DNA of 43,480 bases from Gammaproteobacteria bacterium (GTDB lineage: Bacteria; Pseudomonadota; Gammaproteobacteria; Immundisolibacterales; JAKLLR01). The notes under the pieces are model-generated. The model saw nothing but the letters and a program-made list of their open reading frames with translations, was not told where the DNA came from and searched no databases. The position numbers were made by a program, and so were the translations under genes. Where the stretch lies: contig JAKLLR010000007.1 of NCBI GenBank assembly GCA_022014175.1, forward strand, positions 1-43,480, in the 5' to 3' direction. The first letter of the stretch is position 1, and every line of letters starts with the position of its first letter. Shown piece by piece: positions 1 through 43,480 of the stretch.

Positions 1-2765
1 TAGCTCTCCCAGACGTAGACGATGACCTGCTTAGGCTGCACTTGCGGGCTGATTTTGGCCATCAGCTCACTGTCTGAGTAGTCATTCCAGAGCTTCACCA
101 TATCGCCGTTACTAATGCCCAGCTCCATGGCATCCCGGTCATTGATATGAATCACCGGTTGACCCCGATGCAAGCGCATCGTACTTTTCTGGGTCAGATG
201 CATGGAGTGCACACTGTGACGCGGATGCCCACCCGTGATCTGGAATGGATGATCGCCGCCGATCTTCGGCGTCGGTTTGAACATGGGCATATGCTCACCT
301 GCCTCAATATACCAGGGGTGATCCAGATAGAACTGGGCCCGACGGGTATAGGTGGGGTACGGCAGCTTCTTGGTCAAATGCCACTTCAAGCTATAGAACG
401 GTTTATCAGGGCTATGCTCGTTCGCCACGATGTGTTTCATGAAACCCTGACCGAAACTCTGCACCGGGAAGTGACCAAGCTCTTTGGCTTTCTCGTAAGT
501 GAGATCTGGCGGCATGCCGCCGGTGGCCACACCAATAGCAACCATCTCCTTCACACAATCTGAATGGGTTTTCAGGTGGCCGTTCATCGTAAAGCGGTCA
601 TTTAGCCCTGCCCACTGACGTTGCTGACCAAAGAAATCACCATATTCCGTGTACCCCTTAGACGCGGCAACCTCTTCAAGTTTCTGGGTGAGTGCATCCC
701 AGATCTCCCACTCCGGTAGCGCCTCACCCTGGGGTTTGGCAGCCTGCTCAATCAAGGCGTATCGGGGCATCTGGCTAGCGGCGTAGGGCATATCCTCCTT
801 CTCGTAATACCAGGCCGCTGGCAACACGATGTCCGCAAACATGGCCGAGCTGGACATCCGCACTTCTACCGCCCAGATCATCTTCAGTTTGGGGAATAGC
901 TCCTGGGGATATTTAATCGCCCCACCCCGAATCCGACGCAACGGATTATGGGAGATCAACAACAGTACATCAGGGGTCAGGTCCGGCGAAGGCCGGATCT
1001 GGTCGGGCGTCCACCAGCCCTCTTTAATCGCCTCTTCCATATAGGCGCTAAAGCTCTGTTTCTGTTCCGGATCCTGCCAGGCGTCGTTGTCGTAGAGCTC
1101 TTTGAAGCCACAGTGGTTATAGAGCCAGAACACCGGCGGCACCATGCCGAGCATTTTGGTCATGCCCTGCACGGCCCGAACACTAATCAGCTCTTCAGTG
1201 ATCTCTGGATCTTCGGCCCGTAGCTGCTCGGCAAGCTGATGCTCCATCTGGCCGAACATCTCCAGACCACCCTCGGCTACAGGCTTTTGCAATATAGTCA
1301 GCAACTCTACGTGCTCAATCGGCAGCGCCCAGCCATTCCAGCCGGTGCCAGGTTTGCCCCAGTTACCGGTCAGCCCCATGGCCATAAGCAGGGAACGCTC
1401 CTGCAGATCACCGTGGTAGTTCTTGGCTGAATTTAAACCGATGTAGGAGCAGACCACTTTGGTGGCGACCTTACGGGCAATCTCTTCGATCAAGCCCGGA
1501 TGCACGCCGCACATCTCGCCGGCTTTTTCTGGGGTGTAATCCAGCAGACGACGTTTGAGTTGCTCAAATGAGGGCTCCACGGTGACGGTTTCACCACTAG
1601 CCAGAGTCACCTCGAATGAGCCTTCCAGGGCCTGCTCGCCATCAAAGGCCAGGGTGGCACGGGGCGCAGGGACCACTGCCCCGGCTTTAGTGTCGTAGAA
1701 AAACAGCTGATCTTCACGCCCCTCACCCAGATATTCGTCAGCCCGCAGGAAGCGGCCGTTGTCCTTGCGAACCAGCATGGCCATGTCGGTCTGCTCGCGC
1801 ATGAACGCTTCGTCGTAACTCCTCTCTGCCACGATCACATTACAGACCCCGAGCCAGAAAGCCGCATCCGTACCGACTTTAAGGGGCACATGGATATCCG
1901 CTGCAACCGCAGAAGGGTTGTAATCAGGCGACAGCCAGATCACCTCCTTACCCGCGTACCGCGCTTCAACAATGAAGTGATACACCGGTGTCATGGTGTA
2001 GGACCAGTTGGTATGGGTCATGATGAGCACATCGGCGTCCATCATGTTGTCGCAGGAGTAGCCGGTGTGCATCTTGCCGATGGTGTCGAACATACCCTTG
2101 TAGAAATCGCCGATCTCGACGTTCAGATCGGGACAGGGTGAACCCAGCAGCGCAGTCATCCGGTGGACCCCGGCCCAGGCTACGCCACCAATGTGCATAT
2201 GGGGCGCATCGAGGACAAAACCGTCCGATCCTTTCTCTGCAAAACTGTCGACGATGCTTTCGGCCACTGCGGTCAGGGCTTCATCCCAGCTGATACGCTC
2301 CCATTTGCCCTCGCCCCGCTCACCAACTCTGCGCAGCGGATATTTGACTCGCTCTTCACCGTAGATGTTATTGCTGAACGAGCAACCCTTCTGGCAACCC
2401 AGTGGGTTGTAATCTGGATAGTTTTCGTTTGAGGCATCCGCTCTGGCAACCTGTTCCTCACGCCAGATAATGCCGTCTTTTACATAGACCCGGAAGGCGC
2501 AACTACCGGGCATACAGGCGTTGGAGTGGGACCCCCAGGTCACCGCATCCCAGCTCCAGAGATCCCGATAAACGCTCTCGGAATTCTGATAATCCACCGT
2601 TGTAGCAGCTGCAAAAACATCGCCGACAAAACTACTGGAGAGGGTTCCACCAAGACCAGCCAGCGACAGACTCAGGCCACCAGCTCCGCTGACCTGAAGA
2701 AATTCACGACGAGACAGGCCCGCGGCCATCTCTCCAGCGGTAATTTCGTTCTGCTTATCCATCAT
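1..2765 (-). CDS. Molybdopterin-dependent oxidoreductase catalytic subunit (DMSO reductase superfamily, probably type II), Tat-exported; 3' end truncated by window edge
   Basis: Manual reverse-strand translation is open from ATG at 2765 to base 1. N-terminus MMDKQNEITAGEMAAGLSRREFLQVSGAGGLSLSLAG (twin-arginine SRREFLQ), then SHSNACMPGSCAFRVYVKDGIIWREEQ...NPLGCQKGCSFSNNIYGEERVKYPLRRVGERGEGKWERISWDEAL and the C-terminal ITGGHPRHSVHSMHLTQKSTMRLHRGQPVIHINDRDAMELGISNGDMVKLWND. Absent from the ORF track because no stop lies inside the window. Confidence 0.9.
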   Translation of the reverse strand, partial: MMDKQNEITAGEMAAGLSRREFLQVSGAGGLSLSLAGLGGTLSSSFVGDVFAAATTVDYQNSESVYRDLWSWDAVTWGSHSNACMPGSCAFRVYVKDGIIWREEQVARADASNENYPDYNPLGCQKGCSFSNNIYGEERVKYPLRRVGERGEGKWERISWDEALTAVAESIVDSFAEKGSDGFVLDAPHMHIGGVAWAGVHRMTALLGSPCPDLNVEIGDFYKGMFDTIGKMHTGYSCDNMMDADVLIMTHTNWSYTMTPVYHFIVEARYAGKEVIWLSPDYNPSAVAADIHVPLKVGTDAAFWLGVCNVIVAERSYDEAFMREQTDMAMLVRKDNGRFLRADEYLGEGREDQLFFYDTKAGAVVPAPRATLAFDGEQALEGSFEVTLASGETVTVEPSFEQLKRRLLDYTPEKAGEMCGVHPGLIEEIARKVATKVVCSYIGLNSAKNYHGDLQERSLLMAMGLTGNWGKPGTGWNGWALPIEHVELLTILQKPVAEGGLEMFGQMEHQLAEQLRAEDPEITEELISVRAVQGMTKMLGMVPPVFWLYNHCGFKELYDNDAWQDPEQKQSFSAYMEEAIKEGWWTPDQIRPSPDLTPDVLLLISHNPLRRIRGGAIKYPQELFPKLKMIWAVEVRMSSSAMFADIVLPAAWYYEKEDMPYAASQMPRYALIEQAAKPQGEALPEWEIWDALTQKLEEVAASKGYTEYGDFFGQQRQWAGLNDRFTMNGHLKTHSDCVKEMVAIGVATGGMPPDLTYEKAKELGHFPVQSFGQGFMKHIVANEHSPDKPFYSLKWHLTKKLPYPTYTRRAQFYLDHPWYIEAGEHMPMFKPTPKIGGDHPFQITGGHPRHSVHSMHLTQKSTMRLHRGQPVIHINDRDAMELGISNGDMVKLWNDYSDSELMAKISPQVQPKQVIVYVWES

Positions 2766-2837
2766 TTTGTACTCTCCAGGTCCATGCTTGTCGTCAATTT
2801 GCCAATCACCAAATGACCCAGTTAACTCGAACTAAGC

Positions 2838-3590
2838 TTAACCGCCGGTACGCACCAAACCACCATCAACCGCGATGGACTGGCCGGTAATCCAGCCCGC
2901 ATCCTCAGACAGGAAAAAGGTCAGGGCAGCTGACAGATCCTCTGGCAGCCCGACCCGTTTGATGGCCTGCATCGCAACACACTGCTGGGTCACAGTTTCG
3001 ATATCAATCCCCGGTAGATCGTGGGGAAAGAGCCCTACCATGATGGTATTCACAGTGACATTATCTGAACCCACTTCGCTGGCCAGGGCCCGACTAAAAC
3101 CTACAGCCCCGGATTTAGCGGAGACATAATGCAAAAAATTCGGGAACCCAAGCACCACCGTGCCCGAAGAGATATTAATAATACGACCATAACTCTGTGC
3201 TTTCATGGTGGGGAAAACAGCAGAACAACAGAGAAACATGCTGGTCAGATCAACATCAATATTGCGCCGCCACTCTTCGGTGCTGATGTCGGTCCAGGGT
3301 TTCTGGATACCGTTAACAATTGCAGCATTGTTGAGCAGGGCATCGATCCGCCCATATTCGCTGAGGGTGGCATCAACCATACCCTGTACGGAGTCTTCAT
3401 CAGACACATCCGTGATGACAGAAATCGCCTTGCCACCCGCCGCCTTGATCTCTTCAACCACAGAGGAGCCATCAGCTAAATCGGCAACCACTACCGCGGC
3501 GCCCTCTGAGGCCAGATGCAGTGCATGAGAGCGGCCCAAATAACCTGCCCCACCCGTCACAATCGCGACCCGTTTGTCCATTCGCCCCAT
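2838..3590 (-). CDS. Short-chain dehydrogenase/reductase (resembles 1-phenylethanol dehydrogenase-type SDRs)
   Basis: 250 aa; TGGAGYLG cofactor motif, NNAAI, NISSG, YVSAK catalytic motif, ITGQSIAVDGG C-terminus; same strand and immediately upstream of the Mo-enzyme gene. Confidence 0.9.
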   Translation of the reverse strand: MGRMDKRVAIVTGGAGYLGRSHALHLASEGAAVVVADLADGSSVVEEIKAAGGKAISVITDVSDEDSVQGMVDATLSEYGRIDALLNNAAIVNGIQKPWTDISTEEWRRNIDVDLTSMFLCCSAVFPTMKAQSYGRIINISSGTVVLGFPNFLHYVSAKSGAVGFSRALASEVGSDNVTVNTIMVGLFPHDLPGIDIETVTQQCVAMQAIKRVGLPEDLSAALTFFLSEDAGWITGQSIAVDGGLVRTGG

Positions 3591-3845
3591 GCTGATCCCC
3601 CTCTCAATGAGCTGACAATTTGTTGTTTGGTTTGGCCGTTCAAAGTACCTGCCCCGCTAGTCGGATGCAAGCGGCCCAGCCACCTGCCGACGGTGACCAG
3701 CCGGCCCTTTCAGACAGAAAAGGGCCAGCGCGACAGCTGGATTTTTGGGATCACCAACCCGCCTGATCGTCCGTAGTGCTTTGCACTGCTCGATGACAGG
3801 TAATACATCCAGAACCCCGCAGTGATCGCGGCCACAGTTCGCCGG

Positions 3846-4658
3846 TTAGCGGCGAAGATAGACCAGGTAATAGACCAGGGCCACAAGGCCGCCGCCACCC
3901 GCAACGTTGCCCAGAGTAACCGCCAGCAAATTTGCCAGGAATCCACCGAGGTCCAGGCCTGGCACCTGGGCGTCTAACCCACCAGAGAGCAGCCAACCGA
4001 TCGGAATCAGATACATATTGGCAACACTGTGCTCGAAGCCCAGGGCCACAAAAGCAGCGATCGGAAACAAAATGGCCAGAATTTTGTCGCCCACGCTGTG
4101 AGCGGCGAAACAGAGCCAGACCGCCAGGCAGACCAGCACGTTACAAAGCACCCCGCGACAAAATGCCTCGGTCAACGGCAACCCGACTTTGCCTGCCGCA
4201 ATTGCTATTGCAGTCTCGGCCACAGCACCATCGGCCAGCCCGGCCGCGCCGGACCAAAAATAGAGCAACGCCGTGGCGACAGATCCAGCCAGATTGCCCA
4301 GGTAAACCAGCCCCCAGTTACGCAGTAGCGCGCGGTGACCAACCTGCTTGTCCGCCCAGGCCATAACAATCAGATTATTGCCGGTAAAGAGTTCAGCCCC
4401 CGCAACAACGACAAGCACCAGCCCCAGACTGAAAGCGAGGCCGCCCAACCAGCGATGAAGCCCAAAAGAGACCCCTCCGGCGCCGGTCATCACCAGCGTA
4501 TAGAGCATGGCCCCAAAGGCGATAAAAGCACCCGCCAGCACCGCCAGAACCAAAGTCTGTAACGCCGGCATACCCACCTTGTTTACACCCACCGCCTCAA
4601 CCCGCCGGGCAACTTCAGCCGGGGTGTAGGCGTCCAGGTCAAAATGCGATTTATCCAA
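3846..4658 (-). CDS. Formate/nitrite transporter (FNT, FocA/NirC) family protein
   Basis: 270 aa hydrophobic protein with GAFIAFGAMLYTLV, GAELFTGNNLIV, NWGLVYLGNLAGS, FCRGVLCNVLVCLAVWL, GFEHSVANMYLIPIG; typical FNT motifs. Confidence 0.92.
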   Translation of the reverse strand: MDKSHFDLDAYTPAEVARRVEAVGVNKVGMPALQTLVLAVLAGAFIAFGAMLYTLVMTGAGGVSFGLHRWLGGLAFSLGLVLVVVAGAELFTGNNLIVMAWADKQVGHRALLRNWGLVYLGNLAGSVATALLYFWSGAAGLADGAVAETAIAIAAGKVGLPLTEAFCRGVLCNVLVCLAVWLCFAAHSVGDKILAILFPIAAFVALGFEHSVANMYLIPIGWLLSGGLDAQVPGLDLGGFLANLLAVTLGNVAGGGGLVALVYYLVYLRR

Positions 4659-4730
4659 GAGATCCCCCCTCTTTGTCAGGTCTCGCCATCGTAGAACAGA
4701 TTAAACCCAACAACCGGGGCGAGATCAGGT

Positions 4731-5447
4731 TCAGGGCGACCAGTAGACCTCCACTGGCGGGTGGCGAAGCACTGCTCGCACTGGCAGGTCAGTCTCCGGG
4801 CCGTTCCCCATCGCCTGAACAAACTGCTGCCATTTATCGTCGCCGGTGAAGTGCAACAGGCGCTCTCTGCTATCCAGCAACGCTGACAGATTCAGGCTGA
4901 CACGGGCATGGGGGGCATAGGCAGGCGGCGTGATTTGAATCACAGCGGGGGCACGAGCCAGATCGAGGGCCAACGGCAATTCCGGCGCCTCGGGAAACAG
5001 GGATGCGGTATGACCATCACCCCCCATGCCCAGCAGCACCAGATCATAGGGCCGTGGCACCGTCAACAGGGCCGGCACCGTCGGGCCGATGGCGTCAGCC
5101 TGACTCACCCCGGCCCGGTATAATCCGATAAACCGGGCGGCGGCAGCCGACCCCCGGAGCAGGTGGGTCCTCACCAGCGCCTCATTGCTGTCCTCATGAT
5201 CCAGCGGGACCCAGCGCTCATCCGCCAGGCTCACCACAATCCGGGACCAGGGCAACGGCAGCTCATGCAGGCGGGCAAACAGGGGCAAAGGCGTACGGCC
5301 TCCTGAAACAATCAGACTGGCCTGACCCCGGGCATCAACCGCGGCCTGCAACGAACCCTGGATGTGATCGGTCAGCGCCGATAGCAGCGTCTCGCTATCG
5401 TCATAGCGATGCAGATCTGGCAAAACCCTGGAATCAGCCCTCTTCAT
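4731..5447 (-). CDS. pgl: 6-phosphogluconolactonase
   Basis: LIVSGGRTPLPLFARL, SLADERWVPLDHEDSNEALVR, LLGMGGDGHTASLFPEAPEL. The start is most likely MKRADSR (5447) rather than the upstream ORF start; it overlaps the 3' end of zwf. Confidence 0.92.
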   Translation of the reverse strand: MKRADSRVLPDLHRYDDSETLLSALTDHIQGSLQAAVDARGQASLIVSGGRTPLPLFARLHELPLPWSRIVVSLADERWVPLDHEDSNEALVRTHLLRGSAAAARFIGLYRAGVSQADAIGPTVPALLTVPRPYDLVLLGMGGDGHTASLFPEAPELPLALDLARAPAVIQITPPAYAPHARVSLNLSALLDSRERLLHFTGDDKWQQFVQAMGNGPETDLPVRAVLRHPPVEVYWSP

Positions 5448-6966
5448 GCCAGGTAAATCCATCCCGTTCGACCAGTGCGATTGACGAGGTCGGCCCCCAG
5501 GTTCCGGCATTGTAGGATTTTGGCGAATCCGAGCGTGCGGTCCAGGCGGCCATGATTGGCTCCACCCAGGCCCAGGCCGCCTCCAGCTCATCCCGCCGCA
5601 TAAACAGGGTTGGCCGTCCCACAATCACATCAATCAGCAACCGCTCATACGCGCCTGGCAACCGCCCCTGAAAGGTCTGGGCGAAGTCGAGATTCAGGTG
5701 CACCGGCTTCAGCTGCATCCCCGGCCCCGGTGCCTTGGCCATCATATCCAGCTTCACCCCCTCCTCTGGCTGCAACCTCAGCACCAGACGATTGTCCGCC
5801 AGGCCGCCGGAGCCCTCCTGAAAAATCGAGTGGGGCACCGGTTTGAAGTTCAGCACGATCTCGGAAGTCCGGGACTGCAGGCGTTTGCCAGTGCGTAGAT
5901 AAAAGGGCACACCGCCCCAGCGCCAGTTATCGATAAACAGTTTCAGGGCCACAAAGGTTTCGGTACCGCGGGCCGGGGCGATGCCAGGCTCCTCCAGGTA
6001 ACCGGGAACCGGCTGGCCGTTGATCGCACCGGCGCGGTACTGACCCCGTACTGTGTGGGTCACCACCGACTCTCCCGCCAGAGGCCTGAGCGCCCTCAGC
6101 ACCTTCAGTTTTTCATCCCGCACCGCGTCCGGAGTCAGACTGGTCGGGGGCTCCATCGCCACCAGACACAACAGTTGCAACAGGTGATTCTGGACCATAT
6201 CCCGCAGGGCACCGGCCCGATCATAGTAGTCACCACGCCCCTCCACCCCCACCTGCTCAGCCACCGTAATCTGCACATGATCAATCAGACCGGAACGCCA
6301 GAGCGGCTCGAACATGGCGTTGCCAAAACGCAGGACCAACAGATTTTGTACGGTCTCCTTACCCAGATAGTGATCGATCCGGTAGACCTGATACTCTTCA
6401 AATACCTCACCGACCCGGTCGTTAATTTCACAGGATGACGCCAGATCGTGGCCCAGCGGTTTTTCCAGCACAACCCGGGCCATGGCATTCACCAGGCCCA
6501 CGCCATGGAGATTGTGGCAAATCACCCCGAACAGCAGCGGCGAGGTGGCGAGATAGAAGACCCGGGTCCGGTGCTCCGGAACCCCTTCGAAACAGTCCAC
6601 CAACGGGCGATAGCTCTCGGCTTCGCCGGCGTCCAGATGAACGTACTGAAAACGGCGGGCAAAACCCTGCCATTGATGATCGTCAAAATCCTCCGGAGCA
6701 ATGTGGGTGCGGCAGGCCTGCTCCACCATCTGCAGATAGCCGGCCCGGTCGATCTGCTGCCGGGCGACCCCGATGATTCGGCCTGCATCCGGCAGCTGTC
6801 CTTCGGCATGGCGATAGTAGAGCGCCGGCAGCAGTTTGCGCAGAGCCAGATCCCCGGTCCCGCCGAACACCACCATATCGAAATCGCAAACTGGACTGGC
6901 CAACACTGTTCTCCCAGCTATAGTGTGGTTGTAACCGGCTGGGGTAGGATGCAGCTTTCGTTCCAT
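5434..6966 (-). CDS. zwf: Glucose-6-phosphate 1-dehydrogenase
   Basis: [51 protein letters not shown]; 510 aa. Confidence 0.97.
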
Positions 6967-6991
6967 TGGTCAGGACCTCGCACCCTGATGG

Positions 6992-7008
6992 CACAAAATT
7001 TTCTTGTG
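6992..7008. promoter_or_regulatory. Palindrome CACAA-N7-TTGTG in the zwf/edd divergent intergenic region; candidate operator (HexR-like?)
   Basis: CACAAAATTTTCTTGTG read directly at 6992-7008, between the zwf start (6966, minus) and edd start (7035, plus). Confidence 0.4.
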
Positions 7009-7034
7009 AACCGGTAACAACCACAGTGAAACAC

Positions 7035-8906
7035 ATGTCACAACTCAACAACACGCTATTCGAAGTCACCCGCAGAATCAGCAGGCGCAGCCATCAGACC
7101 CGTCTCGACTACGTGGCTCGCTGCCAGGCCTGGGAGGCCAAAGGGCCGAACAGATCCCGCCTGGGCTGCACCAATTTGGCGCATGGGCTGGCTGCTGCCC
7201 CCGATGGAGACAAACGTCTGCTGGCCCGAAACAGTAGTGCCAACATCGCAATTGTCTCGGCCTATAACGATATGTTGTCGGCCCACCAGCCGCTGCAGAG
7301 CTATCCGGAGCTGATCAAGGCCGCAGTCCGGGCCGCTGGCGGCACCGCCCAGTTCGCCGGGGGTGTTCCCGCCATGTGCGATGGCGTGACCCAGGGGGCT
7401 GCCGGCATGGAACTCTCCCTGTTCAGCCGGGATGTGATCGCCCAGGCCACCGCCATTGCCCTGGCCCACGACATGTTTGATGGTGTGCTCTGTCTCGGGG
7501 TCTGCGACAAAATTGTGCCGGGGATGCTGATGGGGGCCTTGAGCTTTGGTCATCTGCCGGTGATTTTCGTACCCGCCGGGCCGATGCCGTCAGGCCTGCC
7601 AAACAGGGATAAAGCCCGGGTTCGGGAGCTCTTCGCCGATGGCAAAGTGGACAAATCGGACCTGCTAAAAGCCGAGTGCGCAGCCTATCACTCGCCGGGC
7701 ACCTGTACCTTTTACGGCACCGCCAACAGCAACCAGATGCTGATGGAGATCATGGGTTTACATCTGCCCGGGACTGCGTTCGTGCAACCCGGAACCGCTC
7801 TGCGAGAGGCCCTGACCCGGGCTGCCGGGCGTCGCATCACCGAACTCTCCGCAGATGGACCGGAACCCAGCCCGCTCTATCGAATCCTCGACGAAAAAGC
7901 CCTGGTTAACGGCATCGTCGGACTGCTGGCAACCGGTGGCTCCACCAATCACACCATCCATCTGATTGCGATTGCCCGGATGGCGGGTATTCAGATCAAC
8001 TGGGACGACTTCGCTGAACTCTCGGCGGTGGTGCCTCAGCTGACCCGGGTCTACCCCAACGGCTCGGCGGACGTCAACCAGTTTCATACAGCCGGTGGTA
8101 TCGCGCTGGTGATCAGCGAACTACTGGATACAGGACTGCTGCACCCCGACACCACCACCGTCGCCGGGCAGGGGCTGGCCCATTACACCCGGACACCCGC
8201 CCTCGACTCGTCAGGCCAACTGAACTGGAGCGCGGGAGCAAGGGAGAGCGGGGACCCGGAGATTATCGCCAGCTGTGCAAAACCGTTTAGCCCACAGGGG
8301 GGGTTAGTGCTGCTACAGGGCAACCTTGGCCGTGCCATGATCAAAACCTCCGCCGTGGCCGAGCAGCACCGAGTGGTACGGGCCCCGGCCCGGGTCTTCC
8401 ACAGTCAGGCTGAACTGCAGGAGGCCTTTAATAACGGCGAATTGACCGAGGATATGGTCGCCGTGGTGACCCATCAGGGACCAAAAGCCAATGGCATGCC
8501 AGAGCTGCACAAGTTGACGCCACCCCTGGGCATTCTGCAAAACCGGGGACTCAACGTGGCACTGGTGACCGATGGCCGCATGTCCGGGGCCTCCGGCAAA
8601 GTGCCGGCAGCCATTCACATCACCCCGGAGTGCCTCGATGGCGGCCCATTGGCCAAAGTGAGGAACGGCGACATCATCCACCTGGACTGCAACCAGGGTT
8701 TATTGATGGCCAAAGTGGATGAGCCCGTCTGGCTGGAGCGGGGGGCCGCCAGCGTGGATCTCGGCGCTAATCAGGCCGGCTGCGGTCGCGAGCTGTTTGC
8801 CAGCATGCGACGCAACTCCACCTCCGCCGAAGAGGGCGCGTGCAGCCTGCTGGAGCCCCTGCCGCGAGTCACAGCGCTAGACGCACTGGAGGTGGACGGT
8901 GGCTAA
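7035..8906 (+). CDS. edd: Phosphogluconate dehydratase
   Basis: IlvD/Edd family: [69 protein letters not shown]. Start [15 protein letters not shown] within ORF 6966..8906. Confidence 0.96.
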
Positions 8907-9532
8907 CTCTTGCCCCCAGCGGCAACCGCTGCTGCGGCCAGTGCCCGGATGCTCTCCCAGTCACCCCGTTCAAGCAGCCCTGGCGGCGCAACCCATGAGC
9001 CACCGACACAGATGACATTGGGCTGCGCCAGAAACTCCGCCAGATTATCCGGGCCGACGCCGCCGGTGGGGCAGAATTTCACATCCGGGAAGGGCCCGGC
9101 CAGGGCTTTCAGCATGCCGAGGCCGCCGGCCTGCGCGGCGGGAAACAGCTTGAGACAGTTGAATCCGGCGGCCCGGGCTGAAATCACCTCCGTCGGGGTC
9201 ATCACGCCAGGTAACAGTGGCACCGGTCCCGTCTGCGCCACTGCTGCTAAAGTTGGCGTCAGCCCTGGACTGACTGCAAAACTGACCCCCAGAGCGGTAA
9301 CCGCTTGGTAGGATTTCTCGTCCGTCACCGTCCCGGCGCCAACGCAGGCGGTGGGCACCGCCTCCAGTATCGCCGCCATCGCCTGCAGGGCAACGTCGGT
9401 CCTCAGGGTAATCTCCAGCACCGGCAAACCGCCCTCCACCAGCGCACGGGCCAGCGGTACTGCCTGCTCCAATCGGGTTATGGTCAGCACCGGAATCACC
9501 GGCGCCAGTCGCAACAAGGTTTCAAGATGCAA
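8903..9532 (-). CDS. eda: 2-dehydro-3-deoxy-phosphogluconate (KDPG) aldolase
   Basis: [46 protein letters not shown]-like [18 protein letters not shown]; convergent with and 4 bp overlapping edd. Confidence 0.96.
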
Positions 9533-9657
9533 AACGGACTCCCGCTGATGGCAGTAAAAATTCGGCTCCCATTAGAACCCCATGGGACAAACCCAGCAAA
9601 CACCATGCCTGACCCATTGCCGACTTTGATTAAAGCAACCCATCACTGCCCCCATTA

Positions 9658-10638
9658 ATGTTGATGTCCAGCACCACCGCACTCTGGCCCCGCGCCCTCA
9701 ACACCCTCTCCGCCGATGATCTGGAGCCACTCGCCATGCGCCTGGCCCCGATGGTGGGTCGATTGCGGCACGAGATCGACCTGCCAGCAGACGACATCGA
9801 AACCTTGCGCCAGATACAACTGCCTCTGGCAGCCTGGCTGGCGTACCAGCAAAAAACCCTCAACCGCACCCTGCTGGTGGGGTTAAACGGTGCCCAGGGT
9901 TCCGGCAAATCCACCCTCTGCAGATTATTGATTCCGATCCTCTCCGAGGGGTTCGGGCTCAAAGCCTGCACCCTCTCCCTCGACGACATCTACCTGACCC
10001 GGGCAGCCCGCGCTGAACTTGCGGAGACCCGACACCCCCTGTTCGCCACCCGGGGGGTACCCGGCACCCACGACCTGCCTCTGGGTTACAGGGTGATCAG
10101 ACAACTGCGGACCGCCGGTGCGGGAGAGCGGGTCGCCATTCCCCGATTCGATAAAGCGATAGATGACCGGCAGGCTGAATCAACCTGGCCAGAGATCGAA
10201 GGACCGGTCGATATCATTCTGTTTGAGGGCTGGTGCATCGGCGCGACGGCGCAGGACTCAGAAGCCTTGGAGAACCCGGTCAATCCGCTGGAGCGGGACG
10301 ACGATGCCGATGGTCGCTGGCGGCGACAGGTCAACAGTGAACTGGCTGGGCCCTACGCCCGTTTTTTTTCGATGCTTGACCTTCTGATCATGATCAAGGT
10401 CCCCGGCATGGGCTCGGTGCTCGAATGGCGGTCACAACAGGAGCGTGAACTGGGGAATCGGCGGGGCAGCGAAAATACAGCAGTGATGGATCACGACAAA
10501 CTGGTCCGCTTCATCATGCACTACGAACGACTGACCCGACACATGCTGACAACCCTGCCACTGCGGGCTGATCTAACGATGGAGCTGGACCAGTCGCATC
10601 AGGTTGTGGCAATCCGCCCTAAACTGAAGGGAAGATAA
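9658..10638 (+). CDS. D-glycerate kinase (P-loop, phosphoribulokinase-like)
   Basis: P-loop VGLNGAQGSGKSTLCRLL, TLSLDDIYLTRAARAELAETRHPLFATRGVPGTHDL, FEGWCIG; typical of D-glycerate 3-kinase family. Confidence 0.8.
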   Translation: MLMSSTTALWPRALNTLSADDLEPLAMRLAPMVGRLRHEIDLPADDIETLRQIQLPLAAWLAYQQKTLNRTLLVGLNGAQGSGKSTLCRLLIPILSEGFGLKACTLSLDDIYLTRAARAELAETRHPLFATRGVPGTHDLPLGYRVIRQLRTAGAGERVAIPRFDKAIDDRQAESTWPEIEGPVDIILFEGWCIGATAQDSEALENPVNPLERDDDADGRWRRQVNSELAGPYARFFSMLDLLIMIKVPGMGSVLEWRSQQERELGNRRGSENTAVMDHDKLVRFIMHYERLTRHMLTTLPLRADLTMELDQSHQVVAIRPKLKGR

Positions 10639-10643
10639 CCAGG

Positions 10644-11516
10644 ATGCTGTTAGCGACAGATACACCCGGCGCCCCTGCCGCTCCCAATCGGCAACTTCTG
10701 ATTTTTTCAGATCTGGACGGCACCCTGCTGGACCACCACGACTACAGCTACACCGCCGCCGAACCCGCAATAGAAGAGCTTCGGGTTCGCGCAATTCCAC
10801 TAATTCTAAATACCAGCAAGACCCTGGAGGAGACTCGGACAATCCGCGCCCAGATGGGGAATAACCACCCCTTCATAGTTGAAAATGGCGGTGCCGTAGC
10901 AGTGCCCGAAGGGTATTTCGAGGGCAAGCCGTGCAACGCTGATACACCTCTGGAGATTCACCATTTCGGCCTGCCCTATGGTGAGCTCTGCGATCTGCTA
11001 CAGGAGTTGCGCGCTGAGCATCAATGGCCCTTTCGGGGTTTCAGGGATTTCAGCGTGGAGGAGCTCTCCAGACAAACCGGCCTCACCCCGGCCCAGGCCA
11101 AAGCCGCGAAAGCCCGGGAGAGCAGCGAGCCTGTTAAATGGGCCGGAGAGGCGGCTCAGTTAAAGCTGTTCGAGTCCCAACTATCTGACCACGGTCTGAA
11201 GCTGGTTGAAGGCGGGCGATTTCACCACGTAATGGGCCGGACCGACAAAGGTCGTGGCCTGCAGTGGCTGCTCTGCCGCTATCGCCAGTTCTGGCCGGAG
11301 ACCGAATTTGTCACTGTTGCCCTGGGGGACGGCGGTAACGATGTCGCCATGCTTGAGGTGGCGCAGATTCCGGTGGTCATCACCCCTTCAGTGCCGGAAC
11401 GCGCTGCTATCACCATTGAAAACAGCGCCAACGCCCACTACCCCAGCGCAGCCGGACCAACCGGCTGGGCTCAGGCCATCCAACAGATCATCAACCAGGA
11501 GTGCCTGGCGGCATAA
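10644..11516 (+). CDS. HAD family mannosyl/glucosyl-3-phosphoglycerate phosphatase
   Basis: LLIFSDLDGTLLDHHDYSY, LNTSKTLEETRTIR, FIVENGGAVAVPEGYF, VALGDGGNDVAMLEVA; MPGP-type HAD phosphatase. Confidence 0.85.
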   Translation: MLLATDTPGAPAAPNRQLLIFSDLDGTLLDHHDYSYTAAEPAIEELRVRAIPLILNTSKTLEETRTIRAQMGNNHPFIVENGGAVAVPEGYFEGKPCNADTPLEIHHFGLPYGELCDLLQELRAEHQWPFRGFRDFSVEELSRQTGLTPAQAKAAKARESSEPVKWAGEAAQLKLFESQLSDHGLKLVEGGRFHHVMGRTDKGRGLQWLLCRYRQFWPETEFVTVALGDGGNDVAMLEVAQIPVVITPSVPERAAITIENSANAHYPSAAGPTGWAQAIQQIINQECLAA

Positions 11517-11520
11517 CACT

Positions 11521-12735
11521 ATGGGCGACTTTAACCAGAATGGCGTGATTACAACGCTGCACACCCTTGCGGATCGGCCGATTGAAGAGATTGAAGCGGA
11601 GCTGGTGGAATTCTCCAGAGTCCGGCCCATGTCACTGGTGCTGCCTTCACTCTACTCAGAGCTGGCCGGATCAGCCCTCTCCCACATCGTCGACGAGCTC
11701 ACTAAGGTGCCTTATCTCGATGAGATTGTAATCGGTCTCGACCAGGCCAACGCGGCCGAGTTTAAACACACCACGGCGTATTTCGACCGCCTGCCCCAGC
11801 ATCATCGAATTCTCTGGCACGATGGGCCCCGGCTCACTGCCCTGGACAAAAAACTACAGGCCCACGGGCTCGCGCCCGGTGAACCGGGCAAGGGGCGTAA
11901 CGTCTGGTACTGCTACGGTTACATCCTCGCCTCTGGCAGGGCCAAAGTGATCGCCCTGCATGACTGTGACATCCTCACCTATCAGCGGGATCTCGTCGCC
12001 CGGCTCTTCTACCCCATCGCCAATCCCACGTTTAATTTTGAGTTCTGCAAGGGGTATTACTACCGGGTCGCCAACGGCAGTCTCAATGGCCGGGTCAGCC
12101 GGTTGCTGGTGACGCCGCTGCTGCGCACCCTGCAGACAGTACTGGGGCCCAGTGGTTATCTAGCCTTTCTCGACAGCTTTCGCTACCCTCTCGCCGGGGA
12201 GTTTGCGATGCGGGCCGAGGTGATTGCGGATATCCGCATCCCCAGTGACTGGGGGCTGGAGATCGGGGTGCTGTCAGAGGTCTACCGCAACTACTCCAAC
12301 CGGCGCAGCTGCCAGGTTGAGATCGCGGATGCCTATGACCACAAACACCAGTCACTCTCGGTCGACGACCCCAATGCCGGGCTCTCCCGTATGGCGACAG
12401 ACATCTCCAAGGCCCTCTTCCGCAAACTCGCCACCCACGGCACGGTATTCAGCCCGGGCACCTTTAGAACCATTAAGGCCGCCTATCTGCGCAACGCGCT
12501 GGACTTCGTCGAAAAGTACTCCTGCGATGCGGTGATCAACGGCCTGACCCTGGACCGGCATCAAGAAGAGACTGCTGTGGAACTCTTTGCACAGAATATT
12601 GTGGCTGCTGGCGAGACCTTTCTGGCAAGCCCAGAGGCAACCCCGTTTATCCCGAGCTGGAACCGGGTCATCAGCGCGATTCCCGACTTTCTCAGCCAGC
12701 TTTACGACGCAGTCGAGGCGGATAACAACGAATAG
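11521..12735 (+). CDS. Glucosyl-3-phosphoglycerate synthase-like glycosyltransferase (GT-A)
   Basis: MSLVLPSLYSELAGSALSHIVDELTKVPYLDEIVIGLDQ, KGRNVWYCYGYILASG, ALHDCDI, LAGEFAMRAEVIADIRIPSDWGLEIGVLSEVY. Start MGDFNQNG at 11521 within ORF 11254..12735. Confidence 0.85.
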   Translation: MGDFNQNGVITTLHTLADRPIEEIEAELVEFSRVRPMSLVLPSLYSELAGSALSHIVDELTKVPYLDEIVIGLDQANAAEFKHTTAYFDRLPQHHRILWHDGPRLTALDKKLQAHGLAPGEPGKGRNVWYCYGYILASGRAKVIALHDCDILTYQRDLVARLFYPIANPTFNFEFCKGYYYRVANGSLNGRVSRLLVTPLLRTLQTVLGPSGYLAFLDSFRYPLAGEFAMRAEVIADIRIPSDWGLEIGVLSEVYRNYSNRRSCQVEIADAYDHKHQSLSVDDPNAGLSRMATDISKALFRKLATHGTVFSPGTFRTIKAAYLRNALDFVEKYSCDAVINGLTLDRHQEETAVELFAQNIVAAGETFLASPEATPFIPSWNRVISAIPDFLSQLYDAVEADNNE

Positions 12736-12758
12736 GCCAGGGCGCACCAGCCGTTGTT

Positions 12759-14525
12759 TTAGCAGTCCTCCAGCCAGACCGTCTGGTAGGGTTGCAGCAG
12801 AAGCTCTTCGATATCCGCACCGGTATATTGGCTCGACAGCAGGTCATACCAGGACTGGCCGTTGCCGCTCCGCCGCTGAGGCGCCAGCGCGACGTGCTGC
12901 GGACGTTGGGTCACGTTACTCACCGCGAGAATGCGCTGGCGACCATCCGGACTGGTGCGCCGGAGCGCGAACAGACTCGGCCCCATATCCACCGTTTCCT
13001 GCAACCCGTCCGGGTGGAACGCCGGCTGATGACGTCGCAGCTGCAATACCCGGGTCAGCTCGGTAAATACGCTGGCATTCGGCGTTGACGGGTTGTTCAG
13101 CAGCGCCTCCAGTTCGTCCGCGTCCCACTTGCGCCGGTTGATCGCCCGGGTCATACCGGTCTGCTCCACCCCGAGAGCATGGTTCGGGGTAGCGAACAGG
13201 GAGTGAATATAGATCGCCGGGATCCCCTGGATCGCCAGCATCATCACCTGGGAACAGAGAAACCGCTGCACTTGCCACTGGTCCTGCCCCGCCACGGTGC
13301 CGCCAAGGGCATCGAACAGGGAGATATTGATCTCGTAGGGGCTCTCTTTGCCGTTACCGTCACTCTTCATGCCGACATAACCGCCGTAACGGCGCATAGC
13401 GTCGATCAGCTCAGCCACCTCCCACTCCGGCAGAATGCCCTCCACCGGTCGCAGTCCGACGCCGTCATGGGAGGCTGCGAAGTTGAGATAGGTACAGCCC
13501 TTGAGGGCTCGGGGCATATCCCGGCACCAGCGGGTCAGATAACCCGCATTACCCCGGTGCAGCGCGTGCAGCAACAGCGGCGGCAAGGCAAACTGGTAAA
13601 CGATATGGGCTTCGTCGCTATTACCAAAATAGCTCAGGTTTTCACCGTTCGGCACATTGGTTTCGGTCAGTAGCAGAACATCTGGCGCGACCAGGTCGAG
13701 CAGATCCCGCATCAGCTTGACCACCTCGTGGGTCTCCCGCAGGTGAATGCAGCGGGTGCCGAGTTTTTTCCAGAGATAGGCAATCGCATCCAGACGGATA
13801 TAGCGAGCCCCTTCCCGCACATAGAACAGCAGCAGATCAAGAAACTCGAACAGCACATCCGGATTGGCAAAATTCAGATCGATCTGGTCTTCACCGAAGG
13901 TGGCCCAGACATGCCGCAAACCCCGATGGGTGTGGGCGGGCACCAGCAGTGGGCTGTTCCGCGGCCGAACCACATCCGAAACGTCGGTTTCCGGTGGCAT
14001 TTCGATGAAGTAATCGCAACCCGGCTCGACATTATTGACGAAATCGACGAACCACAGACTCTCCCGGGAGACGTGGTTGATCACCAGATCAATCATCAGG
14101 TCATAGCCGCCATCAATCCGCTCAATATCGGACCAGTCCCCGAGATCCGGATTGACCTGGCGGTAGTCGATTACCGCAAAACCGTCATCGGAGCTGAAGG
14201 GGAAAAACGGCAGGATATGGAGGCCCGAAAAGGCTTCCCGCAAGCGCGAGTTAAACAACTGGTCGAGGGTTGCAAGGGGGTGTTCACCGGCCCGCCTCAG
14301 GCTGTCACCGTAGGTGATAGCGAGCACATCCTGCTCATCCCAGGTCCGGGGTTTTCGCTCCCCCAGATCAGTCATGCCGGAGACAACCAGAACCCTCAGC
14401 CGGGACATCAAGGCCGACAGGCGCTCTTCCCCATACAGCAGCTTTAGCCGCGACTCGACCCGCTGTTTAAACCAGCGGGGAAGCAGCTCGGTCTGCTCAG
14501 TTACTGGATCGATGACCCTGTCCAT
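12759..14525 (-). CDS. GH13 sucrose phosphorylase-like enzyme, probably glucosylglycerate phosphorylase
   Basis: 588 aa; catalytic motifs ARYIRLDAIAYLWK, LLLTETNVP, FAASHDGVGLRP, and DLVINHVS; convergent with the GpgS-like gene. Confidence 0.85.
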   Translation of the reverse strand: MDRVIDPVTEQTELLPRWFKQRVESRLKLLYGEERLSALMSRLRVLVVSGMTDLGERKPRTWDEQDVLAITYGDSLRRAGEHPLATLDQLFNSRLREAFSGLHILPFFPFSSDDGFAVIDYRQVNPDLGDWSDIERIDGGYDLMIDLVINHVSRESLWFVDFVNNVEPGCDYFIEMPPETDVSDVVRPRNSPLLVPAHTHRGLRHVWATFGEDQIDLNFANPDVLFEFLDLLLFYVREGARYIRLDAIAYLWKKLGTRCIHLRETHEVVKLMRDLLDLVAPDVLLLTETNVPNGENLSYFGNSDEAHIVYQFALPPLLLHALHRGNAGYLTRWCRDMPRALKGCTYLNFAASHDGVGLRPVEGILPEWEVAELIDAMRRYGGYVGMKSDGNGKESPYEINISLFDALGGTVAGQDQWQVQRFLCSQVMMLAIQGIPAIYIHSLFATPNHALGVEQTGMTRAINRRKWDADELEALLNNPSTPNASVFTELTRVLQLRRHQPAFHPDGLQETVDMGPSLFALRRTSPDGRQRILAVSNVTQRPQHVALAPQRRSGNGQSWYDLLSSQYTGADIEELLLQPYQTVWLEDC

Positions 14526-14692
14526 TTATGCCATACACCCCAACACCAGTATCACCCTCACCAGTGGAGCTACCGAAACAACACCAGCCAACCGGCCACT
14601 GAGATATCGGAGTCCCGGCAGACAGTTAGCAATCACCCTGTTTTATTACGCAAGAATTACGCCATTGGGGATAGCCCCGGGGCCGCTAAAGA

Positions 14693-15073
14693 CTAGTCGG
14701 TATTTCGCAACATCTCAGCCATGTTGGCAAAAGCGGGCCGCAGCATCTCCTGCAACCGCTCTTCAATACCAACCTCGCTCATGGCCTGGTCCATACACTC
14801 CAGCCAGGCATCCCGCTCCGCAGGCCCGATCGCAAAGGGCTCGTGCTGGTGAGTCAGGCAGGGTGAACCAAACTTTTCGGTAAACAGGGGGGGTCCACCC
14901 AGCCAGCCGGAGAGAAACATGAAGAGCTTGTCAGCCACCTCTCCGGTGTCCTCTTTATGCATGGCACGGATAGTTTCCGCGCCCTCCCGTTCACCCATCA
15001 CTTGATAGAGCTGGGTTGAGAGCTTGCGTATCACCTCTTCGCCCCCAAGCTCCTCATACATATTGAATCCCAT
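14693..15073 (-). CDS. Truncated hemoglobin (group II-like)
   Basis: MYEELGGEEVIRKLSTQLYQVM...PPLFTEKFGSPCLTHQHEPFAIGPAERDAWLECMDQAM; proximal His and Trp(G8) pattern of group II trHb. Confidence 0.88.
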   Translation of the reverse strand: MGFNMYEELGGEEVIRKLSTQLYQVMGEREGAETIRAMHKEDTGEVADKLFMFLSGWLGGPPLFTEKFGSPCLTHQHEPFAIGPAERDAWLECMDQAMSEVGIEERLQEMLRPAFANMAEMLRNTD

Positions 15074-15176
15074 TTCATACCCTCTTTAAAGTAGTCCGTT
15101 GCGCACCTCCTCCGGGCGCTCAGACCACCGGCACGGTCACTGCGGGTGGCTTACCCCGGAGCAGAACCTGCCTCTC

Positions 15177-15998
15177 TCATTTTTTTAATGCAGCCCCAGA
15201 ATACTCGATTTCATCATGAGTGGTCAGCCAGATATGACGGGCAGCCGGGTTCAGCTGCTCCTCTCTCACATGCCCCACCAGTCCGGCAGCACGCGTAATC
15301 ACAGCGAACCCGCGCATAATCTCCCAGGGCACGTCGATCTCCAGCAATACCGCCGCGATCGCCCCGGTGGCATTGATAGTGATGTGCTTGCCATAGGCCG
15401 CATCCACCGCTGAGCCCAGCACTCTCAAGGCGCTGATGTAGCGACCATCCACGCCCGCCGCCTCTGCCACCTGCAGCAGCTTCGGGGTACGTGGATCATC
15501 CGGCCGGTGCAGGTTATGGCCAAAACCGGGCAGCCGGTCGCCGTCGTCCCGATATCGCTGGGCTATGCGGGCTGCGGCCGACTCAACCCCTTCATCCGCG
15601 TCAAGTATTTCGCTCAAAATCCGGGCGGCGCCCTCCATGGTGCCGACAAACTGACCACCAACGCCAAGCAAACCGGCGGCCACTGCGCCCTGCATCGCTT
15701 CCGGCGCGCTCATGGCAATCAGGCGGGTAGCAATCGCGCTGGGGGTCATGCCGTGTTCCATCAGGGTCACCAGTACCGAGTCCAGAATCCGGGTTTCGCC
15801 GTCACTGGGCATGCGCCCGAGAATTTGAAAATAGATCATCTGGGTGAAATTGACCTGACCAATCAAATCATCCACCAGACTCATATCGCGGATATAAATG
15901 GCATCCGCTGTGTAGTCACAGATGGCAGTCGTTGGTTTAGCTCTCTCGGTCACGCTCTGACTCCTGTAGTTAAGCTGGGCAGGGTGCAGTCCGCCCAC
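15177..15998 (-). CDS. Citryl-CoA lyase / citrate synthase-like protein
   Basis: AIYIRDMSLVDDLIGQVNFTQMIYFQILGRMPS, GFGHNLHRPDDPRTPKL, VITRAAGLVGHVREEQ; small citrate synthase-fold. The exact start is uncertain. Confidence 0.8.
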   Translation of the reverse strand: MGGLHPAQLNYRSQSVTERAKPTTAICDYTADAIYIRDMSLVDDLIGQVNFTQMIYFQILGRMPSDGETRILDSVLVTLMEHGMTPSAIATRLIAMSAPEAMQGAVAAGLLGVGGQFVGTMEGAARILSEILDADEGVESAAARIAQRYRDDGDRLPGFGHNLHRPDDPRTPKLLQVAEAAGVDGRYISALRVLGSAVDAAYGKHITINATGAIAAVLLEIDVPWEIMRGFAVITRAAGLVGHVREEQLNPAARHIWLTTHDEIEYSGAALKK

Positions 15999-16094
15999 GA
16001 GAGCTCAAGGATAACCGATCGCAGGCCGTGATCGCCCGTGGCGCGGTGGCTTCGGCTGTGCTTGAATTGAAGCGTTCCCTGGAGAGAGAAAATA

Positions 16095-17567
16095 ATGACC
16101 CCTGACCTCAAACAATACTGGCCTCTGTTTATTGGTGGCGACTGGGTGGACGCGGCGGACGGAGAGCGTATCGCGGTCGAAAATCCTGCCACCGGTCAGA
16201 CCATCAGCGAAATCGCCGCCGCGGCCCAGGCTGATGTCGATCACGCCGTGGCCGCAGCCCGAAGCGCATTTGAATCCCGGGTGCTGCAGGAGATGCGGCC
16301 CTCTCTGCGGGCTGAATTAATGCTCGAAGTGGCCGCCCTGCTGAAGACGCGAGCCGATCAGATTGCCATGGTCGAGTGTCTCGATAACGGCAGAAATCTG
16401 GTCGCTGCCCGCAACGAGGCGCTGGCCGCCGCCCGCTATTTCACCTACTACGCAGGCGCTGCCGACAAACTGGAGGGCCGCATGATTCCGCTGGGCGGGG
16501 CCTACCATGACTACACCATTCCAGCACCCTACGGGGTTTCAGCCCAGATCGTGCCGTGGAACTTCCCCCTCCAGATCGGTGCGCGCTCTATCGCCTGCGC
16601 CTTGGCGACCGCCAACACTGTGGTGATGAAATCACCGGAACTCTCACCCCTGAGTCTCTACCTGCTGGCCGAAGTGCTGGCGGATGCAGGGGTGCCTCCG
16701 GGCACCGTCAATATCATCAGCGGCTTCGGCCATACCGCTGGTGCGGCGCTGGCGGCACACAGAGACATTGACCATATCGTCTTCACCGGCTCGGTGCCCA
16801 CTGGTCGCGCGATCCTCAAAGCCGCGGCGGAGCGGATCATCCCCTGCGTGATGGAGCTGGGTGGAAAATCCGCCGGCATCATCTATGCGGATGCCAATGT
16901 TGAGCAGGCAGTCAACAGTACCGCCATCGGCATCTTCACCCACTCCGGACAGGTCTGCTCCGCCTGCTCCCGGCTACTGGTCCACCGCAGCCTGCATGAT
17001 GAGGTGGTGGCGGGACTGGTGGCCGCAGCGGGTGAACGCACGGCAGGGCCAGGCATGGAAGGCCACGAGATGCCACCGCTGATCTCCTCACAACAACTCG
17101 CCAAAGTCGAACGCTATTGTCAGCAGGCCATCAAACAGGGGGCCACCGCAGTCTGCGGTGGCAGCTCACTGCCCCGGGACGGCCATTTTTTTCCGCCGAC
17201 GATTCTCACCGGCACCACCCCCGATATGGCAGTGGCCCAGGAAGAGATTTTCGGGCCGGTTCTGGCGGTCATCCCCTTTGACACGCCGGAGGAGGCCATC
17301 GCTCTGGCCAACGGCACCGATTACGGCCTGGTGGCGGGGGTTTATACCCGGGATCTGGCACTGGCCCACTGGAGCGCAGACCGGCTCAGCGCGGGACAGG
17401 TCTTCATCAATGAGTGGTTTGCCGGAGGAGTGGAAACCCCTTTTGGCGGCACCAAACGCTCCGGCTACGGTCGCGAGAAGGGGCAGGAGGCACTGCTCAA
17501 CTACGTCCAGACCAAAAACGTGGCTATTCGGCTTGATGGCGCCGGCGGCGGTCGGCCCGGGGGCTAG
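16095..17567 (+). CDS. NAD(P)-dependent aldehyde dehydrogenase
   Basis: VPWNFPLQIGARSIACALATANTVVMKSPELSPLS, VFTGSVPTGRAI, MELGGKSAGIIYADAN, HSGQVCSACSRLLV; complete ALDH signatures. Confidence 0.95.
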   Translation: MTPDLKQYWPLFIGGDWVDAADGERIAVENPATGQTISEIAAAAQADVDHAVAAARSAFESRVLQEMRPSLRAELMLEVAALLKTRADQIAMVECLDNGRNLVAARNEALAAARYFTYYAGAADKLEGRMIPLGGAYHDYTIPAPYGVSAQIVPWNFPLQIGARSIACALATANTVVMKSPELSPLSLYLLAEVLADAGVPPGTVNIISGFGHTAGAALAAHRDIDHIVFTGSVPTGRAILKAAAERIIPCVMELGGKSAGIIYADANVEQAVNSTAIGIFTHSGQVCSACSRLLVHRSLHDEVVAGLVAAAGERTAGPGMEGHEMPPLISSQQLAKVERYCQQAIKQGATAVCGGSSLPRDGHFFPPTILTGTTPDMAVAQEEIFGPVLAVIPFDTPEEAIALANGTDYGLVAGVYTRDLALAHWSADRLSAGQVFINEWFAGGVETPFGGTKRSGYGREKGQEALLNYVQTKNVAIRLDGAGGGRPGG

Positions 17568-17674
17568 CGCCGGATAACCCGGCCAGCACACCGCGATTCT
17601 TCTCTGGCCCATTGCTGAAACAGGGGCCACAAACCCCATGTTAGACTCCCGCTAAATGGTCGGCCAACCCCAAT

Positions 17675-18211
17675 TTGATGCGTAATCGCTCCACCCATCT
17701 ACTGACTCTGTTACTGGCGCTGATCACCCTGGCCACAGCCGTTTGGCTCTTGCTTAGCACACCACCCCAATCACCGGTGGCCGCGACTGAAGCGGAACCT
17801 GTGGCGATTCAAGCCACAATAAAGCCCGTCGCAGCAGCAAAACCGGAACACCCCCCGGGGCGGCGACTGATTTTCGACCTGGCAACCCATACGCCCGCGG
17901 AGTTGCAGGCCACACTGCAACGAGCGGAGTCCCTGGTGGAAGGTCACGAAACCGAAACAGACCATCTGGTTCTGGTCCTGCACGGTGCGGACGTGCGTTT
18001 TTTCTCCCGCAAGCATTACCAGGCCTACAAAGAGATTGTCGATCTGGCTGCCAAGCTGGACGCCTACCAGATCATCGATATGAAAATATGTGTGACTGCA
18101 ATGGAGAAGGCCGGTATCGCCCGGGATGAAATTCCGCCATTCCTTGAGATGGTCCCGTTCGGACCCGCAGAGATCCAGCGGCTGATTGAGGCTGACTATA
18201 TTCCCATGTAG
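17675..18211 (+). CDS. Exported or membrane-anchored DsrE-like domain protein
   Basis: N-terminal hydrophobic segment HLLTLLLALITLATAVWLLL; C-terminal domain HLVLVLHGADVRFFSRKHYQAYKEIVDLAAKLDAYQIIDMKICVTAMEKAGI...EMVPFGPAEIQRLIEADYIPM, resembling DsrE/F-like proteins. Confidence 0.65.
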   Translation: MMRNRSTHLLTLLLALITLATAVWLLLSTPPQSPVAATEAEPVAIQATIKPVAAAKPEHPPGRRLIFDLATHTPAELQATLQRAESLVEGHETETDHLVLVLHGADVRFFSRKHYQAYKEIVDLAAKLDAYQIIDMKICVTAMEKAGIARDEIPPFLEMVPFGPAEIQRLIEADYIPM

Positions 18212-18302
18212 CCCCGGCACCGCCCCGTACGCCCTTGCCTGTTCAGGCTCGGGTAGAATAGCCCGCCCCGAATTAACGCAAACCCCACTGGATTGATCAC
18301 CC

Positions 18303-19754
18303 ATGACCAAGGACGTCTCCGGCGACTATTTCTCCGACTGGAAAGAACAGGAACAGCAAGCCGAGGCGATGATTCCGGTCATCGGCCGTCTCTATCGGGA
18401 GTTCGGCGTGGTCACCACCCTCTATGGTGACTCAATCGTTAACGCTTCAACCCTGGATATTCTGCAGGCTCACCGCCAGGTGGCCCAGATCGAGCAGCGG
18501 GAGCTGAGCACCCGGGATACCTTGCCGATTATTGAGGCAATCAGCCGACTGGATCTTGCCGCCGCCCGGATTGATCTGGGCAAACTGGCGGTCAACTACC
18601 AGAACCTCTCCCAGACAGAGACTGTGGATGACTATGTCACCGCAGAATTGGCGGAGATCAATACCGGCCGTAAACCGATTCTCAGCGAACCGCGAGACGT
18701 GGTGCTCTACGGCTTCGGCCGCATTGGCCGCCTGCTCACCCGCATCCTGATCCAGAAAACCGGTGGCGGCGACAAACTGCGACTGCGGGCGGTGGTGGTA
18801 CGCAAAGGCGGGCCGGACGACCTGATCAAGCGAACCAGCCTGCTGCAGCGCGACTCGGTCCACGGGCCACTGGATGGCACTGTCACCATCGACACCGAAG
18901 AGAACGCCATCATCGCCAATGGCAACATGATCCGGGTGATCTACTCAGACTCACCATCAGAGATGGATTACACCCTCTACGGCATCAAGGATGCGCTGGT
19001 GATCGACAATACCGGGCGCTGGTCGGACCGGGAGGGGCTCAGCCAACACCTGGGCGCCCGGGGGGTCTGGAAGGTGCTGTTGACAGCACCCGGCAAAGGC
19101 AATGTGCCCAATATCGTCTACGGCATTAATCACGACACCCTGGACCCTCAGGAGAAAATTCTCTCCGCCGCCAGTTGCACCACCAACGCCATCGTGCCCC
19201 CCCTGAAGGTGATTGATGACCGTTTTGGAATCGAGAGTGGCCATGTGGAGACCTGCCACGCCTACACCAATGACCAGAATCTGATCGACAATTTCCATAA
19301 AGCCAACCGCCGCGGGCGGGCAGCGCCGCTGAATATGGTGATCACATCAACCGGCGCCGCCAAAGCGGTCGCCAAAGCGTTGCCCCAACTGGCAGGCAAA
19401 CTCACCGGCAATGCGATTCGGGTGCCGACCCCCAACGTCTCGCTGGCAATTCTGAACCTCAACCTGAAGACCGCCACCACTGTCGATGAGCTCAACGCCT
19501 ATTTCAAAGAGATCGCGTTGCATTCGGCCCTGCAGCAGCAGATCGACTACACCAACTCTCCGGAAGTCGTCTCTTCCGACTTTATCGGCTCTCGCCACAC
19601 CGGTGTGGTGGACTCACTTGCCTCTATCGTTGAAGGTAACCGCTGCGTGCTCTACGTCTGGTATGACAACGAGTATGGTTACAGCTGCCAGGTGATTCGT
19701 CTGGTCCAGCACCTCGCCGGGCTGCAACTACCACTCTACCCCAAGGAGAACTAG
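18303..19754 (+). CDS. Glyceraldehyde-3-phosphate dehydrogenase, long form with ~130 aa N-terminal extension
   Basis: VVLYGFGRIGRLLTRIL, SAASCTTNAIVPPLKVIDD, YDNEYGYSCQVIRLVQH; 483 aa. Confidence 0.93.
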   Translation: MTKDVSGDYFSDWKEQEQQAEAMIPVIGRLYREFGVVTTLYGDSIVNASTLDILQAHRQVAQIEQRELSTRDTLPIIEAISRLDLAAARIDLGKLAVNYQNLSQTETVDDYVTAELAEINTGRKPILSEPRDVVLYGFGRIGRLLTRILIQKTGGGDKLRLRAVVVRKGGPDDLIKRTSLLQRDSVHGPLDGTVTIDTEENAIIANGNMIRVIYSDSPSEMDYTLYGIKDALVIDNTGRWSDREGLSQHLGARGVWKVLLTAPGKGNVPNIVYGINHDTLDPQEKILSAASCTTNAIVPPLKVIDDRFGIESGHVETCHAYTNDQNLIDNFHKANRRGRAAPLNMVITSTGAAKAVAKALPQLAGKLTGNAIRVPTPNVSLAILNLNLKTATTVDELNAYFKEIALHSALQQQIDYTNSPEVVSSDFIGSRHTGVVDSLASIVEGNRCVLYVWYDNEYGYSCQVIRLVQHLAGLQLPLYPKEN

Positions 19755-19764
19755 GACTCAGCCC

Positions 19765-20118
19765 ATGCGGGTTACCCATATCTACAGCGATGGCGATGGC
19801 TGCTCCTGCCTCGGCCACAAGCAGATCGAACTGCTGCCCCAGGGGCAGTACGGCCACTTCTCCGAACTTCAGGCTGGCCCCGGCATCCAGTTCCGGGAGG
19901 CACCAGCGGACTACGATTCGGGCTGGCACACCGTGCCCCATGCGCTCTATCTGATTATTCTCTCCGGTCGGCTACAGATCGAAACCGGTGACGGCCAAAC
20001 CCGCTCCCTGGGGCCTGGAGATGTGATTCTTGCCGAGGACACAGACGGCCAGGGCCACCACACTGTTGCCGTCGGTGGCCAGCCGGTCCACTCGGTCATG
20101 GTGCCGCTCCAGAGCTGA
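19765..20118 (+). CDS. Cupin-domain protein
   Basis: 117 aa; GWHTVPHALYLIILSGRLQIETGDGQTRSLGPGDVILAEDTDGQGHHT cupin motif pattern. Confidence 0.75.
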   Translation: MRVTHIYSDGDGCSCLGHKQIELLPQGQYGHFSELQAGPGIQFREAPADYDSGWHTVPHALYLIILSGRLQIETGDGQTRSLGPGDVILAEDTDGQGHHTVAVGGQPVHSVMVPLQS

Positions 20119-20144
20119 CCAGTAACCGGGGTTTCCTCTCCGGG

Positions 20145-20158
20145 TTGACCTACATCAA
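20145..20158. promoter_or_regulatory. FNR/ANR box TTGACctacATCAA upstream of first Rieske oxygenase
   Basis: Read directly: TTGAC-CTAC-ATCAA against consensus TTGAT-N4-ATCAA (9/10); ~80 nt upstream of ATG 20233. Confidence 0.75.
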
Positions 20159-20164
20159 TGTGCC

Positions 20165-20180
20165 GCCAGGGCGACCTGGC
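20165..20180. repeat. Perfect inverted repeat GCCAGG-GCGA-CCTGGC in leader of first Rieske gene
   Basis: Read directly at 20165-20180, immediately downstream of the FNR box. Confidence 0.5.
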
Positions 20181-20232
20181 GCAAGCTCTCCTGCCAGCAG
20201 GCGCAATAGCGCTCTAGCCTTGGAGAGACACT

Positions 20233-21438
20233 ATGAATTCCCCCGTAGAAAACCGCTTTACCCAGCAACACCCCGAGCTGGGCCGTGGCCCGGTGCAGGT
20301 CACACCCAACATCTCCCCGGACTATTTTGAGCTTGAGCGGGAGAAAATTTTTAAGCAATCCTGGCTCAATGTCGGCTGCGAGATGGATATCCCGAATAAG
20401 GGGGACTACTTCGTTAAGGACATCCAGGTACTCAACGCCTCCCTCATCATTGTTCGCGGCAAAGATAGTGTGGTCCGGGCTTTCCATAACGCCTGCACCC
20501 ACCGGGGCAACAAGGTCGCGGAAAGCTGCGGGCACACCAAGGGGTTTGCCTGCGGCTTCCACGGCTGGACCTTCGACACCAAGGGCGAACTTGCCTACGT
20601 GCCGGATGAAGGGCAGTTCTTCGACCTGGACAAATCCAAACTTGGCCTGAAGCCGGTGCCCTGCGAATCCTGGAACGGTTTTATCTTTATTCATCCCCAG
20701 GAAAAACCGCCCCAGCCGCTGGCGGAATTTCTGGGCGGACTGGGGCAACAGCTGCAAGACTACCCGTTCCAGAAGCTAACCCGTGTCGGCAAGTTCCGGG
20801 CGGAGGTCAAGGTCAACTGGAAAGTCATCATTGACGCCTTTCAGGAGTCCTACCACGCCGGATTCGTACACAAATACAGTGCCGGAAACGCCATAGCCAC
20901 TGGTTCGGATCCATTCTGCCATATGACCTCCTTTCGGCTTTACGAACAGGGCCATCGGTCGGGCTCCTGCCCTCTGAATCCTGACCACGAACTGACCCGG
21001 TCAGAACAGCTGGCAACCCGCATTCGCGCGTCCATATGGGCTCAGGAGACCTCCGAGAGCCACCCGATTCCGCCCGGGGCAAACCCCGAAAACCATCCCT
21101 TGTGGATGTTTGATATCAATGTGGTCTTCCCCAACTTCTTTATCGACGTGGCCAACGGCTGGTTCTTTACCTACAACTTCTGGCCCGTTGCGGTGGACAA
21201 GACTCTCTACGAAATCAGCTACTACATGGATCCGCCGAATAACGCCGGCGAAAAAATCAGTGTTGAGCACTCCAAAATCTCTCTGCGGGATCTGCTGAGG
21301 GAGGATCTCAACACGGTGGAAACCACTCAGGCTGCACTGATGTCCGGCGCCCTGGAGACGATTCTCCTCTCTGATCAGGAGCTTTTATGCCGCCACCAGT
21401 ACAAGGTGGTGGACCAGCTTGTTACCAACCAGAACTAA
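20233..21438 (+). CDS. Rieske non-heme iron oxygenase alpha subunit (paralog 1)
   Basis: Rieske CTHRGNKVAESCGHTKGFACGFHGWTF; mononuclear Fe motif DAFQESYHAGFVH; 401 aa. Confidence 0.93.
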   Translation: MNSPVENRFTQQHPELGRGPVQVTPNISPDYFELEREKIFKQSWLNVGCEMDIPNKGDYFVKDIQVLNASLIIVRGKDSVVRAFHNACTHRGNKVAESCGHTKGFACGFHGWTFDTKGELAYVPDEGQFFDLDKSKLGLKPVPCESWNGFIFIHPQEKPPQPLAEFLGGLGQQLQDYPFQKLTRVGKFRAEVKVNWKVIIDAFQESYHAGFVHKYSAGNAIATGSDPFCHMTSFRLYEQGHRSGSCPLNPDHELTRSEQLATRIRASIWAQETSESHPIPPGANPENHPLWMFDINVVFPNFFIDVANGWFFTYNFWPVAVDKTLYEISYYMDPPNNAGEKISVEHSKISLRDLLREDLNTVETTQAALMSGALETILLSDQELLCRHQYKVVDQLVTNQN

Positions 21439-21461
21439 AACCCCAGGAGGAATTATCAATG

Positions 21462-21782
21462 GCAAAACTACCGGACAATTTTAGCGATCTCGCCCCTTTT
21501 GTAGACGAATGGGCCCTGGCCACCGAGCTGGAACGAAACACCCATCGCAGAGCCTGCACCCAGGCCCAACTCCAGCTTTATTACGATACCTTACTGCCAA
21601 AAATGGACGCGATTGTCGAGCATCTGAACACCTTTCCCCTCGACGACATGCCAGCCCCGGAGAGCTCGCTGCTCAACCTGGCCCTGATGTTCATGGAGGT
21701 CTCACCTGCAATCGAGCTCTTTCACCAGCCGGATGTGCCAGACAGCTTTGAGGCGGAGCGGTTCGAAATCCTCCAGCCCTGA
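21462..21782 (+). CDS. Small conserved protein associated with the Rieske oxygenase (paralog 1)
   Basis: MAKLPDNFSDLAPFVDEWALATELERNTHRRACTQ...LALMFMEVSPAIELFHQPDVPDSFEAERFEILQP, preceded by AGGAGG. It starts inside ORF 21387..21782 and has two homologs in this window. Confidence 0.85.
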   Translation, partial: AKLPDNFSDLAPFVDEWALATELERNTHRRACTQAQLQLYYDTLLPKMDAIVEHLNTFPLDDMPAPESSLLNLALMFMEVSPAIELFHQPDVPDSFEAERFEILQP

Positions 21783-21804
21783 GCCGTGCCCTCCAGCAGC
21801 CATA

Positions 21805-21831
21805 GAAAAGGCGCACTAAGTGCGCCTTTTC
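21805..21831 (+). terminator. Rho-independent terminator-like hairpin
   Basis: GAAAAGGCGCAC-TAA-GTGCGCCTTTTC, 12 bp perfect stem with T-rich 3' arm. Confidence 0.85.
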
Positions 21832-21855
21832 ATTATTAAGCCAGGAAGAAAGCAG

Positions 21856-21869
21856 TTGATCTGCATCAA
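21856..21869. promoter_or_regulatory. Perfect FNR/ANR box TTGATctgcATCAA upstream of second Rieske oxygenase
   Basis: Read directly: 10/10 match to TTGAT-N4-ATCAA; ~73 nt upstream of ATG 21936. Confidence 0.85.
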
Positions 21870-21935
21870 TGTCAGTAGCGGCTGCTCCTCCCAGACTGGC
21901 CCCACACTGGCAGCAACAGGGAAGGGAAAAGCGAC

Positions 21936-23129
21936 ATGAATGCACCGCAACAGGCCTACACACTCAAACACCCGGAACTTGGCACCGGCCCAATCTCCAC
22001 TGAACCAAATATCTCCCCCGAATATTTTGAGCGGGAGCGGGAGCAGCTGTTCAAAAAGTGCTGGCTCAACGTGGCACATCTGCAGGAGGTCCCCAAACCC
22101 GGTGATTACGTGGTCTGGGATCTCGCTGTTCTCAATGCCTCGGTGATTATCGTGCATGGCCAGGATGGTCAGATCCGCGCCTTCCACAACGCCTGCACTC
22201 ATCGCGGCAATAAGGTCGCCGAAGGCCGGGGCAACAGCAAGGGGTTTGCCTGTGGTTTTCATGGCTGGACCTTCAATACCGAGGGCAATCTGGCCTTTGT
22301 GCCCGACGAAGGGCAGTTTTTCGATCTGGACAAACAGTGCCTCGGCCTGAAAGCAATCAACTGCGATGTCTGGCACGGTGCGATCTTCATCAACATGATG
22401 GATCAGCCACGGGAAACACTGGCCGAATGGATGTCCGACTATGATGACACCCTGGGTCAATTTCCTTTCCAGGAGATGGAGCTGATGGGCTGCTGGAGCG
22501 CTGACGTCGGGGTCAGCTGGAAAGTCTTCGTCGATGCTTTTCAGGAGTCCTACCATGTTGGTTTTGTCCACGCCCGCTCTGTGCCTGATGGCTTCGTGAC
22601 ACAAGACAACCCCTACTGCCATGTGCCCGGGTTTCGCCTGTTTGATTACCATCGGGCTACCACCTGCCCGGCCAATCCGAAGCATAGCCTCTGGCCCTCC
22701 GAGGCTGTCGCCATGAAGCAGGGTGCAATGTCGCTCACAGCCGGCGGATTAACCGAGGAAGGTTATCCTGGGACCAACCCGCAGAAGATCGAAGACTTTG
22801 GCTTCGATATCAACGTGATATTCCCGAACTTTTTTCAGGATGTCTCAAACGGATGGTTCTTCAGCTACAACTTCTGGCCCACGGCCCATAACCGCACCCT
22901 GTGGCAGGTCAAGCTATTCACCCTCAAGCCAAAAACTCCGGCGGATCTGGTATCAGCAGAGTTGACCAAAGTCGTACTGCGGGATGCGATCCGGGAAGAT
23001 CTCAACACCATGGAGAGCACCCAGCAGGGACTCGATTCCCGGGCGGTCGATACGGTTCTGTTCTCGGATCAGGAGTTGGCCTGCCGCCACCAGTACGCGG
23101 TGGTCGAAAACTTCATGAACCGGGATTAA
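21936..23129 (+). CDS. Rieske non-heme iron oxygenase alpha subunit (paralog 2)
   Basis: CTHRGNKVAEGRGNSKGFACGFHGWTF; DAFQESYHVGFVH; 397 aa. Confidence 0.93.
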   Translation: MNAPQQAYTLKHPELGTGPISTEPNISPEYFEREREQLFKKCWLNVAHLQEVPKPGDYVVWDLAVLNASVIIVHGQDGQIRAFHNACTHRGNKVAEGRGNSKGFACGFHGWTFNTEGNLAFVPDEGQFFDLDKQCLGLKAINCDVWHGAIFINMMDQPRETLAEWMSDYDDTLGQFPFQEMELMGCWSADVGVSWKVFVDAFQESYHVGFVHARSVPDGFVTQDNPYCHVPGFRLFDYHRATTCPANPKHSLWPSEAVAMKQGAMSLTAGGLTEEGYPGTNPQKIEDFGFDINVIFPNFFQDVSNGWFFSYNFWPTAHNRTLWQVKLFTLKPKTPADLVSAELTKVVLRDAIREDLNTMESTQQGLDSRAVDTVLFSDQELACRHQYAVVENFMNRD

Positions 23130-23144
23130 ACGGAGGAGATCGAT

Positions 23145-23498
23145 ATGGAATACACCCTGCCCGATCAGTTCAACGAAATTCAGCCCCTGGCGGAAGAGTG
23201 GGCCTTTGCCGACGAAGCCGCGAGGAACCATAAGCGACGTGCTTCGAGCATGGCGGAGATTCAGGGGTTTTACGATGCCATGCGGCCCCAGATGGACTCA
23301 GCCATGACCTATCTCAACGGCTTCAAACTGGCTGACACCCCGGAAGAGGCCAAAACAGTGCTTTATCTGGCCCTGATGTTCATGGAAGTCTCAACCGCCG
23401 TTGAGATGTATCAGGAGGTCGATGTGCCAGAGAGCTTTCCCGCCGAGCGCTACAACATTCTCAGCCCCAGCGCGGATCACTTCATGACCGCCGGATGA
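23145..23498 (+). CDS. Small conserved protein associated with the Rieske oxygenase (paralog 2)
   Basis: MEYTLPDQFNEIQPLAEEWAFADEAARNHKRRASSMAEIQGFYDAMRPQMD...LALMFMEVSTAVEMYQEVDVPESFPAERYNILSP; GGAGG ahead of start. Confidence 0.85.
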   Translation: MEYTLPDQFNEIQPLAEEWAFADEAARNHKRRASSMAEIQGFYDAMRPQMDSAMTYLNGFKLADTPEEAKTVLYLALMFMEVSTAVEMYQEVDVPESFPAERYNILSPSADHFMTAG

Positions 23499-23546
23499 AA
23501 CAACCGAGCATCTCCTCCAACCTCTTTTATTAGAGGTGCGTTCTTG

Positions 23547-23571
23547 CGCGGCCTTCGGGCCGCGTTTTTTT
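23547..23571 (+). terminator. Rho-independent terminator
   Basis: CGCGGCC-TTCG-GGCCGCG followed by TTTTTTT. Confidence 0.93.
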
Positions 23572-23701
23572 GCTTGATTTTGATCCCGGGTCCCGTGCTA
23601 GTCTTAACGACTCCGAGAAGACTCGGGAATAATAACTATATAAACACCGTGGATATCTCTCCGCGCACAATGACAACGCAAAACAATAGAGGATGATCAT
23701 T

Positions 23702-24028
23702 ATGAACACCACCCTGCCCGCCGGTTTTGAAGATCTGCAAAAATACGTGCCGGCCTGGAACATTGAGAAAGAGGCAGAACGCAACAAAAAACGGCTTGCC
23801 AGCACCATGGAGGAGTTGCAGGACTACTACGACACCCTGCTACCGCGCATGGATGCCATGGTCGAACACTTGAACCAGTTCCCCCTCGACAGCATGCCGG
23901 AATCCGAAACAGCACTGCTGCAGCTGGCCCTGATGTTCATGGAAGTTTCACCGGCCATCGAGCTGTTCCACCAGCCGGATGTGCCAGACAGCTTTGAAGC
24001 AGCACGATTTGAAATTCTGGAGCCCTGA
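23702..24028 (+). CDS. Small conserved protein associated with the Rieske oxygenase (paralog 3)
   Basis: MNTTLPAGFEDLQKYVPAWNIEKEAERNKKRLASTMEELQDYYDTLLPRMDAMVEHLNQFPLDSMPESETALLQLALMFMEVSPAIELFHQPDVPDSFEAARFEILEP; C-terminus nearly identical to paralog 1. Precedes its Rieske gene rather than following it. Confidence 0.85.
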   Translation: MNTTLPAGFEDLQKYVPAWNIEKEAERNKKRLASTMEELQDYYDTLLPRMDAMVEHLNQFPLDSMPESETALLQLALMFMEVSPAIELFHQPDVPDSFEAARFEILEP

Positions 24029-24106
24029 GTGCAACCCGGGTGGGGCGAAGTCGTCCTGCTCCACCCGCTGACCTGATCGATCCGACCCAGCAACGGAGAA
24101 TTACCG

Positions 24107-25312
24107 ATGAATGCCCCCCAAACCGGACCCGCTAACGCAATCACCGCACGTTATCCTGAGCTGGGCACCGGCCCGGTCTCTACTGAAGCGGTCATCTCCC
24201 CTGAATACTTTGAGAAGGAGCGGGAGAAGATATTCAAGAAGTCCTGGCTAAATGTGGGGCGCATCGATCAAATTCCCAGCCCGGGCGACTACATGGTGCG
24301 GGATCTCGACATCCTCAATACCTCCCTGATCATCGTGCAGGGTCAGGATAGTCAGGTCCGGGCCTTCCACAACGCCTGCCCCCATCGGGGTAACAAGGTC
24401 GCCCAGGGCAAAGGCAATACAAAGGGGTTTGCCTGCGGCTTCCACGGCTGGACTTTCAACACCGAAGGCTCTCTGGTCTTTGTACCCGATGAAGAGCAGT
24501 TCTTCGATTTCGACAAAGGCGACTTCTGTCTGAAGGCCGTCAACTGCGAGACCTGGAATGGGTTTGTGTTCATCAATGTAGAGGAACAGCCCAGTGAAAC
24601 CCTGCTGGAGTGGGTGGGAGAACTGGACCGCCAGTTAGACGGCTATCCGTTTGATGATATGGTCTGCCTTGGCGAGTACCGGGCAGAGGTAAAGGCCAAC
24701 TGGAAAGTCGTGATCGATGCCTTTCAGGAGGCCTACCACGTCGCTTTTGTTCATCGACGTACGGCGACCGGTGCCTATACCAGCCCAGAGACCCCCTACT
24801 GCAAGCTCTCTGCGGTGGAGCTCTATGGCCGCAACCGGCGGGGTTCGGTCTACGCCAACCCCGACTTCACCCCTTCGCCCTCCGCGGCGGTTGCCTTTAA
24901 GCATGGTCCGACATTCATTCAGGCCGCACAGGCAGATCTGGACAAGCTGCCGGTCGGCGTTAATCCGGAACGGACCCCGAACTGGGGCTTTGATATCAAC
25001 GTCATCTTCCCGAATTTCCGCTTCGATCCAGGCCAGGGCTTCTATTTTGCCGACAACTTCCTGCCCATCTCTGTTGACCAAACCCTTTACGAGATTCGTC
25101 TCTATATGCCACGGCCCAGGAATGCGGGGGAGATGATCAGCCAGGAGAACACCCGGGTACTGCTGCGCGATATCGTTCGGGAAGACCTCAACACCCTGGA
25201 AACAACCCAGGAAGCGCTCAACACCGGCGTCATGGATACCATCCGCTTTTCCGACCAGGAAATTCTCTGCCGCCACCAGTACAAGGTGGTGGACGACATC
25301 GTTAACAGCTAG
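24107..25312 (+). CDS. Rieske non-heme iron oxygenase alpha subunit (paralog 3)
   Basis: CPHRGNKVAQGKGNTKGFACGFHGWTF; DAFQEAYHVAFVH; 401 aa. Confidence 0.93.
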   Translation: MNAPQTGPANAITARYPELGTGPVSTEAVISPEYFEKEREKIFKKSWLNVGRIDQIPSPGDYMVRDLDILNTSLIIVQGQDSQVRAFHNACPHRGNKVAQGKGNTKGFACGFHGWTFNTEGSLVFVPDEEQFFDFDKGDFCLKAVNCETWNGFVFINVEEQPSETLLEWVGELDRQLDGYPFDDMVCLGEYRAEVKANWKVVIDAFQEAYHVAFVHRRTATGAYTSPETPYCKLSAVELYGRNRRGSVYANPDFTPSPSAAVAFKHGPTFIQAAQADLDKLPVGVNPERTPNWGFDINVIFPNFRFDPGQGFYFADNFLPISVDQTLYEIRLYMPRPRNAGEMISQENTRVLLRDIVREDLNTLETTQEALNTGVMDTIRFSDQEILCRHQYKVVDDIVNS

Positions 25313-25325
25313 CCCATCCTGCCAG

Positions 25326-25349
25326 GGCCGGAGCGGAACCGCTCCGGCC
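25326..25349 (+). terminator. Terminator-like hairpin after third Rieske gene
   Basis: GGCCGGAGCGG-AA-CCGCTCCGGCC perfect 11 bp stem followed by ACTTTCTTCCTCTTCT. Confidence 0.75.
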
Positions 25350-25389
25350 ACTTTCTTCCTCTTCTCCTGGTGCGACGCCGCGTCGTAGC

Positions 25390-25403
25390 CTGATCCATGT
25401 CAA
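25390..25403. promoter_or_regulatory. Degenerate FNR/ANR-like box CTGATccatGTCAA upstream of ompW-like gene
   Basis: 8/10 match to TTGAT-N4-ATCAA; flanking ...TCAATGCAATAGCCGC resembles ...TCAATGTCAGTAGCGGC after the box at 21856. Confidence 0.5.
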
Positions 25404-25483
25404 TGCAATAGCCGCTTTTGAGTCGCACTCTGTTGTTGCTGATCCGCCTTTTGGTCAGCCTTATACAGATGGGAGCACTCTGC

Positions 25484-26119
25484 ATGAAAAGCCTGATTAC
25501 ACTCGTCGGATCATTGACTCTGGCCCTCGGTTGCGCGACCACAGCCCTGGCAGTCGAACAGGGCGACTGGCTGGTTCGGGGCCGCATCATCAATGTCAGC
25601 CCTGATGACAGCAGCGGGCCGGTACCTGGGTTTGCGGGCTCCTCAGTCGGTGTGGACGACGCCTGGACTGCGGAAGTCGATTTCACCTACATGGTGACCA
25701 ACAATCTGGGGCTGGAGCTTATTCTGGCCACCAGTGAGCACGATGTGGACGGCAGCGGCAGTATCAGCGGTTTGGGCGACATTATTGAAGCGAGCGTATT
25801 GCCACCCACCCTGACCCTGCAATACCACTTCACCCCCCAGGCGAAGTTCCGCCCCTATGCGGGCGCCGGTGTGAACTACACCATGTTTTACAGCGAAGAG
25901 ACTAAAGGTGCCCTGAGCGGTCTGGATGTTTCCCTGGAAAATTCCTGGGGCTGGGCTGCCCAGCTCGGGGCTGACTGGGATCTCAACAGTGACTGGTTCC
26001 TGAATGTCGACGTCAAATACGTGGACATCGACACCACCGCCAAAATCGCGGGCATCGGCAATGTCAGCGTAGAGATTGATCCCGTCATCTTCGGCATCGG
26101 CGTCGGTAAGCGGTTCTAG
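25484..26119 (+). CDS. OmpW-family outer membrane protein
   Basis: Signal peptide MKSLITLVGSLTLALGCATTALA; GDWLVRGRIINVSPDDSSG, NLGLELILATSEHDV, LPPTLTLQYHFTPQAKFRPYAGAGVNYTMFY, GVGKRF C-terminus with terminal Phe. Confidence 0.92.
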   Translation: MKSLITLVGSLTLALGCATTALAVEQGDWLVRGRIINVSPDDSSGPVPGFAGSSVGVDDAWTAEVDFTYMVTNNLGLELILATSEHDVDGSGSISGLGDIIEASVLPPTLTLQYHFTPQAKFRPYAGAGVNYTMFYSEETKGALSGLDVSLENSWGWAAQLGADWDLNSDWFLNVDVKYVDIDTTAKIAGIGNVSVEIDPVIFGIGVGKRF

Positions 26120-26140
26120 AACTGAAACCGCCAGCCTGAC

Positions 26141-26172
26141 AAGAGTCGGGGCGGCGAACCGCCCCGACTCTT
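26141..26172 (+). terminator. Strong hairpin between ompW-like and dioxygenase genes (terminator/attenuator or mRNA stabiliser)
   Basis: AAGAGTCGGGGCGG-CGAA-CCGCCCCGACTCTT, 14 bp perfect stem; no clear T tract. Confidence 0.6.
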
Positions 26173-26193
26173 GAGTAATTAAGGAGACTAACC

Positions 26194-27120
26194 ATGTCAG
26201 TTATCCGTCTCGGGCACCTCAGCCTGAAAGTCATGGATCTGGATGCAGCCATCCACCACTACGCCAACATCATTGGGCTTGTGCTGACGGAGCGGACCGA
26301 GACCCAGGCTTTTCTGCGGGGTCGCGATGAGCAGGACCACCACTCCATCCTGCTCAACAAGTCCGATAGTGCGGGACTGGATCACATCGGCTTCAAGGTC
26401 GGTCGTGAAGAGGATCTGGCGGTGGCGGAACAACTCATCACTAAAGCCGGGGCAGCGGTACAACATATCAGCGCTGGCGAAGAGAAGGGTCAGGGTCGGG
26501 CGATCCGCTTTCAGCTGCCTTCACAGCAGACCATCGAACTCTACTATCACGCCGACAAACTGCCCTACCTGAACGGCATGGAAAACCCGGATCCGGTACT
26601 GCGGGAAGGCGAGGTAGCCGGGGTGAAATGCAGCCGTCTCGACCATCTGCTGATCTCCACCACCGATGTAGAAGCCAACATGAAATTCATGCGGGATATT
26701 CTCGACTTCGGCACCAGCGAACAGCTGGTGGACGATGCCGGCGTTCCCCAGGCGGTGTGGCTCTTCTGCACCAACACCATGCACGACATGGCCATGTCCC
26801 CCGGGCCGGACGGCGGTCTCCAGCACCTGGCCTTCTGGGTGGATAACCGCTCGGATGTGGTCAACGCGGTCGATGTCTTCAAGAAAAACAACGTGCGGAC
26901 TTTTGATTATGGCCTTACCCGTCACGGCGTAAGTGGTGGCACCACCGTCTACTTCTTTGACCCGTCGGGCAACCGTAACGAAATTTTCACCGGCCCTTAC
27001 ATGACCACTCCAGTACCGGGGCGGGTCGCCCCCATCAGCTGGGATATGGAGAACTTCCCCCGGGGCGCGTTCTATTACGAAAATGAGCTCGACATGAACT
27101 TTTTTGGGGAACTGACCTAA
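26194..27120 (+). CDS. VOC-superfamily extradiol (catechol 2,3-dioxygenase-like) ring-cleavage dioxygenase
   Basis: Two-domain VOC protein; putative Fe ligands in CSRLDHLLIS, GGLQHLAFWVDN, FFDPSGNRNEIFTGPY. Confidence 0.88.
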   Translation: MSVIRLGHLSLKVMDLDAAIHHYANIIGLVLTERTETQAFLRGRDEQDHHSILLNKSDSAGLDHIGFKVGREEDLAVAEQLITKAGAAVQHISAGEEKGQGRAIRFQLPSQQTIELYYHADKLPYLNGMENPDPVLREGEVAGVKCSRLDHLLISTTDVEANMKFMRDILDFGTSEQLVDDAGVPQAVWLFCTNTMHDMAMSPGPDGGLQHLAFWVDNRSDVVNAVDVFKKNNVRTFDYGLTRHGVSGGTTVYFFDPSGNRNEIFTGPYMTTPVPGRVAPISWDMENFPRGAFYYENELDMNFFGELT

Positions 27121-27148
27121 AGGTCGGTCCGGCACGCGGAGAACAACA

Positions 27149-28105
27149 ATGGCTCTGGAACATCGCGGTATTTTGCGGCTCGGCTATATCCGAGCCGGCC
27201 TGAATGACCCCCGCCTGGAGAAGTCACGACGCTTTTACAAAGAGGTCATCGGCATGCTGGAGACCACCCTGGAAGGGGGCCGGACCTACCTGCGCTGCTG
27301 GCACGAACCCCACCAGTTCTCCCTGGTGATCGAGGAGACCCCGGAGAACCAGCTGATTGAGATCGGCTTCGAGGTTCGAGACCAGCTGGATCTGGACAGG
27401 ATCACCGCACGTGTAAGTGGCCAGGATATCGAAGTCGAGTCCGCCGGGGCCAACACAGCCCTCAACGGGCTCGGCCCCTCCATCGCTTTCAAGATTCCTG
27501 GCGGACAGCGACTGCGGCTCTACTACCACATGCAACAACCGGGTTACGTCACCGGCTACTCATCGCCGGACTGGAACGTACCCAAGCTTCTGCGGGGCAA
27601 ACCCGCCCCCCTGTTTCTGGTCCACTGCGGCATCACCAGCCCGAACCCGGCAGAAACCATCGCCTTTCTGACAGATGTTCTGGAATTTGGGGTTGCAGAA
27701 AAGATTCTCACAGATGATGGCCACTCCACGCTGTCCGCCCTGCTGTTCCGCTCCGCCCACGGATGTGGGCATGATCTCGCGGTGTTCCCGGGAGAAGCCG
27801 GCAAACTTCACCATATTGCTTTCAACCAGGAGGACGAGACCGAGATACTCCAGAGCGGCACCTACCTGCGGGAAGACGGAGTTAAAATTGATATTTATGG
27901 CCCGACCCGGCAGTCCTACGGCAAGACATTCTCCCTGCACTTTTTTGACGACTGCGGCATACGCAACGAACTCTGTGCCGGGGGTCGGCTCAACGAGCTG
28001 CACCCGGAATTCATGCCCGTAAACTGGACCGAAGCCAACCTCGCCAAAGCGCTCTCCTATTTTGACAACAACATGAATGAGGGCTTTCTGACACCTTCCA
28101 TTTAA
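27149..28105 (+). CDS. VOC-superfamily extradiol dioxygenase-like protein (second, divergent copy)
   Basis: Putative ligands in LFLVHCGIT, KLHHIAFNQE, FFDDCGIRNELCAGG; adjacent to and co-oriented with 26194..27120. Confidence 0.82.
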   Translation: MALEHRGILRLGYIRAGLNDPRLEKSRRFYKEVIGMLETTLEGGRTYLRCWHEPHQFSLVIEETPENQLIEIGFEVRDQLDLDRITARVSGQDIEVESAGANTALNGLGPSIAFKIPGGQRLRLYYHMQQPGYVTGYSSPDWNVPKLLRGKPAPLFLVHCGITSPNPAETIAFLTDVLEFGVAEKILTDDGHSTLSALLFRSAHGCGHDLAVFPGEAGKLHHIAFNQEDETEILQSGTYLREDGVKIDIYGPTRQSYGKTFSLHFFDDCGIRNELCAGGRLNELHPEFMPVNWTEANLAKALSYFDNNMNEGFLTPSI

Positions 28106-28193
28106 AAAACCGGAAAGATTGCGCGGTTTTAGTTAGACTGAATACCACTATAAACGCCGTGGTGAGTGCGGCAGAAGTCAGTGGAGATGCCCT

Positions 28194-28898
28194 TTGCAGC
28201 AGATTCAAGTCGCCTGCCAGAATTGTGCGTTGGCCCGTCTGTGCCTGCCCGTAGCCCTGGGTTCAGAGGATCTGGTCAAGCTTGATGGCCTGATCAAACA
28301 ACCCCGGGCAATCGACAGGAACGAACACCTGTTCCATATGAATGACCCGTTTGAGTCGCTCTACATCGTTCGCTCAGGCTGTATCAAAACCTATACGCCG
28401 AGCCCGTCCGGTGAGGAGCAGGTCACCGGCTTTTACCTGCCCGGAGAGCTCTTTGGCCTCAGCGGAATCAATAGCGGCAAACAGCCCACCGCGGCCCAGG
28501 CACTGGAACGAACCAACATCTGTGAGCTACCGTTCAGCAAGATGGATGACGTCACCCAACAGATTCCCGCCCTCTCGCAGCAGATCATCAAAGTCATGAG
28601 CGATGAACTGATGCATGACCAGGAGCTGCTCGGTCTATTGGGCAAGAAAAGCGCTGAAGCCCGTATCGCGGCTTTTTTGACCAATCTGGCCAAACGTTGC
28701 AGCAAGCGTCACCTCTCCGCCACGGAAATCACCCTGAATATGTCCCGCAGCGACATTGGCAACTATCTGGGTCTGGCCGAGGAGACCGTGAGCCGCACCT
28801 TTACCCGCTTTGTCAATGAAGAGATCCTGAGTGTACAACGTCGAGAGGTCTCTATCCTCGATCCGGAACGGCTGCAGAAAATGACCTGCAGCAGCTAG
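28194..28898 (+). CDS. fnr: FNR-type Crp/Fnr family oxygen-sensing transcriptional regulator (TTG start probable)
   Basis: CQNCALARLC (C-x2-C-x5-C) plus TNICELPF cysteine equivalent to E. coli FNR C122; HTH SRSDIGNYLGLAEETVSRTFTRF. Confidence 0.92.
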   Translation: MQQIQVACQNCALARLCLPVALGSEDLVKLDGLIKQPRAIDRNEHLFHMNDPFESLYIVRSGCIKTYTPSPSGEEQVTGFYLPGELFGLSGINSGKQPTAAQALERTNICELPFSKMDDVTQQIPALSQQIIKVMSDELMHDQELLGLLGKKSAEARIAAFLTNLAKRCSKRHLSATEITLNMSRSDIGNYLGLAEETVSRTFTRFVNEEILSVQRREVSILDPERLQKMTCSS

Positions 28899-28908
28899 GA
28901 TCCTACAG

Positions 28909-30581
<1,673 letters not shown>

Positions 30582-30715
30582 CTACCGGATGAAAAAATGG
30601 GGCCCCGCTCCCTGGGAAGTCTGGACCGCTCCGACCTGGTTGCCGCTCTGGGGCTTTCTGGTCAGCACCGCTTTCTTGCCTGCGGCCTCTGGCAACGAAG
30701 GCTGGTCTGATCTGA

Positions 30716-31291
30716 TCAGGCCGGTCGAACCACCGCTCCGCTGAGAGCATCCCGTATTTCGGTGGGGGCGGCCGCCCCACCCAGGGGGCCGGGCAGGTAA
30801 CCATCAAGCGACCCCCGAAACTGGCGGCGGAGTGTTAACAGAGAGCGAGCCGGGGCGCAGCCAGTGAGATTAGCGCTGGTCGAGACCAGCGGGCCGCCAG
30901 AAGCGCGACAGAGCGCGACGACCTGGGGATGGGCGGAGACCCTCAGGGCAATACCATCGTGGTCGCCCCGGAGCCACTCCGGGACACCCCTGGCCGCAGG
31001 CAGCACCCAGGTGTGAGGCCCTGGCCAGGTGGCTTTGACCGTCGCCAGACACTCCGTCGGCAACGGCCCGATATAGGGATCGACCTGGCTATAGTCCGCG
31101 GCAACCAGAATCAACCCCTTGCTTATCGGCCGCTGTTTCAATGAGAGCAGCTGCAACACAGCAGAGAGATTCAGGGGATCACACCCCAGGCCAAAACAGT
31201 ACTCCGTCGGGTAGGCGATCACCCCCCCCGCCCGGACGATGCCGGCAGCCTGACTCAGTTGCCACCGATTCACCGAAAACTCACAGACCAA
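30716..31291 (-). CDS. tsaC: Sua5/YciO/YrdC family threonylcarbamoyl-AMP synthase
   Basis: GGVIAYPTEYCFGLGCDPLN, KQRPISKGLILVAADYSQ, WPGPHTWVLPA, GPLVSTSANLTG. Confidence 0.9.
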   Translation of the reverse strand: MVCEFSVNRWQLSQAAGIVRAGGVIAYPTEYCFGLGCDPLNLSAVLQLLSLKQRPISKGLILVAADYSQVDPYIGPLPTECLATVKATWPGPHTWVLPAARGVPEWLRGDHDGIALRVSAHPQVVALCRASGGPLVSTSANLTGCAPARSLLTLRRQFRGSLDGYLPGPLGGAAAPTEIRDALSGAVVRPA

Positions 31292-31804
31292 TTACCGGGA
31301 GTGGCCAAGGGTCTGCTGCAGGGCCGCATCCGCCTTCAGCACCCCCTCAGCGGCCTTCTGCCGCTGCTCCGCCACCAAACGAGCGAGCTGATCATCCGCC
31401 ACCGCCAGAATCTGGGCCGCCAGAAAGCCCGCGTTGCGGGCGCCGGCGCTACCGATGGCGACACAGGCGACCGGTACTCCGCCAGGCATCATGACGGTGG
31501 AGAGCAGGGCATCCTGCCCCTGCAGGGGGCCTGCGTCCACCGGCACCCCAATGACAGGACGAGTGGTCATACCCGCGACCGCACCCGCCAGATGGGCAGC
31601 CAGGCCAGCGGCGCAGATAAACACCCGACAGCCCCGGGCCTCCGCATCCTCGACTCGCTCACGGGTCCACTCGGGCGTGCGGTGGGCCGATGCCACCCGG
31701 GCCTCGTAGCGGATACCGAAGCCCTCCAGCACATCAAAGGTGCGCTGCAGTACCGGTAGATCGGAATCAGACCCCATCAGAATCATTACAAAAGCTTCAG
31801 TCAC
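31292..31804 (-). CDS. purE: 5-(carboxyamino)imidazole ribonucleotide mutase
   Basis: ILMGSDSDLPVLQRTFDVLEGFGIRYEARVASAHRTPEWT, GMTTRPVIGVPVDAGPLQGQDALLSTVMMPGGVPVA. Confidence 0.96.
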   Translation of the reverse strand: MTEAFVMILMGSDSDLPVLQRTFDVLEGFGIRYEARVASAHRTPEWTRERVEDAEARGCRVFICAAGLAAHLAGAVAGMTTRPVIGVPVDAGPLQGQDALLSTVMMPGGVPVACVAIGSAGARNAGFLAAQILAVADDQLARLVAEQRQKAAEGVLKADAALQQTLGHSR

Positions 31805-33089
31805 GTTGCTCCTCCCTGGCTACCGCACGGTAGCCAATATCGGTCCGGTAACCGGCACCGTCCCAGTTTATCTCTGCCACTGCCCGATAGGCCCCAGCCT
31901 GAGCGGCTGCCACCGTATCTCCCATCGCAGTGACGCAGAGGACCCGGCCACCGGCGCTCACCAGTTGACCATCCGCGATGCCGGTGCCCGCCTGAAACAC
32001 CTTGGCTCCAGTCCGTTCAGCCGCATCAATGCCGCTGATCGGATCCCCTTTACGGTAACTACCCGGGTATCCCGGCGCCGCCATCACGACCCCCAAAGCG
32101 GTCTGCTGCGACCACTTCGTTTGACACTGATCGAGGGTGCCAGACAGCGCCGCGTCACACAGCGCCACCAGATCCGACTCCAGCCGCATCAGTATCGGCT
32201 GGGTTTCAGGATCACCCAGACGGCAGTTGTACTCCAGCACCTGGGGCACACCCTGCTCATCAATCATCAGGCCCGCATAGAGAAAACCCCGATAGGGGGT
32301 GCCCTCTGCAGCCAGTCCCGCCACTGTCGGTTCAATCACCTCCCGCATCACCCGTTCATGCAGCTCCGGGGTCACCACCGGCGCGGGTGAGTAGGCCCCC
32401 ATGCCGCCGGTGTTGGGGCCCTGATCCCCGTTATCCCGAGCCTTGTGGTCCTGGGAGCTGGCAAACGGCAGAATCTGCTGACCATCCACCATGACCATAA
32501 AACTGGCCTCCTCGCCCAGCAGAAACTCCTCTATCACTACTCGGCGGCCTGCATCCCCAAAGGCGGAATCACAGAGACACTGCTCCACCGCGGCCAGCGC
32601 CTCAGCCTCAGTGTGGGCAATCACCACCCCTTTGCCAGCAGCCAGGCCATCCGCTTTCACCACCAAGGGTGCGCCCTGAGTCCGAATGTAATCCTGCGCC
32701 GCATCCAGCTCGGTAAAACTCTGGTAAGCCCCAGTTGGAATTCCGTGTCGGCAGAGAAACGCTTTGCTGAACGACTTGGACGCCTCCAGCCGGGCCGCCG
32801 CCTGGGTCGGCCCGAAACAGCGCAGCCCTGCCGCCTCAAAGGCATCCACCACCCCAGCTGCCAGAGGCGCTTCCGGACCCACAATGGTTAGCCCAACCTG
32901 GTTGTCCCGGGCAAAGGACACCAATGCCGACAGATCATCCGCCGCAATCGCCACGTTGGTGGTTTTCGGCTCAGCGGCAGTACCCGGGTTGCCAGGTGCC
33001 GCATAAACGGCCTCGACCAGCGATGACTGGGCCACCTTCCAGACCAGGGCGTGCTCACGACCGCCGCCACCAATGACCAGTACCTTCAT
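31797..33089 (-). CDS. purD: Phosphoribosylamine-glycine ligase
   Basis: MKVLVIGGGGREHALVWKVAQS, SSQDHKARDNGDQGPNTGGMGAYSPAPVVT. Confidence 0.97.
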   Translation of the reverse strand: MKVLVIGGGGREHALVWKVAQSSLVEAVYAAPGNPGTAAEPKTTNVAIAADDLSALVSFARDNQVGLTIVGPEAPLAAGVVDAFEAAGLRCFGPTQAAARLEASKSFSKAFLCRHGIPTGAYQSFTELDAAQDYIRTQGAPLVVKADGLAAGKGVVIAHTEAEALAAVEQCLCDSAFGDAGRRVVIEEFLLGEEASFMVMVDGQQILPFASSQDHKARDNGDQGPNTGGMGAYSPAPVVTPELHERVMREVIEPTVAGLAAEGTPYRGFLYAGLMIDEQGVPQVLEYNCRLGDPETQPILMRLESDLVALCDAALSGTLDQCQTKWSQQTALGVVMAAPGYPGSYRKGDPISGIDAAERTGAKVFQAGTGIADGQLVSAGGRVLCVTAMGDTVAAAQAGAYRAVAEINWDGAGYRTDIGYRAVAREEQRD

Positions 33090-33104
33090 CGTTTTGCCCC
33101 GCAG

Positions 33105-34703
33105 TTAGTGGCGGAAGTGGCGCATGCCGGTAAACAGCATGGCGATATTCCGCTCGTCCGCCGCCGCAATGACCTCGTCGTCCCGGATCGAACCACCGGG
33201 CTGAATCACCGCGCTCACCCCAACCTCAGCGGCCTGGTCCAGACCGTCCCGGAAGGGGAAAAAGGCGTCGCTGGCCATGGCCGAACCCTTCAGATCGAGT
33301 CCCGCTTCCGCCGCCTTCAAGGCCGCTATTCTGGCACTATCAATCCGGCTCATCTGACCCGCCCCAATGCCGAGAGTGCGGCCGTCGCCGGCGTAGACAA
33401 TGGCGTTGGACTTGACCATCTTCGCCACCCGCCAGGCAAACCGCAGGTCACGCTGCTCCGCCGTAGTCGGAGCCCGCCGGGTCACCACCCTGAGGGCGGA
33501 TTCATCAAGCACTGTTGAATCGGTATCCTGCACCAACAAGCCACCAGAGACCCGTTTATAGTCGCGGCCTGCTGCAGCCTCCGTGGGCCATAAACCACTC
33601 TCCAGCACCCGGATGTTGGGCTTCTCTGCCAGCACGGCCAGGGCGTCCGGAGTCACTTCCGGGGCGATGATCACCTCCACGAACTGACCGGCAATGATGG
33701 TCCGGGCGGTCCCGGCATCGAGTGGCTGGTTAAAGGCGATGATGCCCCCAAAAGAGGAGGTGGGATCCGTCGCGAACGCCAGCTGATATGCTTGTTCCAG
33801 ACTCTCGGCCACCGCCACGCCGCAGGGATTGGCGTGTTTGACAATCACACAGGCGGGCGACTCCGGATAGAGCTTGACCGCCTCCAAAGCTGCATCCGCA
33901 TCGGCGACGTTATTGAACGAGAGAGCTTTGCCCTGCCGCTGGGTTGCCGCGGGAATGGTGCCCGGTAACGGGGCTGACTCCCGATAAAACGCGGCGCCCT
34001 GATGGGGGTTCTCGCCATAACGCATCACCTCAGTGCGGTCGAAATGCAGACCCAGAACATCAGGAAACGGCTGGCGCTGACCATCCAGATCGAAGCCACC
34101 CAGATAATTAGCGATGGCCGTATCGTAACGGGCAGAGTGGGCAAACGCCCGGGCTGCAAGGCGAAAGCGGGTAGCCTGGGCCAATTCGCCACTGGTCCGC
34201 AACTCAGTCAGCAGCGCCGGATAGTCCGCCGGATCAACCACCACGCCCACAGCAGCGTGATTTTTGGCTGCCGCCCGCAACATACTGGGGCCACCAATAT
34301 CGATGTTCTCGATCGCCAACGACAGATCACAATCATCCCGGGCGATAGTCGCCTCAAAGGGGTAGAGATTGACTACCACCAGGTCGATCTGAGGAATACC
34401 CTGGGCCTCCATCTGCTGGAGATGCTCAGGCAGATCCCGTCGACCAAGAATGCCGCCATGAATCTTGGGATGCAGGGTCTTCACCCGTCCATCCAGCATC
34501 TCCGGGAAACCGGTGTAGCTGGCGACCTCGGTGACCGCCAGACCATCCGCCTGCAGTTGGCGAGCAGTGCCACCGGTTGAGAGAATTTCCACTCCGAGTT
34601 CGATCAGCCCCCGCGCGAGTTCGGTAATTCCGGTTTTATCAGAAACGCTTATCAGGGCACGCTGCAGGGGCTGCCGCTTGTCGGTCATAGGAACAAGGCT
34701 CAA
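33105..34703 (-). CDS. purH: Bifunctional AICAR formyltransferase/IMP cyclohydrolase
   Basis: [73 protein letters not shown]. Confidence 0.97.
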
Positions 34704-34763
34704 GGGTGGCGGAAAAGCGCCAGATTGTACTGGCAGCCCGACCCAGAGGCCAGCGCCGGGGGC

Positions 34764-35093
34764 TTATTCGCCGCCGTTCAGGCCGTAGGTTTTTAGTTTC
34801 TTGCGCAGGGTATTGCGATTGATGCCGAGCAGCTCCGCCGCCCGGGTCTGATTACCCCCGGTGTACCCCAGCACGGCCCGCAACAGCGGCTCCTCAACCT
34901 GGGTCAGCACCAGATCATAGAGACCGCAGGGTCGCTCCCCGTTGAGCTCCTGGAAATAGCTCTCCATCGCCCGGGCCACACTGGCCTTCAAGGGCAGACA
35001 CTCGCCCTCACTGCAGGTCAGCTGTAGTGATCGGAGCGCCCCTTCGGGGCTTATAGTTGTCGTATTAGGCTTCACGCCGCTCTCCTCCCCCAC
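34764..35093 (-). CDS. fis: Fis family DNA-binding protein
   Basis: [49 protein letters not shown]; directly downstream of dusB as in many Gammaproteobacteria. Confidence 0.94.
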
Positions 35094-36067
35094 TCCGCCA
35101 TAACACCGTCATCAGAAAAATAGCGCTCGATAGCCACAAGCTGCTCCCCAACCGACTTCAGCTCGTTAAATTTACGGCGATACTCCGCGCCACCGGGCCG
35201 CCCCGCCAGATACCAGCCAAAGTGCTTGCGGGCTATGCCCAACCCGCCAACTGGGCCGTAAAACTGATGGATATCGCCGATATGGGCCAAAACCAGCGGG
35301 TAGATATCACCCGGTTCCGGCTCCGGCAGATGGCGGCCAGTCACCAGATAATAACCAATCTGGGTAAACAGCCAGGGCCGCCCCTGAGCACCACGCCCCA
35401 CCATCAATGCATCTGCGCCTGACGCCTGCAGCGCCCGGGCTGCAGTCTGGGGGCTGGTGATATCCCCGTTCACCACCACCGGGATTGAGACCGCCTGTTT
35501 AACTGCGGCCACAGTCTGGTATTCCGCGTCACCCCGGTAACCACAGGCCCGGGTGCGGCCATGCACCGTCACCGCCGCCACGCCCTCGCCCTCTGCAATA
35601 CGGGCGATCTCCACCGCATTGCGATGGTCAGGATCAACCCCGGTCCGGCTCTTCAGGGTCACCGGCACCGGCACTGCGGCCACCACCGCAGCCAATATCC
35701 TGCGCACCAGCCGGGGCTCCGCCATCAGGGCCGAACCGGCATTCACTTTGCAGACTTTCTTGGCCGGGCAACCCATGTTGATGTCGATGATCTGAGCACC
35801 GCGGGCGACATTGTAGCGGGCCGCGTCAGCCATCATATCTGGATCAGTGCCGACAATCTGTACCGCTCTGGGGCCGCTCTCCCCCTGGTGGTCAGTGCGC
35901 AATTTGCTCTTACGGCTCCGCCGCAGTTCAGGCTGGGCACTCACCATTTCGGAGAAGGCCAGGCCCGCGCCCCATACGCGGCAAAGCTGCCGGAACGGCC
36001 GGTCCGTGACCCCGGCCATCGGTGCCAGAAAAAGATTGTTATCGACTGGGAGAGAGCCTATACGCAA
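35072..36067 (-). CDS. dusB: tRNA-dihydrouridine synthase B
   Basis: [66 protein letters not shown]. Confidence 0.96.
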
Positions 36068-36156
36068 AACAAACCAACCTGAGCGGAGAAACCCCGCTTA
36101 CTGCGGGCAAAGCACTATACCCCCGCTATTCGCAGGGAAAAACCCCGAATTCAACC

Positions 36157-37251
36157 TTAGCGGAAATCAAACTTGTAATTGACCGCAGTCGGGCCGGGAT
36201 CTTCGATCTCCACCGTCATCGGCACGCTCTCCCCGGGGGTAATACCCACCTCGGGGTCAATTCTGGTGCCAAGATATTCGGAAGGGGGAAAGCGAAATTT
36301 GGCCATGTCACGCCCGTGCAGATCAAAAAACGCCAGCAGCAGCTCCGGATAGGGCTGACGAAAGCCGCCACCATTGTAAAGTCGGCCCTGCACCAGCAGA
36401 TAACCAGACCGTTGCGGGTGCGCCCCGACATAAATCTGGCGCAAACCGAACTGTTGGGGGTCACGCAGGGGCGGCAGATCACAACCCGTCACCGCACAGA
36501 GCCGCTCCAGCATCGGCCGTAGCACTAAGGTAGCTGAGAGATCCGCCCGAAACAGATAGCCGTAACCCAGCAGTAGGCCGGCGGCGACCATACTGGCGAC
36601 GAGCAGGAGCGCACCGCGTAGCAACCCGCTGCGTAGCTGTCTGCGGCTGCGCAGATCCGGATCAAATCCGACTTCAACTTCGGCTTCGGTTGGGGGTGGC
36701 GCTTCAGCCGACGTTGATTCCGCCGCGACCCGCTGGCGTTTGATCCGGGCACCAACCCAGACAACCCATAGCACTATCACCAGCGCCCCCAGTCCGCCAC
36801 CGACCAGGATCGGGGTGGACAATCCAGGCCGCTCAGCCACCCAGCCACTCGCCCAGGGGCTCAGGGTTAACCCGGTCAGAAGTAGCAACAGAAGAAACAG
36901 CAGGCCGGCCCACAGACCAGACTTGGGACGCCGGATCCCGCCGCCGGATGGTCCGGAGGTCTCAGCCTCAGCCTCAGCCTCAGCCTCAGCCTCAGCAAAA
37001 AATTCGGCCATGCTGCGCTCGTCTGCGCCGCCGCTATCGGGAATTTCGAAGGGCTCAACCAGAAACACTGTCTTTTCGTAGAGCGGGGGTTGCTCCCTCT
37101 CCACCACGGCGATTTCCTCGACCAGTGGCGCGGCCCGGAACACCTCGAAGCAGATCCCGCAACGGGCGGTCTGGTCCCCTAGCAGTTGTTCTGGGTCAAC
37201 CCGAAAAATGGCCCCACAGTGCGGGCAACGGCTCTGGTAGGGGGTGTTCAA
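36157..37251 (-). CDS. Zinc-ribbon membrane protein (MJ0042-type motif, DUF3426-like C-terminus)
   Basis: N-terminal SRCPHCGAIFRVDPEQLLGDQTARCGICFEVFRA; central TM segments; C-terminal GYLLVQGRLYNGGGFRQPYPELLLAFFD. Confidence 0.85.
   Translation of the reverse strand: MNTPYQSRCPHCGAIFRVDPEQLLGDQTARCGICFEVFRAAPLVEEIAVVEREQPPLYEKTVFLVEPFEIPDSGGADERSMAEFFAEAEAEAEAEAETSGPSGGGIRRPKSGLWAGLLFLLLLLLTGLTLSPWASGWVAERPGLSTPILVGGGLGALVIVLWVVWVGARIKRQRVAAESTSAEAPPPTEAEVEVGFDPDLRSRRQLRSGLLRGALLLVASMVAAGLLLGYGYLFRADLSATLVLRPMLERLCAVTGCDLPPLRDPQQFGLRQIYVGAHPQRSGYLLVQGRLYNGGGFRQPYPELLLAFFDLHGRDMAKFRFPPSEYLGTRIDPEVGITPGESVPMTVEIEDPGPTAVNYKFDFR
36961..36996. repeat. Six tandem copies of CTCAGC hexanucleotide inside the zinc-ribbon protein gene
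   Basis: (CTCAGC)x6 read directly; encodes the AEAEAEAEAEAE stretch. Confidence 0.95.
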
Positions 37252-38117
37252 AAGTGTTTCTCAGCCTCTAAAAATAGCCAGGGTGTCCGCACCCGTTCTA
37301 CCCCAAACCGAAAATTCTCAGCGTAGGCGGACCGCAAAATAGGGCCCTGCTCTTCAAGCAGCCCGGACAACAACAGACGCCCCCCAGGGTGCAACAGACC
37401 CTTGAAACGGTCCCGCAGCTCCAGCAACGGCGTCAACAGAATGTTCGCAATCAACAGATCGGCACTGCCCAGGTCAAGCTCCCCCGGCTGACCAATCACC
37501 AGCTCGTCACCAATACCGTTCAGCCTGGCGTTCTCCGCAGTGGCCTGCAACGCCTGTGGATCGATATCAACGGCCCGCACCCGACCCGCCCCAAGCTTCA
37601 GAGCCGCCAGGCCGAGAATTCCGGAACCACAGCCATAATCGACAATATCCAGCCCCCTCAGGTCAATTTCCACCAGCCGTTCGAGACAGAGGGCGGTGGT
37701 TTCATGATTGCCAGTGCCAAAGGCCAGACCCGGGTCCAGCAACAGGGTCACGGCCTGGGGATCCGGCGGCGCTCGCCAGCTCGGGCAGACCCAGAAACTG
37801 GGGCCGATCTGTTGCGGCTCGAACTGATCCTGTCCGGCCCTTATCCAGTCCCGCTCGGGTACCGTGGCTAGCGTCCAGTCCGGATGGCCGACCTGGGTCA
37901 GCCGCCGCCCCACACCCCTGCAATCCACCCGTTGGTCGAACAGCCCAACCAGCCAGAGCCGCGGCCAGACCGGAGTCTCTCCGGGGCCGGGCTCCCGAAT
38001 CGGTGTACCGGACGCATCTTTCAGGGAAACCGCTACCGCGCCCTGGTCAAACAACCAGTCTGACAGACTCTCCTGTTCGGCGGCATCCGCCTCCAGGGTC
38101 AGTTCGGTCCAGCTCAC
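37248..38117 (-). CDS. prmA: Ribosomal protein L11 methyltransferase
   Basis: LDPGLAFGTGNHETTALCLERL, VDYGCGSGILGLAALKLGAGRVRAVDIDPQA, LLIANILLTPLLEL. Confidence 0.96.
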   Translation of the reverse strand: MSWTELTLEADAAEQESLSDWLFDQGAVAVSLKDASGTPIREPGPGETPVWPRLWLVGLFDQRVDCRGVGRRLTQVGHPDWTLATVPERDWIRAGQDQFEPQQIGPSFWVCPSWRAPPDPQAVTLLLDPGLAFGTGNHETTALCLERLVEIDLRGLDIVDYGCGSGILGLAALKLGAGRVRAVDIDPQALQATAENARLNGIGDELVIGQPGELDLGSADLLIANILLTPLLELRDRFKGLLHPGGRLLLSGLLEEQGPILRSAYAENFRFGVERVRTPWLFLEAEKHF

Positions 38118-39016
38118 AAACTGCCCGCCAGCTTAAGCGACCCCAAACTCTCGCCGACCCGCAACGGCAGTCCCGCCGCCAGATCCGCGCGAGGCTGGAA
38201 ACCGCCAGGTGGGGTGACCAAAATCACCGTTGAACCCATACTGAAACGTCCCACCTCTTCGCCCCGGGCCAGGGCGATAACCCCCTCCCCGGTTCCCGGG
38301 TAGTCCCAACGACACAACCCACTGCGACGGTCCACCGTCACCCGGCCGAACCAGCTGGTCTCGATAGCAGAGACACACATCGCCCCAACCAGCACTAGAG
38401 CAACCGGTCCCACAAGGGTATCGAACCAGGCCACCACCCGCTCGTTGCGGGTAAACAGATCCGGAATCAATGCACTGGAGACATCATTGACACTGAACAT
38501 CCGGCCCGGCACGTATGTCATACCCCGCAACCGGCCGGACAACGGCATATGCACGCGATGATAGTCCCGGGGTGCGAGATAAACGGTCAGAAAATTTCCG
38601 CCGGAAAACTGGTCTGCCAGGGCCGCATCACCACCCAGCAACGCCTCCAGAGAGTAACTGATGCCCTTGGCTTGCAGCAGCAAGCCATCATAAATGGCGC
38701 CGCACTGGCTCACCCGGCCATCTGCCGGGCTCGTCAGCGCTGTCGCCTGCTCCGGCATCGGTCGCAGCCCTGGAACCAGTTCCCGGGTAAAGAAATCGGC
38801 AAAAGAGTCGAACTCATGGGGCACACTGGCCAGGGCTTCGCTGGTATCCACCTGGTAATGCCTGACAAACCAGCGAATCAGCAGATTTTTCCAGGGCGCC
38901 CAACGCCACTGGCTGGCCTGATAAGCGATAGCGCCGATCAGCTGGTGCGGCAGATAGAGACTGATTTTCACCAGCCACTGTTGCCATTTGGGGAACTCGG
39001 GTTGTTCCTCGGTCAT
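38114..39016 (-). CDS. psd: Phosphatidylserine decarboxylase
   Basis: [56 protein letters not shown] (G-S-T self-cleavage motif). Start [14 protein letters not shown] rather than ORF start 39817. Confidence 0.95.
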
Positions 39017-39119
39017 TTCGGGCTCCGTCACTTCCACGCTGGGAGAAACTGTGCCAGCATTATCACAGGATGTCCCTCCGGGCTCCATCGCCATCCGAAT
39101 CACACCCAGGCCACCTCTG

Positions 39120-40043
39120 TTGAAACTCCGAATAGCGACCCGTAAAAGCCCCCTGGCCCTCTGGCAGGCTGAGTGGGTACGGGAGCAGCTGCTGGCCAAA
39201 AACCCCGGGCTAGAGATCGAACTGGTGAAAATGACCACCAGGGGAGACCGCTTTCTGGATGCACCCCTGGCCAAAATTGGCGGCAAGGGGTTGTTTCTCA
39301 AAGAGCTTGAACAGGCACTGCTGAACGGCGATGCGGATATCGCGGTCCACTCCATGAAGGACGTGCCCGCGCAACTGCCGGACGGACTCTCCCTGCGAGT
39401 GCTCTGTGAACGGGAGGATGAACGGGACGCGCTGGTTGGCACCGCCGCAGCTGAGGGACTCCTTGCCCTGCCCCCGGGGGGGCGGGTCGGCACCTCCAGC
39501 CTGCGCCGCCAGTGCCAGCTGCGGGCGATCCGGCCGGACCTGCAGATCCTGGATCTGCGGGGCAACGTCAACACCCGCCTGCAGAAGCTGGACGAGGGCC
39601 GGTTTGAGGCCATTGTGCTAGCCGCCGCTGGCCTGAAACGACTCGACATGGCAGAGCGCATTAGCAGGTATCTCGAACCTGAAGAGTGCCTGCCCGCAGT
39701 GGGACAAGGGGTGATTGGCATTGAGTGTCGCACTAGCGACAGCCAGACACAGCGGCTGATCGACCCGCTACACCATCGGCCCACCGCCCAGTGCATCACT
39801 GCCGAACGGGCCTTCAATGCACGACTTGAGGGGGGCTGCCAGGTGCCGATTGCTGGCCATGCTCAGTTGCTGGACGGGGGGAGATTGCTGCTTGACGGGC
39901 TGGTCGGCGCGGTGGATGGCAGCCAGATCCTGCATCAACGGGTTTCCGGCCTGGCGGCGGATGCAGCGACGCTGGGCAGACAGCTCGCGGACCAGCTGCT
40001 GGAGCAAGGTGCCGACGCCCTGCTTGCGGCGCTGCATGACTGA
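39120..40043 (+). CDS. hemC: Hydroxymethylbilane synthase (porphobilinogen deaminase)
   Basis: [91 protein letters not shown]. Likely TTG start near 39120. Confidence 0.94.
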
Positions 40044-40830
40044 ACCGGGTGAGCCGCCGCACCGGCCCCTGGCAGGTCGGCGCATCCTGATCACCCGCCC
40101 GGCGGAGCAGACAGCGGTGCTGGCGACCGGCATCCGATCCGCTGGCGGCCAGCCCCTTCTCTTCCCCACTCTGACCATTGGACCACCCCAGGACCCTGCT
40201 GCGGCCGCAGCAGCAACTCGGACTCTGCCAAACTGCACCGGCGCTATTTTTATCAGCGCCAACGCGGCCCACCGAGGGCTTGAGTTAATCCAGAGGATTT
40301 TCGGCAAACCCCCACCAGGCCCGGCTTATCTGGCGGTGGGGCCCGCCAGCAGTACCGTGCTGGTCGCGGCAGGCATCAACAGCGTAACCCGTCCAGCCCA
40401 CCAATTCAGCAGCGAAGGGCTGCTGGCGCTACCGGCACTGCAAGCACCCCTGACAGACCAGAATTTTCTGATCTTTCGTGGCGACGGGGGGCGAGAGTAT
40501 CTTGCCGACCAGCTCCGGCAGCGGGGCGCAACCGTGACCTACGTCGCCTGTTATCACCGCAACCTGCCCACTGATGGCCCCGATCTGGCGCTCCTCTGGC
40601 AGAACCCGGGCCTGGACTGGGTTACTGCGAACTCCCGGGAGGGTTTAGAAAATCTGCTGAGGCTGACACCCGAGTCTCTGCAGGCGCCCCTGCGCCATAA
40701 AACCCTGATTGTCCTCAGTGCTGCAGTGGCGGAGAGAGCCCGTGAACTGGGTTTTACCTCTATCCAGATCGCCCCTGAATCGAGTGATGCTGGCATGCTG
40801 GCGGCACTCCATGACCTTGCGGCGCCGTGA
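40036..40830 (+). CDS. hemD: Uroporphyrinogen-III synthase
   Basis: [64 protein letters not shown]; overlaps hemC end. Confidence 0.9.
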
Positions 40831-40956
40831 CCAGCGACTCAACTCAATCTCATTCCACCCTCCCCTCGCAACAGAGAGCAGGATTGCACAGCGACGACGA
40901 ATATCAGTAGAGTGTGGCCCCTCGACAGAGCATAGCCCACACAACAGGATACCCCG

Positions 40957-41286
40957 ATGTCGCAAGGATTCACCCCCCTCTGCAAAACCAGCGAAGTCGC
41001 CGAAAACACTCTGATTCAGGTCGATCTGCCCGACCATCCGCCGATTGCGGTCTACAACCTCGGTGGTGAGTATTTCGCCACATCGGGGTACTGCACCCAC
41101 GCGGATGCGGCACTCTGCGATGGTTATCTTGAGGACGACAAAATTGAGTGTCCCTGGCATGCAGCCAAGTTTGATATCCGCAGCGGCAAAGCGCTGACCT
41201 TCCCGGCCACCGTCGATCTGGACGTCTACCCGGTGAAGATCGAGGGTGACCAGGTCCTGGCGGACCTCAATCCAACCAGCCCCTAG
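40957..41286 (+). CDS. Rieske [2Fe-2S] ferredoxin
   Basis: YCTHADAALCDGYLEDDKIECPWHAAKFDIRSGKAL: C-x-H ... C-x2-H; 109 aa, oxygenase-ferredoxin-like. Confidence 0.92.
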   Translation: MSQGFTPLCKTSEVAENTLIQVDLPDHPPIAVYNLGGEYFATSGYCTHADAALCDGYLEDDKIECPWHAAKFDIRSGKALTFPATVDLDVYPVKIEGDQVLADLNPTSP

Positions 41287-42065
41287 GGCAACACACCCGC
41301 CAGAGTCAGGATCGCGGCAACGGTAATCAGAAACACCACCTGCCGCCAGATCAGCCGCCAGCCATCCTGCAGATTCTCCACCGTATCCATCTGATTTTCG
41401 GGAAGGCCCTGAGCCGCGCAAGCCACGGTCTGCAACAGGCCAGCACTGACCCTGATACCCGAATCCGGGTGGTGCCGCCAGGCATCCCGGGCTTCGTCAA
41501 AACGACCCACAATGGCATAGGCAGCCAACATCACCTGGGCCGGCAACCACGCCATCAACCCGTAAAGACGGCAGGCAATCTGACTCACTCCCCGGCTTAT
41601 CCCGCCGTCGGGCTCTGCGGCATAGATCGCCAGCAAGCGATAACTCAGCACCCCCACCGGACCGAGCAGCAGAAACCAGACGCCCACCCCTACCACCGCA
41701 TCAAGGGCCAGCATCGGCAGGTGGGGCAGCAGCGCTGCCTCATCATCTGTCCCGGGGGTCTCCGCCAGCGCCCTGATCCGATCACGAATCTGACCGCCAA
41801 GGGTCCCGAGATCGAGACAGAGCCACAACACCAGCAATGAACCCAGCCCGGCGAACAGGGGATGCATGGAGGAGAGCAGATAGAGCAGCAACGCCAGCAG
41901 CAGCGGTGGCGGCAACAGCACCAGAGCCGCTTGCAGCTTTGGCCACTCTGTCAGCTGTGAACTGCAGAACTCGGCCCAGGGTCGCGCCACCCTCGCGATC
42001 CAGACTCGGGGGGCGGCAACCCACCGGTCCAGCAGGGCCGCTATCAACATCACCAGTAAAGTCAT
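41283..42065 (-). CDS. ampE: AmpE/CobD-like regulatory membrane protein
   Basis: Hydrophobic 260 aa protein, 4 bp overlap with ampD; LLLGPVGVLSYRLLAIYA, LPAQVMLAAYAIVGRFDEARDAWR. Confidence 0.82.
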   Translation of the reverse strand: MTLLVMLIAALLDRWVAAPRVWIARVARPWAEFCSSQLTEWPKLQAALVLLPPPLLLALLLYLLSSMHPLFAGLGSLLVLWLCLDLGTLGGQIRDRIRALAETPGTDDEAALLPHLPMLALDAVVGVGVWFLLLGPVGVLSYRLLAIYAAEPDGGISRGVSQIACRLYGLMAWLPAQVMLAAYAIVGRFDEARDAWRHHPDSGIRVSAGLLQTVACAAQGLPENQMDTVENLQDGWRLIWRQVVFLITVAAILTLAGVLP

Positions 42066-42676
42066 CGCTCTACGCTCCCTGACGAGTCCAGTCCGGATGA
42101 ATCCGATATCAGCCGCCGTAATTTACCCCAGTCAAAAGCCTCACCCGGGTCAGTTTTTCGCCCAGGGGCCACATCGCTGTGGCCGACAATCCGCTCTGGC
42201 GTCAGCGCCGGATAGTTGACCATCAGCTCACGGGCAATGCCCGCCAGCGCCTCATACTGCACCGGTTCATAGGGCAAATCGTCGCACCCCTCCAGCTCAA
42301 CGCCCACCGCAAAATCATTACAGGCGGAGCGCCCCTGCCAGCTCGACTCCCCCGCATGCCAGGCCCGCCGGTGAAAAGGCACGAACTGCAACAGCGAGCC
42401 GTCCCGGCGAATCAACAGATGTGCGGAGACCCGCAAACCCGCCAATTCAGCAAACTCATCCCGGCTTTCACAATCGAGCCGATTACAGAAGAGCTGGCTG
42501 ATTTCGTCACCACCAAAACAACCTGCAGGCAGGCTGATGCCATGCACCAGCAACAGGCTGATATCGGTCTGCGATGGCCGCTCATCGCAATTGGGGCTGG
42601 GCACAAAATGGGCCGCCTGAAGCAGTCCGCTGGCCCGGTCCAGTGTCCAGACTGCAGTCTCCATACGCTCTCTCAC
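42062..42676 (-). CDS. ampD: 1,6-anhydro-N-acetylmuramyl-L-alanine amidase
   Basis: LLLVHGISLPAGCFGG, VSAHLLIRRDGSLLQFVPFHRRAWHAGESSWQGRSACNDFAVGVELEG, RIVGHSDVAPGRKTDPGEAFDW. Confidence 0.95.
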   Translation of the reverse strand: MRERMETAVWTLDRASGLLQAAHFVPSPNCDERPSQTDISLLLVHGISLPAGCFGGDEISQLFCNRLDCESRDEFAELAGLRVSAHLLIRRDGSLLQFVPFHRRAWHAGESSWQGRSACNDFAVGVELEGCDDLPYEPVQYEALAGIARELMVNYPALTPERIVGHSDVAPGRKTDPGEAFDWGKLRRLISDSSGLDSSGSVER

Positions 42677-42784
42677 GGGTGATCACCGGCACAGCATAAC
42701 AGCAGCAGGCAGATGGAGAATCCCCTCAAAGCAGGTATAGTATTTGCCGCACTGGACAGCCTCCATTATCGATATTCTCAAGCC

Positions 42785-43405
42785 GTGAGTACAGGGACCC
42801 TTTACATCATTTCCGGCCCGTCCGGGGTCGGCAAAACCAGCCTGGTGCGGACGCTGGTTGACTGTTTTCCTGAGCTCAAGCTCTCCATCTCCTTTACCAC
42901 CCGGAAAATCCGGCCCGGTGAACAGCAGGGGGTGGACTACCATTTTTGTAGCCCTACGGAGTTTGCGGAGATGGATGCCCGGGGCGATTTCCTCGAATCC
43001 GCCGAAGTCTTTGGCAACCGGTACGGCACCTCGAGGCGCTGGGTGGGCGAGTGCCTCGCACAGGGGCACGACGTGCTACTGGAGATCGACTGGCAGGGCG
43101 CGGCCCAGGCCCGGGCCGCGTTTCCGGAGGCGATCAGCATCCTGGTGGTGCCCCCGGCACTCGAGGTTCTGCGAGCGCGACTGAAGTCCCGCAAGCAGGA
43201 CGACGACAGCGAAATTGATCGCCGTCTGGCCGAGGCGGCTGCGGAGATCTCCCACTATCGGGATTTCGATTACCTGCTGGTAAATGCGGAGTTTGATCAG
43301 GCTGCCGCGGAGCTGAAAGCAATCTACACCGTCGGCCAGCTGCGGGTGAAACCCCAGGCCCGTCTGTTAAACCGTCAGATGCCGGAGATTTTTGCCAGCG
43401 ACTAG
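42785..43405 (+). CDS. gmk: Guanylate kinase
   Basis: GTG start VSTGTLYIISGPSGVGKTSLVRTLV; SISFTTRKIRPGEQQGVDYHF; DVLLEIDWQGAAQAR. Confidence 0.95.
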   Translation: MSTGTLYIISGPSGVGKTSLVRTLVDCFPELKLSISFTTRKIRPGEQQGVDYHFCSPTEFAEMDARGDFLESAEVFGNRYGTSRRWVGECLAQGHDVLLEIDWQGAAQARAAFPEAISILVVPPALEVLRARLKSRKQDDDSEIDRRLAEAAAEISHYRDFDYLLVNAEFDQAAAELKAIYTVGQLRVKPQARLLNRQMPEIFASD

Positions 43406-43461
43406 GCTAGAATTACCGGTTCCGTGTTATCACGACTTGACGTTAATTACAGGAACCTGGC

Positions 43462-43480
43462 ATGGCCCGCATCACCGTAG
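43462..43480 (+). CDS. rpoZ: Start of RNA polymerase omega subunit (truncated by window edge)
   Basis: ATGGCCCGCATCACCGTAG = MARITV..., immediately downstream of gmk as in the conserved gmk-rpoZ order. Confidence 0.8.

Follow-up and report, generated by a model that had tools for sequence, protein, structure and literature searches.

The window analysed here, the whole stretch of 43,480 nt, carries three modules in which a Rieske oxygenase gene is paired with a gene for a small companion protein, followed by an OmpW-family gene, two extradiol (catechol 2,3-dioxygenase-like) genes and a gene for an FNR-family regulator (Table 1). The module 2 oxygenase contains a CTH...CGFH motif (C-x-H / C-x2-H), and it matches PF00355 with 63 bits and PF00848 (Ring_hydroxyl_A) with 108 bits. 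A motif scan over the 43,480 nt returned a sole perfect TTGATN4ATCAA site, TTGATCTGCATCAA, which agrees with the palindrome at 10/10 positions and is intergenic, lying between the terminator-like hairpin behind module 1 and the oxygenase ATG at 21936; the four-T tail of that hairpin is below the threshold of the terminator scan. The perfect FNR/ANR box given in the preliminary description of this DNA was thus confirmed, while the distance of 73 nt to the start codon given there is correct from the box centre but not from the box end, where the gap is 66 nt. The box ahead of module 1, TTGACctacATCAAtg, matches the strict consensus at 9/10 positions and the relaxed form TTGAYN4RTCAA at 10/10, and is directly followed by TG. 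A TG flank matching that of module 1 had likewise been described for module 2, and TG does follow both boxes. This gene-directed flank is common to modules 1 and 2, the ompW box (25390) and a further Rieske locus on contig C99, but it is absent from most other intergenic boxes and was rejected as a general defining feature.

Table 1. Features of the window around the module 2 promoter (positions in nt from the first letter of the window).
Feature	Position	Strand	Details	Source
FNR-type box ahead of module 1	20145..20158	+	TTGACctacATCAA; 74 nt between box and ATG	motif scan
-10-like hexamer, module 1	20182..20187	+	CAAGCT; starts 24 nt past the box	promoter alignment
Module 1 Rieske oxygenase	20233..21438	+	401 aa	profile search
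Module 1 companion	21459..21782	+	small protein	
Terminator-like hairpin	21810..21826	+	GGCGCAC-TAA-GTGCGCC, then TTTT; stands between module 1 and the promoter of module 2	read from sequence
FNR/ANR-type box ahead of module 2	21856..21869	+	TTGATctgcATCAA	motif scan, enrichment counts
-10-like hexamer, module 2	21892..21897	+	CAGACT; starts 23 nt past the box, class II spacing	promoter alignment
Module 2 Rieske oxygenase	21936..23129	+	397 aa; PF00355 and PF00848	profile search
Module 2 companion	23145..23498	+	small helical protein, 117 aa, no family match	
Intrinsic-terminator-like hairpin	23546..23565	+	closes module 2	terminator scan
Weak half-site ahead of module 3	23574..23587	+	TTGATtttgATCCC	motif scan
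Module 3 Rieske oxygenase	24107..25312	+	companion (23702-24028) upstream	profile search
Near-match box ahead of ompW	25390..25403	+	CTGATccatGTCAA, then TG; 80 nt upstream of ompW	motif scan
-10-like hexamer, ompW	25426..25431	+	CACTCT; starts 23 nt past the box	promoter alignment
OmpW-family outer-membrane protein	25484..26119	+	PF03922, 186 bits	profile search
Two extradiol (catechol 2,3-dioxygenase-like) genes	26194..28105	+	26194-27120 and 27149-28105	TIGR03211, 314 and 201 bits (cut-off 320)
FNR-family regulator	28194..28898	+	234 aa	NF008365, 253 bits (cut-off 228)

Within the window, six sites carry at most one mismatch to the palindrome, compared with 0.72 expected from shuffled sequences. 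The genome to which the window belongs (2.2 Mb in 173 contigs, 92.6% complete) holds seven perfect strict boxes against two reversed-pattern controls, and 18 copies of TTGAYN4RTCAA, referred to below as the Y/R box, against six reversed controls. Eleven of the 18 Y/R boxes are intergenic and seven are coding, as called by a simple codon-based gene caller, with intergenic sequence making up about 11% of the sampled DNA; in DNA sampled blind to the motif, perfect Y/R boxes amount to 3.4 per 10 kb of intergenic and 0.075 per 10 kb of coding sequence. Moreover, when 20 permutations of the half-site were counted in intergenic DNA, TTGAT gave four near-matches and every other permutation at most one. 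The TTGAYN4RTCAA motif in this genome is not background; the preliminary description had named a box equally common in background intergenic DNA as the finding that would speak against its reading, and what was found is enrichment over the controls. Elsewhere in the genome, boxes lie near genes for a c-type cytochrome, a CBS-domain protein, an Hsp20 and a CcoI-like ATPase, all of them kinds of gene common in FNR/ANR regulons.

Box-anchored alignment revealed a -10-like hexamer, CAnnCT, starting 22-24 nt past the box in the promoters of modules 1 and 2, of ompW and of Rieske genes in the sister family. At this offset, five promoters have four columns in common, compared with a maximum of two in 2000 shuffles, a figure that is optimistic because the test came after the pattern had been noticed. 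In a set of 13 promoters with a box, the A2/T6 pattern of a -10 element is strongest at exactly +23; with a -10 there, the box is centred at -41.5, the position for class II activation. Module 2 fits this class II spacing of about 23 nt, with CAGACT at +23 and a predicted start site. CAnnCT resembles TATAAT poorly, and no -35/-10 pair of the sigma-70 type came up when the DNA upstream of modules 1 and 2 was scanned for promoters. Module 3 was considered as a third FNR target and rejected, its box being degraded (two mismatches), off-register and lacking a -10 element at the class II spacing; this half-site is probably non-functional.

A regulator suited to such a site is encoded in the window itself. 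The product of 28194-28898 aligns over its full length with the solved FNR structure 5cvr and keeps Cys 8, 11, 17 and 110, that is, the three N-terminal cysteines and the central one of FNR proteins. Its recognition helix, EETVSR, fits the pattern E..SR; in E. coli FNR, the residues that contact bases are E209, S212 and R213 (PMC4505428). A PF13545 search of the 92.6% complete genome found two CRP/FNR proteins in all, the second of which, on contig C155, is likewise FNR-like, with the cluster cysteines and ETISR. The palindrome could in principle be read by a family member that senses a signal other than O2 (DNR/NNR for NO, or CRP), especially as the ANR and DNR consensus sequences are indistinguishable in P. 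aeruginosa (PMC6588701), but since both of the proteins found carry cluster cysteines and E..SR, an O2-sensing FNR is the most likely protein to read the site, and we regard a non-O2 sensor as highly improbable. Judged by these features, the module 2 palindrome is likely a real binding site for the oxygen sensor FNR, and the regulator at 28194-28898 is its likely reader.

We consider it probable that the box is a class II site through which an FNR-type [4Fe-4S] oxygen sensor activates module 2 at low O2, with activation inferred from the promoter layout. As O2 falls, an FNR dimer, probably the product of 28194-28898 or else the single paralogue on C155, would bind at 21856-21869, about 41.5 bp upstream of the transcription start. 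The bound dimer would contact RNA polymerase at the weak -10 CAGACT (21892-21897), in a promoter with no recognisable -35, and this contact would switch on a two-gene unit consisting of the Rieske oxygenase and its small companion. The same kind of control would apply to module 1 and probably to ompW, and the physiological role would be a larger supply of oxygenase under O2 shortage. That a protein which activates anaerobic genes should act ahead of an O2-consuming enzyme looks paradoxical, unless it does so while O2 is low but not zero. FNR proteins vary in O2 sensitivity, and Pseudomonas putida has three of them (PMC4505428), so that activation at low, non-zero O2 is compatible with an O2-using enzyme.

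The main rival explanation accepts a true FNR site and makes it a repressor site, at which the unit would be shut off in full anoxia and a substrate-sensing regulator would drive the promoter in the presence of O2. Such a scheme offers the simplest physiological logic for an O2-dependent enzyme, and ANR represses cioA in Pseudomonas (PMC6588701). However, the box sits at the activating position of -41.5 relative to a -10-like hexamer common to five promoters, the promoter scan found no -35 or second promoter for it to block, and ompW has the same layout, with its relative oprG being ANR-activated in Pseudomonas (PMC6588701). We surmise that repression is unlikely and that activation at low O2 describes the module 2 promoter better.

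The preliminary description, whose reading is largely supported, had also argued from an independent recurrence of the box at two paralogous modules, a view that is backed by the phylogeny of the oxygenases. The Rieske tree places modules 1, 2 and 3 in separate clades, as old paralogues that are not one another's closest relatives, which speaks against a simple tandem duplication as the origin of the two boxes. A box within 150 nt is lacking at the nearest paralogues of module 1 (L041, L043) and of module 3 (L040, L042, L044, L045), and outside the block GTTGAyCTrCATCAATGT there is hardly any alignment between the regions flanking boxes 1 and 2. Given the separate clades and the box-free nearest paralogues, boxes 1 and 2 were not merely carried along by recent gene duplication; local promoter exchange between the neighbouring modules is possible.

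Across eight genomes of the order, the combination of box and CAnnCT occurs in ten copies, all intergenic, versus one reversed control. Eight of the ten precede Rieske genes or a Rieske remnant, and two of these were found by this search alone. All three copies in the genome of the window (module 1, module 2 and contig C99) lie ahead of a Rieske gene or remnant. C99 was already known from the promoter listing, and the previously unseen sites were G001:C23, G004:C98 and two in G002; among these four, G001:C23 and G004:C98 precede Rieske genes that are mutual orthologues. Their orthologues in G002 and G007 have boxes with 0 and 1 mismatch, respectively. The spacers differ among these orthologous promoters (GGCC, GACC, GCTC) with the box kept, which is the outcome expected from selection on the half-sites. 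In the sister-family genomes G001, G002 and G004, a benzoate-dioxygenase-like Rieske gene comes next to an FNR gene, with a perfect Y/R box between the two and a box-to-ATG gap of 64-65 nt compared with 66 nt at module 2. A tree ruled out the Rieske-linked FNR of the sister family as an orthologue of the FNR in the window, and the linkage between FNR and Rieske genes thus appears to have more than one origin.

The genomes compared lie outside the family of the window. In the sister family, the nearest homologues of module 2 have no box; conservation of the box there is seen at ompW, which has its own box in G001 and G002, and at other Rieske genes. Most Rieske genes in the genome of the window are also without a box. 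Four of its 22 Rieske units have one (at most one mismatch) within 150 nt, versus 0.37 expected at the genome-wide rate. Seven of the 18 Y/R boxes in this genome fall in coding DNA and a single box carries little information, as would suit a chance palindrome with no regulatory role, but such an origin is very unlikely in view of the intergenic enrichment, the -10 spacing and the recurrence ahead of Rieske genes in two families. We see about an even chance that in Immundisolibacterales a single FNR promoter type has come, time and again, to control Rieske oxygenases from different subfamilies. This type consists of the box, a gap of 22-24 nt and CAnnCT, with 64-104 nt from box to start codon in intact copies, and part of the oxygenase set would then be a low-oxygen regulon with a non-standard FNR-dependent -10.

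In kind, the module 2 site is an ordinary FNR site. The class II sites of E. coli FNR and Pseudomonas ANR and the synthetic FF-41.5 promoter (PMC4505428) have the same 14-bp palindrome and the same inferred position of -41.5, and the regulator in the window resembles those of the FNR/ANR systems in its four cluster cysteines and its E..SR helix. In contrast to those sites, the target here is a Rieske oxygenase unit and not a respiratory or fermentation gene, the -10 is CAnnCT, and the system is known from sequence. The ANR core regulon of Pseudomonas includes oprG/ompW, hemF, hemN, azu and cioA (PMC6588701); an ompW-family gene with a box is a trait common to both, whereas that regulon names no oxygenase, the word 'dioxygenase' being absent from PMC6588701. 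Immundisolibacter cernigliae belongs to the same order as the genome of the window, which is placed in another family and has about 30 Rieske matches. A record named Immundisolibacter sp. is identical to G004 at the Rieske gene, and G004 is of the same order as the window. The portions of PMC9535955 considered here describe a Rieske expansion in this organism with 21 xylX variants; they count its Rieske genes and do not mention O2-dependent control. We found no precedent in the open-access literature for an FNR/ANR-controlled Rieske oxygenase, and Rieske oxygenases of different subfamilies as FNR targets in Immundisolibacterales seem to be unreported there.

Aromatic pollutants are often found where O2 is scarce, and how O2-dependent ring attack is sustained under such conditions is an open practical question. 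If the proposed control is true, the FNR switch would mark the low-O2 enzymes among the roughly 30-70 near-redundant Rieske oxygenases of each genome, and the box plus a -10 at +23 would provide a sequence test for low-O2 oxygenases in uncultured members.

Several further features were observed in these genomes. The Rieske expansion is very large, with about 30 matches in the 2.2 Mb genome of the window (G000) and 35 to 72 in its relatives G001-G007. On C99, the box has a Rieske remnant downstream of it (P0001: ...FMFDINVVFPTFFVD...), and behind the remnant comes a companion-plus-Rieske pair. The remnant, at L048 5057-5262, is a decayed Rieske gene of which the last ~60 codons alone are left, out of frame; its start codon, with a ribosome-binding site, stands 64 nt past a perfect Y/R box, and the companion-Rieske pair downstream is intact. 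An FNR-type box also occurs in both families upstream of a gene for a secreted, EF-hand-like, Met/Gly-rich protein (L060, L072, L073, L077), a candidate conserved FNR target. Within the window, the similar strings ctatataaacaccgtgg and ccactataaacgccgtgg, at 23630-23655 and 28143-28163, lie upstream of the module 3 companion and the FNR gene, respectively, and may possibly represent a common promoter or operator.

The small companion (~110 aa) is paired with most Rieske genes of this group (window 21459-21782, 23145-23498 and 23702-24028; L010-L014, L041, L043, L044, L046-L048, L050-L053, L081, L083). Searches of Pfam, NCBIfam and PDB sequences gave no match to it, and a fold search against the PDB gave no significant match. 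Its AlphaFold2 model is a confident four-helix structure (pLDDT 91), and the companion is possibly an unrecognised accessory subunit of Rieske oxygenases.
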